Positions 1-64,000 of a stretch of 64,000 bases of DNA are shown here, piece by piece (the first letter of the stretch is position 1; each line of letters begins with the position of its first letter). Made by a program: the position numbers and the translations under genes. The notes under the pieces were generated by a model. That model searched no databases, was not told where the DNA came from, and was given only the letters and a program-made list of their open reading frames with translations. Where the stretch lies: the NCBI RefSeq assembly GCF_003287355.1, contig NZ_QMIM01000019.1, forward strand, positions 1 through 64,000. Direction: 5' to 3'. This DNA comes from Halorubrum sp. 48-1-W. Lineage in GTDB: Archaea > Halobacteriota > Halobacteria > Halobacteriales > Haloferacaceae.

Positions 1-3
1 TAG

Positions 4-2088
4 ACACACCTTCAGCAAGCAGACGCCTCAACTAACCGGCTTTGTGATGTACTGATAATATCCGACTATATTGAGCAACTTTCTGGTCTACTTTTTCTCA
101 AGGCGTGTCAGGAAAGTCCTCGAATTAATCAAGATGACTTAAATATCCCTGAGTCTGCTCGTTGGGAACAGTTGGTATCGAATAAAGTTCGGAGGGAGCA
201 GAGTCTTCTGGCTACTTACGATGAGATGATTGATCAGCTCCAGACCGACGGAGAATTAGCCAGAAAAGCATTCAACAATTTCAACAATAAGTTTGGTAGC
301 GAGACGACACTTAAAAACACAATCGATGATATTGAATCTCTTGATTTCTGGGACCAATACGAGGGCTATTCGGACTTCTTCGGAGACGCGTATGAATTTC
401 TTCTAGAGAAGTACGCCGATAAGGCAGATGGTGCGGGCGAATATTTCACCCCTCGACCACTGATCCACGCGATGGTAAACGTCGTTGATCCTGGGTATAC
501 TGAGTCGATATATGATCCTGCTAGTGGAACAAACGGTTTTCTCATTGAGGCTTACAATCATGTTGGTGATAAAACCGCTGGTGAGATCAGAGGACAGTCT
601 CGCCAATTTTTAGAAACGCCTGATGATGGCCCTCGTTCGTATGCTGAACAACTTACCGGCCGAGAATTGACCAGTCAGACTTACCGTCTGGGGCTAATGA
701 ATCTCATACTTCACGACATTGACCCCACCGAGATGGAATCGTTAAGAGGCAATTCACTCACACGTAGTGTTGATCAAGAATATGATGTAGTGCTGGCAAA
801 CCCTCCCTATGGTGGAAACGGCTCTGACAAATTTACTGGGGCATGGGCAGACAGTCCCGCGCCGGAGACGAACTTTCTACAGCTTATCATGCGATCTTTA
901 TCTAAGAATGGGCGAGCAGCGGTAATCGTTCCTGAAGGAATTCTATTTAGAGGTGGTGCGGAACAATCTGTTCGGGAGCGACTTTTAGAACAGTATAATC
1001 TTGATTGTGTCCTTGTTCTTCCCGAAAGCTCCTTCCATCCGTATGCGGAGGTAGATGCGAATGTGCTCTTTTTCGAACGCGATTCTGAGGGTACAGATGA
1101 AGTCTGGTATTATGATATGCGCTCGGACACAGAAAAAATAAAGGAATCAAATCCTCTCACTAAAAATCATTTTGAGGAATTCGTTCAGAATTTTGAGGGA
1201 GAAGAGAATCGTCGCGATACAGAACATTTCTTCACAGTCCCAGAAAGCGATATTAAATCAAATGATTATGATCTGAATCATACACAATATAAGGAATACG
1301 CCGCTAGTCAGTTCCGCCATCCGGTGGAAGTGGCAGAGCAAATCGAAGATACACTTTCTACTTTCCAAAGTGTTACTCAGCCACTTGTAACAGGGATTCC
1401 GTTTAGTGGTAAAGGTGAGACAACAGCAAATATCCCTAAAGAAACAAATCTGCCCAACGGCTGGAGCTTGGAGGAAGTATCAAACATTTGTGAGGTTAAC
1501 CGAACTAATTATAACCTCGAGAGAGATTACCCGGATCACCAATTTAAATACGTTAGTGTATCCGATGTCGATGAAGAATCTGGAGAAATATACAATCATG
1601 AAACAATAACTGGTTCTACTTCTCCCAGTCGGGCAAAGAGGGTAATGGCGGAAGAAGATACAATTGTATCTACCGTACGACCGTACCTGAAGGGGTTTGC
1701 TAAAGTACCTGATGAATACGATGGCCACATCTGTTCAACCGCATTCGCAGTTTTAACACCAACCGCCGCAATTGACTCAGATTATTTATTCTATGCTGTT
1801 CGCTCACCGATGTTCGTTGAACAACTCAGAAGAGAACAGCGTGGTGCGGCATATCCTGCAGTCGGTATCCAGGATGTTAAAGATGCCAAAATCCCAGTTC
1901 CGGATATTGACGTTCAGAAACAAGTAGTATCACAATATACTACGTACGAGGATGGAATACACGGTGCCCGTAAACGAGTGCGAGAGCTTCAAGAGTTATT
2001 TGATGAGTACGAGAATTCTATTCTGTCATATCTACTCCAAGGAGATCTCAGTGTAACTGATAGCCAAAGTGATCTAAAAAATGACTAA
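4..2088 (+). CDS. hsdM: Type I restriction-modification methylase fused to specificity domain (HsdM-HsdS), 5' end unclear
   Basis: This is an N6-adenine DNA methyltransferase with its own target-recognition domain. Counting from the TTG at 172, SAM motif I (DPASGTNGFL) is at residues 115-124 and the catalytic NPPY at 210-213 (bases 799-810). From about residue 427 the sequence becomes a single HsdS-type target-recognition domain plus helical spacer, so M and S are one polypeptide; two copies would probably pair to read a symmetric site. The frame is open from base 4 and the extra residues resemble the usual HsdM helical N-terminus (LSGLLFLKACQE), so TTG 172 is probably not the true start. The codon before, TAG at 1-3, is in frame, and I see no ATG, GTG or TTG between 4 and 171. 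The gene may be 5'-broken or start by an unusual route. Its TAA lies inside the start of hsdR (8-base overlap). Confidence 0.9.
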   Translation, partial: THLQQADASTNRLCDVLIISDYIEQLSGLLFLKACQESPRINQDDLNIPESARWEQLVSNKVRREQSLLATYDEMIDQLQTDGELARKAFNNFNNKFGSETTLKNTIDDIESLDFWDQYEGYSDFFGDAYEFLLEKYADKADGAGEYFTPRPLIHAMVNVVDPGYTESIYDPASGTNGFLIEAYNHVGDKTAGEIRGQSRQFLETPDDGPRSYAEQLTGRELTSQTYRLGLMNLILHDIDPTEMESLRGNSLTRSVDQEYDVVLANPPYGGNGSDKFTGAWADSPAPETNFLQLIMRSLSKNGRAAVIVPEGILFRGGAEQSVRERLLEQYNLDCVLVLPESSFHPYAEVDANVLFFERDSEGTDEVWYYDMRSDTEKIKESNPLTKNHFEEFVQNFEGEENRRDTEHFFTVPESDIKSNDYDLNHTQYKEYAASQFRHPVEVAEQIEDTLSTFQSVTQPLVTGIPFSGKGETTANIPKETNLPNGWSLEEVSNICEVNRTNYNLERDYPDHQFKYVSVSDVDEESGEIYNHETITGSTSPSRAKRVMAEEDTIVSTVRPYLKGFAKVPDEYDGHICSTAFAVLTPTAAIDSDYLFYAVRSPMFVEQLRREQRGAAYPAVGIQDVKDAKIPVPDIDVQKQVVSQYTTYEDGIHGARKRVRELQELFDEYENSILSYLLQGDLSVTDSQSDLKND

Positions 2089-5005
2089 CGAGAAACTCCC
2101 ACCTGAACAGCGAGCAAGAGTACAGATCAACCAACAGTTAGAATCTGCTGATTGGGAAAAAATTGGAGAATATGTTAGCTATGAAGATATAACTGATCTG
2201 AATAAAACCGGATTCATTGAAGAACTTGGTACTGAAACTGGACCGGTCGATTATGGACTAATATTTGAAGGGAATCTTATAGCGCTAATTGAATCAAAAT
2301 CCACCAATACAAACGCATCAGGACATTTTCAGCAAGTCGAACGATATTCGAGATCTGTTGGTGGATCGTACGCCATTGATGGGGGTTATGGTGTTCCAAT
2401 TGCCTATGTAGCCACCGGCGCCGAGACACATCTCTATGATTTCCGTAATCAAGCACCTGCTTCTCGATCGATCTCCACTTTTCACACTCCTGGGGGTTTG
2501 GAACGTCTTGTAACACGAGAATATGAGAAAGCACATGGGTGGCTCCAAAACCACTCTGCGTCTAAATTCGACCCCGACCTTTGGGATCATCAGGAGCAGT
2601 GTGTGGACACAGTTGACGAGAACTTGCGTAACCGAAAGCGTCGGATGCTAATCCAAATGGCGACTGGAGCAGGAAAAACTCGGACTGCTCAGGCGATTAC
2701 ATACCGTCTTCTTCAATCAGGATTTGCGGACCGTATTCTGTTCGTGCCGGATACTCGAAAGCTCGCAGAAGATACCTATGACTCATTTTCAGAGTATGAT
2801 CCTACTGGTGCTCCTCCATTTCGTGACCGCTATCGTATCGTAAATCTCGAAGAAGAGGAGTCTGACCGATTAAAAAGGGGGGAAGTAGTGATTACCACTT
2901 TACAAAAAATGTACCATCTACTGGACAATGATGATGTGGACTTCCACCCTGGTGACTTTGATGTAATAATTTCTGATGAGTGTCATCGGTCGGTCTACGA
3001 AGATGAGGGCTATGGAAGTGTCTTTCAACAATTTGATGCCGTAGAGATTGGCCTTACAGCAACACCAACTGAACGCACAGTCGCTCGTTTCGACAATAAC
3101 CTTATTTTTGAATATGATTACGAAGATGCGGTTTCTGATGGGCATGTCGTTCCGTTTCAGATGTACGCTCTTGAGACAGAGATCACTATGAGTGGGGTAA
3201 TTGACGATGAAACCGGAGAGTACTACCCACCAGACGCGCTTGGGAGTGAGGTACTTGTTCCAGATACTCATCGGAAAGTTGGTCAAGAGATTCGTAATAA
3301 AATGGAGGATGAAAACGAACTCACACTTATTTTTGCGAGAAATGATAACCATGCCACTCGAATTGTACAAGACCTACGAGAGACCGTGTTCTCTGACAAA
3401 CCTCCCGATTACGTTCAGAAAATCACCTATAAATCTGACCGTCCAAATGATGTTCTAGCTCGGTTCTCTGATCCATACGATCCATCACCAGCCATAGCAG
3501 TGACTGTCCAAATGGTTAGTACCGGAGTTGACATTCGCCCGTTGAAGAATGTTGTACTACTTAACCCGGTGAAATCTCCAGTGTTATTTAATCAGATGTT
3601 AGGTAGGGGGACGCGGGTTTATGACAATAAGACCCATTTCAATATCTACGACTGTGTGGGAGCTCTGGAGTATTTTGAGGGGGTACCGCCTTTCGGAACG
3701 CTAGACTATGGAACCCCTGCGAGCAGTAATGGATCCTCGGACGAAAAGCACGATCCCGATAAAGACGAAGGCCCCGCTATTGTTGATGTCCCCGACGAAG
3801 TACTTCGTTCAGAACCAGTCTTTCCGACAGAAACGGGCGAGCGACTTACTGCTGAGGGATTCCGTAAAGCATTCCGAAGTGATGTTCGTGCTGAAGCTGA
3901 AAGGCTCAAACAAGACATAGACGAGGCATCAGATATTGAGACGGCAAATAGCTCTCTTCGAACACATTTACAGAATCTCTCTCAATACTACGTACCTATC
4001 TTTCTCAAAAAAGCATATGAACCTATCACAGAAGGTAGAGATCATTCACTTATCGATTTTGTGAATGAAGCATTAACTGGAAGGCTTCCAACATTTGACG
4101 AGAGAGTTGAACATACTCGGACTGTGTTAAACGAATATGAGTTCACCCAGGTAGAGCAAGATTATCTTGAACTTATGTCTGCTACTGCGGAACCACCGAA
4201 TGGAATTTCTAGTTCTGACTTCTATGATCCTCCGATTAGCAACATAGGTGGGCTCAAGAGGGCGAAACAGGAGTTTACCACCCTTTCTCCGCAAGAATTG
4301 ATTGATGAATTTAGATCCAGTCTTTCCAGCCTGATTGGTAATACCATCTCTGATCCTGATAACCTAGAAAAGATCCTCGAATCTAATCGCGTGAGAGAGA
4401 GACTTAGAGGAGAAATTCTGAACGAATTTGGTACAGATGAACTAGGTGTAAACGAGGATCAACTTGGCCGGATCCTTGAAAATTGCGTTGAGGTTGAAAT
4501 ACACAAAACAGGTGCCGCTGAGGAGTTTGCTTTACATGAATTTGCGGTTCAAGACGTAATGACTGGAACCTCTATTAGGAATACAGAACGAAAACCGCCG
4601 GTTACAGCCCGAATAAACGTTAGTGATGCGATCGTTGCTGGTGTCTCACTATTATCTGGAAATATTACTACTGATCCGACATCAGTACTGATTGCCCTGT
4701 ATATTGTAAAAAGTGTAGCACGCCCTAATGTAGAGAAAGTCACGGAACATCAAGCACTTGCCTATGCTGTAGGATGGGAATCGACCGAGCGAGGAGAGTT
4801 TATTTATAAACAAGATCTAATAAACAAAATCACTTCCCTAAGCAGTACCAGTAGTGGAGTCGATAAAATGGACGAAGATGCCGCCGAGAAAGCTATACAA
4901 GAATTAGAACGTATGGGTTGTATCTCGATGGAAGGTACAGCTGAGGGAATTATAATTTGGTTTGAAGATGAGTTCAATGTGGAATATACTCTGGATGATA
5001 TCTAA
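2081..5005 (+). CDS. hsdR: Type I restriction endonuclease subunit HsdR
   Basis: This is the motor and nuclease subunit of the type I system, which translocates DNA with ATP and cuts away from the recognition site. The N-terminal PD-(D/E)xK nuclease is visible as D58 followed by E71-S-K73. The superfamily 2 helicase core follows: Walker A (GAGKT, about 195-200), the DECH box at 299-302, LTATPT near 326 and a QMLGRGTRV motif VI near 505-513. The C-terminal third, to residue 974, is the usual helical region that contacts the methylase. ATG 2081 overlaps the end of the M-S gene, which indicates coupled translation. All catalytic motifs look intact, so restriction would depend on whether the upstream methylase is intact. 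Base composition is far less GC-rich than the chromosome beyond 11.3 kb. Confidence 0.93.
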   Translation: MTNEKLPPEQRARVQINQQLESADWEKIGEYVSYEDITDLNKTGFIEELGTETGPVDYGLIFEGNLIALIESKSTNTNASGHFQQVERYSRSVGGSYAIDGGYGVPIAYVATGAETHLYDFRNQAPASRSISTFHTPGGLERLVTREYEKAHGWLQNHSASKFDPDLWDHQEQCVDTVDENLRNRKRRMLIQMATGAGKTRTAQAITYRLLQSGFADRILFVPDTRKLAEDTYDSFSEYDPTGAPPFRDRYRIVNLEEEESDRLKRGEVVITTLQKMYHLLDNDDVDFHPGDFDVIISDECHRSVYEDEGYGSVFQQFDAVEIGLTATPTERTVARFDNNLIFEYDYEDAVSDGHVVPFQMYALETEITMSGVIDDETGEYYPPDALGSEVLVPDTHRKVGQEIRNKMEDENELTLIFARNDNHATRIVQDLRETVFSDKPPDYVQKITYKSDRPNDVLARFSDPYDPSPAIAVTVQMVSTGVDIRPLKNVVLLNPVKSPVLFNQMLGRGTRVYDNKTHFNIYDCVGALEYFEGVPPFGTLDYGTPASSNGSSDEKHDPDKDEGPAIVDVPDEVLRSEPVFPTETGERLTAEGFRKAFRSDVRAEAERLKQDIDEASDIETANSSLRTHLQNLSQYYVPIFLKKAYEPITEGRDHSLIDFVNEALTGRLPTFDERVEHTRTVLNEYEFTQVEQDYLELMSATAEPPNGISSSDFYDPPISNIGGLKRAKQEFTTLSPQELIDEFRSSLSSLIGNTISDPDNLEKILESNRVRERLRGEILNEFGTDELGVNEDQLGRILENCVEVEIHKTGAAEEFALHEFAVQDVMTGTSIRNTERKPPVTARINVSDAIVAGVSLLSGNITTDPTSVLIALYIVKSVARPNVEKVTEHQALAYAVGWESTERGEFIYKQDLINKITSLSSTSSGVDKMDEDAAEKAIQELERMGCISMEGTAEGIIIWFEDEFNVEYTLDDI

Positions 5006-5034
5006 TTATATTTCAATATTCAATACCACAAATA

Positions 5035-5583
5035 ATGGTTGAAATTGTCAATGTGATTGGATCTGGTTTGTTAGACGTTGAATTTGACTTGGAGAGAGTC
5101 GCTGCCGACATCGGTTCCATCGCTGAGTACAACCCTGACAAGTATCCTGGCATGTATCTAAGGTTTGCTGAGGATGCTCCCCTCGTCACGGTCTATCGAA
5201 CTGGGAAATACATCGTTACCGGGGCAGACTCAGAAGAGGAGGCATATTCAATACGGAAACGCCTTCTCAACCTCCTTGCTGATAACGAAATGATCCCCAC
5301 TTCTGAGGACGAGTGGTTTCGAATTCAGAACTTCGTCTGTACAGCAGAGTTGGGGGAATCGTTGAATCTCAATGCGCTCACAATCGGTCTCGGTCTCGAA
5401 AATACCGAATACGAGCCTGAGCAGTTCCCTGGATTGATTTACCGGCCGTCTGGCGCTGATTGTGTTGTTCTACTCTTCGCTTCAGGTCGTGTTGTGATTA
5501 CAGGCAGCCGAGACCTCGATGTAGCGAAGGAGACATTCGCAGTGGTCCAGGACGAAGTATCGGATATACTTGCTCTCGACTAG
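5035..5583 (+). CDS. tbp: TATA-box-binding protein paralogue linked to the restriction locus
   Basis: At 182 residues this is a complete archaeal TBP made of two direct repeats, about residues 3-90 and 96-182. Repeat 2 is highly canonical (LGLENTEYEPEQFPGLIYR, then a VLLFASGRVVITG strand). Repeat 1 is more diverged (PDKYPGMYLRF, TGKYIVTGA). TBP binds the promoter TATA box and recruits TFB and RNA polymerase. Haloarchaea commonly carry several TBPs that can select different promoters. It starts 29 bases after the hsdR stop on the same strand, so it may be co-transcribed with the restriction genes. Placement inside an island next to an integrase suggests it travels with the island and could serve island promoters; that role is inference. 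Confidence 0.93.
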   Translation: MVEIVNVIGSGLLDVEFDLERVAADIGSIAEYNPDKYPGMYLRFAEDAPLVTVYRTGKYIVTGADSEEEAYSIRKRLLNLLADNEMIPTSEDEWFRIQNFVCTAELGESLNLNALTIGLGLENTEYEPEQFPGLIYRPSGADCVVLLFASGRVVITGSRDLDVAKETFAVVQDEVSDILALD

Positions 5584-5691
5584 CGGATAGATCAAGAGAC
5601 TTTCTTAGGTGTACGTTCCTCCAAATGGGTCGGGGTAGTAGCAGAAACACGCTTCCAAAACCCATCTCCGACACTTTCTTTCTCTAAGTAA

Positions 5692-6003
5692 TTACAAAAA
5701 CTTCACAACGTCTACTCCCGTTCGAGTTAGCCCATAAAGCCGATACTGCTGTCTATCTGGAGTTAGGACTCGAACCAATGCTGGAAGCTCTCCATTAGGC
5801 CCGCCGTGCTGTAATTGCTTCAAGTGATACCTCACAGTTTCAAGTTCAACCCCCCAAGAATCAGCAAAGTCATTCGTGTTCTTCGGAGCCTCAGACAAAG
5901 TGGTGAGAACATCAACACGTCGATCAGATGCCTTCACCCAAGCAAGCAGCTCGTACTTCTCGGGATCGTCCCACTCGTACACTGGAAGCGACGGTTCGGC
6001 CAT
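5692..6003 (-). CDS. Winged-helix transcriptional regulator (ArsR-like)
   Basis: This 103-residue protein has a helix-turn-helix core at about 30-62 (RRVDVLTTLSEAPKNTNDFA, then WGVELETVRYHLKQL), typical of haloarchaeal winged-helix repressors. The acidic N-terminus (YEWDDPEKYELLAWVKAS) is common in this group. It has no metal-binding cysteines. It is convergent with the tbp gene and points at the end of the restriction operon. The ATG at 6003 is the only sensible start. It may regulate island genes, but no operator is recognisable. Confidence 0.78.
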   Translation of the reverse strand: MAEPSLPVYEWDDPEKYELLAWVKASDRRVDVLTTLSEAPKNTNDFADSWGVELETVRYHLKQLQHGGPNGELPALVRVLTPDRQQYRLYGLTRTGVDVVKFL

Positions 6004-6425
6004 AGCATCGACATGGGACGGGAGACGAAAAGCGGATGGGATGCCAACTATAACCCACGCTATACCCTTGCCTGACAGGGGCCAGGAAGCCGCCTGAAAC
6101 GCGCCTGTATTTTCCTCCTATCGTCCCGCCGTATTTGGGGAAAATTGCTTAGAGCCACTTCTAGCGGGGTAGGTAAAAACTCCGAACGGGGGGTAGTGGT
6201 AGTTGGGCTATTGTGCCTGTGTCAGCCAGATTACTCGCTAGTCAATAACGCAATTGATCGCTGGATCTTGGTTATCCACTGATCCGATTGTATTCAGTAC
6301 AAAACTCGGTGATCCTCGGGTTAGTGACGATCTAGATGATCATATTCCCCTCTATGCTACCTCGATCATTTATTTCGTATAATTTTACCCGAAATTATAT
6401 ATGGGTAGAGGACTATCACCCCTGT
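6004..6425. other. Island intergenic region with promoter for the unknown gene cluster
   Basis: These 422 bases between divergent genes contain no convincing reading frame. The only clear signal is the AT-rich TATA element ATTATATAT at 6394-6402, centred about 28 bases before the ATG at 6426, which fits leaderless transcription. Nothing else is recognisable. Confidence 0.55.
6394..6402 (+). promoter_or_regulatory. TATA box for gene at 6426
   Basis: ATTATATAT is centred about 28 bases upstream of the ATG at 6426. This is the spacing expected when an archaeal transcript starts at or next to the start codon. It supports choosing ATG 6426 over more upstream in-frame codons. Confidence 0.6.
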
Positions 6426-6827
6426 ATGGCGACGGATAAGGCCGATAACGGTAGTGGAGAACAGGCAGAGCTGAATAACGTCGAAGTCGTCGAGGACTCG
6501 CCCAACGTGAGCGAGGAGATGGAGGCTCTCTCGACGTTTACCGAGACGGAAGGTCCGTTCTCGTACAAGCTTCTCCCAGTGATCAAAGGCGGAAGCACAA
6601 ACTGGCGGATCATCGTGTACATGACCGGCGTTCAGGGTCCGGTTTACGAGTCAGATCAGCGTGTCACCGATGACGCTGCGAACAAACTCGGGATGAGTCG
6701 AAAGCTTCAGGATCGGCTCAACAGCGCTCTCGAACACGCCAACAAGGAACTCGAGATCCCGCCCGGTCTCGGGGATCAGAAGCGGCAGAAGCGGTCGCTC
6801 CGCGAGCTCGAAGTCATGATGGAGTAG
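6426..6827 (+). CDS. Hypothetical acidic protein, first gene of an unknown island cluster
   Basis: I do not recognise this 133-residue protein. The first 45 residues are acidic and look disordered. The rest could be a small alpha/beta fold: a hydrophobic strand (NWRIIVYMTGV) is followed by helices rich in K, R and E (RKLQDRLNSALEHANKELE). ATG 6426 was chosen because a TATA box lies about 28 bases upstream. The next gene starts 4 bases after the stop, so the two are probably co-transcribed. No transmembrane segment or catalytic motif is seen. Confidence 0.6.
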   Translation: MATDKADNGSGEQAELNNVEVVEDSPNVSEEMEALSTFTETEGPFSYKLLPVIKGGSTNWRIIVYMTGVQGPVYESDQRVTDDAANKLGMSRKLQDRLNSALEHANKELEIPPGLGDQKRQKRSLRELEVMME

Positions 6828-6831
6828 AGCG

Positions 6832-7110
6832 ATGGATAACGATCAGAGAGAGGAACTATACGAATCCCTTGAGCAAAGGGATTTTGAGGAAGTTCTAGAG
6901 CAATATCACGGCTCAACTGCGGATCCAGTCCATCGTGATGTGACACAGTTCGGAGAACAGATCCTGAACCGGATCAATAATAGACGGGTCGGCCAGTTTC
7001 AGGAGCCGTTCAATCTTCCTCCAACGATGGTTGGCTACCTTGCGCTACTGTACGAGTCAGAGAGTCAGAGACAGATCAACGAGAAGAATGTCAAAGTGAG
7101 TACTAAATAA
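6832..7110 (+). CDS. Small hypothetical protein, second gene of the cluster
   Basis: This is a 92-residue soluble protein starting 4 bases after the previous stop. It is mostly charged and helical at the N-terminus (EELYESLEQRDFEEVLEQYH), followed by a short hydrophobic patch (PPTMVGYLALLYESE). I do not recognise a family. A strong inverted repeat lies about 25 bases downstream and could end this two-gene transcript. Confidence 0.55.
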   Translation: MDNDQREELYESLEQRDFEEVLEQYHGSTADPVHRDVTQFGEQILNRINNRRVGQFQEPFNLPPTMVGYLALLYESESQRQINEKNVKVSTK

Positions 7111-7135
7111 TAGGAGATAAGAATTATCAAAAATC

Positions 7136-7172
7136 GGGTCAAGGACCCGGCTTACCACCTTTTCCTTGACCC
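7136..7172. terminator. Perfect 10-bp inverted repeat with 17-base loop
   Basis: The arms GGGTCAAGGA (7136-7145) and TCCTTGACCC (7163-7172) are perfectly complementary. They lie between the two-gene unit ending at 7110 and the gene starting at 7265. The repeat could be a transcript-end hairpin or a regulator-binding palindrome; no U-rich tract follows, so termination is not certain. Confidence 0.5.
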
Positions 7173-7264
7173 ACCGTCTACTAAAGTGTTCTCACACCGA
7201 CGTAAGACGGCTGGTAGATGTACAGATCAAGAGCACGCTTTACGATCGTTTCGGAGTGACGACA

Positions 7265-8032
7265 ATGAGTGATGACCAACTCAGAGAGATTTTCGGTGAA
7301 GATGTTGCGAGTGCTATCGAGGAACGAATAGAGCATCCTTGGTCCTTTGAAGATGCTCTCACTACGGATTGGACTCGATTTGAACAAGAACCACCTGAAT
7401 CACTCGACAAGACTGAATGGACGCGTAAGCTACCGGTCACACCGACTAGTACGTGCGAGCTAATCGTTGATCGCGCACTAGATCGGTCCAGTGCTCAGTC
7501 TCCCTCTCACACGATCAAGCAGTTAGCTAGATATGGACTTCCTAGAGTGGTGTCATCTTGGGAACAACATATTCTAGATGCTCATCAGTACAAACAAGCA
7601 GCACGTGAGTTGAGTACATATACTAGCACAAGCCCGAATATGTACTCATTCTCAAAAGAAGTGGAAAAATTACAAATGAAGGGTGGTAGAACTCAAGGAA
7701 AACAAGAGCACTGGCGAGTTATCTGGTATCAGAAGATCTCTATCGCTAAAATAGCAGATACACTTGGAATCTACGAGTCTGATCTCCTTGCGCGAGTCAT
7801 ATTTGAGGCAGGTCGTGGTCTCGAGATGCGGGAGCAGCGGGATAACATCGAGGAGATCATCAGAGACACTGACAAACAAATTGAGGAACGGGTTTCCGAT
7901 ATCAAGCGTCGAGTAATTTCCATCGCATTCGAAGCCTTACGTGGAGAATCAAAACAGGAAGCCACCCAGCTATGTAAGCAAGAATATCCTCGTGTATGGG
8001 ATGGGTTTGAGCAAGTATCTACTCAGATCTAG
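7265..8032 (+). CDS. Hypothetical island protein, helical C-terminus
   Basis: This is a 255-residue protein of unknown function. It begins with an acidic region containing short helices (DQLREIFGEDVASAIEERIE). The middle part has a segment resembling an HTH (ISIAKIADTLGIYESDLLARV, about 160-180), and the last 70 residues are highly charged, probably coiled (QRDNIEEIIRDTDKQIEERVSDIKRR). The frame continues upstream to a TTG at 7166, but that stretch contains one arm of the inverted repeat, so ATG 7265 is preferred. DNA binding is possible but unproven. It may belong with the two preceding genes as an island module. Confidence 0.6.
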   Translation: MSDDQLREIFGEDVASAIEERIEHPWSFEDALTTDWTRFEQEPPESLDKTEWTRKLPVTPTSTCELIVDRALDRSSAQSPSHTIKQLARYGLPRVVSSWEQHILDAHQYKQAARELSTYTSTSPNMYSFSKEVEKLQMKGGRTQGKQEHWRVIWYQKISIAKIADTLGIYESDLLARVIFEAGRGLEMREQRDNIEEIIRDTDKQIEERVSDIKRRVISIAFEALRGESKQEATQLCKQEYPRVWDGFEQVSTQI

Positions 8033-8189
8033 TGCGATGGGACAATGTATAATATAAATTACTTTTTGGAATACTGGAATAGTGGTATCCCATTATATAA
8101 ACGACTACCCCCGAGGTGATTGTCTGTATATTTATGAGAATTTATAAGTTTATACATAACATACGTGTAGTCAAGCGGTTTAATTACAT

Positions 8190-8321
8190 ATGAAATCGGA
8201 AGTATCAGCAGAAGATGGAGCAGATGGTGTGGGTGATGACCTCAAAGAATCGTTAGAACTCCTGATCGAGCGAGACAATCCGATGGCAAATACCGCAGAA
8301 AATGCGCTTGAGCTGTTATAG
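8190..8321 (+). CDS. Very small acidic hypothetical protein
   Basis: This is a 43-codon frame starting at ATG 8190, preceded by AT-rich promoter-like sequence (TTTATAAGTTTATACATAAC, about 8139-8160). The product is acidic and amphipathic (DDLKESLELLIERDNPMANT). Its stop overlaps the integrase 3' end on the other strand by 6 bases. Acidic composition in an AT-rich context suggests a real haloarchaeal microprotein, but there is no family match I can name. Confidence 0.4.
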   Translation: MKSEVSAEDGADGVGDDLKESLELLIERDNPMANTAENALELL

Positions 8322-9599
8322 CTCGTCGCTGAGGATTTCTACTGCCTGCTCTGGGTTCTCTTTCAAGAACTTTCTGAAATCCTCCACAGCATTAGCTTCC
8401 TTCTCATCTTTCGCTTCACGCATTCCCTCTAAAGCTAGCTCTTCCATCATGTCTTGTGCCGACTTTGCGTCTGGTGTGTAGATCGTCCCACACCGACTAC
8501 ACGCTTTAGCGTCGGGATTCAACGGATTACCACATACGTCACAGACATCTGGAGTAAGCGGTGAATCGTTCTCGGGTTCTCTGATACCCCACGCCTCCTC
8601 TGCTCGTTGGACGTGATCATCGCCAGATAGGTGTGAGTAGGTCGTTTCCATTACCTTACTCCCAGGCGCGTGCCCAATCAAATACTTAATCGTGTCATCT
8701 GGAAGATCGTAGTCTCTCTTCGCAATGGTAACGAAGTTGTGGCGGAGAGCGTGTGGATTCATCGGCTTCTCGATACTAGTCCGGTCTTTGATCTTCGCCA
8801 TGACCGCGCGGATAGTTTCCCCCGAGACTGGCGAACTAGGATCGACAACAGAGTAACTAGGGAGAGAAGTGATGAGATAATTTTCCGGATTACTTGTGTC
8901 TGGGTGGTACTGTAACCAGTTCTGTAGTGGTCCTTTAGCTCCCAAAAGTGGACGCTTACCATTGCGGTCAGCTGCTCCCTTTAATCCGTCAACTTTGGGG
9001 TTCAACCGGTAGATCCCCTGCTCGATATTCACATCTTTTAACCGAAGAGTACGAATCGCTTCTCTCCTCTGTCCCGTGTAGAGGAGTAACTCAAAGATGG
9101 CTCGGTCGCGAGGATTCTTAGCAGCGCTTCTTGCCTCCTGAATCTCCTCTTTCGTGAGCATGTCGTTGGGATCCACCGGAGATTCCGTCTTTTGGAATAG
9201 CGGAATCTCGTTATGATCGATCCCGAAATCATGGTGTCGGTAAAACCGACGGATAGCGACCTGATAATTTCTCAGCGTGCTCTTTTTGATGCCCTCCTCT
9301 TTCACGTGGGGGTAGCTCCCATCATGCATCTGTTGGAGATCCCGTTTTAGACGATCAACATCGACTTCGGTAAGGTTCCGCTCACGAGCCATAATCATAA
9401 GCGGATACAACCAGGTGAGGAGCGTGGAGAACTCACGAGTTCCCTCTCCCTCTGGAGGGGACTCCATCATATTGTGATCGTCGTACGCGTTCAGTAGCTC
9501 TCGAACCGCGCGCGCGGTCGCGGGATCGATTTCGCCCGTCTCCACATATTCGTTAAACGTTTCTAGTCGTCGGTCGTATTTTTCGCGTGGGGTGGTCAT
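8316..9599 (-). CDS. Tyrosine recombinase/integrase with C-terminal zinc ribbon
   Basis: This site-specific recombinase probably integrates and excises the island. With the start at ATG 9599 (MTTPREK) the protein has 427 residues. The N-terminal SAM-like core-binding domain spans about 55-145. Catalytic residues are R178 (TGQRRE), H283 and R286 (HALRH), H310 (IGHAPG) and the nucleophile Y321 (TTYSHL). A four-cysteine zinc ribbon (C353, C356, C367, C370) and a charged tail follow, an architecture common in haloarchaeal integrases. The frame runs upstream to 9710 through the candidate att repeat, but the shorter start gives the normal N-terminus. It reads away from the repeat at 9694-9709. Confidence 0.92.
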   Translation of the reverse strand: MTTPREKYDRRLETFNEYVETGEIDPATARAVRELLNAYDDHNMMESPPEGEGTREFSTLLTWLYPLMIMARERNLTEVDVDRLKRDLQQMHDGSYPHVKEEGIKKSTLRNYQVAIRRFYRHHDFGIDHNEIPLFQKTESPVDPNDMLTKEEIQEARSAAKNPRDRAIFELLLYTGQRREAIRTLRLKDVNIEQGIYRLNPKVDGLKGAADRNGKRPLLGAKGPLQNWLQYHPDTSNPENYLITSLPSYSVVDPSSPVSGETIRAVMAKIKDRTSIEKPMNPHALRHNFVTIAKRDYDLPDDTIKYLIGHAPGSKVMETTYSHLSGDDHVQRAEEAWGIREPENDSPLTPDVCDVCGNPLNPDAKACSRCGTIYTPDAKSAQDMMEELALEGMREAKDEKEANAVEDFRKFLKENPEQAVEILSDEL

Positions 9600-9693
9600 T
9601 GGACGTGACCCACCCCTTTCTTGATGCGCCTCAGTAATAAGCGGAGGGTCTTTCGCAAGGGTCGCCGGGGTGTTCGACACGAACAAACAGTCT

Positions 9694-9709
9694 GGCATCG
9701 CGGACTTCA
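9694..9709 (+). repeat. Candidate attachment site, copy 1
   Basis: GGCATCGCGGACTTCA occurs here, just upstream of the integrase gene, and again at 11244-11259. Similarity extends a few bases beyond each end with single mismatches (TCTGG against TCCGG, CATGT against CACGT). The copy beside the integrase and the copy at the sharp rise in GC content make these plausible att sites. No tRNA is visible at either copy. Confidence 0.55.
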
Positions 9710-9748
9710 TGTAGCGACCATTATTGTTGGTTGATTAGATTAATCGGA

Positions 9749-9761
9749 CTCTGTTGAAATC
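9749..9761 (+). repeat. Orphan copy of an IS6-type terminal sequence
   Basis: CTCTGTTGAAATC is identical to 13 bases of the left terminal repeat of the adjacent miniature element, 28 bases further right. It may be the remains of an earlier related insertion at the same spot. Confidence 0.45.
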
Positions 9762-9774
9762 GTTAGAGAAATAT

Positions 9775-10175
9775 GGCTCTGTTGAAATCCCATTCTTCAG
9801 ATAGATTCTCACCTGAAACAGCCGGTCGCTGAAGAGTGCGAATAGATCAGTTAGCTTCCGGTGAATCCGCCCACGCAATGAGTTTCTCGAAACCGACGAA
9901 AACGACGAGAAACACCACTATGAAGACGCTCCATCGAATCACGTTGAATTCGCCAGTGAAGGCTAGCACGTTGAAGATGTAGGATATTGAGGCACCAATT
10001 AGCCCTGCCAAGTAGAGTTGTCCTCGTAGATTCATACACCGGCATCGGCCTCACCCTGAATAACTGTTAGGGGTAATCGAGATAGGAGACACTCTGTACT
10101 GAGCGATTCGTGACTCCTCTGTATTGACCGCAACCGGGGCAGAATATATCAACTACTGAGGGTTTCAACAGAGCC
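9775..10175. mobile_element. IS6-type miniature transposable element (MITE-like), 401 bp
   Basis: The left end GGCTCTGTTGAAATCC (9775-9790) and the inverted right end (reverse complement GGCTCTGTTGAAACCC, 10160-10175) match at 15 of 16 positions. The flanks are the identical 8-mers AGAAATAT at 9767-9774 and 10176-10183, a target duplication of the length made by IS6-family transposases. No transposase is encoded, so it would need one in trans. It carries a small membrane-protein frame. The intact target duplication suggests recent insertion. Confidence 0.85.
9847..10035 (-). CDS. Small two-helix membrane protein inside the IS6-type element
   Basis: The predicted 62-residue protein has two hydrophobic segments, about residues 7-27 (YLAGLIGASISYIFNVLAF) and 33-54 (VIRWSVFIVVFLVVFVGF), and a short charged tail. 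It is the only substantial frame in the element and occupies nearly half of it. I do not recognise the family. It could be captured cargo or a host gene fragment retained between the terminal repeats. Confidence 0.5.
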   Translation of the reverse strand: MNLRGQLYLAGLIGASISYIFNVLAFTGEFNVIRWSVFIVVFLVVFVGFEKLIAWADSPEAN

Positions 10176-10750
10176 AGAAATATATAATTGGCTTCCCTTG
10201 CGGTCAGTACAGCCTAAGCAACGATCAGTTGTAGTGCGGTGGCGCGCCTCCGAGCGTCCAGACGGGCGCGAGGAGTCCGCGAGGGACGCCGCGAGCGCGT
10301 GATGCGCGCGAGTGGCGAGGCTGGGGAGGTGTGAGGTGCGGGGTGGGGTTCAAAAGGGGCAGTCGCGAGGGCGAAGCCCGGCGACGTAAGGACCGCAGGA
10401 GCGAACGGAGTGAGCGACGAGGACCGCAGCGAGTCGCGCGAGCCGTCGCGACTGGGGCTTTGGAGACGATCACCGCGCCAGCAACGATCCCGTTCCAATC
10501 ACCTCGACATACCGCGAAACAACCGCCCTACAAGCATTCTTCATGAATTCGCTGTTTCAGAAGTGTTTGTGTCAGAAAAATAGAATTTAAACAGAGTCAC
10601 GGATCGGGGTCTATCGAAAACTCCTCAAGGTTAACCGGCGGCATGTGCGTGTCTAAGTTTACGATTTTAAACACAAACACGAATTCCTGTTTCGGGAGTT
10701 TGATGAAAATATAATTATCAAAAAGAATTAAAATGTTGGAATGTATTGAC
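10176..10750. other. Non-coding stretch: repeat copy 1 plus AT-rich regulatory-looking DNA
   Basis: Apart from the GC-rich repeat, this stretch holds no convincing gene. Between 10546 and 10700 a near-direct repeat GAATTC(G)CTGTTTC occurs at about 10549 and 10681, and a 10-base inverted pair GTGTTTGTGT / ACACAAACAC at about 10567 and 10670. An AT-rich box (ATATAATTATC, about 10709) precedes the next gene. Confidence 0.5.
10234..10474 (+). repeat. Dispersed GC-rich structured repeat, copy 1
   Basis: This island of very high GC sits in AT-rich surroundings. It begins GTGCGGTGGC, has a core GAGGCTGGGGAGGTGTGAGG at 10317-10336, then GGTTCAAAAGGGGCAGTCGC, and ends with CGCGACTGGGGCTTTGGAG near 10447-10465. 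The same ordered blocks recur inverted at 26401-26659 and, without the last block, at 56641-56830. Variable stems lie between the blocks. The 10-mer AGCAACGATC flanks it at 10217-10226 and 10480-10489. Confidence 0.75.
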
Positions 10751-11131
10751 ATGACCATGTCAGGCAGTCAAAAAACAGAATTACAACGAGATATACTATT
10801 GGCATGGTATCAGAATCCAAATGTAACGAACAAGCAGATCGCCGAAGCTTGTGATTGTAGTGCTTCATACGTTAGTACCGTCAAAAATCGATTTGACGAC
10901 TACAACGAATTTGAAGCTATGATGGATCGGCAGGATAGAGAAATGGAACAAATGTTTGGAGCAGACATCTTTGGAGGCAACCATACAGTAAGTGGAGGCT
11001 CTTCGGGCCAACCCGGTCTAGCTCAACAATGGGAAGAGGTACCAAACAATGCGCCCGGCCTGATCATCAAAGCCATTGTGTTGATTGCACTGCTATATGC
11101 CGCATTTCAATTCATAATGGTTTTAGTGTGA
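10751..11131 (+). CDS. HTH protein with C-terminal membrane anchor
   Basis: This 126-residue protein has an N-terminal helix-turn-helix at about 15-45 (VTNKQIAEACDCSASYVSTV), similar to the generic HTH used by phage and transposon regulators. A flexible Gly/Ser-rich linker follows, and the last 25 residues form one hydrophobic segment (LIIKAIVLIALLYAAFQFIM). It looks like a membrane-tethered DNA-binding protein. Starts at 10733, 10751 and 10757 are all in frame; 10751 fits the TATA-like box near 10709-10719. It is the last gene before the candidate att repeat. Confidence 0.65.
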   Translation: MTMSGSQKTELQRDILLAWYQNPNVTNKQIAEACDCSASYVSTVKNRFDDYNEFEAMMDRQDREMEQMFGADIFGGNHTVSGGSSGQPGLAQQWEEVPNNAPGLIIKAIVLIALLYAAFQFIMVLV

Positions 11132-11243
11132 AATTCAGATCCAAATCTTGGTGGAAAACGGATTTTGATTTGAGATCTTATTTCTAGCGATCTCAGCGAT
11201 AATCAGGAGTATAATAGAAGAATTCAGGCGCAACGGATAATCC

Positions 11244-11259
11244 GGCATCGCGGACTTCA
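11244..11259 (+). repeat. Candidate attachment site, copy 2, at island/core boundary
   Basis: This is an exact copy of the 16 bases at 9694-9709. Sequence to the left is AT-rich and to the right strongly GC-rich with core genes, so it marks the island edge. A hairpin (GGTCGC / GCGACC, 11265-11280) follows directly. Confidence 0.55.
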
Positions 11260-11309
11260 CGTGAGGTCGCCGCTGCGACCCCAGGGCACTCGTCGATCTC
11301 CGGAATCCC

Positions 11310-12485
11310 CTACTCGGCGTCGTCCGGGTCGGTCGGAACGCCGCCGAGGTTCCCCGCGTCGTCGAACAGCTTCGCGCGGAGGAAGCGGGCGCGGTAGCGG
11401 TTCGCGCCCTCCTTCGTGTCCGCCTCGCGGATCTCGTCGATCCGGCCGTCGGCGACGGCGTCGACGACCGCCTCGAGCTGTTCCTTCTCGCTCGGCGTCA
11501 GCTCGAACTCGTAGGTGCGGGGCTGCTCGCTCTCCAGGCGGGTCCACCTGCGCGCGGCGCTGACGACGACCGAACAGGGCTCCCGGCAGGGGAAGAGGCC
11601 GTCGCCGCCGTCGACGTCGAGGTCGGTCTCGTCGTCGTACTGCCACTCCCGGCGTTTCAGACACTGGGAGTCGTCACAGCACGCCTCCGCCACCCAGTTC
11701 ACGTGCTCGTAGCCCTCACCGCGGTCCCACGTCTTGATCACGCCGTAGATCCCCGACTGCCGCGCCATCGCCTCGCGCCAGTGGGTGACGTCGAGGTCGC
11801 CCTCGCGCTCGCGGTGCCAGTTCGCGACCGTCGCCGGGTACACCGTCTCGACGAGCTCGTAGGCGTCCCGCGGGCCCAACTCCGGGAAGACCCAGCCGCT
11901 GTGTAGCGTCGGCGCGGTCTTCAGCGGCCGGTACCGTCCCTTCTCGTCGAGTTTGACGACGTCGCGGGCGTCGAGCGGGTCGTCGTGGGCGGTCAGTTCC
12001 GCGCGCGGAACGCCCGCGTCGTCGGCGTGGCGCACCTCGTATCGGCGCTCGCCACGGTCGGTGACGGTCGCCGTGATCCGCAGCTGGCCCCAGGCGCGCT
12101 CGATCCCCTCGGCGAGCGCGGCGTACCGGGTCGCCACCGTCGCACCGTCGGCGTCCTCGATCCACCGGAGGAACGCCCGACGGGGGCCGAACTCCCCGAC
12201 GACGCGCTCGAAGACGTACCAGTCGGTGACCCGGGGAGCGCGGTCGTCGAGCGCTGCGTGGAGGTCGCGCTCGCTCAGGCCCGTCCGGGGGTCGTCGCCG
12301 GCGGTCTCGAGGACGTAGGCGTCCTCGGCGCCGGGGTCACGCCCGACCGCGAACCCCTCGAACCGGAGCCGGTCGTCGGGGGCGAGGTCGCCGAGCGCGT
12401 CGAGGACTGCGTCGAACGCGTCGCTCGGGAGGTCGATATCGGGGACCACGGGCTCCTCGGCCGTCGTGGGGTCGGCGTCGTTCAC
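11310..12485 (-). CDS. DR2241-like iron-sulfur protein
   Basis: This 391-residue protein resembles the part of the Deinococcus DR2241 family that follows CbiX domains. A cysteine cluster near residues 268-305 (ACCDDSQCLKRREW and FPCREPCS) is the likely 4Fe-4S ligand set. The N-terminal 250 residues are acidic and carry no recognisable catalytic motif. The start lies 2 bases after the cbiX stop on the same strand, so the two are co-transcribed. Because DR2241 combines both parts in one chain, this split pair probably works together in tetrapyrrole metal handling; the reaction is not established here. It is the first core gene beyond the island. Confidence 0.72.
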   Translation of the reverse strand: MNDADPTTAEEPVVPDIDLPSDAFDAVLDALGDLAPDDRLRFEGFAVGRDPGAEDAYVLETAGDDPRTGLSERDLHAALDDRAPRVTDWYVFERVVGEFGPRRAFLRWIEDADGATVATRYAALAEGIERAWGQLRITATVTDRGERRYEVRHADDAGVPRAELTAHDDPLDARDVVKLDEKGRYRPLKTAPTLHSGWVFPELGPRDAYELVETVYPATVANWHREREGDLDVTHWREAMARQSGIYGVIKTWDRGEGYEHVNWVAEACCDDSQCLKRREWQYDDETDLDVDGGDGLFPCREPCSVVVSAARRWTRLESEQPRTYEFELTPSEKEQLEAVVDAVADGRIDEIREADTKEGANRYRARFLRAKLFDDAGNLGGVPTDPDDAE

Positions 12486-12487
12486 GG

Positions 12488-13357
12488 TCAGTCCCCCGCA
12501 GTGACGCGGGTCGTGTCACGCACTCTCGCGAGCGCGTCGCCGAGGTCCGCGCCGGCGTCCGCCGCGCGCTCGAGTATCACGTCGGCCATGAGCGGTTCGG
12601 TCCCGACCGCGCCCGCGTACCAGATCCGGGTTCCGTCGACCGTCTCCGGCACGTCGTACCCCTCGGTGTGGTCCTCACAGAGCCCGACGTCCTCGGGGAT
12701 GTCCTCCTGGGTGTGGTAGCCGTCGGCGACGAAGAGCGGGACTAACACGACGTCGTCGCTCTCGAAGTACTCCGGGAGGTCGTCGACCTCCGGGTCCTCG
12801 TCCATGTAGAGCGCCCGAACCTCGTCGAAGCGGTCGCGCTCGCGGATCCGGTCGGCGTGGTACTCGATCGCCTTCGCGCTGTTCTCGTTGCGCTCGGTGC
12901 CGTGCCCGACGACCGCGAGCCCGAACCCCTCGCCCACGTCGGGGTCGCTCGTGACCGACTCCGCGCGCCGCTCGATCACGTCCGTCATCGCACGGTGGGT
13001 CCCCACGGGGCCGCAGTAGTGGACCTCCCGGTCGACGTCCCGGGCGACGAGCGTCGCCTGGTCCGCGGAGAGGCCGTCGGAGTCCCACTCAGAGACGTCC
13101 CAGCCGTCGAGGCGGAGTTCGCGCGGGATAACCTGTTCGGTGAAGTACCCCTCCGAGATGAAGAGCGGGACGACGTAGACCTCCTCGCCCTCGACGGTTC
13201 GGAGCACCTCGCGGAAGTGCGGTTCCTCCTTCCAGAAGCCGGTCTTCACCTCGTCGAACGCGCCGGACGCGCGGATCGTGTCGGCGTGTGCGTACGTCGG
13301 CGCGCTCGATTCCGGGTTGAGGTGGGAGCCGTGCGCGACGATGACGAGCGACTGCAT
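12488..13357 (-). CDS. cbiX: CbiX-type sirohydrochlorin chelatase, two-domain
   Basis: This enzyme family inserts cobalt (or iron/nickel in relatives) into sirohydrochlorin for cobalamin or siroheme synthesis. The 289 residues contain two CbiX-like halves. The first begins LVIVAHGSH with the metal-binding His and has VVPLFISEGYFTEQVIP. The second begins LAVVGHGTERN and has VLVPLFVADGYHTQEDIP. Both halves keep HG and the downstream (Y/H)T motif. It is the first gene of a two-gene unit with the DR2241-like protein. The precorrin-2 genes hemC, sumT and hemD are 13 kb away in the same window. Confidence 0.88.
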   Translation of the reverse strand: MQSLVIVAHGSHLNPESSAPTYAHADTIRASGAFDEVKTGFWKEEPHFREVLRTVEGEEVYVVPLFISEGYFTEQVIPRELRLDGWDVSEWDSDGLSADQATLVARDVDREVHYCGPVGTHRAMTDVIERRAESVTSDPDVGEGFGLAVVGHGTERNENSAKAIEYHADRIRERDRFDEVRALYMDEDPEVDDLPEYFESDDVVLVPLFVADGYHTQEDIPEDVGLCEDHTEGYDVPETVDGTRIWYAGAVGTEPLMADVILERAADAGADLGDALARVRDTTRVTAGD

Positions 13358-13461
13358 ACCCGACCTGGGGGCGCGCCGTTCTTAGGGACTTCGAAGGTTG
13401 TGGGGAGGTGGGAACGCGTCGAAGTGTCGAGGAAGCCGACCGGGCTACCGCCTCCCCGTCG

Positions 13462-13569
13462 ACCGAACCCGCCGATCCGACCGAAACCGCCAGTCCAACC
13501 GAACCCGCCGATCCGACCGAACCCGCCGATCCGACCGAACCCGCCAGTCCAACCGAAACCGCCATGCCG
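13462..13569. repeat. 18-bp tandem repeat, six units
   Basis: There are six contiguous 18-base units of the type ACCGAACCCGCCGATCCG with variants (AAACC; AGTCCA). They occupy most of the gap between the divergent cbiX and the gene at 13591. Because 18 is a multiple of three, the frame stays open into the downstream gene and would encode TEPADP-like hexapeptides. Confidence 0.85.
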
Positions 13570-13590
13570 ACCGCCCACACAGGGGCGGGC

Positions 13591-14124
13591 ATGTCGCTGG
13601 CAGCCGACACCCGCGAGGCGGTCCGAGCGCACCCCTTCCTCCTCGACGCGCTCCGTTCGGGGGTCCTGAACTACAGCGCGGCCGCCGCGTGGCTCGCCGA
13701 CGAGCGTGACCTCGACGGCGACGCGGACGCCGTGGCGACCGCGCTCCGCCGGTTCCGCGAGGACCTCCCCCCGTACGCGACCGACGAGCGGGCCGCGAGC
13801 GTCACGATGCGGAGCGGCGTCCGCATCGTGACGGACGACGAGGACGGCGACGACGAAGGCGACACCGACGACCCGCTCCTCCGCGTCGCCGGCGCGACGG
13901 TCGTCCCCGAGGGGTCACGGACCGCACTGCTCGCGACCGGCGACGTCGACGCCGGGGCGCTTTCGGCCGTGCTCGGCCGGCTCGACGCGGTCGACGTCGC
14001 GGTCGCGGCGGCGGGCGTCGCCGGGGACTCGCTCGCCGTCGTCGTGGACCGACGGGACGGGGCGACCGCGCTCCGGGTGATCGAGGACGCGCTGGCGGCG
14101 GTCCCGGGCGCCGAGGGGAAGTGA
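13591..14124 (+). CDS. Haloarchaeal conserved protein of unknown function
   Basis: This is a 177-residue acidic cytoplasmic protein. The N-terminal third resembles a small helical domain (REAVRAHPFLLDALRSGVLN, then YSAAAAWLADERDL), and the C-terminal part has strands suggestive of an ACT-like regulatory fold (LLRVAGATVVPEGSRTALLA). I recognise it only as a haloarchaeal family without known function. ATG 13591 gives the conserved-looking start. An in-frame GTG at 13408, with an SD-like GGGGAGGTGG and a TATA-like TTCTTAG about 29 bases upstream, would add a Pro/Thr/Asp repeat tail of 61 residues. Confidence 0.65.
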   Translation: MSLAADTREAVRAHPFLLDALRSGVLNYSAAAAWLADERDLDGDADAVATALRRFREDLPPYATDERAASVTMRSGVRIVTDDEDGDDEGDTDDPLLRVAGATVVPEGSRTALLATGDVDAGALSAVLGRLDAVDVAVAAAGVAGDSLAVVVDRRDGATALRVIEDALAAVPGAEGK

Positions 14125-14207
14125 GAAACGTGGTTCCCCACCGGGGCAAGTGAAAACCCGGTTCCGCAACCGAGTCCTTTTCGCGTCCGGGCGTGAACCG
14201 GCCGCCC

Positions 14208-15461
14208 ATGTCCCGAGTCACGGTCGACGACGTGGAGGCCGCGGCGGCGCGGTTCGCCGACGCCGACATCGTCCAGCGAACCCCCGTCCAGCGGAGCCGG
14301 TCGCTCTCCGAGCGGTGCGGCGCGGAGGTACTGCTGAAGATGGAACACCTCCAGCGCACCGGCTCGTTCAAGCCCCGCGGCGCGTACAACGCGATCTCCC
14401 GGCTCGTGGAGTCGGAGCCGTCGGTCGAGCGGGTCGTCGCCGCGAGCGCGGGCAACCACGCGCAGGGCGTCGCGCTCGCGGCGACCGCCGCCGGCCTCGA
14501 CTCGACGGTCGTGATGCCGGAGTCGGCCCCGGGGGCGAAGATCGAGGCCACCCGATCGTACGGCGCGGACGTGGTCCTCGAGGGAGCCGTCTTCGCCGAG
14601 GCGATGGCGTACGCGCGGACCCTCGTCGACGACCCGGCGACGCGGTTCGTCCACGCCTTCGACGACCCCGACGTCGTCGCCGGCCAGGGGACCATCGGGC
14701 TGGAGGTGCTCGAGCAGGCCCCCGACGTCGACAGCGTGCTCGTCCCCGTCGGCGGCGGCGGGCTCGCGGGCGGGGTCGCGACCGCGGTGAAGGCCCGCGC
14801 GCCCGACGCCCGGGTGGTCGGCGTCCAGACCGAGGGGGCCTCGACGCTCTCGGAGAGCCTTGCAGCGGGCGAGCTAGTCACGCGCGAGGAGCCCGACACG
14901 ATCGCCGACGGGATCGCCACCGGCGGGCTGAGCGACCTCACCTTCGGACTCCTCGAGACACACCTCGATAGCGTGGTCGTCGTCAGCGACGACGACGTGG
15001 CCGCCGCGATCCTCCTCCTCTTGGAGCGCGCCAAACAGATGGTCGAGGGGGCGGGCGCGACCGCCGCGGCCGCCCTGCTCGACGACCGGATCGTCGAGGA
15101 GCTCGAGCTGTCCGGCGAGACCGTCGTGCCGCTACTCTGTGGCGGCAACATCGACATCACGTCGCTGCAGGAGGTGTTGGCCCACGCGCTGGTCGAGCGC
15201 CACCAGCTGGTCGAGCTCACCGTCCGCATCGACGACACGCCCGGGAAGATGGGCGAGATCGCGACGCTGATCGGCGGGGAGCGCGCGAACATCCGGACGG
15301 TCCGCCACGAGCGCAGCCGCCCGGACCTCCCGGTCGGCGACGCCGACCTCGTCTTCGAGGTGGAGACGAACGGCCCGGCCCACATGGAACGCGTCGTCGA
15401 GGCGGTCCGCGGGGCGGGGTACGGGGTCACCTCGCGGACCGACGTCGACGCCGATCGGTGA
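14208..15461 (+). CDS. ilvA: Threonine ammonia-lyase (threonine deaminase) with ACT domain
   Basis: This PLP enzyme deaminates L-threonine to 2-oxobutanoate, the entry to isoleucine synthesis or threonine catabolism. PLP lysine K55 lies in GSFKPRGAYN, and the phosphate-binding glycine loop is VGGGGLAGG near 182-190. The substrate-side ASAGNHAQG motif is at about 80-88. Residues from about 335 to the end form one ACT domain (VELTVRIDDTPGKMGEIATL), as in single-ACT feedback-regulated or catabolic forms. ATG 14208 is chosen over the in-frame GTG 14193. It is convergent with the hydrolase, and the spacer holds a duplicated copy of that gene's 3' end. Confidence 0.93.
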   Translation: MSRVTVDDVEAAAARFADADIVQRTPVQRSRSLSERCGAEVLLKMEHLQRTGSFKPRGAYNAISRLVESEPSVERVVAASAGNHAQGVALAATAAGLDSTVVMPESAPGAKIEATRSYGADVVLEGAVFAEAMAYARTLVDDPATRFVHAFDDPDVVAGQGTIGLEVLEQAPDVDSVLVPVGGGGLAGGVATAVKARAPDARVVGVQTEGASTLSESLAAGELVTREEPDTIADGIATGGLSDLTFGLLETHLDSVVVVSDDDVAAAILLLLERAKQMVEGAGATAAAALLDDRIVEELELSGETVVPLLCGGNIDITSLQEVLAHALVERHQLVELTVRIDDTPGKMGEIATLIGGERANIRTVRHERSRPDLPVGDADLVFEVETNGPAHMERVVEAVRGAGYGVTSRTDVDADR

Positions 15462-15469
15462 GCGAGGCC

Positions 15470-15541
15470 GCCTCGCCGCCCTACTCGGCAGTGAGCCACC
15501 GGAGCGCCTCGCCGCCCTACTCGGCAGTGAGCCACCGGAGC
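15470..15541. repeat. 36-bp perfect tandem duplication overlapping a gene 3' end
   Basis: Two identical 36-base units, 15470-15505 and 15506-15541, begin GCCTCGCCGCCCTACTCGGC. Unit 2 contains the last codons and stop of the minus-strand hydrolase gene, so unit 1 is an extra copy of that 3' end outside the gene. Confidence 0.9.
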
Positions 15542-16416
15542 GCGTCGGCGCCGTGGTCGAGAAGCGTCCCGAGGTGGTCGGCGTCGGTGGTCGTCAGCGT
15601 TCCTCCACAGTCGTCCACGAACTCCTCGACCGGCGCGATCGGGGCGTTGTCGTCGCGGGTGCCGTGCCACGCGCGGACCGGGCGGTCGAGCCGGCCGGGA
15701 TCGACCGACTCGGTCGCGAACGACCGGCTCTCGCGTTCGACCGCGCTCGCGTCGCCGAGGGAGACGCCGTCGCGGGCATCGCCGCTCCCCAGCGCCTCGT
15801 GGAAGTCCGCGGCCACCGCCCGGGCGACCGCCGGCGACACCGACCGGTCGGTGTACTGACCGACGACCGCGTCAGGCCCCGACACCGACGCGAAGACGCC
15901 GAAGAGGGGGAACAGCAGGCGGATCGCGTAGGGGACCCGCGCGGGCCCGGCGAGCCCGGCGTCGCTCGGCGGCACGATCGTGCTCAGGAGTGCCAGCCGG
16001 GTCGTCCGGTCGCTCTCGGCGGCCGCGATCGCGAACGGGCCGCCTCCCGAGAACCCGCACACTCCGGCCCGATCGATCGACTCCGCGTCGAGCACCGCGG
16101 TGAGGTCCTCTCGCCAGCCGTGCCAGTCCCAGCCGTCCGGTGGCGGCGAGGAGCGCCCGTATCCGGGCCGGTCCGGGGTGATCAGCCGGACACCCGCCTC
16201 GACGGCGGCGTCCGCGAGCAGGGCCGCGAACAGCCGGGAGCCGGGCGTGCCGTGGTGGAGGACGACGGGGAAGCCGTCCGACGGGCCGCGGACGGAATAG
16301 TCGAGGTCGCGGCCGTCGGGGAGGTCGACGGCGGCGGCTCGGCGGGTCGCGTCCCCGTCGGCGTCGGCTCGGGAAGCCGCGTCGGCGTCGGCGGCGGGCG
16401 TCGCGTGCTGGTCCAT
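15517..16416 (-). CDS. Alpha/beta-fold hydrolase
   Basis: This 299-residue hydrolase has the oxyanion-loop motif LHHGTPGSR near residue 57, the nucleophile elbow GFSGGG near 124 with the catalytic Ser, and a late His in DADHLGTLL. A D in the RAWHGTRDDNAP segment is the probable acid. The substrate cannot be read from the sequence; esterases, epoxide hydrolases and haloperoxidase-like enzymes share these features. ATG 16416 precedes an Ala/Asp-rich disordered N-terminus of about 45 residues. The last codons and stop are duplicated just outside the gene. Confidence 0.85.
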   Translation of the reverse strand: MDQHATPAADADAASRADADGDATRRAAAVDLPDGRDLDYSVRGPSDGFPVVLHHGTPGSRLFAALLADAAVEAGVRLITPDRPGYGRSSPPPDGWDWHGWREDLTAVLDAESIDRAGVCGFSGGGPFAIAAAESDRTTRLALLSTIVPPSDAGLAGPARVPYAIRLLFPLFGVFASVSGPDAVVGQYTDRSVSPAVARAVAADFHEALGSGDARDGVSLGDASAVERESRSFATESVDPGRLDRPVRAWHGTRDDNAPIAPVEEFVDDCGGTLTTTDADHLGTLLDHGADALRWLTAE

Positions 16417-16561
16417 CGGTGGATCCCCGTTTCGATCCCGGGGATATAACGCGTCGGATGGGTCAGACTCCCGTTGTAGCCTCCGGAGCGATCCCGTTCG
16501 AGCGCCCGGCTCCGGGGACGATCCGACGATTTCAAAGCCTCCCCGCGGGTACCGGCGCGTA

Positions 16562-18037
16562 ATGAGTCTCGTCGTTACCGACACCCTGGAAGACGAGCGC
16601 GTCGAGTTCACGGCCGACGGCGACGTCACGCTGTACGTCTGTGGGCTGACGGTGTCGGACGACCCCCACCTCGGGCACGCTCGGCTGTGGTTCCACGCCG
16701 ACGTCCTCCACCGGTGGCTCGAGTACCTCGGCTACGACGTGCGCCACGTCGAGAACGTCACCGACGTCAACGAGAAGATCACGGCCCGCGTGGGCGAACG
16801 CGACGAATGGAACGAGGAGCGCGACGTGGCCGAGGCGTTCACCGCGCGCACCTTCGAGTCGATGCGCGGGCTGAATCTGCTCCGCGCGGAGGTGTACCCC
16901 CGCGTCACCGAGCACGTCCCGGAGATCGTCGACATCGTCTCGACGCTGGTCGAGAAGGGGTACGCCTACGAGTCGAACGGCTCCGTCTACTTCGACGTCA
17001 CGACGTTCGACGACTACGGGAGGCTCTCGAACCAGGACGTCGAGGAGCTCGAGGCGCAGGGTGAGCCGGACGAGCGGTCGGAGAAGCGTCACCCCGCGGA
17101 CTTCGCGCTCTGGAAGGCCGGCGGCGTGAGCGAGACGGCCGCCCGCGAGCACGCCAAACACGACCACGGGGACGCCACGCCGCCCGGCGAGACGTGGGCG
17201 TCGCCGTGGGGCGAGGGGCGACCTGGCTGGCACGTGGAGTGTTCGGCGATGTCGACGACGCACCTCGGCGACACGCTCGACATTCACATGGGCGGTCGCG
17301 ACCTGGTCTTCCCGCACCACGAGAACGAGATCGCCCAGTCGTCGGCGGCGACCGGCGAGGAGTTCGTCCGTCACTGGCTCCACGTCGGTCTGCTGGAGAT
17401 GGAAGGCGAGAAGATGTCCTCCTCCGTCGGCAACTTCTGGACCGTCCCCGACGCCCTCGAGCAACTCGGCGTCAACACCGTCCGGACGTTCTACGCCGGG
17501 GCCGCCTACCGCTCCGAGCAGGCGCTCACGGAGGAGGCGATCGCGGAGGCCGAGGAACGCTTCGAGCGGCTCGCGCGCGCTCACGAGCGGGCGATTGACG
17601 CGCTCGATTCGGTCGACGCCCGATCGAAGACGGTCGACGAGGACCTGCGAGCGGCGGTCGCGTCGGCCCGCGAGGGGTTCGAGACGGCGATGAACGACGA
17701 CCTCAACCTCCGGGAGGCGACCGCGGCGCTCCTGGCGCTCACCGACGCCGTGAACCGCCACGTCGACGCGGAGCCGCCGTACGACTACCGCGGGCTCCGC
17801 GAGGCCGTCGAGGCGTTCGAGACGCTCGGCGGCGACGTGTTGGGCCTCCAGTTCGACGCTCCGACCGGCGGCGACGTCGACCTCGCCGGCGACGTGGTCG
17901 AGCTGGTCTTAGACGTCCGCGAGGCCGAGCGCGAGGCCGGCAACTACGAGCGCGCCGACGAACTGCGGGACGCGCTGGGCGAGGTCGGCGTCGAGATCGA
18001 GGACGGGCCGGACGGGACGACGTACCGGTTCGAGTGA
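16562..18037 (+). CDS. cysS: Cysteinyl-tRNA synthetase
   Basis: This class I aminoacyl-tRNA synthetase charges tRNA-Cys. The 491 residues carry a HIGH-type signature HLGH (36-39), the zinc and substrate cysteine C27 in YVCGLTV, the family motif GRPGWHVECSAM near 220, and the KMSKS-type loop KMSSS near 283-287. The helical anticodon-binding region follows. Length and order match a complete enzyme. It stands alone between the divergent hydrolase and the DMT exporter. Confidence 0.96.
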   Translation: MSLVVTDTLEDERVEFTADGDVTLYVCGLTVSDDPHLGHARLWFHADVLHRWLEYLGYDVRHVENVTDVNEKITARVGERDEWNEERDVAEAFTARTFESMRGLNLLRAEVYPRVTEHVPEIVDIVSTLVEKGYAYESNGSVYFDVTTFDDYGRLSNQDVEELEAQGEPDERSEKRHPADFALWKAGGVSETAAREHAKHDHGDATPPGETWASPWGEGRPGWHVECSAMSTTHLGDTLDIHMGGRDLVFPHHENEIAQSSAATGEEFVRHWLHVGLLEMEGEKMSSSVGNFWTVPDALEQLGVNTVRTFYAGAAYRSEQALTEEAIAEAEERFERLARAHERAIDALDSVDARSKTVDEDLRAAVASAREGFETAMNDDLNLREATAALLALTDAVNRHVDAEPPYDYRGLREAVEAFETLGGDVLGLQFDAPTGGDVDLAGDVVELVLDVREAEREAGNYERADELRDALGEVGVEIEDGPDGTTYRFE

Positions 18038-18306
18038 CCGCGGCGGGGTAGCGGGACGCTACCGAGACGGCTCGCGAGCGCTCCGTGGTCGTCCCTCCGG
18101 GTATCGTCGGGGGATCGACGGATCGGGAGCGACCACGATCGTGTTGCATGTTATATGGAACCACATGTCGTCAGGGTTTTATTTCATCACGTGTGCTCGA
18201 GCGTGGCATGGGAACCAGGAACCACGAAGCGGTCCTTTCGAACGTTCGATCACGGAACGATGCCGAGAGGCCGGTGTCGTAACGCGAAAGAGCCCGAAGA
18301 ACGAGC

Positions 18307-19212
18307 ATGACCGGACTCGTCCCGCTCGTCGGGATCACACTGGCGGTCGCGGCCGCCGTCCTCCTGGCGGTACAGAACCTGTGTATCCGGATCGGCACGA
18401 CGACGGGTGACACGGGCGACGCGGTCGTCGTCGTGATGGCCGTCAACCTCGTGTGTGTCGGACCGCCGGCCGTGCTCCTCCACTATCCGGAGTACGGGCT
18501 CTCGTGGGTCGCGCTCGGGTCGTTCGCCACGGCGGGAGTCGTGGGCCTCGTCCTCGGACGGGTCTGTATGTTCGCGGGGATAGAGCGGATCGGTGCGAGC
18601 CGGACGACCCCGATCGTGTCGGCCTCGACGCTCGTCGCCGCCGTGCTGGCGGTGTGGCTGTTCGACGAAACGCTCACGCTACCGCACCTCGCCGGGATCG
18701 TCTGTATCGTCGCCGGCGTCGCCACCATCTCGTGGGTGACCGCCTCGACCGACCCGTCTCACGACTCGTTGCGGGACGCGGGTACGTCGCTCCTGTTTCC
18801 GATGGGCGCCGCGGTGTTCGTCGGGATCGAACCGATCCTCGTCAGGGTCGGACTCGACACCGGCACGCCGGTGCTCGTCGGACTCACCGTGATGATGGTC
18901 ACGGCGTTCGTCGGTTACGCCGGCTATCGGAGCCTGAACGGGCGTCCCGTTCCGTCGGTGTTCGGCGATCCGCACACGGGGTGGTACGTCGGCGCCGGCG
19001 TGGCGAGCACGGCCGGACTGCTCGCGTACTTCGGAGCGATCGCGTCCGCCCCGGTAGTGATCGCGATCCCGATCACCCACACCGCACCCCTGATCGTCAT
19101 CGCGCTGTCCGTCGTGTTCCTCCCGCGACGTCTCGAACGGGTCACGTGGCTGTTAGTCGTGGGGTCGGCCGTCGTCGTGGTCGGCGCGACCCTCGTCACG
19201 CTCTCGGGGTGA
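18307..19212 (+). CDS. DMT-superfamily (EamA-type) transporter
   Basis: This 301-residue integral membrane protein has about ten hydrophobic segments arranged as two EamA-like repeats. Motifs include TTPIVSASTLVAAVLAVWLFDETL at the end of the first repeat (only part quoted in the family sense) and a matching AIPITHTAPLIVIALS segment in the second. Members export amino acids, nucleotides or other metabolites; the substrate cannot be deduced. AT-rich sequence around 18170-18190 in the 270-base upstream gap could hold the promoter. Confidence 0.85.
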   Translation: MTGLVPLVGITLAVAAAVLLAVQNLCIRIGTTTGDTGDAVVVVMAVNLVCVGPPAVLLHYPEYGLSWVALGSFATAGVVGLVLGRVCMFAGIERIGASRTTPIVSASTLVAAVLAVWLFDETLTLPHLAGIVCIVAGVATISWVTASTDPSHDSLRDAGTSLLFPMGAAVFVGIEPILVRVGLDTGTPVLVGLTVMMVTAFVGYAGYRSLNGRPVPSVFGDPHTGWYVGAGVASTAGLLAYFGAIASAPVVIAIPITHTAPLIVIALSVVFLPRRLERVTWLLVVGSAVVVVGATLVTLSG

Positions 19213-19293
19213 ACACGACGGCACGCTCTCGAGGTGAACACGGCGGGGTGGGAGACGGGGCTCGAGCACCCGCTAGCCGACCGTTTCCGGCGG

Positions 19294-19575
19294 TCAGTCA
19301 ACGGTGACGTAGACGAGGAACGCGATCCCGACGAACTCGAGGATCTGGAGGTACATCATCGCCCGGACGGCCGGCGGCGACATCGCCGGCGGGTCGAGGT
19401 AGTAGAACAGCGCCAGCGCGTTCTCGGCCAGGAGGAAGAGGGCGAACACCACCGATCCGAGAGTGTGTTTCGAGCGGATCTCGAGGTAGTTGCGCCCCCA
19501 GATGCCGACGAGGACGACCAACAGCAGTACGTTGACCGCGGCGGCGACTCGCGCCACGTCGAGTACCAGGGTCAT
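19294..19575 (-). CDS. Small three-helix membrane protein paired with an ArsR-type regulator
   Basis: This 93-residue haloarchaeal membrane protein has three hydrophobic segments: residues 8-26 (ARVAAAVNVLLLVVLVGIW), 38-58 (HTLGSVVFALFLLAENALAL) and 70-91. No catalytic residues are seen. It is last in a minus-strand unit behind the winged-helix gene at 19906, an arrangement frequent in haloarchaea. Its ATG overlaps the TGA of an 18-codon frame (ATGA), suggesting translational coupling. It may be a sensory or accessory partner of the regulator; that is inference. Confidence 0.75.
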   Translation of the reverse strand: MTLVLDVARVAAAVNVLLLVVLVGIWGRNYLEIRSKHTLGSVVFALFLLAENALALFYYLDPPAMSPPAVRAMMYLQILEFVGIAFLVYVTVD

Positions 19576-19628
19576 TTCGCGTTCCCTCCGATCTCTCCGT
19601 CGGTCACTGCGTTCCAGATTCGGGTCAT
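19572..19628 (-). CDS. Possible 18-residue linker peptide frame
   Basis: An ATG at 19628, 2 bases after the regulator stop, opens an 18-codon frame ending MTRIWNAVTDGEIGGNAK. Its TGA overlaps the ATG of the membrane gene. It fills the gap exactly and could couple translation through the operon. It may equally be chance, since nothing else supports a product. Confidence 0.3.
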   Translation of the reverse strand: MTRIWNAVTDGEIGGNAK

Positions 19629-19630
19629 GC

Positions 19631-19906
19631 TCACTCCACCTGATCGATGATGTCCTCGACGGTCTCCCAGTGGTTCCGGGCGCGTTCGGTCGGGAGATAG
19701 ACGGCGCCGTAGTCCTGTCCGGTGCTCTCGACCACGTCGTTCTCCTCGAGCACGTCGAGGTGGTGTCTGACGGTCTTGTACGCGAGGTCGAGGTCCTCGG
19801 CGAGCTGGTTGGCGTTTCGCGGTCGTTCGTCGAGCGCCCGAAGCAGGCGGGCCCGGTTCGGACCCCCTCGCGTTCCCGCTAACACCTGCCAGAGCACCGG
19901 CTCCAT
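19631..19906 (-). CDS. ArsR-family winged-helix regulator
   Basis: This 91-residue winged-helix protein has the HTH at about 20-55 (NRARLLRALDERPRNANQLA, then LDLAYKTVRHHLDVLEEN) and a beta wing (GQDYGAVYLPTERARNHW). It has no metal-ligand cysteines, so it is not an obvious metal sensor. It leads a small minus-strand unit with the three-helix membrane protein. The upstream side abuts a transposon-like remnant starting near 19942. Confidence 0.85.
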   Translation of the reverse strand: MEPVLWQVLAGTRGGPNRARLLRALDERPRNANQLAEDLDLAYKTVRHHLDVLEENDVVESTGQDYGAVYLPTERARNHWETVEDIIDQVE

Positions 19907-19941
19907 CGGGAGTACCTATCGTGAGTTGAACAGATAAACCA

Positions 19942-20310
19942 CGTGGGTGACCTCCTCCTCGCCGTAAACGGCGAGGCTTCCCACGGCACCGCACCGCTGG
20001 GTTGGGATATTTGCTGGTTGACGACTCGTCGGCGTGACGAGCCGATGGCGGGGCCACACCGCCGTTACTCCTCTCGCCCGACAGGGGGACTCGGAGTTAT
20101 CTTGACCGAGACACCACAGCGGTTCGAGAGGGTGTCTCGAACGTTCTGGATCTCGGAGTCCCGATATTGCGCAGTTGGGTGGGCGGTGAAACCGTCTCGG
20201 TGTCTGTTATGGTACGATGTGACGCCAAATAAATATCCCCATCAGCGTCAGAACGTGGTCTGTGGAAGGCTTGTCGGATTCACTCCCGGCGTAAACGCCG
20301 GGAGTCTCTC
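19942..20310 (-). mobile_element. TnpB-less remnant resembling an IS200/IS605 element
   Basis: This stretch of about 370 bases has no transposase. Hairpins stand at each end: CTCGCCG / CGGCGAG (19958-19964, 19969-19975) and ACTCCCGGCG / CGCCGGGAGT (20282-20291, 20296-20305), both with the loop TAAA. Read on the minus strand, the left end gives a hairpin followed by GGAGGAGGTCA, a pattern I associate with right ends of haloarchaeal IS200/IS605 (IS1341-type) elements and seen again near 60,650. The 20282 hairpin lies inside the fasciclin gene's 3' end. The family is from memory of such ends, not a search. Confidence 0.5.
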
Positions 20311-20802
20311 CGGGAGCAGTACGCCGTCGATGACGTGGACGACGCCGTTCGAGGCCTCGATGTCCGTGGCAACGATCTCGGCCTGCCCGTCGTTGAGCGT
20401 GGTGCCGTCCACGTCGATACGCGTGCCGTTCAGGGTCGGGACACCGTCCGCGTCGACGACGGAGTCCGCCTTCCGCCGACCAGGGACGACGTGGTACGTG
20501 AGCACGTCGACGAGGAACTCGTCGTCGACCTCGTCCACGCCGTCGACCGTGATGCCGGCCTCGTTGAACGCCTCGTCGGTCGGGGCGAACACGGTCAGCT
20601 GGCGGTTGCCGCTCAGCGCGTCGACGAGACCCGCCTCCCCCACCGCGGCGACGAGTACGTCGAAGCCGTCGGCCGTGGCGGCCACGTCGACGATCGTGTT
20701 CCCCTCGCTCGGCGGCTCGGCTGCCCCCGTGCCGACCCCGCCGAGCAACGCCACCGTTCCCACACCGAGACTCTTGAACGCCCTCCGTCTGTCGATATCC
20801 AT
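20248..20802 (-). CDS. Secreted fasciclin-domain protein with altered C-terminus
   Basis: This is a 184-residue extracellular adhesion-type protein. A Tat signal (DRRRAFKSLGVG, hydrophobic to about 30) precedes one fasciclin (FAS1) domain with the H1/H2 motifs LTVFAPTDEAFNEAG and LTYHVVPGR and the final VVHVIDGVLLP. There is no lipobox Cys. The domain normally ends about here, but the frame continues for 18 residues (RLPAFTPGVNPTSLPQTTF region) encoded by the hairpin end of the adjacent transposon remnant, so the natural C-terminus was probably replaced. An AT-rich TATA-like stretch lies near 20831-20838. Confidence 0.85.
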   Translation of the reverse strand: MDIDRRRAFKSLGVGTVALLGGVGTGAAEPPSEGNTIVDVAATADGFDVLVAAVGEAGLVDALSGNRQLTVFAPTDEAFNEAGITVDGVDEVDDEFLVDVLTYHVVPGRRKADSVVDADGVPTLNGTRIDVDGTTLNDGQAEIVATDIEASNGVVHVIDGVLLPERLPAFTPGVNPTSLPQTTF

Positions 20803-21130
20803 GGGATACACCCACAACCGAGAACGTTTCAGTATGTATTTACTTATTTGGTGAAAGCAACCCAATTTTCGCCACAAAGAGCCCCACGTGTTCGCAGATA
20901 TTGCCGGGGATCCTCGTCGTGGATCCCCGTTCCGGCGGCCCACGATCGCTCCGCGGGGCTCGCTACCCCACGTCGATCAGGTTCCGTCCGTTCCGTATAC
21001 CGGTCCGGAGGGTCGAGGCGTCGCGAGTCCGGACCGCCTCCCGCCCGGATCTCATTCCGCTCGCGACACGGATCCCATTCCGCCCGCGACACGGATCCCT
21101 TATCTAACCACCGAGTACAACAACCAAGTA
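20803..21130. promoter_or_regulatory. Divergent promoter region between fasciclin and thiamine transporter genes
   Basis: These 328 bases hold the AT-rich fasciclin promoter near 20831-20850 and, toward the other side, TATA-like CTTATCTA at 21099-21106, about 28 bases before ATG 21131. A 23-base unit is tandemly duplicated at 21046-21091, directly before that TATA element. No gene is seen. Confidence 0.55.
21046..21091. repeat. 23-bp tandem duplication upstream of the thiB-like promoter
   Basis: Units 21046-21068 and 21069-21091 (CGGATCTCATTCCGCTCGCG type) differ at two positions. A third partial copy, CGGATCCC, runs into the TATA element. Confidence 0.8.
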
Positions 21131-22366
21131 ATGGATACCGACGAGGCCGACATGGACCGATCGACGGGCCGACACACGCGGCGGCGGTTCCTCGCGCTCG
21201 GCAGTGCGGCGGGCGTGGCGGGGCTCGCCGGCTGTAGCGCGGAGCGCACGGGGGACGGCGACGGCGACGACGGCGGAGGCGATGACGGCGGAGGCGACGA
21301 CGGCGGGGGTGACGACGGTGGAGGCGATAACGGCGAAGGCGACGACGGCGAAAGCGAGACGCCGACGCTGACGGTCGCGACCTACGGCGCGTTCATCGAC
21401 GCCCCCTCCGTGAGTCCAGGCGAGTGGCTGAAAGAGGAGTTCGAGTCGCGCGTCGACGCCGAGTTGGAGTGGGCGACCCCCGACAACGAGGTGAACTACT
21501 ACGTCGAGCGCGCGGCCTCGGGCGCGTCGATCGACGCCGACCTCTACGTGGGGCTCACCGCCGAGGACCTGGTCCGGGTCGACGAGGAGGTCGACGACGA
21601 CCTCTTCGTCCCGGCCGGCGACGTCGAGGGGAGCGACGCGGTCCGCGACGGGCTCCGGTTCGACCCCTTCGAGCGGGCGGTCCCGTTCGACACCGGCTAC
21701 GTCAGCCTCGTGTACGACGGCACCGAGACCGAGGCTCCCGAGACGTTCGAGGGCCTGCTCGAGGAGGAGCACCGCGGCGACCTGATCGCCCAGGACCCCG
21801 GCAGCTCCTCGACCGGCCGGGCGTTCATGTTACACACGGTCGCCCGGTTCGGCGACGGCGCGGACGGGTCGGTCGAGGGCGGCGACGGTGACGCCGACTA
21901 CGACTACCTCGACTACTGGGCGGATCTCCAGGACAACGACGTCCGCGTGCTCGGGTCGTGGGACGACGCCTACACCTCCTGGTCGGAGGGGGAAGCGCCC
22001 ATCGTCGTCTCCTACTCCACGGACCAGGTGTTCGCGGACATGGAGGGGGAGGACCTCGAGGAACATCAGATACGCTTCCTGAACGACCAGGCCTACGCGA
22101 CCCCGGAGGGGATGGCCGTCTTCGCCGACGCCGACGAGCCCGAGCTCGCGCGGGAGTTCATGTCGTTCATGCTCGAACCCGACGTTCAGGGGGAGATCGC
22201 CCAGCGCAACGTGGCGTTCCCGGCGACCGACACCGCAGAACTGCCCGACGACTACGCCGAGTTGGCCCAGGAGCCCGCCGAACCGGTCACGTTCACGTAC
22301 GACCAGCTCCAAGGGTCGCTCGACGGATGGACCTCCGAGTGGGAACGACAGTTCGCGGGCAACTGA
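21131..22366 (+). CDS. thiB: Thiamine-type ABC transporter substrate-binding lipoprotein
   Basis: This 411-residue periplasmic-type binding protein is probably for thiamine or its phosphates. A Tat signal (HTRRRFLALGSAAG) ends in the lipobox LAGCS near residue 36-37. It is followed by an acidic Gly/Asp linker built of 15-base repeats (DDGGG). The mature part aligns with ThiB features: VATYGAF at the start, FDPFERAVPFDTGYVSLVYD, DPGSSSTGRAF, SWDDAYTSWSEGEAPIVVSY and a Trp-rich end (DGWTSEWERQF). ATG 21131 fits a leaderless promoter. It is followed after 10 bases by the permease gene. Confidence 0.88.
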   Translation: MDTDEADMDRSTGRHTRRRFLALGSAAGVAGLAGCSAERTGDGDGDDGGGDDGGGDDGGGDDGGGDNGEGDDGESETPTLTVATYGAFIDAPSVSPGEWLKEEFESRVDAELEWATPDNEVNYYVERAASGASIDADLYVGLTAEDLVRVDEEVDDDLFVPAGDVEGSDAVRDGLRFDPFERAVPFDTGYVSLVYDGTETEAPETFEGLLEEEHRGDLIAQDPGSSSTGRAFMLHTVARFGDGADGSVEGGDGDADYDYLDYWADLQDNDVRVLGSWDDAYTSWSEGEAPIVVSYSTDQVFADMEGEDLEEHQIRFLNDQAYATPEGMAVFADADEPELAREFMSFMLEPDVQGEIAQRNVAFPATDTAELPDDYAELAQEPAEPVTFTYDQLQGSLDGWTSEWERQFAGN

Positions 22367-22376
22367 GCCCGGACCC

Positions 22377-24212
22377 GTGAGCGACGGACCGCGGGGCCGC
22401 GACGCGCCGGACGCCCCCGATCACCGGCGGGACCGGCCCGCCCGGCTCCGCGACCGCCTCGAGCGACGCGCGCTGGCCGGCCTGACGGCCGCGACCGTCG
22501 CGGTGTTGGCCGTCGTCTTTTACTACCCGATCGGGACCGTCCTCGTCGAGTCGGTCGTCGTCGACGGCGCGGTCACGCTCGGCGTCTTCGCGAGGCTGTT
22601 GCGGGACCCGTTCTACTTCGGCGAGTTCGCCCGGCTGTTCGCGGGCGAGGGGCCGATCGCGGTCGCGCGGGCGCTCGTCGGCCCCGACCGCCGGCTCGGG
22701 ATCGTCGGGTTCACGGCCTATCAGGCGGCCCTCTCGACGGTCGCGAGCGTCGCGCTCGGCCTCCCGGCTGCCTACCTGCTCGCGCGCTTCGAGTTCCCCG
22801 GCCGGCGGACGTTGCGGTCCCTCACCATCGTCCCGTTCGTGCTCCCGTCGATCATGGTCGCGGTGGGGTACGTCGCCACCTTCGGCCGCAACGGGACCCT
22901 GAACGTCCTCCTCGGCGCGGTCGGGCTCGGTCCCGTGGAGCTCATGTTCACGCTGGAGGCGATCGTGATCGCCCACGCCTTCTACAACGCGCCGCTCGTC
23001 GCGCGGGTGACGACGGCAGCCTGGGAGTCCGTCGACGCCGGCGCGGTCGAGACCGCCCGGAGCCTCGGCGCGGGACCGCTCCGCGCGTTCCTCGACGTGG
23101 TCGCGCCCCAGGTGTACCCCGCGGTGCTGATGGGGGCGGCGCTGACGTTCGTCTTCACCTTCGGGACGTTCCCCATCGTGTTGGCGCTCGGCGGGTTCGA
23201 ACTGGCGACGGTCGAGGTGTTCGTCTATCGCCTCGCGCGCGACCTGAACTACGCGGAGGCGGCGGCGCTCGCGGTCGTCGAACTCGTCATCTCGCTGACG
23301 GTGCTCGGCGCGTACCTCCGGTACGAGGCGAGACACACGGTGACCTCGCGGGGCGTGCGGCCGCTCCCGCGGCGACCGCTCGTCCCGTCCGCGCCGACGC
23401 CGGGAGACGTCCTCACCCGTCTCGGACTCGGCGTCTACGGGGGCGTCGCGGCGCTGGTCTTCCTCGCGCCCATCGTCTCCATGGTCCTCGCGAGCGTCAC
23501 CGGCGGCGACGGGGCGCTCACGCTCGACCACTACCGGTTCCTCCTTGACCGCCAGCGCACGGGTGCGGCGTTCCAGGTGCGGCCGTGGCCCGCCGTCCGC
23601 AACTCGCTCGTCTTCGCGGCGGCGTCGGCGCTGGTCGCGCTCCCGATGGGGGTCGTCGTCGCGGTCGTGACCACGCGCCGGTACCGCGGCCGGAAGCTCG
23701 TCGACGCGGTCGCGATGGCCCCCTTCGCGGTGTCGGGGATCCTCGTCGGGCTCGGGTTGCTCCGCGGGCTCGTCTTCGGTGTCGAGGTCGCCGGATGGCG
23801 GATCGCGGTGGCCGGCTCGGCGGCGATCGTCGCTGCCCACGCCGTGGCGGGCTACCCGTTCGTCGTCCGCACCGTCGCCCCCGGGCTGGAGTCGCTCGAC
23901 CGGTCGCTGATCGAGTCGGCGCGCGCGCTCGGGGCGTCGCGCGCCCGCGTCCTCCGGGACGTCGAACTCCCCCTGGTCTGGCCGGGGGTCGTCGCGGGCG
24001 CGGCGTTCGCCGTCGCCATCTCGATGGGCGAGTTCACGGCGACGGTGGTGCTCGCGACCGGCGCGGACGCGTACACGATGCCGGTCGCGATCGAACGGTT
24101 CATCGGGCGGCGGCTCGGACCCGCGACCGCGATGGGCGTCGTCCTCCTCGTCGTGACCGGGCTGAGCTTCGTCGTGATCGAGCGGCTCGGGGGTGAGTAC
24201 GATGGGATCTGA
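22377..24212 (+). CDS. thiP: ABC transporter permease, two fused permease domains (ThiP-like)
   Basis: This 611-residue membrane protein has about twelve hydrophobic segments and two binding-protein-dependent permease domains. Each has an EAA-type loop: ETARSLGAGPLRAFLDVVAP in the first half and ESARALGASRARVLRDVELP in the second. Fused tandem domains are typical of ThiP and of Fe3+ permeases; the neighbouring ThiB-like protein favours thiamine. GTG 22377 is used as start, preceded by a hydrophilic N-terminus. The 3' end overlaps the ATPase gene by 11 bases from its ATG. Confidence 0.88.
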   Translation: MSDGPRGRDAPDAPDHRRDRPARLRDRLERRALAGLTAATVAVLAVVFYYPIGTVLVESVVVDGAVTLGVFARLLRDPFYFGEFARLFAGEGPIAVARALVGPDRRLGIVGFTAYQAALSTVASVALGLPAAYLLARFEFPGRRTLRSLTIVPFVLPSIMVAVGYVATFGRNGTLNVLLGAVGLGPVELMFTLEAIVIAHAFYNAPLVARVTTAAWESVDAGAVETARSLGAGPLRAFLDVVAPQVYPAVLMGAALTFVFTFGTFPIVLALGGFELATVEVFVYRLARDLNYAEAAALAVVELVISLTVLGAYLRYEARHTVTSRGVRPLPRRPLVPSAPTPGDVLTRLGLGVYGGVAALVFLAPIVSMVLASVTGGDGALTLDHYRFLLDRQRTGAAFQVRPWPAVRNSLVFAAASALVALPMGVVVAVVTTRRYRGRKLVDAVAMAPFAVSGILVGLGLLRGLVFGVEVAGWRIAVAGSAAIVAAHAVAGYPFVVRTVAPGLESLDRSLIESARALGASRARVLRDVELPLVWPGVVAGAAFAVAISMGEFTATVVLATGADAYTMPVAIERFIGRRLGPATAMGVVLLVVTGLSFVVIERLGGEYDGI

Positions 24213-25377
24213 GCGGGACGACGCGAGTGCCCCCGTCGCCGTCGAACTCGAGGGCGTGAGCAAACGCTACGACGGCGCGGTCGCCGTCGAAGGCGTGGAT
24301 CTGCGGATCCGGGAGGGCGAGTTCTTCACCCTGGTGGGCCCCTCCGGTTGCGGGAAGACGACGACGCTCCGGCTGATCGCGGGCTTCGAGGAGCCGACGG
24401 CGGGCACGGTCCGCTTCGACGGCCGCGACGTCTCGGGCGTGCCGCCGGAGGGGCGGAACGTGGGCGTGGTGTTCCAGAACTACGCGCTGTTCCCCCACAT
24501 GACCGTCGGCGAGAACGTGGGCTACGGGCTACGGTTTTCGGACCCGCCCGGCGGCGTGAGCCCCGCGGAGCGCGTCCGCGAGCTGCTGGACCTCGTCGAC
24601 CTCCCGGGGACCGCCGACCGTGACCCGGAGAGCCTCTCCGGCGGGCAGCGACAGCGCGTCGCGATGGCGCGGGCGCTCGCGCCCGGCCCCGACCTCCTGC
24701 TCCTCGACGAGCCGATGAGCGCGCTCGACGCGCGCCTGCGCGAGCGCCTCCGCCTTCAGGTGCGGGGGATCCAGCGGGAGCTCGGGATCACCACCGTCTA
24801 CGTCACCCACGACCAGGAGGAGGCGCTCTCCGTCTCCGACCGCGTCGCGGTGATGCGGGACGGGACGCCGGAACAGGTCGCGCCGCCGCGGACGGTGTAC
24901 CGCCGGCCGGCCTCGCGGTTCGTCGCCGAGTTCGTCGGCGACAACAACGTCTTCGAGGGGGTCGTCGCGGGGGGTGAGAGTGGAGACGGCGACGGACAGG
25001 GAGGGCGGAACGGGACGACGGGCGGCGACGGGAACCGGGGCGGACCCGGAACCGTCCCCGTCGACGTCGGCGGTACGACCCTCCACGTCGCGGTCGGCGG
25101 TCGCGACGACGCCGTGAACGGGGTTCCGGCTCCCGGTGACCGGATCACCTTCTGCGTCCGCCCGCAACACCTCCGGGTGGGACGGGGCGACAACGGGTTC
25201 CGGGCCGACGTCGAGAGCGCGGAGTTCCTCGGGGAGACGACGCGGGTCCACCTCGGGTGGGGCGACCGCGAGCTCGTCGTGCGGACCGAGGACCCGCTCC
25301 GTGGCACCGTCGCCGTGGGGTTCGACCCCGCGAACGCGCACGTGATCAGTGTCGCCTCCACGGCCGACACGTCTTAA
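24202..25377 (+). CDS. ABC transporter ATP-binding protein
   Basis: This is the energising subunit of the importer encoded just upstream. With ATG 24202 it has 391 residues: Walker A GPSGCGKT (46-53), Q-loop near 92, signature LSGGQ (145-149), Walker B LLLLDE (165-170) and H-loop H203. The C-terminal TOBE-like region from about 240 is interrupted by a Gly/Asp/Asn-rich insertion (about residues 258-283). Its length is closer to PotA/FbpC-type ATPases than to the short bacterial ThiQ. An in-frame GTG at 24193 would enlarge the overlap with the permease. Confidence 0.9.
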   Translation: MGSERDDASAPVAVELEGVSKRYDGAVAVEGVDLRIREGEFFTLVGPSGCGKTTTLRLIAGFEEPTAGTVRFDGRDVSGVPPEGRNVGVVFQNYALFPHMTVGENVGYGLRFSDPPGGVSPAERVRELLDLVDLPGTADRDPESLSGGQRQRVAMARALAPGPDLLLLDEPMSALDARLRERLRLQVRGIQRELGITTVYVTHDQEEALSVSDRVAVMRDGTPEQVAPPRTVYRRPASRFVAEFVGDNNVFEGVVAGGESGDGDGQGGRNGTTGGDGNRGGPGTVPVDVGGTTLHVAVGGRDDAVNGVPAPGDRITFCVRPQHLRVGRGDNGFRADVESAEFLGETTRVHLGWGDRELVVRTEDPLRGTVAVGFDPANAHVISVASTADTS

Positions 25378-25400
25378 CCGGCCGGGGTCCAAAGCCGAGC

Positions 25401-25658
25401 ATGGCCTCGGAGCCGTGTGACGTCTGTGAGCGGTCCGTCAGGATCGCCGGCGGGATCGGCGACCTCTGGAACTTCGCGTTCGAGTCGACCCAGGGGATGA
25501 CCCTCGAACTCGCCGACGGCTCCGAGTTCTTCCTCTGTTTCGAGTGTATGGAGTCGCTGCCCGAGGACACCGAGCCGACCGCCGGCGACGTCGCTGACCT
25601 CCGCGAGCGGACCGAGGCGGTCGACGAGGACGGGAACTCCTTCTGGCACTGGGGATAG
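25401..25658 (+). CDS. Small CxxC zinc-ribbon-like protein
   Basis: This 85-residue acidic haloarchaeal protein has CDVC at 6-9 and CFEC at about 49-52, a pattern that suggests a small zinc-binding fold. The middle carries aromatic residues (GDLWNFAFESTQGMTLEL). I do not know a function. It starts 23 bases after the ABC ATPase stop and may share its transcript. Confidence 0.7.
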   Translation: MASEPCDVCERSVRIAGGIGDLWNFAFESTQGMTLELADGSEFFLCFECMESLPEDTEPTAGDVADLRERTEAVDEDGNSFWHWG

Positions 25659-25744
25659 GCGGCACGCGTCGCGTCCGGTGACGCAGACGCGTCGCTGGAA
25701 AGCGAAGCGATCGGAAAAAACGTCGAAAGCAGGTCGAAACGTCG

Positions 25745-26023
25745 TTAGAAGCGGTAGCGCCGGCGCGGGCCGTACCGGACGATCCGGCCGAACGGCCGCG
25801 ACGCGCTCTCGAGCACGGCGAAGTCGGCGAGGGCGCGAACGCCTGCGAGGACGACGACCGCCCCCGCGATCAGGGCGAGCATGGCGGCGGGGTATTCCAC
25901 GGCGACGAGCGCGCCCGTCACGAGCAGGAGGGTCGCGAGGATCGTGCCGATCGAGCTGGCGACCGACGGCGGGTCGCTTCGAAGGTCTGTGCGTCGGGTC
26001 GGTGTTCGGTCTGTCTCCGTCAT
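25745..26023 (-). CDS. Small two-helix membrane protein
   Basis: This 92-residue protein has a basic, polar N-terminus, two hydrophobic segments (about 24-43 and 46-66: GTILATLLLVTGALVAVEY and AAMLALIAGAVVVLAGVRAL) and an Arg-rich tail (YGPRRRYRF). It has no recognised family. It is convergent with the zinc-ribbon gene. Confidence 0.65.
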   Translation of the reverse strand: MTETDRTPTRRTDLRSDPPSVASSIGTILATLLLVTGALVAVEYPAAMLALIAGAVVVLAGVRALADFAVLESASRPFGRIVRYGPRRRYRF

Positions 26024-26869
26024 GTCTCCCCCTTAGCTCTCGACGGGGATAAACTTTCATATTTCAAATATGTTTTGATAAATGCTATCATGTATCATTC
26101 TAATAGACGCGCTGAAACGCAGAAATAAGCCATGTAAGGTATACCATGGTGCCCCGGATCTACATATAACAAAACAGGTATATACTGATCGATCATGTTC
26201 TGATGCCGGTGATCGAGAGGGTGTCATGGAACACTTCACAACGTATTATATTCGTTCTTTTCTACTCGAATTAATCTGAAGAACACGTTTGCTAGTAGTA
26301 CGGTTGTTTCGATGGGGGTCGGGGTGAGCAGAAGGGGATCGTTTCTGGCGGGGTGAAGACGTCCAACGCCCCAGCTGTTCGGCGATACGCAGTTGCCGAC
26401 ACGGTAAACACCTCCAAAGCCCCAGCCGCGAGGAGGCCGTACGCTCGCTGCGCTCCTCACTCGGTCGCTATCGCTCCCTCGTTGCGGTGCTTGTGTCGCC
26501 TACGGCCTCCTCGCGACTGCCCCTTTGAGTCCCACCCGACCGTACCGCAACCGCACCTCACGCCTCCCCAGCCTCGTCGCTCACTTCGTTCGCGACGTCC
26601 AGCGAGGGACCGAAGGTCCCTCTGGCAGCCGGCGCGAAGCGCCGGCGACGCCACCGCACCGGATCGATAGCGTGCTCACCTGTACTGAGCATCCGCGAAC
26701 GAAGTGAGCGGTTCACCGACGGCGAGGCGAACGCCGAGCCGTCGGCTTTTTCGCTCCAGGTTTTTCGAGGAGCGGTTCCCACAGCGAACGGAGTGAGCGA
26801 GGGAACCCGACGAGAAAAAGGTGGAGGCGAACTGGTGCGCTTTTGAACGCGGGGGGCTTGCGTTCAGAC
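26024..26869. other. Long non-coding stretch: AT-rich DNA, dispersed repeat copy 2, hairpins
   Basis: 26024-26350 is unusually AT-rich for the core and holds no convincing gene; it could be an old insertion scar. 26352-26382 and 26401-26659 carry the dispersed repeat. Downstream, GACGGC / GCCGTC around 26723-26750 followed by GGCTTTTTCG looks like a transcript-end hairpin, and GGTTCCC / GGGAACC pairs around 26774-26808. Confidence 0.55.
26401..26659 (-). repeat. Dispersed GC-rich structured repeat, copy 2 (inverted)
   Basis: On the minus strand this reads GTGCGGTGGC, then strong stems (GCCGGCGCTTCGCGCCGGC and GGGACCTTCGGTCCC), GAGGCTGGGGAGGCGTGAGG, GACTCAAAGGGGCAGTCGCG and CGCGGCTGGGGCTTTGGAGG, the same order as copy 1. 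The last block occurs a second time, slightly changed, at 26352-26382. Confidence 0.75.
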
Positions 26870-28033
26870 ATGACCGAGACCCTCATCCTCGCCACCCGCG
26901 GATCGGACCTGGCCCTCCGGCAGGCCGAGATCGTCCGGGACGCGCTCGCGACCCGGCAGCGCGAGGTCGATATCCGCCGCGTGGAGACCCGCGGCGACCA
27001 GATCCCGGACGAGCTGATCCACCGGCTCGGCCGGACCGGGGCGTTCGTCCGCGCGCTCGACGAGGAGGTGCTCGCCGGCGACGCCGACCTCGCCGTCCAC
27101 TCGATGAAGGACGTCCCCACGGAGAGCAGTGACGACAGCGAGGCGCTCCACGCCTCCGGCAGTCGGGCTTCGCCCGACGACCTCGTCGTCGCCGGTGTCC
27201 CCGAACGAGGTGCCTCCGGCGACCTCCTCGTCCACCCCGAAGGCAAGCCGCTCGCGGACCTCCAGTCCGGGGCCGTCGTTGGGACCGGGTCGCTCCGGCG
27301 AACCGCCCAGATCAAGGCTGTACGCCCGGACCTCGTCGTCGAGCCGATCCGCGGCAACGTCGACACCCGGATCGAGAAACTGCTCGCGCCCGGCCTCCAG
27401 GCGGAACACGAACGCCGGCTGACCGCCTCCGGCGAGGCGCGCGCGGCGACCGCGGCGGAAGGTGAGGGCGACGTGGTAGCCGAGAGCGACGAGACGTTCG
27501 AGCGTAGCGTCGAGGAGTGGTTCGACTCGCTGTCGGACCTCGAACGCTCGGCGATGGAGCGGAGGGTGGAGGACGAGTACGACGCGCTCGTGCTCGCCGA
27601 GGCGGGGCTCCGGCGGTCGAAGCTGTTCCACGAGGTCGGGACCACGCGGCTCGCCCGCGAGGAGTTCGTCCCCGCGGCCGGGCAGGGGGCCATCGCCGTG
27701 ACCGCTGTGGACGACGAAGTCGTCGAGGCGGTGCGGTCGGCGGTCGACCACCCCCGAACGCGGGTCGCTACGACCGTCGAGCGGACGGTCCTCGCCGAGC
27801 TCAACGGCGGCTGTATCGCGCCCATCGGCGTCTCGGCGCTCGTTCAGGGCGAGCACGTCCACGTCCGGGCCCGGGTGCTCTCGACGGACGGCACCGACGA
27901 GGTGAGCGGGACGCGCGACCTCCCGATCCGGTCGCACGCCACCACCGCGGCGTCGTTCGCGGCCGACCTCGCCGACCGCGGCGCGGCGGAGCTGATAGCC
28001 GACGCCCGCGAGGAGGTCGACGCCGATGTCTGA
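26870..28033 (+). CDS. hemC: Hydroxymethylbilane synthase (porphobilinogen deaminase)
   Basis: HemC polymerises four porphobilinogens into hydroxymethylbilane. ATG 26870 opens with the family motif ILATRGSDLALRQAEIV. The protein keeps VHSMKDVPT, the LRR-type region GTGSLRRTAQI, and C315 in LNGGCIAPIG, the Cys that carries the dipyrromethane cofactor. At 387 residues it is longer than bacterial HemC because of an acidic insertion at about 180-240, probably a halophilic addition. It is the first gene of an overlapping hemC-sumT-hemD operon. Confidence 0.95.
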   Translation: MTETLILATRGSDLALRQAEIVRDALATRQREVDIRRVETRGDQIPDELIHRLGRTGAFVRALDEEVLAGDADLAVHSMKDVPTESSDDSEALHASGSRASPDDLVVAGVPERGASGDLLVHPEGKPLADLQSGAVVGTGSLRRTAQIKAVRPDLVVEPIRGNVDTRIEKLLAPGLQAEHERRLTASGEARAATAAEGEGDVVAESDETFERSVEEWFDSLSDLERSAMERRVEDEYDALVLAEAGLRRSKLFHEVGTTRLAREEFVPAAGQGAIAVTAVDDEVVEAVRSAVDHPRTRVATTVERTVLAELNGGCIAPIGVSALVQGEHVHVRARVLSTDGTDEVSGTRDLPIRSHATTAASFAADLADRGAAELIADAREEVDADV

Positions 28034-28892
28034 GGACGGGTCGGACTCGGTCGCGACCGACCGCGACGACGTCGGCACGGTGTACCTCGTCGGCTCCGGT
28101 CCTGGCGACCCGGACCTGCTCACGGTGAAGGCAGCCCGCCTGATCGACGGGGCGGACGTCGTGCTCCACGACAAGCTGCCCGGCCCGGAGATCCTCGGGC
28201 GGATCCCCGAGGCGAAACGCGAGGACGTCGGCAAGCGCGCGGGCGGCGAGTGGACCCCCCAGGAGTACACGAACCGCCGCATGGTCGAACTCGCGCGCGA
28301 GGGTAAGTCGGTCGTCCGGCTCAAGGGCGGCGACCCGTTCGTCTTCGGGCGCGGCGGCGAGGAGGCCGAACACCTCGCGGACGCGGGGGTCCCCTTCGAG
28401 GTCGTCCCCGGCGTCACCTCGGCGATCGCCGGCCCGGCGGTCGCCGGGATCCCCGTCACCCACCGCGACCACGCCTCCTCGGTGTCGTTCGTCACCGGCC
28501 ACGAGGACCCGACCAAGGCGGAGTCGGCCGTCGACTGGGACGCGCTCGCGGCGACCGGCGGGACGGTAGTCGTCCTGATGGGCGTCGGCAAGTTGCCGGC
28601 GTACACCGCAGAGCTCCGCGACGCCGGGATGGACCCGGACACGCCGGTCGCGCTCGTCGAGCGCGCCACGTGGCCCGACATGCGGGTCGCGACTGGCACC
28701 CTGGAGACGATCGTCGACGTCCGCGACGATGCCGGCATCGAGCCGCCCGCGATCACGGTGATCGGGGACGTGGCGGCGACCCGCGAGCGCGTCGTCGGGT
28801 TCCTGACGAACGCGGAGGCCGGCCCCGAAACGATGCCCACCGAGGGCGGACCGGAACGCGAGGGTACGGCGTCCCGGGGTGACAACGCGTGA
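28026..28892 (+). CDS. sumT: Uroporphyrinogen-III C-methyltransferase (SUMT)
   Basis: This SAM-dependent enzyme methylates uroporphyrinogen III at C2 and C7 to give precorrin-2, the branch point to cobalamin and siroheme. The 288 residues contain VYLVGSGPGDPDLLTVKA, the VVRLKGGDPFVFGRGGEEAE motif, VPGVTSAIAGPAVAGIPVTH and VVLMGVGKLP, all diagnostic. It overlaps hemC by 8 bases, and its stop overlaps the GTG of hemD by 4 bases, so the three genes are translationally coupled. Confidence 0.95.
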   Translation: MSEDGSDSVATDRDDVGTVYLVGSGPGDPDLLTVKAARLIDGADVVLHDKLPGPEILGRIPEAKREDVGKRAGGEWTPQEYTNRRMVELAREGKSVVRLKGGDPFVFGRGGEEAEHLADAGVPFEVVPGVTSAIAGPAVAGIPVTHRDHASSVSFVTGHEDPTKAESAVDWDALAATGGTVVVLMGVGKLPAYTAELRDAGMDPDTPVALVERATWPDMRVATGTLETIVDVRDDAGIEPPAITVIGDVAATRERVVGFLTNAEAGPETMPTEGGPEREGTASRGDNA

Positions 28893-29704
28893 GCGACGAC
28901 GCCGGTCCACGCGTCGCCGTCTTTCGCCCGAACGACGAGCGGATCGATGAGGCGGTCGACCTGCTCGCCTCGCTGGGCGCACGCCCCGTGCCGGACCCGA
29001 TGCTCGCCGTCGAACCGACGGGAACGGCCCCGGGAGACGACGCTGTAGTCGTGGTGTTCACGAGCAAGACGGGCGTCGAACTCGCCGCCGAGTCCGGGTG
29101 GGACCCGGGCGACGTGACGCTCGTCGCCATCGGCCCGTCGACGGCGGCCGCGGCCCGCGAGGCCGGCTGGGCGGTCGATCTCGTCCCCGAGGAGTACACC
29201 TCCGCGGGGCTCGTGGCGACGCTTCGCGACCGGGTCGACGGCGTGTGCGTCGAGGTCGCGCGCTCGGACCACGGGAGCGACGTGCTCCTCGAGGGGCTCC
29301 GTGACGCCGGCGCGACCGTGACCGAGACGGTCCTCTACCGGCTGACCCGGCCGGAGAACGCGGGGAGGTCGGTCGCGCGCGCGACTGCGGGCGAGCTCGA
29401 CGCGCTCGCGTTCACCTCCTCGCTCACCGTCGAGCACTTCCTCGCGGCCGCCGACGATCGGGGGGTCCGGGCAGCGGCGCTCGCCGGGGCGAACGACGCC
29501 GTCGTCGGCGCGATCGGTCCGCCGACCGCCGAAACCGCGAGGGGTCTAGGGATCGACGTCGACGTGGTCCCCGATACGGCGGATTTCGCGGCCCTCGCCG
29601 AGCGGGTCGTGGAGATCGCCCGCGACCGCGCGGACGACGGTTCGGCAGCGGAGTGCGGAGCGGACGCGGACGAGGAGGTCCGCGCTCCCAGCGGCGACGA
29701 GTAG
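28889..29704 (+). CDS. hemD: Uroporphyrinogen-III synthase
   Basis: HemD closes and inverts hydroxymethylbilane to uroporphyrinogen III. The family is poorly conserved; this 271-residue protein shows the expected two-lobe pattern with VVVFTSKTGVELAAESGW, VTLVAIGPSTAAAAREAGW, LDALAFTSSLTVEHFL and VVGAIGPPTAETARGLG. GTG 28889 overlaps the sumT stop. Position directly after hemC and sumT strengthens the call. The C-terminal 25 residues are an acidic extension. Confidence 0.93.
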   Translation: MSDDAGPRVAVFRPNDERIDEAVDLLASLGARPVPDPMLAVEPTGTAPGDDAVVVVFTSKTGVELAAESGWDPGDVTLVAIGPSTAAAAREAGWAVDLVPEEYTSAGLVATLRDRVDGVCVEVARSDHGSDVLLEGLRDAGATVTETVLYRLTRPENAGRSVARATAGELDALAFTSSLTVEHFLAAADDRGVRAAALAGANDAVVGAIGPPTAETARGLGIDVDVVPDTADFAALAERVVEIARDRADDGSAAECGADADEEVRAPSGDE

Positions 29705-29856
29705 GGTGGGCGAACCGACCGTCCACCGATCCCGGTGCGTGAGAACCGCCGACCGAACCCACGCCCGTCGGTTTTCCGTCCTTCGGTGTGGACGCGTCCG
29801 GATCCGCAGGTCCGTCCCCGCCAATTATCTCTCTCGATATTCGGACGCGAGCGCTT

Positions 29857-30282
29857 ATGCCCCCTGGTACGTCACCCGTTCGCATGGATCCGGGCGAGCG
29901 GTGGTCGACGCGGATCGACGAGGGGGTTCTCGTCGTGGAGTTCCCGCACGGAACGGGCATCAGCCCCGTTGCCGGCGAGGCGCTGCTCGATCGCTGGCGC
30001 TCGCTCGTCGTCACGCCCCGGATCGAGGCCGTCGTGGTCGTCGTTCGAACCGACCGACCCTGTTCGGACGCCGGTCGGCGGACGCTCCGCCGGTCGGTCG
30101 CGGTCGCGCTCGAACACGGCGTGACCCGTTTCGCGGTCGTCGCGGAGCGGCCGAAACGCCGGTACCTCGAGCGGACGCTCGACGTCGGCGGGGTCGAGAT
30201 CGTGCCGTTCAACGACGAAGCGACGGCGCTCGGGTGGGCAAAGCGCGACTCCGCGTCGGCGACGCACGGGTCGCTCGTGTAA
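29857..30282 (+). CDS. Haloarchaeal conserved protein, STAS-like fold suspected
   Basis: This 141-residue protein alternates beta strands and helices (GVLVVEFPHG, IEAVVVVVRTDRP, VTRFAVVAE, GVEIVPF), somewhat like STAS/SpoIIAA domains. That resemblance is only by secondary-structure pattern. ATG 29857 is chosen because an AT-rich box (AATTATCTCTC, about 29823) lies at leaderless spacing; ATG 29884 is an alternative. No partner kinase or transporter is adjacent. Confidence 0.6.
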   Translation: MPPGTSPVRMDPGERWSTRIDEGVLVVEFPHGTGISPVAGEALLDRWRSLVVTPRIEAVVVVVRTDRPCSDAGRRTLRRSVAVALEHGVTRFAVVAERPKRRYLERTLDVGGVEIVPFNDEATALGWAKRDSASATHGSLV

Positions 30283-30691
30283 CCGACCCCACTCTACTTC
30301 GCTCACCCTGACGGATTCGCTCGTTGAGGGTGGGGCTTTGATGTGGGACTCGCCGTCAGTTGTCGCTGGGGAGGAAGGTCGTTCCTCGCCCGTACCGAAC
30401 GACCTTCGGGGTCGGTGTCCACACCATTCGGGGGCCGGGCTACTGCGGCCCGTGATACCGGCGACGTGTGCGACGGTACCACTGTTCATCGGTATGGCGG
30501 CGCCCGGAAAAAGTGTATCGGGTGGCAAGTCTCTCAGTGACAGCATCGGTGTTCGTTTCCCATCATGTCGGCTTCCTCCCCGGCCTACTCGCTTCGCGCT
30601 TCCGACGTATCGGAAGCTCTCGCTCCTTGAGCCCGGGGGCTCCGCCTTGAAAGATACTGAACGTCGTTCCGCCGACTGCGGTCGACCCGCC
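30283..30691 (-). mobile_element. Gene-free stretch with possible IS605/IS1341-type fragment
   Basis: No intact gene is seen in these 409 bases. A hairpin CACCCT / AGGGTG near 30312-30340, together with minus-strand coding-like text (SHIKAPPSTSES), resembles the 3' end of haloarchaeal TnpB genes. This is a weak, memory-based resemblance. The part near 30540-30650 (AGGCCGGGGAGGAAGCCGAC on the minus strand) may be another fragment edge. Confidence 0.3.
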
Positions 30692-31681
30692 TCAGTCCGC
30701 CGCCGACGGCTTCGCTCCTGTGGAGCCGTCGGCGGGCGGGTTCGCCGAGAAGTAGCTCGCCAGCGCCGGCCCGGAGACGTTGTGCCAGACCGAGAACAGC
30801 GCCGGGATGAGCGCGGCCTCCGCACTGAAGAAGGACGTCGCGAGCGCGACGGCGAGCCCGCTGTTCTGGAGGCCCACCTCGAACGCGCAGGCGCGGGTAC
30901 GGTCCTCCGACATCCCGGTCAGCTTCCCGATGCCGTACCCCGAGCCGAGCCCGATGCCGTTGTGGACGACGACCGCCGCGAACGCCAACGCCGCCGCGGT
31001 CAGGATGTTCTCGACGTTGAGGCCGACGACGGCGGCGACGATGGCGACGATGGCCGCGACGCTCACCGCCGGGAACACGTCGAGGCCGACCTCGGCCACG
31101 CGCGGTGCCGTCCGGTCGAGGGCGTACCGGATCGCGAACCCGAGCACGACCGGGACGATCACGATCTGGACGATGCTGACGAACATCTCCATGAACGTCA
31201 CCTCGAGGCTCTCCCCGAGGATGAACACGACCCACGCGGGCATGACGACCGGCGCGGCGAGCGTCGTCACCGTCGTGATCGCCACCGAGAGCGCCACGTC
31301 CCCCTTCCCGAGGTACGTCATCACGTTCGAGGCGGTGCCGCCGGGGGCGGCCCCGACGAGGATCAACCCGACGGCGAGCGCGTCCGGCAGGTCGAACGCG
31401 ACCACGAGCGCCCACGCCGCGAGCGGCATCACGAGCCACTGGGCGACCGCGCCGATCGCCACGTCGCGGGGGCGCTCGACCAGCCGCTTGAAGTCGACCG
31501 GCTCGAGCGTGAGCCCCATCCCGAGCATGATGACCCCGAGGAGCGGCGTGATGTACGGCGCGATCGGGGTGAACGTCCCCGGCGAGTACAGCGCCAGCGC
31601 CGAGGCGACGAGCACCCAGACGACGAAGTACTTGCTCGCGATCCGGCTCGCCCGCCGGATCCCGCCGGTTCCGATACTCAC
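30692..31681 (-). CDS. Bile acid:sodium symporter (BASS) family transporter
   Basis: This 329-residue membrane protein has about nine to ten hydrophobic segments. The family signature GAAPGGTASNVMTYLGKGD lies near 120-138, and a second conserved region includes AFEVGLQNSGLAVALA near 270. Archaeal members move organic anions with sodium; the substrate (bile-acid-like, pantoate, pyruvate or other) is not readable. The N-terminus has one basic amphipathic stretch before the first helix. It is a single gene with repeats upstream. Confidence 0.9.
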   Translation of the reverse strand: MSIGTGGIRRASRIASKYFVVWVLVASALALYSPGTFTPIAPYITPLLGVIMLGMGLTLEPVDFKRLVERPRDVAIGAVAQWLVMPLAAWALVVAFDLPDALAVGLILVGAAPGGTASNVMTYLGKGDVALSVAITTVTTLAAPVVMPAWVVFILGESLEVTFMEMFVSIVQIVIVPVVLGFAIRYALDRTAPRVAEVGLDVFPAVSVAAIVAIVAAVVGLNVENILTAAALAFAAVVVHNGIGLGSGYGIGKLTGMSEDRTRACAFEVGLQNSGLAVALATSFFSAEAALIPALFSVWHNVSGPALASYFSANPPADGSTGAKPSAAD

Positions 31682-31787
31682 GAATTATCCCTCCGTTTGC
31701 GGCTCATACTGGACGTTCGTGGGATCCGATTTTTGAACCCATCGATTCCGGGAGTTCCGTCCGGATCTCTGCGGGGACGCGACCGGT

Positions 31788-31886
31788 TCGAGTCGGTCGG
31801 GTCAGTTCGGTCGGATCGGTTCGGGTCGGTCGGGTCAGTTCGGTCGGATCGATTCGGGTCGGTCGGGTCAGTTCGGTCGGATCGAT
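31788..31886. repeat. 33-bp tandem repeat, three units
   Basis: Three contiguous 33-base units (31788-31820, 31821-31853, 31854-31886) differ by one to three substitutions; each ends in GTTCGGTCGGATCG plus two or three bases. Degenerate GGTCGG continues to about 31920. The array fills the gap between the BASS gene start and the end of the DUF4382 gene. Confidence 0.85.
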
Positions 31887-31962
31887 TTGGGTCGGGTCGG
31901 TCGGGCCGGTCGGGCCGGTCGATGCTCGCGTCCGGCTCCTCGACTCGGCCCCCGATCACGCG

Positions 31963-33039
31963 TCAGTCGTCGGTCCCGTTTTGCGTTTCGTTTCCGCCGG
32001 TCTCGGGACCGTCCTCGTCGTCCGCCGGTTCCGATCCCGACTCCTCTGTGTCGTCGTCTTCTCCGTCGTCGTCGTCCTCGTCGTCGTCGTCCTCGTCGTC
32101 GTCTCCTCCGTCGTCGTCTCCTCCGTCGTCGTCGTCCTCGTCGTCGTCTTCTCCGTCTTTTCCGCCGTCGTCTTCGTCGTCGATCTCGTTGACTTCGACG
32201 TCCCGTCCTGCGACTCCGCTCCCGGAGATCACGGGTCGGAGGATGTAGCCGTTGTTCGGCCCACGCTTCACGACGTTGATGTCGAAGACGAAGCTGACGG
32301 GCTCGTCGGTCGTGACCTCGAAGCCGTTCGTGATCTGGAGCTTCTCGCTCGGGAGCTTCACGTCGACTTGCTCGCCGTCGACGATCCCCTCGACGTCGGT
32401 GACGGAGAGTTCGACCTTCTCGTAGCTTCCGGCCGGGATCTCGCCGTCGAACACCGCGATCGCGTCCTCTTCGATCACCTGCGTGAGGTCGACGGTCGCG
32501 CCGTCGAGCTCGACGACGGTAAAGCCACGATCGGAGTCGCCGTTTTCGTCGTCATCGTCGCTGTCGTCTTCGTCGTCGTCGCTGTCGTCGTCGCTGTCGG
32601 CTTCGTCGTCGTCGCTGTCGTCTTCGTCGCCTTCGTCGCCTTCGCCGTCGTCCTCGCCGTCGTCATCGTCCTCCTCGTCCGCCGTTTCGTCGTCGCTGTC
32701 GTCCTCCTCGTCCTCCCCGTCCTGTGATTCGAACAGCCGGGCCTCGTCGAGGGTGACGTCGAGGCTGTCGAAGTCCTCGATATCCGCCGGCGCGTCGCTG
32801 ATGAGGAGCCGGAAGGTGCCGGTGAGCGTCTCCGATCCGCCGGAACCGTCGGCGTCGTCGGAGCCGTCGTCCGACCCGTCGGAGCCGTCGGACGAGGTGG
32901 AGCCCCCGTCGCCGGCACAGCCCGCCAGCATCGTCGCACTCGCACCCGCGCCGAGCGCGACGAACTCACGTCGCCCGACCCCGTCACCTGGCGTGTCATG
33001 CGTGCGGTCGTCGCCTGTCGTCCGCGATCGGTCCGTCAT
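31963..33039 (-). CDS. DUF4382-type surface lipoprotein with highly acidic insertions
   Basis: This is a 358-residue exported protein. A Tat signal (GRREFVALGAGASA) leads to the lipobox LAGCAG, so it is probably lipid-anchored outside the cell. The DUF4382 domain begins TGTFRLLISDAPADIEDFDSLDVTLDEARLF (first part shown by family) and resumes after a run of about 60 Asp/Glu/Ser residues at GFTVVELDGATVDLTQV. The last 70 residues are again nearly all Asp, Glu and Gly. Codon runs of GAC/GAG in these tracts form imperfect microsatellites. The role is unknown. Confidence 0.82.
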   Translation of the reverse strand: MTDRSRTTGDDRTHDTPGDGVGRREFVALGAGASATMLAGCAGDGGSTSSDGSDGSDDGSDDADGSGGSETLTGTFRLLISDAPADIEDFDSLDVTLDEARLFESQDGEDEEDDSDDETADEEDDDDGEDDGEGDEGDEDDSDDDEADSDDDSDDDEDDSDDDDENGDSDRGFTVVELDGATVDLTQVIEEDAIAVFDGEIPAGSYEKVELSVTDVEGIVDGEQVDVKLPSEKLQITNGFEVTTDEPVSFVFDINVVKRGPNNGYILRPVISGSGVAGRDVEVNEIDDEDDGGKDGEDDDEDDDDGGDDDGGDDDEDDDDEDDDDGEDDDTEESGSEPADDEDGPETGGNETQNGTDD

Positions 33040-33167
33040 GGTAGCTCATCGAAGGGAACCCGACCGGATATACTCCGAAGATACTCACTCCGAGTTTGCG
33101 CGGATCAACCCGGTTTGTGGCGGCTTCGGGGTGCGTGTTCGGATCGGCGCCCGGTCCGACGGGTTCC

Positions 33168-33225
33168 GGCGGGTTCCGGTTCCGGCGGGTTCCGGTTCCG
33201 GCAGGTTCCGGTTCCGGCGGGTTCC
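33168..33225. repeat. 16-bp tandem repeat, about 3.6 units
   Basis: Units GGCGGGTTCCGGTTCC at 33168-33183 and 33184-33199, a variant at 33200-33215 and a partial copy to 33225 lie between the amidohydrolase stop and the DUF4382 start. Confidence 0.8.
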
Positions 33226-33236
33226 GCGTCCGAGGG

Positions 33237-34562
33237 TCACGATCCCGGCGCGTCGATCCCCGCCTCGGCGACGACCCGCTCCGCCTGCCGGACTGCGCGA
33301 GCACGGACCGCCGCAGCGTCGATCCCGACGTGTGCGCCGTCGTCGTACCGGACCTCGCCGTCGACCATCGTGAAGACCACGTCGTCGCCGTGGGCGGCGT
33401 ACACGAGGTGCGATATCGGGTCGTGGACCGGCGTCGCCCGCGTCCGCTCGGTCGTGATCCCGATCACGTCGGCGGCGTACCCCGGCGTGAGCCGGCCGAT
33501 CCGGTCGAAGCCCCCTGCGCGCGCGCCGTTCGCCGTCGCCATCTCGAGGACCGTCTCGGCCGGTAGGCGGGTCGGGTCGCGGGCGTCCACCTTCCCGAGG
33601 AGGCTCGCCTGCCGCATCTCCGTGAACGGGTCGAGGGTGTTGTTACACGGCGGCCCGTCGTTGCCGAGCGCGACCGTGATCCCGCGGTCGAGGTAGTCGT
33701 GTACCGGGGCCACCCCCGAGGCGAGTTTCATGTTCGAGGAGGGACAGTGGGTGACGACGGTGTCCGTCTCCGCGAGGACCTTCCGCTCGCGTTCGTCGGT
33801 GTGGACGCAGTGTGCGAGCGTCACGTCCGGGCCGGTGAGCCCGACCTCGTCGAGCCAGTGGACGTTTCGTTTCCCGGTCTCGGCTTCGACCCGCTCTATC
33901 TCGTCCTCGTTCTCGCTGGCGTGGGTGTGGATCGTCACGCCGTCGTACCGGTCCGCGAGGTCGCGACAGCCGCGCAGGCACGCCTCGCTGCAGGTGACGG
34001 CGAACCGCGGCGTGACCGCGTACCGCACCCGACCACCGGCAGCGCCGTGGTACGCCTCGATCAGCGCCTCGCTCTCGGCGAGGGCCTCGTCGGTGTCCTC
34101 GAGCAGGCCGTCCGGCGACGCCTCGTCCATCAACACCTTGCCGAGCCGCCCGCGGATCCCCGTCTCGATCGCCGCCTCGAACGCCTCGCCCGCGTGGTTC
34201 ACCGAGAGGTGGTCGACGACGGTCGTCGTTCCGGACTCGAGACACTCGAGGTAGCCGAGCTCGGCGGCCGCCCGCGTCGCCTCGGCGTCCATCGCGGCCT
34301 CCATCGGCAACACGGCCTCGAAGAGCCAGTCGAGCAGCGCCGCGTCGTCGGCGATCCCCCGCCCGAGCGACTGGACGGAGTGGATGTGACCGCCGACCAG
34401 TCCGGGCGCGACGATGTCGAAACGCCGTCGTTCGTGGTCGGAGTACGTCTCACGGAGGCGCTCCGCCTCGCCCACCGCGGCGATCTCGTCGTCCTCGACG
34501 ACGACCGCCCCGTCGTCGATGACGGTCCCGGCGTCGGCGACGACGGTTCCGGTTAGCAGCAT
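33237..34562 (-). CDS. Amidohydrolase, SAH/MTA/5'-deoxyadenosine deaminase type
   Basis: This 441-residue metal-dependent hydrolase of the chlorohydrolase/deaminase group carries the metal HxH at H59 and H61 (GGHIHS), HTHASEN near 214, an AHCVH motif and the terminal GNDGPPCNN with the catalytic Asp. This set matches archaeal deaminases acting on S-adenosylhomocysteine, methylthioadenosine or 5'-deoxyadenosine; related guanine or pterin deaminases cannot be excluded. ATG 34562 is in a short divergent promoter region shared with the aldo/keto reductase gene. Confidence 0.85.
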   Translation of the reverse strand: MLLTGTVVADAGTVIDDGAVVVEDDEIAAVGEAERLRETYSDHERRRFDIVAPGLVGGHIHSVQSLGRGIADDAALLDWLFEAVLPMEAAMDAEATRAAAELGYLECLESGTTTVVDHLSVNHAGEAFEAAIETGIRGRLGKVLMDEASPDGLLEDTDEALAESEALIEAYHGAAGGRVRYAVTPRFAVTCSEACLRGCRDLADRYDGVTIHTHASENEDEIERVEAETGKRNVHWLDEVGLTGPDVTLAHCVHTDERERKVLAETDTVVTHCPSSNMKLASGVAPVHDYLDRGITVALGNDGPPCNNTLDPFTEMRQASLLGKVDARDPTRLPAETVLEMATANGARAGGFDRIGRLTPGYAADVIGITTERTRATPVHDPISHLVYAAHGDDVVFTMVDGEVRYDDGAHVGIDAAAVRARAVRQAERVVAEAGIDAPGS

Positions 34563-34697
34563 ATCCGTCCGTCTCTGGCGCGTGCGGTTCAAGAGTCTTG
34601 TCCCTCGGATCGCGTCACTCCCGTCACCGCCCCGCCCCGACGTCGATCCCTTCCGCTTCCTCGGTCCTTTTGACTCGAGGGCTCCAAGCGGACGCCG

Positions 34698-35711
34698 ATG
34701 ACGTCCACGCTCGACGAGATCGACCTCGAGTTCGTGAAGCTCGACGGCACCGGCCTGTACACCAGCGAACTCCAGTTCGGCACCTGGCGGTTCGGCAAGG
34801 AGAACGAGGCGGGCGAGATAGAGATCGGCGAGGGGCGGGCCCACGAACTCCTCGACGCGTACGCCGACGCCGGCGGGCGCTACATCGACACCGCCGACGT
34901 GTACGGCGGCGGCACCTGCGAGGAGTGGATCGGCGACTGGCTCGACGACCGCGACCGCGAGCGCTACACGGTCGCCTCGAAGATCTACTGGCAGATCCGC
35001 GACGGCGACCCCAACAGCCGCGGGACGAACCGCAAGAACCTCCGACACCGCCTCGACGCCCTGCTCGACCGGCTCGGAACCGACTACGTCGACGTGCTCT
35101 ACATCCACCGCTGGGACGACGCGACCGACGCCCGGGAGACGATGAAGACGCTTAACGGGTTCGTCGAGTCCGGGAAGGTCCACTACCTCGGGGCGTCGAC
35201 GCACCGGCCAAACGCCTGGAAGGTCGCCCGCGCGAACGAGATCGCCCGCGCCGAGGGGTGGGAGCCGTTCACCGTGCTCCAGCCGCGGTACAACCTCGTC
35301 GACCGCGAGATCGAGGGGGACTACCTCGAGTTCGCCCGCACGCAGGGGCTCGCGGTCTGCCCGTGGAGTCCGCTCGGACAGGGCTTCCTGACCGGCAAGT
35401 ACGACCGCGAGGAGGACCTCCCGGAGGACTCGAAGGTGGCGGCCTCGAGCCGGTTCCGCGACGGCTACCTCACCGAGGAGAACTTCGACGTCCACGACGA
35501 GCTCGACGCGGTCGCCGACGAGGTCGACGCCTCGCCGGCACAGGTCGCGCTCGCGTGGTTGGTCCACCGCGACGGCGTCACCGCGCCGATCGTGGGCGCA
35601 CGGACCGTCGACCAGCTCGAGGAGAACCTGACTGCTACGGCGATCGACCTCTCGGACGAGCAGGTCGACCGGCTGACGGACGCGAAGGCGAGCCCCTACG
35701 AGGGGCTGTAG
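34698..35711 (+). CDS. Aldo/keto reductase
   Basis: This NAD(P)H-dependent oxidoreductase has a TIM-barrel fold and 337 residues. The catalytic tetrad is visible as D64 (YIDTADVYG), Y69, K95 (VASKIYW) and H137 (LYIHRWD). The nucleotide-binding end PIVGARTVDQLEENL sits near the C-terminus. The substrate is unknown; the closest-looking group is the YajO/Kv-beta-like reductases. Its stop is 2 bases from that of the convergent hisH gene. Confidence 0.92.
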   Translation: MTSTLDEIDLEFVKLDGTGLYTSELQFGTWRFGKENEAGEIEIGEGRAHELLDAYADAGGRYIDTADVYGGGTCEEWIGDWLDDRDRERYTVASKIYWQIRDGDPNSRGTNRKNLRHRLDALLDRLGTDYVDVLYIHRWDDATDARETMKTLNGFVESGKVHYLGASTHRPNAWKVARANEIARAEGWEPFTVLQPRYNLVDREIEGDYLEFARTQGLAVCPWSPLGQGFLTGKYDREEDLPEDSKVAASSRFRDGYLTEENFDVHDELDAVADEVDASPAQVALAWLVHRDGVTAPIVGARTVDQLEENLTATAIDLSDEQVDRLTDAKASPYEGL

Positions 35712-35713
35712 GG

Positions 35714-36373
35714 CTACCGGTCCGCGCAGTACTCGACGAAGTTCCGGAGGATCCGGAGGCCCGTCTCCCCGCTCTTTTCGGGGTGGAACTGCGTGCCGAA
35801 GACGTTGCCCGCCCCGTTGGCGACGACCGCCGGGAAGTCGACGCCGTAGTCGGCGGTCGCGACGACGGCGTTCGGGTCGTCGGGTTCGGCGTAGTAGGAG
35901 TGGACGAAGTAGGCGTACTCGCCGTCGACGCCGTCGACGATCGGGTGTTCTCGTTCGACCGACAGCTCGTTCCAGCCCATGTGCGGGACCTTGCGGTCCA
36001 CGTCGAACCGGACGTTGGTGCCGGGGACCAGGTCCAGGCCGGTCACCTCGCCTTCGCCCTCGTGGTCGGCCTCCTCGCTCGAGGTGAGGAGCATCTGCAT
36101 TCCGAGACAGATCCCGAAGAGCGGGCGGCCGGCGGCCGCGTGGTCGGTCAGCGCCTCGCGCAGCGGACCGGCGTTCTCCATCCCCTCGCGGAACGCGCCG
36201 ACGCCCGGGAGGACGACGCCGTCGGCCGCGGCGAACGCCTCGGGGTCGTCGGTGACCTCGACCGCCGCGCCGGCGCGTTCGAGCCCGCGGGTCGCGGACC
36301 GGAGGTTCCCGAGGCCGTAGTCGACGAGGACGACGTCCGCCAGCGTCTCCGCGGGCGGCTCGAAGGTGCTCAT
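35714..36373 (-). CDS. hisH: Imidazole glycerol phosphate synthase, glutaminase subunit
   Basis: HisH releases ammonia from glutamine for HisF, in histidine synthesis. The 219 residues hold the class I amidotransferase nucleophile C89 (GICLGMQM), the GVGAF oxyanion strand near 57-61, and the His/Glu pair in TQFHPEKSG near 193-201. The N-terminal DYGLGNLRSA is diagnostic of HisH. ATG 36373 is preferred to upstream in-frame ATGs. No other his gene is adjacent. Confidence 0.95.
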   Translation of the reverse strand: MSTFEPPAETLADVVLVDYGLGNLRSATRGLERAGAAVEVTDDPEAFAAADGVVLPGVGAFREGMENAGPLREALTDHAAAGRPLFGICLGMQMLLTSSEEADHEGEGEVTGLDLVPGTNVRFDVDRKVPHMGWNELSVEREHPIVDGVDGEYAYFVHSYYAEPDDPNAVVATADYGVDFPAVVANGAGNVFGTQFHPEKSGETGLRILRNFVEYCADR

Positions 36374-36467
36374 ACCACGTCTCGGAGGGGGACGGAAAAA
36401 TCGGTTTCCCTTGGGGCAGGCACCCGTCGACCGTTCTCGGGGGAGGAGCGGTCGGTTCGATGCGCCG

Positions 36468-37139
36468 TCAGAACTCGCCGAGCCTGGACTGGCCGCCGGA
36501 TCCGCCGTCACCGCCGGCGGTGACCCCGCTCAGCGCGCCCGCCCGGGCGATCGTCTCGAAGAAGCCGTCCCGCTGGCTCCGGTCGTACAGCGTCGCTGCC
36601 GGGTGGACCGACAGCAGGACGCGCCGGGAGGCCCCGCCGATCCGCGCGTCGACGACGTCGCCCGACTCGGCGGTGATCCGCACCGACCGGTCGAGGAGGT
36701 GTTCGCTCGGCACCTTCCCCAGCGTGACGATCAGTTCCGGGTCGAGCCCGGCTATCTCCGCCTCGAGATGGCCGCGACAGTTGGCCAGCTCCTCGGTCGT
36801 CGGGTCGCGGTTCTCCGGGGGCCGACACCGGACGCAGTTCGTGATCCGCACGTCGGAGCGCGCGAGCCCCGCGTCCCGCAACGCCTCGTCCAGAACGTCG
36901 CCGGAACGCCCGACGAACGGCTCCCCCTGCTCGTCCTCGTTCGCGCCGGGGCCCTCGCCGACGAACAGCAGGTCGGCGTCCGTCGGGCCGACGCCCTCGA
37001 CGATCCGGCTCCGCGACTCCACCAGCGCCGGACAGCGCTCGCAGGCCCCCACGCGCAGGTCAGCGTCGAGCGCGGAACCGTTCGCGTTGAGCGCTCCGTC
37101 GTCGACGACCGTGTCCGCGTCGCCTCCGTCCTCACTCAT
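36468..37139 (-). CDS. Uracil-DNA glycosylase, family 4-like, Fe-S
   Basis: This base-excision repair enzyme removes uracil from DNA. The 223 residues include C33 and C36 (CERC) and C106 and C122, the 16-residue spacing of the last pair fitting the 4Fe-4S ligands of family 4 enzymes. Motif 1 is FVGEGPGANEDEQGEPFVGRSG-like near 60-80, and motif 2 is SVHPAA near 186. A Gly-rich C-terminal tail and an acidic N-terminus are extra. It stands between hisH and the glycerate kinase gene on the same strand. Confidence 0.92.
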   Translation of the reverse strand: MSEDGGDADTVVDDGALNANGSALDADLRVGACERCPALVESRSRIVEGVGPTDADLLFVGEGPGANEDEQGEPFVGRSGDVLDEALRDAGLARSDVRITNCVRCRPPENRDPTTEELANCRGHLEAEIAGLDPELIVTLGKVPSEHLLDRSVRITAESGDVVDARIGGASRRVLLSVHPAATLYDRSQRDGFFETIARAGALSGVTAGGDGGSGGQSRLGEF

Positions 37140-37211
37140 ACGTTCGGGTTGGAGGGTGGAGACATAAGTCCGGACGGTCGACGACCGGACGGCCGTTCCC
37201 GTCCGTGCCGC

Positions 37212-38726
37212 TCACTTCGACCGCTCCGTGACGACGACCGCCCGGAGGTCGTTCACGTTCGTCCCCGTCGGCCCCGTCCGGAGGAGCGCGTCGGCCTCGT
37301 CCAACAGCGGGGCCACGTCGTGGCGGGAGAGCGCGTCCCGCGCGGCTGGGGTCGGGAGCGTCACGGCGTCGACGATCCCCCCGCAGGCGTCGCTCGCCCC
37401 GTCGATCCCGTCGGTGTCGACGCTCGCGACGACCACTCCCTCGCGTTCGAGTTCGATCCCCGCGCTCGTGACGAACTCCGCGTTCGGCCCGCCGGAGCCG
37501 GGCTCGACCGGGTCGTCGCCGGTCCCGTCCGCGAGCGTCACGGTGGTCTCGCCGCCCGTGAGCAACACCGCGGGCGGGGCGACCGGCCGGCCGTCCACGG
37601 CGCACGCCTCGGCGAACGCGACGTGCTCCCGGCCCGCGTCCCGGGCCTCGCCGACCACGTCGTCCGCGACGACGGCCGGGTCGTATCCGCGGTCGGCCGC
37701 GGCCGTCGCGGCCGCGTCGAGCGCGGTCCGCGCGTTCCCGATCACGAACGTCCGAGCGCGCTCGAACGCCGGGTCCCCGGCGACCGGCGTCTCGGGACGG
37801 TCGCCGTCAGCCCCCGCGCGGAGACGCTCGCGAACCGTCGCCGGGGCGTCGATCCCGTACCGCTTCAGCGTCGCGAGCGCGTCGTCGTACGTCGAGGGGT
37901 CCGGGACGGTCGGGCCGCTGCCGATCACGGCGAGGTCGTCGCCGACCACGTCGCTCACCGCGAGCGTCACGACGGTGGCGGGGGCCGCGGCCCTGGCGAG
38001 CTGGCCGCCCTTGACCGCCGAGCAGTGTTTCCTGACGGCGTTGATCTCGTCTATCGACGCGCCGGAAGCGAGCAGGGCGTCGGTGAGTTCGCGCAGGTCG
38101 TCGACGTCGATCGGGTCGGCCGGGACGGCGAGGAGCGCGCTCGCGCCGCCCGTGACGACCGCGAGGACGAGGTCGTCGGGGCCGCCGGCCGCCGCAGCGT
38201 CGACGACGCGCCGTGCGTGCTCGACGCCGCGCTCGGTCGGGAGGGGGTGGTCGCCGGGAAGGAGTTCGAACGGCCCGGTTTCGCCCGACCGGTCCGGGTC
38301 GTCGGTGACGACGACCCCGCCGTCGAACCGATCGCCGAGGCTGCCGGCGAACCGGTCGTCGGGCCTGCCGGCGCGGCGGTCTCCGAGTCCTCCACGGAGC
38401 CGATCGACGACCGCCGTCGCCACCCCGTCGGCGGCCTTACCCGCCCCGACGACGCGGACCGATTCGTACGCGCCGAGGTCGTACGACCCCGTCCCGCCGT
38501 CGTCCGCGTCCGCCCCGCCGTCGTCCGCGCCCGTCCCGCCGTCGTCCGCGTCCGCCCCGCCGTCGACCGCCTCGATCCGGAGGGTTCCGTCCGCCACCGA
38601 GACCGCGTCGGCGACGACGTTCGCCGGGAGCGCCGCCTCGATCCCCGCTGCGAGACAGTCGAGCGCGACGCCGTGGGGCGGGGTCCGGGCGACCCGCTCG
38701 CGGTCGCGGAAGGTCACGTCCGTCAT
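37212..38726 (-). CDS. Glycerate 2-kinase (MOFRL family)
   Basis: This 504-residue kinase phosphorylates D-glycerate to 2-phosphoglycerate, as in archaeal non-phosphorylative sugar pathways. The N-terminal DUF4147 part shows VVGAGKAADG, LAVVTGGASALLAVP, INAVRKHCSAVKGGQLA and VVGSGPTVPDPST-like (AVIGSGPTVPDPSTY). The C-terminal MOFRL domain includes VLLTGGETTVTL and DTDGIDGASDACGGIVD. Two acidic insertions (a DGGADADDGGTG repeat near 60-80 and a GDRFAG-type repeat near 110) lengthen the N-terminal half. ATG 38726 follows a TATA-like box on the divergent side. Confidence 0.92.
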   Translation of the reverse strand: MTDVTFRDRERVARTPPHGVALDCLAAGIEAALPANVVADAVSVADGTLRIEAVDGGADADDGGTGADDGGADADDGGTGSYDLGAYESVRVVGAGKAADGVATAVVDRLRGGLGDRRAGRPDDRFAGSLGDRFDGGVVVTDDPDRSGETGPFELLPGDHPLPTERGVEHARRVVDAAAAGGPDDLVLAVVTGGASALLAVPADPIDVDDLRELTDALLASGASIDEINAVRKHCSAVKGGQLARAAAPATVVTLAVSDVVGDDLAVIGSGPTVPDPSTYDDALATLKRYGIDAPATVRERLRAGADGDRPETPVAGDPAFERARTFVIGNARTALDAAATAAADRGYDPAVVADDVVGEARDAGREHVAFAEACAVDGRPVAPPAVLLTGGETTVTLADGTGDDPVEPGSGGPNAEFVTSAGIELEREGVVVASVDTDGIDGASDACGGIVDAVTLPTPAARDALSRHDVAPLLDEADALLRTGPTGTNVNDLRAVVVTERSK

Positions 38727-38890
38727 GGCCGGGCAGTGGGCGGCCGGGGACAAATAGCCGCGCTCTCGACCCGACACGTTATGTGCTAACAGACCAATGA
38801 GGGGTAGATGCGACGGACGCGACACACACCTCCCGGAGCGACGCCCGCCGAACCGTCCCGACCCGCGGCCGGTACGGGGTGATACCCGCC

Positions 38891-40480
38891 ATGGATCCGG
38901 ACGCACCCGACGGCGGGGACGGGGGCGCGGACGGGGACCGCGAGACGGTCGTCCGTCGCGCGCTGGGCGGGGCCGTCGTCGGCACAGCGTGGGTCGCGGG
39001 GCTGTTCGTTGCCGCGCCGCTCGTCGGCGGGTTCGGGATCGAGCCCGTCGCCGAGGCGGTCATCGCGCGCTCGCCCGGCTGGCTCTCGACCCTGGCGATC
39101 GACCTGCTCGGCTTCTACGCGACGCCCACCCTCGTGGCCGCCGTGGTCGCGGGGGTCGTCGGCGTCGCCGCCGTCGGCGGGCTCGTCGTTCCCGTCCTGC
39201 TCGCGCGAGCGGGGAACCCCGCGGTCGGGCGGACGCTCCGGGCGCGAACCGGCACCACGGTCGCTGTGGTCGGCCTCTTCGCGACCGTGCCGTTGCTTCT
39301 CGCCGCCGGAGCGACGCCCTCGGGCGGCTTCGTCGTCGGGCTCCTCGTCGCCGTCGCGCCGCCGGCGCTCGTCGCTCGCAGGCTCCCGCGGACCGACCGG
39401 CTCCGGGGTCGTCGGGGGTTCCTCCGGCGCGTCGGCGGGCTGGCGGTCGCCGGCGCGGTCCCGCTCGCGGGCCTCCGGTTGCTGTTCGACCGGCTGGGCG
39501 GGCCGGAGCCGAGCGAGCGGGTGGGGGAGCCGCTCGAGCGGTCGGTTTCGCCCCCGTCCGGCGACCCCGCGTTCGACTTCGGCACGATGCCTGCTGCGGT
39601 CACGTCGCCGGCGGACCACTACGTCGTCGACGTCAACGTGAACCCGCCGATACTCGACCTCGAGGCGTGGCGCCTCGACGTCGACGGGGCGGTCGCGGAG
39701 CCGTACTCGCTCGCGTACGAGGACCTGGTCGGCCACGACGAGAGCGTCGAGCAGCCGACGACGATGGTGTGTATCTCCAACGAGGTCGGCGGCGACCTGA
39801 TCGGGACGGCCCACTGGACGGGGGTCCAGCTGTCCGACCTCGTCACGGCGGCGCGGCCGGCCGAGGGCGCGGTCGACGTGGTCACGCACGCCGCCGACGG
39901 CTACAGCGAGGCGATCCCGATGGAGATCGTCGACCGCGAGGACGTCCTGATCGTCTACGGGATGGGCGATCGGACGCTGGAGACGGAACACGGCTTCCCG
40001 GCCAGACTGCTCGTCCCCGGGCGGTACGGCATGAAGATGACGAAGTGGATAGAGCGGATCGAGGTCTCGGACGTGGACCACGAGGCCTACTGGGAGGAGC
40101 GCGGCTGGGACGAGGAGGCGGTCGCGAACACGATGTCGTACGTCCGGGCTGCCGAGCGCGACGGCGACCGGGTCGTCGTCGGCGGGGTCGCCTTCGGCGG
40201 GTTGGAGACCGGCCTCGAGGAACTGTCGGGCGTCGAGGTCAGCGTCGACGGCGGGGAGACGTGGAGCGAGGGGGAACTGGAGGGGCAGATCGGCGCACAC
40301 GCGTGGCGGCGCTGGCGGTACGCGTTCGACGCCCCGAACCGGACCGAGTTCGACGTCGTCGTCCGCGCGGTACGGCGCGACGGGACGGTCCAGACCGAAG
40401 AGCGGACCGACCCACGGCCGGGCGGGTCGACTGGGTGGCACCGGCGGACCGTCGAGGTCGCGCCGAACTCAGGGCCCTAA
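38891..40480 (+). CDS. Membrane-anchored sulfite oxidase-like molybdopterin oxidoreductase
   Basis: The first 190 of 529 residues form about four hydrophobic helices, and the remaining part is a sulfite oxidase/YedY-type catalytic domain. C294 in TMVCISNEVGG is the expected molybdenum ligand, with HWTGVQLSDLV, HGFPARLLVPGRYGMKMTKWI and a C-terminal dimerisation-type domain (VEVSVDGGETWSEGEL). The electron donor could be a sulfite-like or oxidised-protein substrate; the sequence does not decide. The 3' end overlaps the convergent DUF99 gene by 12 bases. Confidence 0.92.
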   Translation: MDPDAPDGGDGGADGDRETVVRRALGGAVVGTAWVAGLFVAAPLVGGFGIEPVAEAVIARSPGWLSTLAIDLLGFYATPTLVAAVVAGVVGVAAVGGLVVPVLLARAGNPAVGRTLRARTGTTVAVVGLFATVPLLLAAGATPSGGFVVGLLVAVAPPALVARRLPRTDRLRGRRGFLRRVGGLAVAGAVPLAGLRLLFDRLGGPEPSERVGEPLERSVSPPSGDPAFDFGTMPAAVTSPADHYVVDVNVNPPILDLEAWRLDVDGAVAEPYSLAYEDLVGHDESVEQPTTMVCISNEVGGDLIGTAHWTGVQLSDLVTAARPAEGAVDVVTHAADGYSEAIPMEIVDREDVLIVYGMGDRTLETEHGFPARLLVPGRYGMKMTKWIERIEVSDVDHEAYWEERGWDEEAVANTMSYVRAAERDGDRVVVGGVAFGGLETGLEELSGVEVSVDGGETWSEGELEGQIGAHAWRRWRYAFDAPNRTEFDVVVRAVRRDGTVQTEERTDPRPGGSTGWHRRTVEVAPNSGP

Positions 40481-41155
40481 CGGCGCGTCGGGAACCGCCT
40501 CGCGGTGGGCGCTCGCCGCGATGGCCGCCACCCGGAGCGGTTCGGGGCGGCGGAACCCCTCGCGGACGAGCGACCGAACGACCTCGACGGCGCGGTCGTC
40601 GTCGACGCCGACGGCGCGAACGAAGAGGGGGTCGGCGGACGGGGCGGGGTCGTCGGGACGGTCGACCCGTCGGCGGGACGGCAGGGACCGATAGCGGGCC
40701 AGCCGGTCGGCGAGCGCGTCGTCGTCGTCGTCGTCGCCATCGCCGTCGTCGTCGCCATCGCCGTCGCCGTCGTCGTCGCCATCGCCGTCACCGTCGTCGT
40801 CGCCATCGCCGTCACCGTCGAACGCCTCGCGGAGCGCGGGTTCGAGCCCGGGGCTCGCCTCGTAGCTCACCGCGGAGAGGGGGCGGTCGAGGGCCTCGTG
40901 GATCCGTCGGAGGTCGAGCAGGTTGAACCACGCGGGCGCGACGCCGGCGATACAGACGTGGCGAACGTCCTCGCGACCGAGGTCGGCTGTGAGGTCGACG
41001 ACCGCGTCGGTGGCGTCGGTGCCGCCGACCGTACAGGACCCGTAGGCCAGGCCGTCGAGGGCGAAGTCGGACCTGAGGACCGCCCCGGCGACCCGACTCA
41101 CGCGGTCCCCGTCGGAGAAGGCGACACCGAGCGTCCGGCTCGGCGGGTCAGTCAC
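40469..41155 (-). CDS. DUF99 family protein (endonuclease V-like/dU family) with acidic repeat insertion
   Basis: The 228 residues match the DUF99 (UPF0215) pattern: LGVAFSDGDR at the start, GSCTVGGTDATDAVVDL, VCIAGVAPAWFNLLDLRRIHEAL, and a C-terminal FVRAVGVDDDRAVEVVRSL. Relatives are fold-linked to endonuclease V; activity here is not shown by the sequence. At about 114-147 it carries a run of Gly/Asp (DGDGDDDG units) coded by 24-base tandem repeats, lying in what is normally a loop. It is followed on the same strand by no other gene; DUF5786 lies upstream. Confidence 0.85.
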   Translation of the reverse strand: MTDPPSRTLGVAFSDGDRVSRVAGAVLRSDFALDGLAYGSCTVGGTDATDAVVDLTADLGREDVRHVCIAGVAPAWFNLLDLRRIHEALDRPLSAVSYEASPGLEPALREAFDGDGDGDDDGDGDGDDDGDGDGDDDGDGDDDDDDALADRLARYRSLPSRRRVDRPDDPAPSADPLFVRAVGVDDDRAVEVVRSLVREGFRRPEPLRVAAIAASAHREAVPDAPLGP

Positions 41156-41170
41156 GGCGTCGCGAACGCG

Positions 41171-41353
41171 TCACGTCCCTTCGGATTTGATCTCCTGGAG
41201 CCGGTCGAGAAGCTCGTCGTTCGACGCGCCGGGCTCGTACTCGACGGACCCGTCGTGGGTCTCCTGGGCGGCTTGGACGCCGTCGTCGTCGTCGAAGTCC
41301 GCGTCCAGGTCCTGGTTCTCCTGTTCGGATTCGTCGTAGCTCCCGAAACCCAT
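41171..41353 (-). CDS. DUF5786 small acidic haloarchaeal protein
   Basis: This 60-residue protein opens MGFGSYDESEQENQ, typical of DUF5786, with a DDDDG stretch and a C-terminal amphipathic helix (SNDELLDRLQEIKSEG). It is very likely cytoplasmic and unstructured in part. The function is unknown. A clear TATA element precedes it at leaderless distance. It lies 15 bases upstream of the DUF99 gene. Confidence 0.85.
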   Translation of the reverse strand: MGFGSYDESEQENQDLDADFDDDDGVQAAQETHDGSVEYEPGASNDELLDRLQEIKSEGT

Positions 41354-41379
41354 GTGTGTGTGACAGTAATGGATCGACA

Positions 41380-41387
41380 CATATAAA
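41380..41387 (-). promoter_or_regulatory. TATA box for DUF5786 gene
   Basis: TTTATATG on the minus strand sits 27-34 bases before the ATG at 41353, matching a leaderless haloarchaeal promoter. Confidence 0.7.
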
Positions 41388-41483
41388 CCCCCTGTCGGAT
41401 CAGTAAGCCTGCCGTTTCCCCGACGGTTCGCGACTGCGACGCCGTCGCACACGTTTTTGTCCGGTCGGCCGGGTAGTACGGAC

Positions 41484-42110
41484 ATGGAGCCGATCACCGT
41501 CACCGCCGACGCCGAGGAGTTCACCTGTAACGCGTACCTCGTCCCCGGGGAGGCGACCACGCTCGTCGACGCGGGGACCATGCCGGGCGTCGAGGACGTC
41601 GTCGCCGAGCACGTCGACGAGGTCGATCGGGTCGTGCTCACCCACCAACACCACGACCACGTCGGCGAACTCGACGCCGTCCTCGACCGGTTCGAGCCGC
41701 GGCTGTTCGCGGCTGCCGACCACCCGCGCCGGGACGTGGCGATCGGCGACGGCGACGAGGTGCTCGTCGGGAGCGAGCCGTGTACGGTCGTGGAGACGCC
41801 CGGCCACGCCGACGACCACGTCTCGCTGGTGGGCGAAGCGCGCGTCTACACCGGCGACGTGGTCGTCTACAACGACGGCGCGTTCGACGACGGCTCGTTC
41901 GGTCGAACGGACATGGCCGGGCAGTCGCGCGAGCGCCTGATCGAGAGCCTCCACCGGCTCCTCGACCGCCTGCCCGACACGGTCGAGGCGATGTATCCCG
42001 GACACGGCGACGTCTACCGCGCGGGCGAGGGGTCGGACACGGTACGGGAGGTGATCGAACGCGCGACCGAGCGGGCCGAGCGCCGCGAGCCGAAGTACCC
42101 CGACGAGTAG
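41484..42110 (+). CDS. Metallo-beta-lactamase-fold hydrolase
   Basis: This 208-residue MBL-fold protein has the metal-binding THQHHDHVG motif near 54-62 (HxHxDH), a following ETPGHADDHVSL histidine, an Asp in YTGDVVVYNDG, and a last His in YPGHGDVY. This is the glyoxalase II-like arrangement, so thioester or related hydrolysis is plausible, but the substrate is unknown. ATG 41484 is used because upstream in-frame codons precede the normal N-terminus. A duplicated promoter lies just after it. Confidence 0.9.
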   Translation: MEPITVTADAEEFTCNAYLVPGEATTLVDAGTMPGVEDVVAEHVDEVDRVVLTHQHHDHVGELDAVLDRFEPRLFAAADHPRRDVAIGDGDEVLVGSEPCTVVETPGHADDHVSLVGEARVYTGDVVVYNDGAFDDGSFGRTDMAGQSRERLIESLHRLLDRLPDTVEAMYPGHGDVYRAGEGSDTVREVIERATERAERREPKYPDE

Positions 42111-42120
42111 CGGCGTCGCG

Positions 42121-42192
42121 GCACGCGCTGTTAAGTGTCACAGGGACGAACCGGCGGCACACGCTGTTAAGTGTCATAGGGACGAACCGGCG
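42121..42192 (+). promoter_or_regulatory. Tandemly duplicated promoter segment
   Basis: Two 36-base units (42121-42156 and 42157-42192) differ at two positions. Each contains GCTGTTAAGTGTCA with a TTAAGT TATA-like core at 42131 and 42167. The second core lies 29 bases before ATG 42196, the spacing of a leaderless promoter, so the first unit is an extra upstream promoter copy. Confidence 0.65.
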
Positions 42193-42195
42193 GAC

Positions 42196-43707
42196 ATGGA
42201 CCTGTCGACGGCGGTCACCGCCACCGTTTCGACCCTCCGACGGCGACCGGCGGACCTCCTCCCGTTCTACTTCCTCGGGACGGCCGTCCCCGTGATCGCC
42301 CGCACCGCCCTCCTCGTCGCGCTCGCCGGCGTGTACCTCCACGCCGAGCTCACCGGTCGGCTCGCCGTCGTCCGAGACGCCCTCGCGGGGACCGACCCGA
42401 CGCCGCCGGACTTCGAGGACCCCGAGGCGGTCGAGCGGTGGGCCGAGGCGATCGCGCCCGCGCTCGAGCCACTCGTCTCGCCGACCGCCGTCGCGCTCGT
42501 CGCCGTCGGGAGCGCCCTGGCCCTCCTGATATCGGTCCTCGCGTACGCGGCGGTCTCGGCCGGCCAGATGAGCGCCGTGTTCGCCCGGTTGCGCGGGGTG
42601 CGGGGACTGACCGCGGGGATCGCCGGCGTCCGGGATCGCTGGCTCACGTTCCTCGCGCTCTACCTCGCGGAGTTCCTGTTGTGGGTTGGCGTGCTCCTCC
42701 TCGCGGGCGTCGCCGTGGGCGTCGCGTCGCTCGTTGGCGGGCCGCTGGCCGGCGCGGTCGTCGGCCTCGGCGCGCTCCTGGCCGGGGGGACGGCGCTCGT
42801 GCTCGTCCGGATCGTCTTCGCGTTCGCCCCTGCGGCGATCGTCGTCGACGACGCGGGCGTGTTCGACGCGGTCGAGGGCGCGGGCGGGTTCGTCCGGTCG
42901 AACCCGGTCGACGCCGTCGCCTACCTCGTCGTCGCCGTCGGCGTCCTCGTCGCGATCTCCTCGGCCGCGTCCGCGCTGGCGTTCCTCGGCGGCGGCGCGG
43001 CCGTCGCGCTCGCCAGCGCGGTCCTCGCCGCGCCGGCGCTGGACCTCCTGAAGACCGTCCTCTACGGCGACCACCGCAGTGCGGTCGCCCCCGTGGACCC
43101 GCCGACCGAGGGGGTCCGCGCACAGTTCACGGGCGGGGTCCGTCGCGGTTTGGCCGAGACGCGCGTCTTCGTCCGACGGACGCCGGGCACCCACCTGTTC
43201 GTCGTCGCCGTCGGCGTCGCGGGCGGCATCGCGGGGTGGACGCTGGCCGAGCCGTTCGTCGGGGTCGCCCCCACCTCGATCGAGGCGCGGCTCGCGGGGC
43301 ACCTCCCGCCGGCCGCGGCCCTCGCGTTCTTCGGGAACAACTGGACGGTGACGATCGCCACGGCGTTCGGCGGGGTCGCGCTCGTCGTCCCCGCGCTCGC
43401 TTCGATCGCGTTCAACGGTCTCGCGCTCGGCGCGGTCGCCGCCCTGGAGGCGAACCTCCCGGCGCTCGTCGCGTTCGTGGTTCCGCACGGACTCCTCGAG
43501 ATCCCCGCGATCGTCGTCTCCGGCGCGCTCGGCGTTCGACTGGGGGTCGTCGCCTGGCGCGCGTTCCGCGGGCGGCTGAGCCGTGTCGGGTTCGCGGACG
43601 CGCTCGAGCACGCGTTCTGGGTCGTGGTCGGGGTCGGCGTCCTCCTCGCGGTCGCCGGCCTCGTCGAGGGCTTCGTCAGCCCGTACTACTGGCGGCCGTT
43701 CCTCTAG
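42196..43707 (+). CDS. SpoIIM/DUF95-type integral membrane protein
   Basis: This 503-residue protein has about ten or more hydrophobic helices. The C-terminal 200 residues match the SpoIIM/DUF95 pattern with FFGNNWTVTIATAFGG, ALASIAFNGLALGAVA and PHGLLEIPAIVVSGALG. The N-terminal half is a separate multi-helix domain of the type fused to it in haloarchaea. Bacterial SpoIIM acts in peptidoglycan remodelling, which does not apply here; the archaeal role is unknown. ATG 42196 follows the duplicated promoter. Confidence 0.85.
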   Translation: MDLSTAVTATVSTLRRRPADLLPFYFLGTAVPVIARTALLVALAGVYLHAELTGRLAVVRDALAGTDPTPPDFEDPEAVERWAEAIAPALEPLVSPTAVALVAVGSALALLISVLAYAAVSAGQMSAVFARLRGVRGLTAGIAGVRDRWLTFLALYLAEFLLWVGVLLLAGVAVGVASLVGGPLAGAVVGLGALLAGGTALVLVRIVFAFAPAAIVVDDAGVFDAVEGAGGFVRSNPVDAVAYLVVAVGVLVAISSAASALAFLGGGAAVALASAVLAAPALDLLKTVLYGDHRSAVAPVDPPTEGVRAQFTGGVRRGLAETRVFVRRTPGTHLFVVAVGVAGGIAGWTLAEPFVGVAPTSIEARLAGHLPPAAALAFFGNNWTVTIATAFGGVALVVPALASIAFNGLALGAVAALEANLPALVAFVVPHGLLEIPAIVVSGALGVRLGVVAWRAFRGRLSRVGFADALEHAFWVVVGVGVLLAVAGLVEGFVSPYYWRPFL

Positions 43708-43791
43708 GACGCTCTCGCCCGTCCGCGACACGCTCCGTCCCGCGACGGTCGACCACACGTTCAAGTCGTTCGGGAGCGAATCCTGACCCGT

Positions 43792-44259
43792 ATGACCCGA
43801 CGCGATCCGTTCAGCGACATCGAGGAACTGTTCGAGCGCATGGACCGCGAACTCGAGAAGCTCGGGACGGGCCTGGACGTGCCCGGACGCTCCGACGTCG
43901 ACGTCGACGTGATCGAAGGCGACGAGGAGTTGACCGTGCTCGTCGACCTACCGGGGTTCGACGACGACGAGATCAGCGTCGAGCTCAGGGACGAGACGCT
44001 CACCGTCGGGGCGACGCCGGGGGGCGAGGAGTCGTCCGACGCGGACGACGTGGACGACGGGAACGCGAGCGAAGCGGACGACGGCGAGCGCTACCACCTC
44101 CGCGAGCGTCGCCACGGGTCGGTCTCCCGACGGCTCCCGTTGCCGGTGGCGGTCGAGCCGAGCGCCGCGAGCGCTGGCTACGACGCCGGCGTGCTCACCG
44201 TCACGCTACCGAAACGGTCCGCGTCGGGGAGTGACGGACACCGCATCGACGTCGAGTGA
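43792..44259 (+). CDS. Hsp20/alpha-crystallin-family small heat-shock protein
   Basis: This ATP-independent chaperone binds unfolding proteins. The 155 residues have a short N-terminal arm (DPFSDIEELFERMDRELEKL) and an alpha-crystallin domain from about 36 (VDVIEGDEELTVLVDLPGFD) to the GVLTVTLPK motif near 145. An acidic insertion (about 80-100, SSDADDVDDGNASEADD) interrupts the domain loop. A TTCAAG TATA-like sequence lies near 43760-43770, about 27 bases upstream of the ATG. Confidence 0.92.
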   Translation: MTRRDPFSDIEELFERMDRELEKLGTGLDVPGRSDVDVDVIEGDEELTVLVDLPGFDDDEISVELRDETLTVGATPGGEESSDADDVDDGNASEADDGERYHLRERRHGSVSRRLPLPVAVEPSAASAGYDAGVLTVTLPKRSASGSDGHRIDVE

Positions 44260-44353
44260 CGCCGGTCGATCGGTTCTCACGGCTTCGCCGTTCGCGTCTC
44301 GAGGTGCCCGCGATACCTCGCCTCGCTCCACTCGCCGTGTCGTTCGTCGAAAA

Positions 44354-44426
44354 CGCCCGGAGCGGGATTTGAACCCGCGTCACGACCGTGACAGGGTCGT
44401 ATGATGGGCCACTACACCATCCGGGC
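44354..44426 (-). tRNA. tRNA-Asp(GTC)
   Basis: The reverse complement folds as a cloverleaf of 73 bases. The acceptor stem is GCCCGGA / TCCGGGC with discriminator G, the anticodon stem is CGACC / GGTCG with loop CTGTCAC (anticodon GTC), and the T arm is CGCGGGTTCAAATCCCGC. No intron is present and CCA is not encoded. A TATA-like CTTATTT on the minus strand at 44457-44463 is 31-37 bases upstream. Confidence 0.96.
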
Positions 44427-44494
44427 GCGTCGCAACCTGTCGTACCCGTGTCTGGCAAATAAGACTTGTCATCGCCGACGGCGGTGGTGACCGC

Positions 44495-44532
44495 TCACAG
44501 GGCGGGCGGTACGTCACAGGGCGGGCGGTACG
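44495..44532. repeat. 19-bp perfect tandem duplication between tRNA-Asp and rpoH
   Basis: TCACAGGGCGGGCGGTACG occurs at 44495-44513 and again at 44514-44532, followed by TTTTTGTGTG. It lies in the divergent spacer ahead of the polymerase operon. Confidence 0.9.
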
Positions 44533-44676
44533 TTTTTGTGTGTCACTCCCCACCGTGAGGACGTTGAACGCCCCGTCGCGGAGAGCGGTGCTCAGCGGAG
44601 TTGACAAACCTTATCCGGCTGGAGTCGGTAACAGTCTGTAGTATCTCGTGATAGCTTTTCCCCACCACCACCACCC

Positions 44677-44907
44677 ATGGTAGACGTAAGCCAACACGAA
44701 CTCGTCCCGGACCACGTCCTGCTCGACGACCCCGAGGAGGTCGAGGCGGTCCTGGCCGAGTACGACGTGAAGAAGACGAACCTACCGAAGATCAAACGCA
44801 CCGACCCCGCGGTCCCGGACGACGCCGCCGTCGGGGACGTAGTGAAGATCGTTCGAGATTCGCGAACGACGGACCAAGCAGTCGTGTTCCGACTGGTCAT
44901 CTCATGA
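44677..44907 (+). CDS. rpoH: DNA-directed RNA polymerase subunit H
   Basis: This 76-residue subunit is the archaeal homologue of eukaryotic Rpb5 C-terminal domain and sits near downstream DNA. It shows [20 protein letters not shown], the [11 protein letters not shown] motif and [12 protein letters not shown], all typical. It heads the operon and overlaps rpoB'' by 4 bases (ATGA). Its promoter is probably the ACCTTATC sequence near 44606-44613. Confidence 0.97.
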
Positions 44908-46469
44908 ACAGGCAAGACCGACGCGTGGTGTCACGCGAGTACTTCTCGGACGAACGGCTCGCCGAACACCACTTCAGATCGTTCAACAACTTCCTGGGCC
45001 GCGGGATGCAGGAAGTGGTCGACGAGAAGGAGACGATAGATACCGATATCGGCGACAAGGAGGGCCAGGAACCCGTCTACGTCGAACTCGGCGACGTGCG
45101 GATGGTCACCCCCCGGGTCCGCGAGGCCGACGGCTCCGAGGAACTGCTGTACCCCCAGGAGGCCCGCCTCCGGAACATCACCTACTCCGCGCCGGTGTTC
45201 ATGGAGATGTCCATCGTGCGCGGCGGCGACGAGGAGCCCGAGACCGTCGTCGACAGCACCGAGACGAAGGTCGGCCGGATGCCGATCATGGTCGGCTCCG
45301 ACAAGTGTAATATGGCGGAGTTCACGGACGAGGAGCTGATCGACATCGGCGAGGACCCCGTCGACCCCGGCGGCTACTTCATCGTCAACGGCTCCGAGCG
45401 CGTGCTCATGACCTCGGAGGACCTCGCGCCCAACAAGATCCTCGCCGAGTACGACTCGAAGTACGGCGACGAGATCCAGGTCGCGAAGACGTTCTCCCAG
45501 CGCCGCGGGTACCGCGCGCTGGTGCTGTGTGAGCGCAACCGCGAGGGGCTCCTCGAGGTGTCGTTCCCCTCGGTGTCCGGTTCGATCGACTTCGTGACGC
45601 TCGTCCGCGCGCTCGGGCTCGAGTCCGACGAGGAGATCGTCCACCGCGTCTCGGACGACCCCGAGATCGTGAAGTTCATGCTGGAGAACCTGGAGGAGGC
45701 CTCCGTCCAGACCACGGAGGAGGCCATCGAGACCCTCGGCGAGCGGGTCGCGAGCGGCCAGGGGAAGAACTACCAGCTCAAGCGGGCGAACTACGTCATC
45801 GACCGCTACCTCCTCCCGCACCTCCACGAGGAGGGCGTCGACGAGGAGGACGTCCGCATCAACAAGGCGTACTACCTCTGCCGGATGGCCGAGGCGTGTT
45901 TCGAACTCGCCTTGGACCGCCGGGAGGCCGACGACAAGGATCACTACGCGAACAAGCGGCTGAAGGTCTCCGGCGACCTGATGCGCGACCTGTTCCGGAC
46001 CGCGCTCAACAAGCTGGCGCGCGACGTGAAGTACCAGCTCGAACGCGCCAACATGCGCAACCGGCAGCTCACCGTGAACACGGTGGTCCGTTCGGACGTG
46101 TTGACGGAGCGGCTCGAACACCCGATCGCGACGGGTAACTGGGTGGGCGGGCGCTCGGGCGTCTCCCAACTCGTCGACCGGACCGACTACATGGGCGTGC
46201 TCTCTCACCTGCGCAGGCTCCGGTCGCCGCTGTCGCGGTCGCAGCCGCACTTCGAGGCGCGCGACCTCCACGCGACCCAGTGGGGTCGCATCTGCCCCTC
46301 CGAGACGCCGGAGGGACCGAACTGCGGGCTCGTGAAGAACTTCGCGCAGGCGATGGAGCTGTCACAGACCGTCGAGGACGAACAGGGGCTGAAACGAGAA
46401 CTGGCGTCGATGGGTGTCGAGGGGATCCCCGGCATCGAGGGCGTCGAACGACAGACGGCGGACGACTGA
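44904..46469 (+). CDS. rpoB2: DNA-directed RNA polymerase subunit B''
   Basis: This 521-residue subunit is the N-terminal half of the beta/Rpb2 homologue. It begins with [24 protein letters not shown] and includes the lobe and protrusion, the fork region [15 protein letters not shown], and the end [14 protein letters not shown] with the conserved TPEG motif. The split into B'' and B' falls shortly after this motif, as is common in haloarchaea and methanogens. The next gene begins 2 bases later. Confidence 0.97.
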
Positions 46470-46471
46470 TC

Positions 46472-48301
46472 ATGGCACAAGCAGAACGCGAAGCGAAGGT
46501 GTACGTCAACGGGAGCCTCGTCGGGACCCATCCGGACCCGCACGAGCTCGCCGACCAGATCCGCGAAGCGCGCCGGCGGGGCGACGTGAGCGAGATGGTG
46601 AACGTCTCGGTGAAGGATCGGACTCGCGAGGTCATCGTCAACGCGGACGCGGGACGCGCTCGCCGGCCGCTGATCGTCGTCGAGAACGGCGATCCACTGT
46701 TGGGCGACGAGGAGATCGCCGCGTTGGAGCGCGGCGACGTCGAATTCGAGGACCTCGTCGACCGCGGCTACATCGAGTTCATCGACGCCGAGGAGGAGGA
46801 AGACATCCTCGTCGCCGTCGACGAGGAGGACGTGACCGGGAAACACACCCACCTCGAGATCGACCCTCAGCTGGTGTTCGGCATCGGCGCGGGGATGATC
46901 CCCTACCCCGAGCACAACGCCAGCCCGCGGATCACCATGGGCGCGGGGATGATGAAACAGTCGCTCGGGCTCCCCTCCGCCAACTACCGGATCCGCCCGG
47001 ACACCCGCCAGCACCTGCTTCACTACCCACAGCTGGCGATGGTGAAGACGCAGACCTCCGATCAGATCAGCTTCGACGAGCGGCCGGCCGCCCAGAACTT
47101 CGTCGTCGCCGTGATGAGCTACGAGGGGTTCAACATCGAGGACGCCCTGGTGATGAACCAGGGTTCCGTCGACCGCGCGCTGATGCGCTCGCACTTCTTC
47201 CGGACTTACGAGGGCGAGGAGCGCCGGTACCCCGGCGGACAGGAGGACCGCTTCGAGATCCCGGACCAGGACGTCCGGGGCGCGCGCGGCGAGGACGCGT
47301 ACACGCACCTCGACGAGGACGGCCTCGTCAACCCCGAGACGCGGGTCGACGAGTCCTCCGTCCTCCTCGGCAAGACGAGCCCGCCGCGCTTCCTGGAGGA
47401 GCCGGACGACATGGGCGGGCTCTCCCCGCAGAAACGCCGGGAGACGTCGGTGACGATGCGCTCCGGCGAGTCCGGGGTCGTCGACACCGTCACCCTGATG
47501 GAGGGCGAGGACGGCTCGAAGCTCTCGAAGGTGAAGGTGCGCGACCAGCGGACCCCGGAGCTTGGAGACAAGTTCGCGTCCCGACACGGCCAGAAGGGCG
47601 TCGTGGGGCACCTCGCGCCACAGGAGGACATGCCCTTCACCGAGGAGGGGATCGTCCCCGACCTCGTGATGAACCCGCACGCGCTCCCGTCCCGGATGAC
47701 GGTCGGCCACGTGCTGGAGATGCTCGGCGGCAAGGTCGGCTCGCTGCGCGGCGAACGCGTCGACGGGACGCCGTTCCAGGGCGAAGACGAGGCGGATCTC
47801 CGGGGGAGCTTGGAGGACCACGGCTTCAAGTCCTCCGGTAAGGAGGTCATGTACTCCGGCGTCACCGGCGAGAAGGTCGACGCCGAGATCTTCGTCGGGA
47901 CGATCTTCTACCACAAGCTGTACCACATGGTGTCGAACAAGCTCCACGCCCGCTCGCGCGGGCCGGTCCAGGTGCTCACGCGCCAGCCGACGGAGGGCCG
48001 CGCCCGCGAGGGTGGGCTCCGCGTCGGGGAGATGGAGCGCGACACGATCATCGGCCACGGCGCGTCGATGGTGCTCAACGAACGACTGCTCGAATCGTCC
48101 GACGCCGAACAGGTGTACGTCTCCGCGGAGACGGGCCTCGTCGCCGTCGAGGACAGGGAGCAGCGCCGCGTGTACGACCCGGTCACGGGCGACGAGGACG
48201 ACATCCACGAACTCGAGGTGAGCTACGCGTTCAAGCTCCTGCTCGACGAGATGATCGCCCTGGGTATCCGACCGAAACTCGAACTGGAGGACGCGATTTA
48301 A
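46472..48301 (+). CDS. rpoB1: DNA-directed RNA polymerase subunit B' lacking the C-terminal zinc cysteines
   Basis: This 609-residue C-terminal half of the Rpb2 homologue contributes to the active site. Key motifs include [17 protein letters not shown], the [13 protein letters not shown] block and [18 protein letters not shown] near the end. In most archaea and eukaryotes the C-terminal clamp carries CxxC ... CxxC zinc ligands (pattern VCxxCGL and YCPxC). Here the matching positions read [14 protein letters not shown] and [12 protein letters not shown], so all four cysteines are absent. The domain ends normally at [17 protein letters not shown]. Confidence 0.97.
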
Positions 48302-51235
48302 ATGTCAATGCAAACACCGAAGGTGCTCGGCGGGATCGACTTCGGCCTGATGGACCCGGAGACGTACCGGGACATGTCGGCCACGAAAGTGATCACCGCG
48401 GACACGTACGACGACGACGGCTACCCGATCGACATGGGGCTCATGGACCCGCGGCTCGGCGTCATCGACCCCGGGCTGGAGTGTCGGACCTGCGGGTCCC
48501 ACTCCGGCTCGTGTAACGGCCACTTCGGCCACATCGAGCTGGCCGCGCCCGTCATCCACGTGGGATTCACGAAGCTCATCCGTCGACTGTTGCGGTCGAC
48601 GTGCCGCGAGTGCGGGAAGCTTGCGCTCACCGAGGCGGAGCGCGAGGAGTTCCAGGACCGGCTGGAACGCGCCGAGGAGCTCGGCGAGGACCCCCACGAC
48701 GTGTTGAAGGCGGCCGTCCGGCAGGCCCGGAAGGCGTCGACGTGCCCGTACTGCGCCGAGCCGCAGGCGGACATCAAACACGAGAAGCCGACGACCTACT
48801 ACGAGGTCCAGGACGTGCTCTCGGGCGACTACTCCGAACACATCGCGGCCGCGATGCAGCCCGACGAGGAGGCGGACGACCCGGGCACCTCCCCCCAGGA
48901 GCTGGCCGAGAAGACGGACATCTCCTTGGAGCGCATAAACGAGATCATGGCCGGCGAGTTCCGCCCCCGCAAGGAGGACCGTCGCGCCATCGAGAAGGCG
49001 CTCGACATCGACCTCACCGAGGAGGACATGAACAAGCTGATGCCCTCGGACGTCCGCGACTGGTTCGAGGACATCCCCGACGAGGACCTCGAGGTGCTCG
49101 GGATCGACTCCGAACACTCCCGGCCCGAGTGGATGATCCTGACGGTGTTGCCGGTCCCGCCGGTCACCACCCGCCCCTCCATCACGCTCGACAACGGCCA
49201 GCGCTCCGAGGACGACCTCACCCACAAGCTGGTCGACATCATCCGCATCAACCAGCGGTTCATGGAGAACCGCGAGGCGGGCGCGCCACAGCTCATCATC
49301 GAGGACCTCTGGGAACTCCTCCAGTACCACGTCACGACGTTCGTCGACAACGAGATCAGCGGGACGCCGCCCGCACGACACCGCTCCGGCCGGCCCCTCA
49401 AGACCCTCAGCCAGCGGCTGAAGGGCAAGGAGGGGCGCTTTCGCGGGTCGCTCTCGGGGAAGCGCGTGAACTTCTCGGCCCGGACCGTCATCTCGCCGGA
49501 CCCCACGCTGAGCCTGAACGAGGTCGGCGTCCCCGACCGCGTGGCCAAGGAGATGACCCAGACGCTCAACGTCACCGAGCGAAACGTCGAGGACGCGCGC
49601 CAGTACGTCCGGAACGGCCCCGAGGCGCACCCGGGTGCGAACTACGTGCGCCGTCCCGACGGTCGGCGGCTGAAGGTGACCGAGAAGAACTGCGAGGAGC
49701 TCGCGGAGAAGGTCGACCCCGGCTGGGAGGTGAACCGTCACCTCGTCGACGGCGACATCGTGATCTTCAACCGCCAGCCGTCGCTGCACCGGATGTCCAT
49801 CATGGCCCACGAGGTGGTCGTGATGCCGTACAAGACGTTCCGGCTCAACACCGTCGTCTGTCCGCCGTACAACGCCGACTTCGACGGCGACGAGATGAAC
49901 ATGCACGCGCTCCAGAACGAGGAGGCCCGCGCGGAGGCACGGGTGCTCATGCGCGTCCAAGAGCAGATCCTCTCGCCGCGGTTCGGCGGCAACATCATCG
50001 GTGCGATCCAGGACCACATCTCCGGGACGTACCTGCTCACCCACACGAACCCCGAGTTCACGGAGACGCAGGCGCTCGACCTGCTCCGGGCGACGCGGGT
50101 GGACGAGCTACCTACGGCCGACGGCGTCGACGACGACGGCCGGGAGTTCTGGACCGGTCGGACGCTGTTCTCGGAGCTACTGCCCGGCGACCTCTCCCTG
50201 GAGTTCACCTCCTCGACGGGCGACGCCGTCGTCATCGAGAACGGGGAGCTGGTCGAGGGAACCATCGACGAGGACGCGGTCGGCGCGTTCGGCGGCGAGG
50301 TCGTCGACACGCTCACCAAGCAGTACGGCGAGACGCGCGCCCGCGTCTTCATCAACGAGATCGCTTCGCTCGCGATGCGGGCGATCATGCACTTCGGCTT
50401 CTCGATCGGGATCGACGACGAGTCGATCCCGCCGGCAGCAGAAGAGCAGGTCGACGAGGCGATAAACAGCGCCTACGACCGCGTCAACGAACTGATCGAG
50501 ACGTACCGTGCGGGCGAGCTGGAGTCCCTGCCCGGCCGTAGCGTCGACGAGACGCTGGAGATGAAGATCATGCAGACGCTCGGGAAGGCCCGCGACTCCG
50601 CCGGCGAGATCGCCGACCAGCACTTCGGCGACGACAACCCGGCGGTCGTGATGGCCCGCTCCGGCGCGCGTGGCTCGATGCTCAACCTCACGCAGATGGC
50701 CGGCTCCGTCGGCCAGCAGGCGGTCCGCGGCGAGCGGATCAACCGCGGCTACGAGGACCGCACGCTCGCCCACTACGAGGCCGACGACCTCTCGGCGGAG
50801 GCGCACGGCTTCGTGGAGAACTCCTACCGCGGCGGGCTCACGCCCGAGGAGTTCTTCTTCCACGCGATGGGCGGCCGCGAGGGGCTCGTCGACACGGCGG
50901 TCCGGACCTCCAAGTCCGGCTACCTCCAGCGACGGCTCATCAACGCGCTCTCCGAGCTGGAGGCGCAGTACGACGGCACCGTCCGGGACACCTCCGGACG
51001 GATCGTCCAGTTCGAGTTCGGCGAGGACGGCACCTCACCGATCAAGGTCTCCTCCGGCGAGGGCGACGGGATCGACGTGGACGGGATCGCCGACCGCGTC
51101 CTGAACTCGGAGTTCGACTCCGACGACGAGAAGGAGCGGTTCCTCGGCGAGCGGACGCCGCCGACGAACCTCTCGGAGCACGCGGGACCGGGCCTGAACA
51201 AGGCGGACGAGCTGGGGGTGGAATCCGATGACTGA
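48302..51235 (+). CDS. rpoA1: DNA-directed RNA polymerase subunit A'
   Basis: This is the largest subunit (977 residues), homologous to the N-terminal two-thirds of Rpb1/beta'. Zinc ligands C61, C64, C71 and H74 ([14 protein letters not shown]) and a second pair CRECGK / CPYC near 101-148 are present. The catalytic Mg-binding motif NADFDGD is at 524-530. A haloarchaeal insertion near 175-230 has HTH-like text ([19 protein letters not shown]). The gene ends with a fixed 8-base overlap with rpoA''. Confidence 0.97.
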
Positions 51236-53930
51236 GTACGAACACGTCACCGACGACATGGAGGCCGTCGTGGAGGCGACGGAGCTCCCGAAGCGACTGA
51301 AGACCGAGGTGTACGAGACGCTGGAGGCGAAAGCCGACGAACACGGGGAGATCACGATCGAGCAGGCGACCGACATCGTGACCGGCGTCGAGAACCGGTA
51401 CATCGAGACGCGCGTCGACCCGTTAGAGCCCGTGGGGACCGTCTCCGCGCAGTCGATCGGGGAACCCGGAACGCAGATGAGCGTTCCGTACGACGAGCGG
51501 GTCGTTGTCCGACGGAACGGCGAGACCGAGGTCGTCGAGATCGGCTCGGTCGTTGACGACGCACTTGAACGAGCCGAGACACGCGAGATCGATGGACACG
51601 AAGTCGCGCTCGCGCCGAACGGGCTCGAGACGCTCTCGTTGGCTGACGACGAGACGGTTCGATGGAAAGCCGTCGAGGAGATCAGTCGACACGAAACGCC
51701 GGACGAACTCCTCCGGTTCGAACTCGAATCCGGACGGACGATCCGGGCGACGAAAGCGCACTCGTTCGTCACGCGGCGGGACAACGATGTCGTTCCCGTC
51801 GCCGGCGACGATCTCGATGTCGGCGACTGGCTCCCGGTGGTCGGATCGTTCGAGGCCGACGGGCCGGACACGGTCGACCTTCGGGAGTACCTCCCGGTAA
51901 CGGACTACTGGTACACGTCGACGCTGACCGACGGCGGCGTCGACGCGGTTCCGGGCGGCCCCGACCAGCTTCGGAACAAACGTGCGGCACTGGAAACGGG
52001 GAAGATCGACGAACGGAGCGTCTACCCGGTTGGTGGGACGGTCGGGTTACCCGAGCGATTCCCGCTCGACGAGGAGACCGGATTCTTCGTCGGCGCGTGG
52101 CTCGCCGAAGGCTCCCTCACGGACCACTACGTTTCCGTCTCGAACGTTGACGAGACGTTCCAGGAGGGTGTCCGGACGTTCGCCGAGCGATTCGACCTCT
52201 CGATCAACGAATACGAGAACGATAGTGGGTTCGCTCGCGGCTACGACATCCGCGTGAACGGAACCGTCCTCGCCGACTTGTTCCGTGAGATCTGCGTCGA
52301 AGACGGCGAAAAAACGGTACCCGGGTTCGCGTTCGGTGCCGACGAGGCGTTCGTCCGTGGCCTACTCCGAGGGTACTTCAGCGGAGACGGAAACGTCGGA
52401 CGGAACGCCGTCCGATCCAGTTCGACGAGCCATCGACTCACGGCCGGGATCGCACTCCTGCTCGCTCGGTTCGACGTGTACGCGACGTTCGGCAAGCAGG
52501 ACGAGTCTCGGACCCTTCGCGTCCCGAAAAAACACGTCGCGCGATTCAACGACGAGATCGGGATGGTCGGTGCCCGTGGGAGGGAGCTCGACTCCCTCGC
52601 CGCCGCCGTCGAAACCGACGGTCCCGACGCGACCGACCAGATCCCGAACTTCGGGGAAGCGCTCCGCGAGGTCGCATCCGACGCGGGGATCCCGAGTCGA
52701 CAGATCAACGCCGCATCGAACCGACAGCGGATCGGGCGAACGCGGCTCCGGAACATCGTCGCCGAGGCGGAAGACGCTGGAGTCGACTCCACGGCGCTCG
52801 ACGCTCTCGGACGGGCCGTCGACGGCGACGTGGTCTGGGACCGGATCGACTCGATCGAGACGGTGTCCTCCGACCACGACCACGTGTACGACTTCTCCGT
52901 CGAGGGATTGGAGACGTTCACGACGGCCGAGGGTGTCGTGACCCACAACACGATGAACACCTTCCACTACGCCGGCGTCGCGGAGATCGACGTCACGCAG
53001 GGGCTCCCCCGGCTCATCGAGCTGGTGGACGCCCGGAAGACGCCGGACACGCCGATGATGACGGTTCACCTCGAGGGCGAGTACGCGACGGACCGCGAGA
53101 AGGCCCACGAGGTCGTCTGGTCGATCGAGTCGACGCGGATCTTGGCGCTCGGCGACGTCTCGACCAACGTCGCGGACATGCTCGTGCGGATCGACCTCAA
53201 CGACGACACGCTGTTGGAGCGGTGGCCGACCCACTCGGACCCCTCGGAGGTCGCGGGGATCATCACCGAGACCATCGAGGACTCGCTCGGCGTCGACGCC
53301 CGACAGGCGGGGACCGTGATCGAGTTCGGCCCGAACGAGCCGAGCTACCGCGAGCTCCTCCAGCTGGTCGAGCGGCTCCGCGACATCGTCTTCAAGGGGA
53401 TCGAGGAGGTCGAACGCGTCGTGATCCGAAAAGAAGGGCTCGATGAGGGCGAGGAGTTCGTCCTCTACACGGAGGGGTCGGCCTTCGGCGACGTCCTCGA
53501 GATCGAGGGGGTCGACGCCTCGCGGACGACGTGTAACAACATCCACGAGATCTACCGGAACCTCGGGGTCGAGGCGGCCCGCGAGACGATCATCGACGAG
53601 ACGAAGAACACGCTCGAAGAGCAGGGGCTCGACGACGTGAACGTCCGGCACCTGATGTTGGTGGCGGACATCATGACGAACAACGGCGAGATCGAGTCGA
53701 TCGGCCGGCACGGCATCTCCGGCTCGAAAGACTCGGTACTCGCGCGCGCGGCGTTCGAGGTGACGGTGAACCACCTGCTCGACGCCGCGGTCCACGGCGA
53801 GTACGACGAGCTCGACGGCGTCATCGAGAACGTCATCGCCGGCAAGCCCATCTCGATCGGGACCGGCGACGTCGACCTCCGGATGGGGTCGCGCGTCGTC
53901 TCGGACGGCGGCAAGCCGACGGACGACTGA
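51228..53930 (+). CDS. rpoA2: DNA-directed RNA polymerase subunit A'' interrupted by an intein
   Basis: The precursor has 900 residues. Residues 1-84 and 575-900 join to a normal A'' of 410 residues (bridge-adjacent trigger loop and jaw). The exteins meet as SIGEPGTQM / [10 protein letters not shown], the trigger loop with its conserved TFH histidine. The intervening 490 residues are an intein with splicing and homing-endonuclease domains, so active polymerase depends on protein splicing. It overlaps rpoA' by 8 bases, and its stop overlaps the start of nusA. Confidence 0.97.
51480..52949 (+). other. Intein (490 aa) with LAGLIDADG-type homing endonuclease in rpoA''
   Basis: The first intein residue is Ser85 ([10 protein letters not shown]), and the last residues are THN (His573-Asn574), followed by Thr as +1 extein residue. 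These are the chemistry residues needed for splicing. Block B has [11 protein letters not shown] (T-x-x-H). DOD endonuclease motifs are [12 protein letters not shown] and [14 protein letters not shown], both with the acidic catalytic residue (E and D). The C-terminal block G is [19 protein letters not shown]. Endonuclease and splicing both look intact. The DNA is somewhat less GC-rich than its exteins. Confidence 0.95.
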
Positions 53931-54349
53931 TGCGCGTCGAGCTCTCCGACGAGGCGCGGCGCTACATCGGGCGGTTCGACGAGCTGACCGGGGTCGCGCC
54001 GAAGGACTGCCTCGTGGAGGGCGACCGGCTCGTGTTCCTGCTCCCGGCCGGCGAGATGGCCGCGGCGATCGGCCAGGCGGGCGAGACCGTCGAGGAGGCC
54101 GAACGCCGGCTCGGCAAGTCGATCGACCTCGTCGAGGACGCGGACACGCCCGAGGCGTTCGTCGCGAGCGCGCTCGCGCCGGCGGCGGTCAACGCGGTGA
54201 CCGTCTCCGAGCAGAACGACCGGGTGGCGTACGTGGAGGTGCCCGAACCGGACCGCGGCGTCGCGATCGGTGCGGAGGGGCGCAACATCGAGACCGCGCG
54301 GACGCTGGCGAAGCGCCATCACGACATCGACGACGTCCAACTCACGTGA
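53930..54349 (+). CDS. nusA: NusA-like transcription termination factor (KH domains)
   Basis: This 139-residue archaeal NusA consists of two KH domains without the S1 and acidic regions of bacteria. The first KH motif is VFLLPAGEMAAAIGQAGETV, and the second VAIGAEGRNIETARTLAKRH. It overlaps the rpoA'' stop (TGATGC junction). The position after rpoA'' is the classical archaeal order. The following gap leads not to rps12 directly but to a lipoprotein gene. Confidence 0.95.
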   Translation: MRVELSDEARRYIGRFDELTGVAPKDCLVEGDRLVFLLPAGEMAAAIGQAGETVEEAERRLGKSIDLVEDADTPEAFVASALAPAAVNAVTVSEQNDRVAYVEVPEPDRGVAIGAEGRNIETARTLAKRHHDIDDVQLT

Positions 54350-54418
54350 CCCGGCCCGGCCAGCGGTGACCCGCGGACGGGTCGGCGGGCTTTTTTCCGT
54401 GCGTCCGCACGGACGAGC

Positions 54419-55246
54419 ATGAACGGACGCCACGTGAACAGGCGACACCTTCTCACGGCGCTCGGAGCCGTCGCCGGCGTCGGCCTCGCGGGCTGTCTCG
54501 GCGGGGACGCGGACGGCCCCTTCCCGGACGCCGAGTGGCGCGATGGCGCCGGGCTCGACGTCGAGACGCTGGCCACGACCCACGTCGAGTCGGCGGTGGA
54601 GGCGGGCGGCGTGACCCTCCTTTCCACCGCGGAGACGAGCTACGACGGGGATGACGACCCGAGCCCGTGGCTCCCCTCACAGGAGTACGAGTCGCGTTAC
54701 GACCTCGAGAACGGTCGGTCGTATCTCAGACAGGAGGTGACCGAAACCGGGGAGCCGGAGGTCATCGAACGATACGTCGCCGACGGCGAGGCGCTGTTCC
54801 GCGAACGCACCGACGAGGACGTCCGCTACGGTCGGCAGGCGGTCGAGCGCACGGCCGACGACTTCGCGGAGGCGCTCCGATCGGAGGCGCGCGTCGGGAT
54901 CCAGGTCCCGCAGGAATCCGACGACTCGGGGGAGACGACCCACGAGGGGCTCGGAAACTGGGAGCCGCGGGCCGATGGCGACGGCGAGGTCGACGGCGCG
55001 CGGACCGCCCGGTTCGTCTCCGACTCGTTCGACGGCGAGCGGTCGGTTCCGGCGCGCGTCGAGACCGCGTCGGCGACCGTCCACGTGTTCGAGGCCGGGT
55101 TCGTCCCGCGGATCGAGCAGTCCTGGGAGGGTCCTCACGACGACGGGACGGCGACCGTCGAGGTCGACATCGCGTACCGCGACCGGGGTGTGACGGTCAC
55201 CGAGCCCGACTGGGTCGCGGAGGCGCGCAACGAGACCGAGGGGTGA
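54419..55246 (+). CDS. Haloarchaeal lipoprotein of unknown function, inserted in the rpo-str operon
   Basis: This 275-residue exported protein has a signal with RR-x-LL (NRRHLLTALGAVAG) and lipobox LAGCLG (Cys near 26). The mature domain is beta-rich, with no catalytic motif, in a haloarchaeal family of uncharacterised lipoproteins. It interrupts the usual nusA-rps12 adjacency in the same orientation. A leaderless start is possible, but no strong TATA is seen in the 69-base gap. The 3' flank has a 23-base tandem duplication. Confidence 0.78.
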   Translation: MNGRHVNRRHLLTALGAVAGVGLAGCLGGDADGPFPDAEWRDGAGLDVETLATTHVESAVEAGGVTLLSTAETSYDGDDDPSPWLPSQEYESRYDLENGRSYLRQEVTETGEPEVIERYVADGEALFRERTDEDVRYGRQAVERTADDFAEALRSEARVGIQVPQESDDSGETTHEGLGNWEPRADGDGEVDGARTARFVSDSFDGERSVPARVETASATVHVFEAGFVPRIEQSWEGPHDDGTATVEVDIAYRDRGVTVTEPDWVAEARNETEG

Positions 55247-55260
55247 GTGGGGGACCGCCC

Positions 55261-55306
55261 ACGGGTTCGGCTCCGAGACAACGACGGGTTCGGCTCCGAG
55301 ACAACG
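55261..55306. repeat. 23-bp perfect tandem duplication downstream of the lipoprotein gene
   Basis: Units 55261-55283 and 55284-55306 are identical (ACGGGTTCGGCTCCGAGACA plus ACG), followed by ACGGGTTCTCG. It lies between the lipoprotein stop and the rps12 promoter. Confidence 0.9.
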
Positions 55307-55440
55307 ACGGGTTCTCGAGGGGGCTTACCGGTTCAACGGTCACGAGCGTCCGTCGTTTTCGATCGACGAAACGCGCGCAGATCCGTCGAGAGGTACCGCT
55401 CGAGCCTTCTGCGCGCGTTTCTCCGGGTGGAAAGACGACG

Positions 55441-55466
55441 CTTAAGTAGCTCCGTCGGGAAGGAGG
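55441..55466 (+). promoter_or_regulatory. rps12: rps12 TATA-like element and Shine-Dalgarno
   Basis: CTTAAG at 55441-55446 is a haloarchaeal TATA-like core, followed by GGAAGGAGG at 55458-55466, 6 bases before the ATG at 55473. The strong ribosome-binding site fixes the start and suggests the ribosomal genes also have their own promoter, separate from the rpo operon. Confidence 0.6.
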
Positions 55467-55472
55467 CGTACG

Positions 55473-55901
55473 ATGGCGAACGGCAAATATGCCGCCCGTA
55501 AGCTCAAACAGGACCGGCAGAAGCGCCGCTGGTCCGACTCCGAGTACGCTCGGCGAGAGCGCGGGCTCAAGAAGAAGTCCGACCCCCTCGAGGGCGCCCC
55601 GCAGGCTCGCGGGATCGTCCTGGAGAAGGTCGGGATCGAGGCGAAGCAACCGAACTCGGCGATCCGAAAGTGCGTCCGGGTTCAGCTCATCAAGAACGGG
55701 AAGCAGGTCACGGCGTTCTGTCCCGGCGACGGCGCCATCTCCTTCATCGACGAGCACGACGAGGTCACGATCGCGGGGATCGGCGGCGCGAAGGGCCGTG
55801 CGATGGGCGACCTCTCCGGCGTCAACTACAAGGTCGAGAAGGTCAACGGCGTCTCGATGATCGAACTGGTTCGCGGAAACGCGGAGAAGCCGGTCCGATG
55901 A
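55473..55901 (+). CDS. rps12: 30S ribosomal protein S12 (uS12)
   Basis: This 142-residue small-subunit protein works at the decoding centre. The conserved [20 protein letters not shown] loop (first 20 residues of it) and the [15 protein letters not shown] segment are present. The archaeal N-terminal extension ([13 protein letters not shown]) is normal length. The stop overlaps the rps7 start (ATGA, 4 bases). Confidence 0.98.
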
Positions 55902-56551
55902 GCGGGGAGGAAGTCGAGGCGGAGGCCGACGCGGACGTCCCCGCCGACGAGCCGGACCCGGACGCGCCCGCCGCCAGCGAGGCGGCGACCGCGAACGCGA
56001 AGCTGTTCGACGTCTGGGACGTCACCGAGATCGCCTACGAGGACCCCTCGACGAAGCGGTACATGACGGTGACGCCGATCGCCCACACGATGGGGCGACA
56101 CGCGTCCAAGCAGTTCCAGAAGTCCGAGATCTCGCTGGTCGAGCGAATGATCAACCGCTTGATGCAGACCGAGGAGAACACGGGCAAGAAACAGCAGGCC
56201 ACGCGGATCGTCCGTGACGCGTTCGACGTCATCCACGAGCGCACCGAGGAGAACCCGGTCCAGATCCTCGTACGTGCCGTCGAGAACGCCGCGCCGCGCG
56301 AGGAGACGGTCCGCCTGAAGTACGGCGGGATCTCCGTCCCGAAGGCGGTCGACGTCGCGCCCCAGCGCCGCGTCGATCAGGCGTTGCTCTTCATCTCCGA
56401 CGCCGTCGCCAACGCGACGTACAAGTCCACCACCTCGGCCGCCGAGGCGCTCGCGAACGAGCTGATCGCGGCCGCCGACTACGACGCCAACGCCTCCTAC
56501 TCCATCTCCCAGAAGGAGGAGCGCGAGCGCGTCGCCGCCGCGGCCCGTTAA
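55898..56551 (+). CDS. rps7: 30S ribosomal protein S7 (uS7) with acidic N-terminal extension
   Basis: This 217-residue protein initiates assembly of the 30S head. The S7 core begins near residue 35 (AKLFDVWDV) and includes the [20 protein letters not shown] region and [18 protein letters not shown]. The first 34 residues are a Glu/Asp/Ala-rich haloarchaeal addition. Start ATG 55898 overlaps rps12. Elongation factor genes do not follow here; the next 476 bases are non-coding. Confidence 0.97.
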
Positions 56552-57027
56552 CGCCCGGTCCGACTCCGGACCGACGGGACGCGTTTTGCGGGAGTACGTG
56601 TATCAGGTCGGCTGAGTGGCTTTTTATTGCGCCGTGCGTCGCCCTCGCGACAGCGAGGCGCAGAGCGCCTCTGGTAGCCGGCGGCGGAGCCGCCGGCGAC
56701 TGTCCCTTTCAGTCCCGCCCCGCTCCTCATACCTCCCCAGCCTCGCCGCTCACGCCCTTCGGGCGTTTGCGGCGTCTCGCGCGCGCGCTCCTCGCGCCCA
56801 CAGGGCGCTCGGAGGCACGCGCCACCGCACAGTATCTCTAAATAATCGTCGCTGTCGCTCAAGTCTACTTAAATACCACATTCTGTCGATCAATTGTAAC
56901 ACCCACTCCCGCTCTTGTTCACACCGAGATCGATGGCGTTCCGCGATTCACGGGGCCATCGCTAGAAGACGAGACGACAAAAATAGCGAAACGGCAGATC
57001 CGAGTCTCGCGTCGACGAACGGCGCGC
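56552..57027. other. Non-coding stretch with dispersed repeat copy 3
   Basis: After rps7 no gene is seen until the aconitase stop at 57028. 56641-56830 is the third copy of the GC-rich repeat. 56830-57000 is AT-richer, without a recognisable feature. TTTTTATTGC near 56622-56631 follows the rps7 end and could serve as a U-rich transcript end. Confidence 0.5.
56641..56830 (-). repeat. Dispersed GC-rich structured repeat, copy 3 (inverted)
   Basis: On the minus strand it starts GTGCGGTGGCGCGTGCCTCC, then GAGGCTGGGGAGGTATGAGG, GGGACTGAAAGGGACAGTCG and the stem CCGGCGGCTCCGCCGCCGG. The first three blocks match copies 1 and 2 in order, while the final TTTGGAG block is missing. Stems between blocks have different sequence but stay self-complementary. 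Confidence 0.72.
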
Positions 57028-59010
57028 TCAGTCGTCGGCCGGCGCGGCGTCGGAGCCGCCGTCGTGTTGCTTTTTGACCCACGAGAGCTTGCCGCCGGAC
57101 GCGAGGATCTCGCGTTCGCGCTCGGAGGCGTCGAGCTCGGCGGTGAACTCCCAGTCCTCGTTCACGCGCGCGGTGAACTCCGTCTGGCCGGAGTTGACGC
57201 CGGCGGGCACGTCGTCGACGATCTGGATGTCGTCGCCCTGCTCGATCGCGTCGTACGTCTCCGCGTCGATGGCGAGCGGGACGATCCCGAAGTTGAACAG
57301 GTTCGCCTTGTGGATGCGCGCGAAGCTCTGTGCGAAGACGGCCTCGATGCCGAGGTACATCGGACAGAGCGCGGCGTGTTCACGCGAGGAGCCCTGGCCG
57401 TAGTTCTCGCCGGCGACGAGGACGCCGCCGTCGGCGTCGAGCGCACGCTGTGCGAACGTGTCGTCGACGCGCGAGAGCGTGAACTCCGAGAGCTTCTCGA
57501 TGTTCGATCGGAACTTCAGGATGTCCGCGGTCGCCGGGATGATGTGGTCGGTGGTGATGTTGTCCTCCATCTTGAGGAGCGCCTCGCCGCCGTCCACGTC
57601 GATCCCCTCTTTGAGCGGCACGTCGCCGATGTTCGGCCCCTTGACGAGGCCGTCGTCGATGGCTTCCTCGGGCGAGATGATGTCGGAATCGGACTGACCC
57701 ATCCCCGGGCCGTACTTCGTCCCCATCTCGAGGCCGGGCGCCTCGAGGTCGCCGAGTTCGTCGGCTAGGTCACGCGGGTCGACGATCTCGCCGGTGATGG
57801 CCGCCGCGGTGGCGACCTCGGGCGAACAGAGGAAGACGGAGTCGTCCTCGATGCCGGAGCGACCCTCGAAGTTACGGTTGAAGGTGCGCAGCGAGACGGA
57901 GTCGGAGGCGGGCACGTGGCCGATGCCGATGCAGGCCCCGCACGTCGCCTCGGAGAAGTTGACGCCGGCCGCCATCATCTCCGCGGTCCAGCCCTCGCGG
58001 GCCAGCATCTCGGAGGCCTGCTTGGAGCCGGGCGCGACGATCATCTCGGTCCCCTTGCCCACCTCGCGGCCCTCGAGCATCTTCGCGCTGGGGAGGATGT
58101 CCTCGTAGGCGCCGTTCGTACAGGAACCGATGATGACCTGCTCGACGTCCATTCCCTCGTACTCGCTCACGGGCGCGACGTTGTCGGGCATCGACGGCGC
58201 GGCGACGAGCGGCTCGAGGTCGTCGAGGTCGACCTCGATCGTCTCCGCGTACTCGGCGTCGTCGTCGGGTTCGAGTTCGACGAACTCCTCCTCGCGGTCC
58301 TGGCGCGCGAGCCAGTCCTTCGTCTTCTCGTCGGTGCCGAAGATGGAGGAGGTCGCGCCGAGCTCGGTGCCGAGGTTCGTGATCGTCGTCCGCTCGGGGA
58401 TCGTGAGGTTCTCCGCGCCGGGGCCGGTGTACTCGAAGATCTTGCCGACGCCGCCCTTGACGGTCAGCTCGCCGAGCAGGTGGAGCGCGATGTCCTTCGC
58501 GGTCGCCCACTCGGGTAGCTCGCCCTCGAGGTGGACGTTGACGACCTCGGGCATCTCGACGTAGTAGGGGCCGCCACCCATGGCGACGGCGATGTCGAGT
58601 CCGCCCGCACCGATCGCGAGCTGGCCGAGCCCCCCGGGCGTCGGGGTGTGCGAGTCCGAACCGAGGAGGGTCTTGCCGGGCGCGGCGAAGTTCTCCTTGT
58701 GGACCTGGTGGCAGATGCCGTTACCGGGCCGGGAGAAGTACGCGCCGTAGGTGCCCGCCGCGGAGCGGAGGAAGCGGTGGTCGTCGGTGTTCTTGAAGTC
58801 GAACTGGTACGTCTGGTGGTCACAGTACTGCGCGGCGAGTTCGGTCTGGACCTCGTCCAGATCCAGCGCCTCGAACTGGAGCCAGACCATCGTCCCCGTG
58901 GTGTCCTGTGTGAGCACCTGGTCGATCTCGATGCCGATCTCCTCGCCGGGGGTCAGCTCCCCTTCGACGAGATGGTCGCCGAGGATCTTCTCCGCGATCG
59001 TCTTTCCCAT
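57028..59010 (-). CDS. acn: Aconitate hydratase
   Basis: This TCA-cycle enzyme interconverts citrate and isocitrate through a 4Fe-4S cluster. The 660 residues contain VIIGSCTNGAYEDI (first cluster Cys) and the pair in SEATCGACIGIGH, plus GSDSHTPTPGGLG near the N-terminus. The swivel domain follows (GVLVAGENYGQGSSREHAAL, then ARIHKANLFNFGIVPL). Length and order fit the short AcnA/mitochondrial-like haloarchaeal form. TTTATATT at about 59035-59042 on the minus strand gives a leaderless promoter for ATG 59010. Confidence 0.96.
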   Translation of the reverse strand: MGKTIAEKILGDHLVEGELTPGEEIGIEIDQVLTQDTTGTMVWLQFEALDLDEVQTELAAQYCDHQTYQFDFKNTDDHRFLRSAAGTYGAYFSRPGNGICHQVHKENFAAPGKTLLGSDSHTPTPGGLGQLAIGAGGLDIAVAMGGGPYYVEMPEVVNVHLEGELPEWATAKDIALHLLGELTVKGGVGKIFEYTGPGAENLTIPERTTITNLGTELGATSSIFGTDEKTKDWLARQDREEEFVELEPDDDAEYAETIEVDLDDLEPLVAAPSMPDNVAPVSEYEGMDVEQVIIGSCTNGAYEDILPSAKMLEGREVGKGTEMIVAPGSKQASEMLAREGWTAEMMAAGVNFSEATCGACIGIGHVPASDSVSLRTFNRNFEGRSGIEDDSVFLCSPEVATAAAITGEIVDPRDLADELGDLEAPGLEMGTKYGPGMGQSDSDIISPEEAIDDGLVKGPNIGDVPLKEGIDVDGGEALLKMEDNITTDHIIPATADILKFRSNIEKLSEFTLSRVDDTFAQRALDADGGVLVAGENYGQGSSREHAALCPMYLGIEAVFAQSFARIHKANLFNFGIVPLAIDAETYDAIEQGDDIQIVDDVPAGVNSGQTEFTARVNEDWEFTAELDASEREREILASGGKLSWVKKQHDGGSDAAPADD

Positions 59011-59034
59011 ATCGGTCGAAGATGGCCGTCCCGT

Positions 59035-59044
59035 GAATATAAAA
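59035..59044 (-). promoter_or_regulatory. TATA box for aconitase gene
   Basis: On the minus strand TTTTATATTC lies 25-34 bases before ATG 59010. It is the clearest core promoter on that strand in this part of the window. Confidence 0.65.
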
Positions 59045-59213
59045 CCCGCGAGTGTTCCGACGGATCGACCGTGTGGAACCGTCGGATCCAGCAAAACTTG
59101 AACGAACCCGGCCGTGATGACACACCGAACGGAGGCGTCTTCGGGGGCGGAGACCCGGGTTCACGGCGCGCGCGGACGACACGGTTTTGCCCCCGCCGCG
59201 GCTCCGGTGTAAC

Positions 59214-59687
59214 ATGTTCGAATCGGGGGAGTCGGTGGCGGCAGTTTTGGAGGCGGCGGGCGCGACGCTCGAGCCGGAGCAGCGACAGCCGAACGGCGTC
59301 GACCTCACTGTCGGAGCCGTCTTCCGACAGACGGAGCGAGGACGGATCGGCCGCGACGGGAAACGCGTCGGCGACCGGTCCGCGATCGACCCCGACGACG
59401 GCGCGTATCGGCTCGATGCCGGGACGTACGTCGTCCGCTACGGCGAACCGGTCGGGATCCCCGAGGACCACGTCGGGTTCGTCCTCCCGCGGTCGACGCT
59501 GCTTCGGAACTCCTGCACGCTCGATACGGCCGTCTGGGACGCCGGGTACGAGGGCGTCGGCGAGGGACGGCTCGACGTGGGCCACCCGATCGACGTCGAA
59601 CCCGGCGCGCGGATCGCCCAGTTGGTGCTCGCCCGTGCGGACCACGACGGGACGTACGACGGCGACTACCAGTCCGAGGGGCTCTGA
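59214..59687 (+). CDS. dut: dUTPase / dCTP deaminase-family nucleotidohydrolase
   Basis: This trimeric nucleotide-hydrolase fold limits dUTP or supplies dUMP. The 157 residues show QPNGVDLTVGAVF at the start, the phosphate-binding VLPRSTLLRNS motif near 92-102, and the LDTAVWDAGYEG active-site region near 104-115. The order fits the archaeal Dut/Dcd group; dUTPase against dCTP deaminase cannot be settled from motifs alone. ATG 59214 is used; the frame extends only 9 codons upstream. Confidence 0.85.
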   Translation: MFESGESVAAVLEAAGATLEPEQRQPNGVDLTVGAVFRQTERGRIGRDGKRVGDRSAIDPDDGAYRLDAGTYVVRYGEPVGIPEDHVGFVLPRSTLLRNSCTLDTAVWDAGYEGVGEGRLDVGHPIDVEPGARIAQLVLARADHDGTYDGDYQSEGL

Positions 59688-59710
59688 GCGGGGCGGAACC
59701 GCCCCGGGAA

Positions 59711-60085
59711 TCACCCGGCGTCCCAGTCGCCGCCCACGCGGTCGATCCCCATCATCTCCTCGCCCGCGTGTTCGGTGAACACGACCTTGCAGTTCGGTTC
59801 GGGCACGTCGAATGCCTCGACGGCGTGTTCCATGACGGCGAGCGCGAACGCCCGCTTGTACTCGAAGGGCCGGCCCTCCCTGATCTCCGCGTCGAGGAAC
59901 AACAGCGGTCCGGGAACCGCACGGCCGAGCGACACCGCCGAACGGTCGTGTTCGCGAACCACGACCGCGACGTGGCCGGCGGTCGTCTCCATCTCCACGA
60001 CGTACCGGTCGGTGACGAACGCCGTGAACTCGTCCCGCTGCCCAGGGGACAGCGAGAGCGTCGTATCGAACTGTAAGAGCGGCAT
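59711..60085 (-). CDS. Tautomerase/MIF-superfamily-like protein
   Basis: This 124-residue protein starts Met-Pro (MPLLQFDTT), giving the N-terminal catalytic proline typical of the tautomerase superfamily after Met removal. Two beta-alpha-beta halves are apparent, and the helix FEYKRAFALAVMEHAVEAFDV precedes CKVVFTEHAGEEMMGIDR, the usual second strand. The substrate is unknown. It lies downstream of a structured intergenic region on the same strand. Confidence 0.68.
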   Translation of the reverse strand: MPLLQFDTTLSLSPGQRDEFTAFVTDRYVVEMETTAGHVAVVVREHDRSAVSLGRAVPGPLLFLDAEIREGRPFEYKRAFALAVMEHAVEAFDVPEPNCKVVFTEHAGEEMMGIDRVGGDWDAG

Positions 60086-60157
60086 ACCCGACGGTCGGGG
60101 CTGGCGCGTTTGAGTCCCCCGATCGACGGGGTGCGACAGCTCGCGGTTCGAAAGGAA

Positions 60158-60246
60158 CGAACGCCCCCGCGTGCCGGGAAAAGGTGGCACGCGGGAGCGT
60201 TCAGTAGGTCCCCGCTGACGCTTCGGCCCTCCAAGCGAAGCGTCAC
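60158..60246 (-). ncRNA. Candidate small structured RNA, two hairpins with own promoter
   Basis: Read on the minus strand, a GTTAAG TATA-like core (60274-60269) is followed about 27 bases later by a 10-bp stem TGACGCTTCG / CGAAGCGTCA with loop CTTGGAGGGC. A 17-nt arm GAACGCTCCCGCGTGCC then pairs with its complement at 16 of 17 positions around a 10-nt loop, and GTTCCTTTCG follows. This looks like a stand-alone transcript of about 90 nt ending in a terminator-like hairpin. It has no coding frame and matches no RNA family I know. Confidence 0.5.
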
Positions 60247-60268
60247 TTGACAGCAGACACGTGAACCA

Positions 60269-60274
60269 CTTAAC
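60269..60274 (-). promoter_or_regulatory. TATA-like core of the candidate ncRNA
   Basis: GTTAAG on the minus strand lies about 25-28 bases upstream of the base of hairpin 1, matching archaeal core-promoter spacing. Confidence 0.4.
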
Positions 60275-60643
60275 GGTGCCGGGGGCGGCAGATACCTCGT
60301 GTTAACGATGTTCGTTTATTTAATAACCATGAGGGACCGCGCGGTGGGGGTGACCGACGGCTGCGATCTGCTCGCCCGGACGACGACCGCGCTCGCGTCG
60401 CTCGGGGACGACGAGGTCCACGAAGTCAGTGAGCGATCGGGGCGGACGACCTCCTTCACGTCGAGGAAGGGGACTCCGCGCTACCGCTTCAGTCGACGCA
60501 CGCGGTCGTCTCCCACGCTTTCAACTCGAACCGCGGAGGGTACTATTCCCGAGAAAGGGATGGATCTCGACGGTTTCGCGGACGGGGAACCGATCGGTCT
60601 CCGGAAGCGAACGGACCGCGTCGCCTACAGAGAATACAGGAGA

Positions 60644-60675
60644 GAGCCCACGACTTCAGTCGGGGGAGGAGGTCA
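60644..60675 (+). mobile_element. IS200/IS605-like right-end remnant touching the CBS gene stop
   Basis: CCCACGACTTCAGTCGGGGG then AGGAGGTCA has a short hairpin (CGACTTCAGTCG) and a tail of the type also seen at 19942-19980 on the other strand. The TCA at 60673-60675 is, on the minus strand, the TGA stop of the CBS gene, so the remnant may have supplied that stop. Confidence 0.4.
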
Positions 60676-61080
60676 AGGCGTCACCGGATCGGTGCCCGAG
60701 ACGTACGCCGCGAAATCCGAGGTGGTGATGATCCCGATCGGCGCGCCATCGCCGTCGACGACCGGAACGTGGTGGAACCCGTGGTCGATCATGGTGGCGG
60801 CGACCGCCATGACGGAGTCCTGTGCGTCCGCCGTGATCGGGTCGGGCGTCATGTAGCGTTCGACGGTCGTCTCGGCTTTGGGCTGGCTCTTCGCGACGAT
60901 CTCGACGAAGTCGGTGGTGGTGAGGATCCCGACCAGCCGGCCGTCCTCGACGACGAGCGCGGAGCTGATGTCGTTGTCCAGCAGGACGGCCGCGGCGTTC
61001 TCGACGAGCGTGTCCGGCGTCACGGTGTGGAGGTCGGTCGTCATCAGTCGGGCGACGAAGACGTCTTCTATCCCGTTCAT
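60673..61080 (-). CDS. CBS-domain pair protein
   Basis: This 135-residue protein is made of two tandem CBS motifs (about 10-65 and 74-132) with VARLMTTDLHTVTPDT, ALVVEDGRLVGILTTTDFVE, VERYMTPDPITADAQDSV and HVPVVDGDGAPIGIITTSDF. Such pairs bind adenosine nucleotides and report energy or SAM status. There is no fused effector domain, so it probably acts in trans. The stop codon lies in a transposon-like end, so the last residues (GTDPVTP) may be non-native. Confidence 0.92.
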   Translation of the reverse strand: MNGIEDVFVARLMTTDLHTVTPDTLVENAAAVLLDNDISSALVVEDGRLVGILTTTDFVEIVAKSQPKAETTVERYMTPDPITADAQDSVMAVAATMIDHGFHHVPVVDGDGAPIGIITTSDFAAYVSGTDPVTP

Positions 61081-61152
61081 ACGTGAGGATCCCGCCGTCG
61101 CCGTATAAGCGTTCTCACGGCCCGGCTGTCGGCGATCCCGCGGGTTCCCCGC

Positions 61153-62109
61153 TCACCGGAACCGCGAGAGTCCCGACTGCCTGCGCGGACCGTCGCCGTC
61201 CGGATCCGCGACCCACGCCGTCCGTTCGTCGCGGAGGCGGTCGCGGTCGAGCGCCGGCGGATCCCCGGGGTCGCGTTCGGGACAGCTGTGACCGCACTCC
61301 CGGCCGGGGTCGACGACCCGGTCGAAGCGGGTACAGTAGGGGCGGCCGTCGTCGGTGACCGTCGCGTTCGCGCAGGCGGGCGGGTCGGGCCGCCACCCCT
61401 TCCCGTAGGCCCGCTCGGCGATCCGGCGGCGCTTCCGCGCCTTCGCTCTGGGCGGGACGAGCGCGACGTCCGTCCGGACCGATCGCTCCTCGCGGATCTC
61501 GACGCCGGGCGCGTCGGGTTCGAGCAGGGTCGGCTCGCGAACCACCTCGCGCTCGCCCGTCTCCGGGTCGAACCGCCAGATGCCGACCGGGTCGGGGATC
61601 CGGTTGAGGTGTGCGCGGGTGACGTACGAGGCAGTCGCGAGCACGACCGTCTCGAAGAGCCCGAGCGCCACGTCGTACCGGAGCTGGGCTGTCAACTCGC
61701 CCGGCGTCCCCAGGTCGGGCTTGTTCTCGATGGCGGTCAGCGACCCCACCCAGTCGTCGGGGTAGCGGGCGGACGCGCGCACGACCGGCCGTCCGTTCCG
61801 TCGCTCGCGTTCGAGGTAGCCGGCCTCGACGGCGGCGTCGACGACCGCGTTCGCACGCTCCGGCGGGAGGTCGAACGCGTCGGCGACGGGGACGGCCTCG
61901 CCGGGGCCGACACGCGCCTCGATCGCCGTCGCCGGGATCCGATCGGGCGTCAGCGCGGTCCGCGCGTCGAAGCCGGGTCCCGGCGTCACCACGCAGACGT
62001 CGACGATCCGCGCCCCCGGTCGGGTCACGCCCGCGCCGAGCTGGCGGGCGACCACCCGGTCGGGTGACTCGAGGGCCGAACACAGGGCCAGCTCGAACCG
62101 GAACTCCAT
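61153..62109 (-). CDS. DUF5787 family protein
   Basis: This 318-residue haloarchaeal protein starts MEFRFELALCSALE, typical of DUF5787. The middle has a restriction-enzyme-like pattern (SLTAIENKPDLGTPGELTAQ, an ExK-type segment), and a Cys-rich end (ACAN..., PYCTRF, RECGHSCPE) could bind a metal cluster. Nuclease activity is only a suspicion from the ExK arrangement. It is a single gene, divergent from the membrane-anchored gene at 62186. Confidence 0.75.
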   Translation of the reverse strand: MEFRFELALCSALESPDRVVARQLGAGVTRPGARIVDVCVVTPGPGFDARTALTPDRIPATAIEARVGPGEAVPVADAFDLPPERANAVVDAAVEAGYLERERRNGRPVVRASARYPDDWVGSLTAIENKPDLGTPGELTAQLRYDVALGLFETVVLATASYVTRAHLNRIPDPVGIWRFDPETGEREVVREPTLLEPDAPGVEIREERSVRTDVALVPPRAKARKRRRIAERAYGKGWRPDPPACANATVTDDGRPYCTRFDRVVDPGRECGHSCPERDPGDPPALDRDRLRDERTAWVADPDGDGPRRQSGLSRFR

Positions 62110-62185
62110 GTCCGGGAGGGAGGGTCGCCGTGGGGTAAAACGCGTCGGCCGAAACCCGTATTCGCCGTCGCCGTCTACCCCAGGT

Positions 62186-62575
62186 ATGCGCCCGGTCACG
62201 CGGAACCTCCTCGTCGCCATTGCGGTGGTCGCGCTCGCGCTGCTGGCGCTGGGTGCGTTGCCGAGCTACCTCGGGAGCGGCGACCCCTACTACCTCACCG
62301 CCGAGCCGATCGAGACCGACGAACCGACGGCGAACGCCACCGACCTCTCCGAGCGGCGCTACCCGTACCTGACGGGCGCGATCACGAGCGACGACGGTCG
62401 TTCCGAACCGTACCTGATGGGACCGTACGGGCTGAAGGAGTGGTTCACACACACGCCGTTCGACGAGGTCGACGCGCTCACCCGGCGCACGCCGGCTGCC
62501 GAGACGGACGGTGGTGTCCGGGTCGAGCGCGACGGGGAAACGTATTACGTCGAGGTCACGCAGTCCCCGACATGA
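62186..62575 (+). CDS. Membrane-anchored haloarchaeal protein of unknown function
   Basis: This 129-residue protein has one N-terminal hydrophobic helix (residues 7-27, NLLVAIAVVALALLALGALP) and an extracytoplasmic acidic domain with TDLSERRYPYLTGAITSDDG. No lipobox or catalytic motif is seen. It overlaps the NUDIX gene by 4 bases (ATGA), which suggests coupled expression. Confidence 0.72.
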   Translation: MRPVTRNLLVAIAVVALALLALGALPSYLGSGDPYYLTAEPIETDEPTANATDLSERRYPYLTGAITSDDGRSEPYLMGPYGLKEWFTHTPFDEVDALTRRTPAAETDGGVRVERDGETYYVEVTQSPT

Positions 62576-63294
62576 GCGACGACGGGCCGACGGACGACGC
62601 ACCCCTGGACGATACACCCGCGGACGACGCACCCCTGGACGATACGCCCGCGGACGACCCGCCCGCGGGAGACGAACCCCGGGACGACGCGCCCGCCGAC
62701 CGCGCTGCGAGCGACCTGCGCGACCTCCCGGCGTTCGCCGACGGGCGGCTTCACTCGCTGCCGGGCGAGCCGGAGTGGCCGGTCCGGGAGGTCGCCGTCG
62801 AGTACGACTCCGGCTGGTTCGTCGGCGGGTACGACCGGGTCGAACAGCCGGACGGGACGGAGAAGAAGTACTACTGGGCCGAGCTCCCGCCCGCGACGGT
62901 CGTGGTCGCGGTCGCCGACGGCCGGGTGTTGTTCGTCGAGCAGTACCGCCCGACGGTGCGGAACACCCAGCTCGAGTTGCCGGCCGGGATCGTCGAACCC
63001 GGCGAGTCCTACACCGCTGCGGGAGCCCGCGAACTCGCCGAGGAGACCGGCTTCTCCCCCTCGTCGACGACCCTGCTCCAGGAGGTGTGGTGTTCGACCG
63101 GCGTGTTGCGTCACCGGCGTGGGTACGTGTTCGCCGAGGGGCTGGAGGCTGTCGACGTCGACGCCGACAGCAACGAGTTCCTCGTCCCGCGGACCGTGCC
63201 GATCGACGAGGCGCTCGCGACCGTCCGGGAGCCGCCGACGAACGACGCGACGCTGGAGGGACTGTTGTTGGCCGACCACGAGGGACTGCTGTAG
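62572..63294 (+). CDS. NUDIX hydrolase, ADP-ribose pyrophosphatase-like
   Basis: This 240-residue enzyme has a complete Nudix box at 139-161 (GIVEPGESYTAAGARELAEE, then TGF), fitting Gx5Ex7REUxEExGU. The region before it (VEQYRPTVRNTQLELPAG) resembles ADP-ribose and GDP-sugar pyrophosphatases. The first 48 residues are an acidic, Pro/Asp-rich repeat tail (DDAPLDDTPA units) coded by 30-base direct repeats. Its last codons (EGLL and stop) form unit 1 of a five-unit tandem array downstream. Confidence 0.9.
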   Translation: MSDDGPTDDAPLDDTPADDAPLDDTPADDPPAGDEPRDDAPADRAASDLRDLPAFADGRLHSLPGEPEWPVREVAVEYDSGWFVGGYDRVEQPDGTEKKYYWAELPPATVVVAVADGRVLFVEQYRPTVRNTQLELPAGIVEPGESYTAAGARELAEETGFSPSSTTLLQEVWCSTGVLRHRRGYVFAEGLEAVDVDADSNEFLVPRTVPIDEALATVREPPTNDATLEGLLLADHEGLL

Positions 63295-63398
63295 CCCTCC
63301 CGCGAGGGACTGCTGTAGCCCTCCCGCGAGGGACAGTTGTAGGCCTCCCACGAGGGACAGTTGTAGGCCTCCCACGAGGGACAGTTGTAGGCCTCCCA
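63279..63398. repeat. 24-bp tandem repeat, five units, grown from the NUDIX gene 3' end
   Basis: Five contiguous 24-base units run from 63279 to 63398. Units 1-2 (CGAGGGACTGCTGTAGCCCT...) are identical, and units 3-5 (CGAGGGACAGTTGTAGGCCT...) are identical to each other. Unit 1 contains the gene's final codons and TAG. Each unit can fold GAGGG or GAGG with CCCTC or CCTC, so the array repeats a small hairpin. No spacers are present, so it is not CRISPR. Confidence 0.92.
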
Positions 63399-63570
63399 CG
63401 AGGCTTTCGCCTCGGATCTCCCGTCATGCCCCGCGCCGTCGCCGTCGAACACGGACGGTTCGACGTTATTACCCCGATGGCTCGGCGGTCATACCCGAAA
63501 AAACCCGACGAACGTCCAGTTCGAAACCGGAACGGGGAGCTATTAGTCGCTGTGGCCCCTAGTTCACTTC

Positions 63571-64000
63571 ATGAGTCAGACGCCGGAGCAGTCAGTATTG
63601 CTGTCGGAGGATCCCCCGCTCGACTTACGCCTCTCGGAGACGGAGCTGGAGGAGACGCGCGAACGAATCGTCTCGTTCATCGCCGACCTCGTCGACGACG
63701 CGGGCGCCGAGGGGGCCGTCCTCGGGCTCTCGGGGGGGATCGACTCGACGCTCACCGCCCACCTCGCGGTCGAGGCGCTCGGCGAGGACGGGCTCCACGG
63801 GCTCACGATGCCCGCCGAGGTGAACGATCCGGACGTGATGAGCGACGCCGAACGGGTCGCACACGACCTCGGGATCGAGTACGACGTGGTGGAGATCCAG
63901 CCGATCGCGGAGTCCTTCTTCGGGGCGTTTCCGGAGGCCGCTGCCGACCGGACGGCGGCGGGGAACGTGTACGTCCGCACACGGGCGGTCCTGAACTACT
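63571..64000 (+). CDS. nadE: NAD+ synthetase (NadE), 3' end outside the window
   Basis: This ATP-dependent amidation enzyme converts deamido-NAD to NAD. The first 143 residues are present: the PP-loop SGGIDST at 54-60, then TMPAEVNDPDVMSDAERVA, GIEYDVVEIQPI and VRTRAVLNY at the edge. It has no glutaminase domain in front, so it is the ammonia- or trans-glutaminase type. A TATA-like GCTATTAGTC about 30 bases before the ATG supports the start. Confidence 0.95.
   Translation, partial: MSQTPEQSVLLSEDPPLDLRLSETELEETRERIVSFIADLVDDAGAEGAVLGLSGGIDSTLTAHLAVEALGEDGLHGLTMPAEVNDPDVMSDAERVAHDLGIEYDVVEIQPIAESFFGAFPEAAADRTAAGNVYVRTRAVLNY

Follow-up and report, generated by a model that had tools for sequence, protein, structure and literature searches.

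A branch of haloarchaeal TATA-binding proteins (TBPs) is encoded almost only beside DNA-methylation-based defence systems, two viruses included. Because this branch is nearly confined to defence loci, a core transcription factor seems to have been co-opted by restriction systems. Multiple haloarchaeal TBPs have been proposed to act like sigma factors. The window, by which we mean the whole 64,000-nucleotide stretch of DNA analysed here, carries one member of the branch at a type I restriction-modification (RM) locus, and the original prediction held that a mobile defence locus had brought its own TBP. This was borne out by recurrence across Halobacteriales loci: the arrangement is not confined to one strain; it recurs widely in the 293 genomes searched and is seen on chromosomes, plasmids and viruses. 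If the recruitment is true, mobile defence modules, those of viruses among them, took up a general transcription factor as a component that travels with them.

The window locus joins a type I RM operon to a TBP gene

At the window locus, hsdR and the TBP gene stand head to tail with exactly 29 bases between them; both open reading frames are intact, and frames and Pfam matches agree with the arrangement as first described. The modification-specificity (M-S) gene overlaps hsdR by 8 bases. In a single frame it matched N6_Mtase (4.9e-71) and one Methylase_S domain (2.4e-5) in Pfam, and MTase_I (2.9e-100) and Specificity_I in PADLOC. HsdR contains the Pfam domains ResIII, SWI2_SNF2 and EcoEI_R_C and resembles EcoAI/FtnUII-like HsdR (4.2e-69). 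The M, S and R genes of a type I system are all present, but the M gene is no longer intact, since the end of an insertion sequence (IS) lies inside it at the contig edge.

Table 1. Coordinates of features at and near the window locus.
Feature	Position	Strand	Evidence or remark
ISH3-family insertion sequence end	1..55 (about)		Contig edge; interrupts M-S gene
Type I modification-specificity (M-S) fusion, one target-recognition domain, ~40 N-terminal aa missing	56..2088	+	Pfam, PADLOC
HsdR, type I restriction subunit, 974 aa, intact	2081..5005	+	Pfam, EcoAI/FtnUII-like HsdR match
TBP, 182 aa, two repeats, Tyr37/Tyr54 + Phe131/Phe148 + EPEQFPG stirrup	5035..5583	+	Pfam, alignments, AlphaFold2, Foldseek
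Winged-helix-like gene, 103 aa, facing TBP	5692..6003	-	Weak HVO_A0261_N/HTH_20 matches (Pfam)
Island tyrosine recombinase (integrase) with zinc-ribbon segment	8316..9710	-	Phage_integrase 7.2e-18, Zn_Ribbon_1

Position 1 of the window is a contig end, and the ~55 bases from there on are 98% identical to the ISH3B ends of Halobacterium plasmids; the same IS-end sequence recurs at 8 other contig ends of the genome (88-100%). The M reading frame is continuous with the IS end and lacks a start codon; its profile match sets in about 40 residues late, which implies that N-terminal residues are missing. Taken together, these observations indicate that the M-S gene was interrupted by an ISH3-type element. 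The M-S fusion of the original prediction therefore stands as a single frame but not as a whole gene, and TTG 172 was rejected as its start. IS damage is recurrent in TBP-RM loci; in Halomicrobium katesii (L013:8401-9627), a transposase-like gene separates the M gene from an HsdS C-terminal fragment, close ahead of the TBP gene.

The locus is AT-rich island DNA, as had been noted, with a GC content of 0.44 compared to ~0.70 in the neighbouring chromosome from 12 kb onward. No tRNA attachment site or known RNA family was found in the first 12-14 kb of the window. The winged-helix-like gene does face the TBP gene, but it was rejected as a conserved TBP partner, being a singleton cluster among related loci; it matched a winged-helix protein of the virus HJTV-2 weakly and over 36 residues only. 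This gene probably lies outside the module.

The window protein is a non-canonical TBP under purifying selection

The window TBP matched the Pfam TBP profile in two stretches (2.4e-42). AlphaFold2 predicted a confident saddle (pLDDT 93.7), and the closest structure to the predicted fold was the TBP of M. jannaschii (Foldseek, 2z8u, 1.7e-16); the two repeats and, in the model, the saddle fold of the family (PF00352) are both there. The roles of residues in DNA intercalation and in contact with TFB are taken from established TBP-DNA and TBP-TFB structures. The intercalating Phe pairs of TBP are also described in PMC4230888. In the window protein only the C-terminal pair of the two is retained, and Tyr residues occupy the N-terminal pair. 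Alignments showed that both central Asn residues and the TFB-contact EPEQFPG motif are retained, this repeat-2 stirrup being invariant across 15 aligned relatives. Judged by predicted fold and sequence, the protein is a member of the TBP family, but a non-canonical one.

The same signature marks the non-canonical TBPs as a class. Most are without the N-terminal Phe pair and commonly have Tyr-Tyr instead; nearly all retain the C-terminal Phe pair and the TFB-contact Glu pair. An RM gene lies within 3 kb of 39 of the 40 TBPs that have Tyr-Tyr. Pairwise dN/dS was about 0.1 (0.06-0.16), and the branch is thus under strong purifying selection. Elsewhere in the genome of the window, there is a short TBP-like protein with one TBP stretch (L009, G000:C66:112011-112241; 145-codon open frame).

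Non-canonical TBPs are linked to RM genes across Halobacteriales

The window TBP was used as query against 293 Halobacteriales genomes, with matches ranked by similarity, and 79 distinct neighbourhoods were retrieved, in which genes were called by amino-acid composition (with our own caller and no annotation pipeline). TBPs were classed by their intercalating residues, a few rows by the tree, and counted as linked if an RM gene lay within 3 kb. Relatives of the window TBP were sporadic, at 45-81% identity, with housekeeping TBPs lower, at about 41-45%. When the whole phylum was searched, matches above 190 bits were confined to Halobacteriales, and no TBP of the window subfamily was found outside that order above this score.

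An RM gene lay within 3 kb of 56 of the 62 non-canonical TBPs, compared to 2 of the 29 canonical TBPs (Fisher p 3.8e-15; the loci were chosen for their similarity to the window TBP and lack phylogenetic independence). Both of the flagged canonical TBPs stand beside one family of THUMP-domain methyltransferases, which does not concern DNA methylation. The six non-canonical TBPs scored as unlinked are those of L180, L186, L178 and L122 and two in L179, counted by locus, and three of the six proved linked on inspection: L180 has an MjaI-type RM system, L186 a PglZ gene, and L178 shares the gene clusters of L186. L122 is a 3-kb contig, and the two L179 TBPs are without a recognised RM link. One of the latter loci (L179:11224-12323) encodes a 277-aa TBP with an extra N-terminal domain resembling the adjoining 90-aa gene, with no defence gene recognised nearby.

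The tree agrees with this division. Canonical TBPs form a single clade with 100/100 support, and the nearest relatives of the window TBP fall outside it together with TbpC. Mapped onto the tree, the linkage label required 8 changes, compared to 28 in shuffles. Approached from the restriction gene, the outcome was the same: close HsdR relatives occur in three genomes, each of which has a TBP beside the RM genes. Nearly all non-canonical TBPs are linked to DNA-methylation defence, across unrelated RM types.

The TBP is gained and exchanged among different RM systems

The partner systems comprise type I, type IIG, type II, DISARM/BREX-like and BREX systems. The neighbours include type I M-S-R operons, single IIG-like enzymes, and type II pairs such as a PADLOC REase_II with a methyltransferase in Halorientalis, a NotI-like system in L165 and an MjaI-like one. 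In what we term type B, a large Eco57I-type methyltransferase is combined with an SNF2 helicase (DrmMI- and BrxHII/DrmD-like in PADLOC). An annotated BREX cluster of Haloarcula halophila has the TBP gene flanked by an Eco57I-domain methylase gene on one side and PglZ on the other. The tailed haloviruses HRTV-9 and HJTV-2 have RM genes with an adjoining TBP gene, and gp39 of HRTV-9 carries the Tyr pair.

The position of the TBP gene within the operon varies between loci. An RM gene lies directly upstream on the same strand for 26 of the 62 non-canonical TBPs, with an overlap or zero gap in 16 of these, and another 10 are divergent. Several loci have a second TBP type that is more diverged; in type I loci it often precedes hsdM by 24-71 bases, the place of a regulator gene. 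The genome of the window itself has a second non-canonical TBP gene on contig C49 (L180, 9568-11949), where genes for an MjaI-type restriction enzyme and an N4/N6 methyltransferase follow after 55 bases. A type II RM locus of Halorientalis regularis (L011:5978-10549) has three TBPs: the methyltransferase and the restriction enzyme are each preceded by one, and the third stands beside them.

Presence of the TBP is optional. Where type-B helicases are at least 74% alike, 13 of 24 systems have the TBP among the matches listed, and of the 11 places with the type I HsdR family of L136, 9 have an adjoining TBP. Different RM types are found with almost the same TBP, the sequences parting at the start of the TBP gene (clades A and B), and the TBP thus behaves as an add-on cassette. 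These results show modular gain of the TBP and its exchange among RM systems.

TbpC of Halobacterium belongs to the same branch

In Halobacterium salinarum R1 (PHS4) and NRC-1 (pNRC200), a TBP with the Tyr pair ends a methyltransferase-helicase-TBP operon with a 4-base overlap, and in the tree it groups with type-B TBPs. We infer that this protein is TbpC because it lacks the N-terminal Phe pair and because of the replicon that carries it. The window TBP is like TbpC in having lost the N-terminal Phe pair, kept the C-terminal pair and fallen outside the canonical clade. Earlier work described TbpC as nonfunctional or as having a specialised role of unknown nature, and its deletion in NRC-1 gave no apparent phenotype; unlike the setting found here, an RM context is absent from its descriptions in the searched passages of these papers (Becker et al. 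2014, PMC4230888, and Coker and DasSarma 2007, PMC2121645, for the role; PMC2121645 for the deletion). At the homologous NRC-1 locus the methyltransferase gene carries an ISH27-2 element of the ISH3 family, and in strain PHH1 an IS interrupts tbpC itself (PMC4390858). As members of an RM-bound branch, TbpC and its relatives acquire a concrete role that can be tested.

Promoters and TFB

The original prediction had also suggested that the TBP could act as a private factor for the promoters of its own island, or could time restriction after entry. The first half of this idea, a mobile locus that brings a TBP, was upheld, but the need for a private promoter is opposed by a comparison of two type-B operons. 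L210 is without a TBP and has the same promoter DNA as the TBP-bearing L158, and among the matches listed no TBP of the window subfamily was found in its genome (G046). The TBP is thus unnecessary for the sequence of that type-B promoter to persist. Among the RM-linked TBP loci, no promoter motif common to the different RM types was found; the operon promoter of the window lies off the contig.

A palindrome, AGTCTAAGTAAAGACTA, adjoins or overlaps the TATA region in L157 (2165-2181), L135, L149, L153, L158, L161 and L210, upstream of a 63-69 aa gene (AbrB-like by our own sequence reading) that heads the methyltransferase-helicase operons. It occurs in type B only, independently of the presence of the TBP, and is absent from the window. 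This palindrome is probably an autoregulatory operator.

No TFB gene was found on contigs C4 or C49, which hold the two RM-linked TBPs of the genome. A private TFB beside the TBP was therefore rejected, and any initiation complex would need the TFBs of the host.

Possible roles of the RM-linked TBP

We lean toward the reading that the TBP is a dedicated, system-independent regulator of DNA-methylation defence modules, which we regard as somewhat probable; specificity for its own promoter would be only one form of such regulation. This grading weighs a partner common to unrelated enzymes, with intact TFB contacts, against the promoter comparisons above. The RM-linked TBP would join a host TFB at module promoters, and perhaps elsewhere too. 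There the Tyr-for-Phe replacement in its N-terminal repeat would alter how tightly, or with what preference, it binds the downstream half of the TATA box, and would thereby set how strongly or when the RM genes are expressed. Such a role would parallel that of C proteins in bacterial RM systems and of WYL regulators such as BrxR in BREX, built here from a basal factor. The combination of an altered N-terminal repeat with retained TFB-contact Glu and C-terminal Phe pairs favours this reading, as does the diverged second TBP ahead of hsdM in several type I loci. It is weakened by the promoter that L210 and L158 share, by the absence of a promoter motif common to the RM types, by the varying operon position of the TBP gene, by the type-B systems, about half of which are without the TBP among the matches listed, and by the tbpC deletion (PMC2121645), although the methyltransferase gene of NRC-1 is IS-split.

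Alternatively, the defence TBPs could form an alternative pre-initiation complex, exchanged as a cassette among RM systems, that transcribes defence modules independently of host TBPs, perhaps as activator-inhibitor pairs where two TBP types share an operon; this is a tentative reading and rather doubtful.

It is distinctly unlikely that the TBP acts within the enzymes as a subunit that bends DNA and so aids the restriction or methylation complex in binding, bending or translocating it. In many operons, -4 overlaps point to translation coupled with that of the helicase or R gene, and the C-terminal DNA-binding residues are intact, as such a subunit might have, but the partners are enzymes of unrelated types (type I, IIG, DrmMI/BrxHII-like pairs, MjaI- and NotI-like type II, and BREX), which a regulator fits better than an enzyme subunit does. 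Moreover, many close homologues of the same enzymes are without a TBP, and the conserved TFB-contact residues would be of no use to an enzyme subunit. We consider it improbable to a like degree that the TBP is an antiviral effector or sensor, which would rival the normal TBP on viral promoters or serve as a decoy or guard against viral proteins that attack TBP or transcription. Its location in defence loci accords with this, and an altered N-terminal repeat with an intact TFB surface could poison an initiation complex; however, two viruses carry the TBP beside RM genes of their own, and almost no copies stand away from DNA-methylation genes. That the TBP is a passenger or recombination anchor, persisting where RM modules recombine and with no role in RM, is very improbable, for although its optional presence and the junction at the start of near-identical TBPs with different partners would suit it, the strong purifying selection, the conserved non-canonical signature with overlapping operon structure, and the canonical TBPs, equally usable as anchors yet without RM linkage, speak against it.

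Comparison with known systems

A TBP-RM linkage goes unmentioned in the papers searched by term, which deal with RM in haloarchaea and in archaea at large, the diversity of BREX, the TBPs of haloarchaea and tailed haloviruses. TBPs are known from the conflict systems TOTE and TALON, where, as cited in PMC12458937, they accompany an effector together with TPR and OB/cold-shock proteins; TALON occurs mainly in Chloroflexota. The systems here are alike in encoding a TBP in a defence operon and differ in that their enzymes are DNA-methylation-based RM enzymes; among the window genes to ~11 kb, no TPR and OB/cold-shock partner gene was recognised by Pfam. C proteins are small helix-turn-helix regulators that adjoin type II RM genes and have operator boxes (PMC3874152). 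By analogy, the TBP gene of the window is a small putative regulator gene that adjoins RM genes and would control their expression on entry, but its product has a predicted TBP fold rather than a helix-turn-helix, and among the RM-linked loci no operator common to the RM types was found. The branch suggests that RM may be regulated in archaea without the C proteins of bacteria. The virus-borne genes (gp39/gp40 of HRTV-9 and gp41 of HJTV-2) are like the window locus in that a TBP adjoins RM genes, and differ in the enzymes, which are not type I: one virus has a type IIG enzyme and the other an N4-cytosine methyltransferase with Eco29kI.
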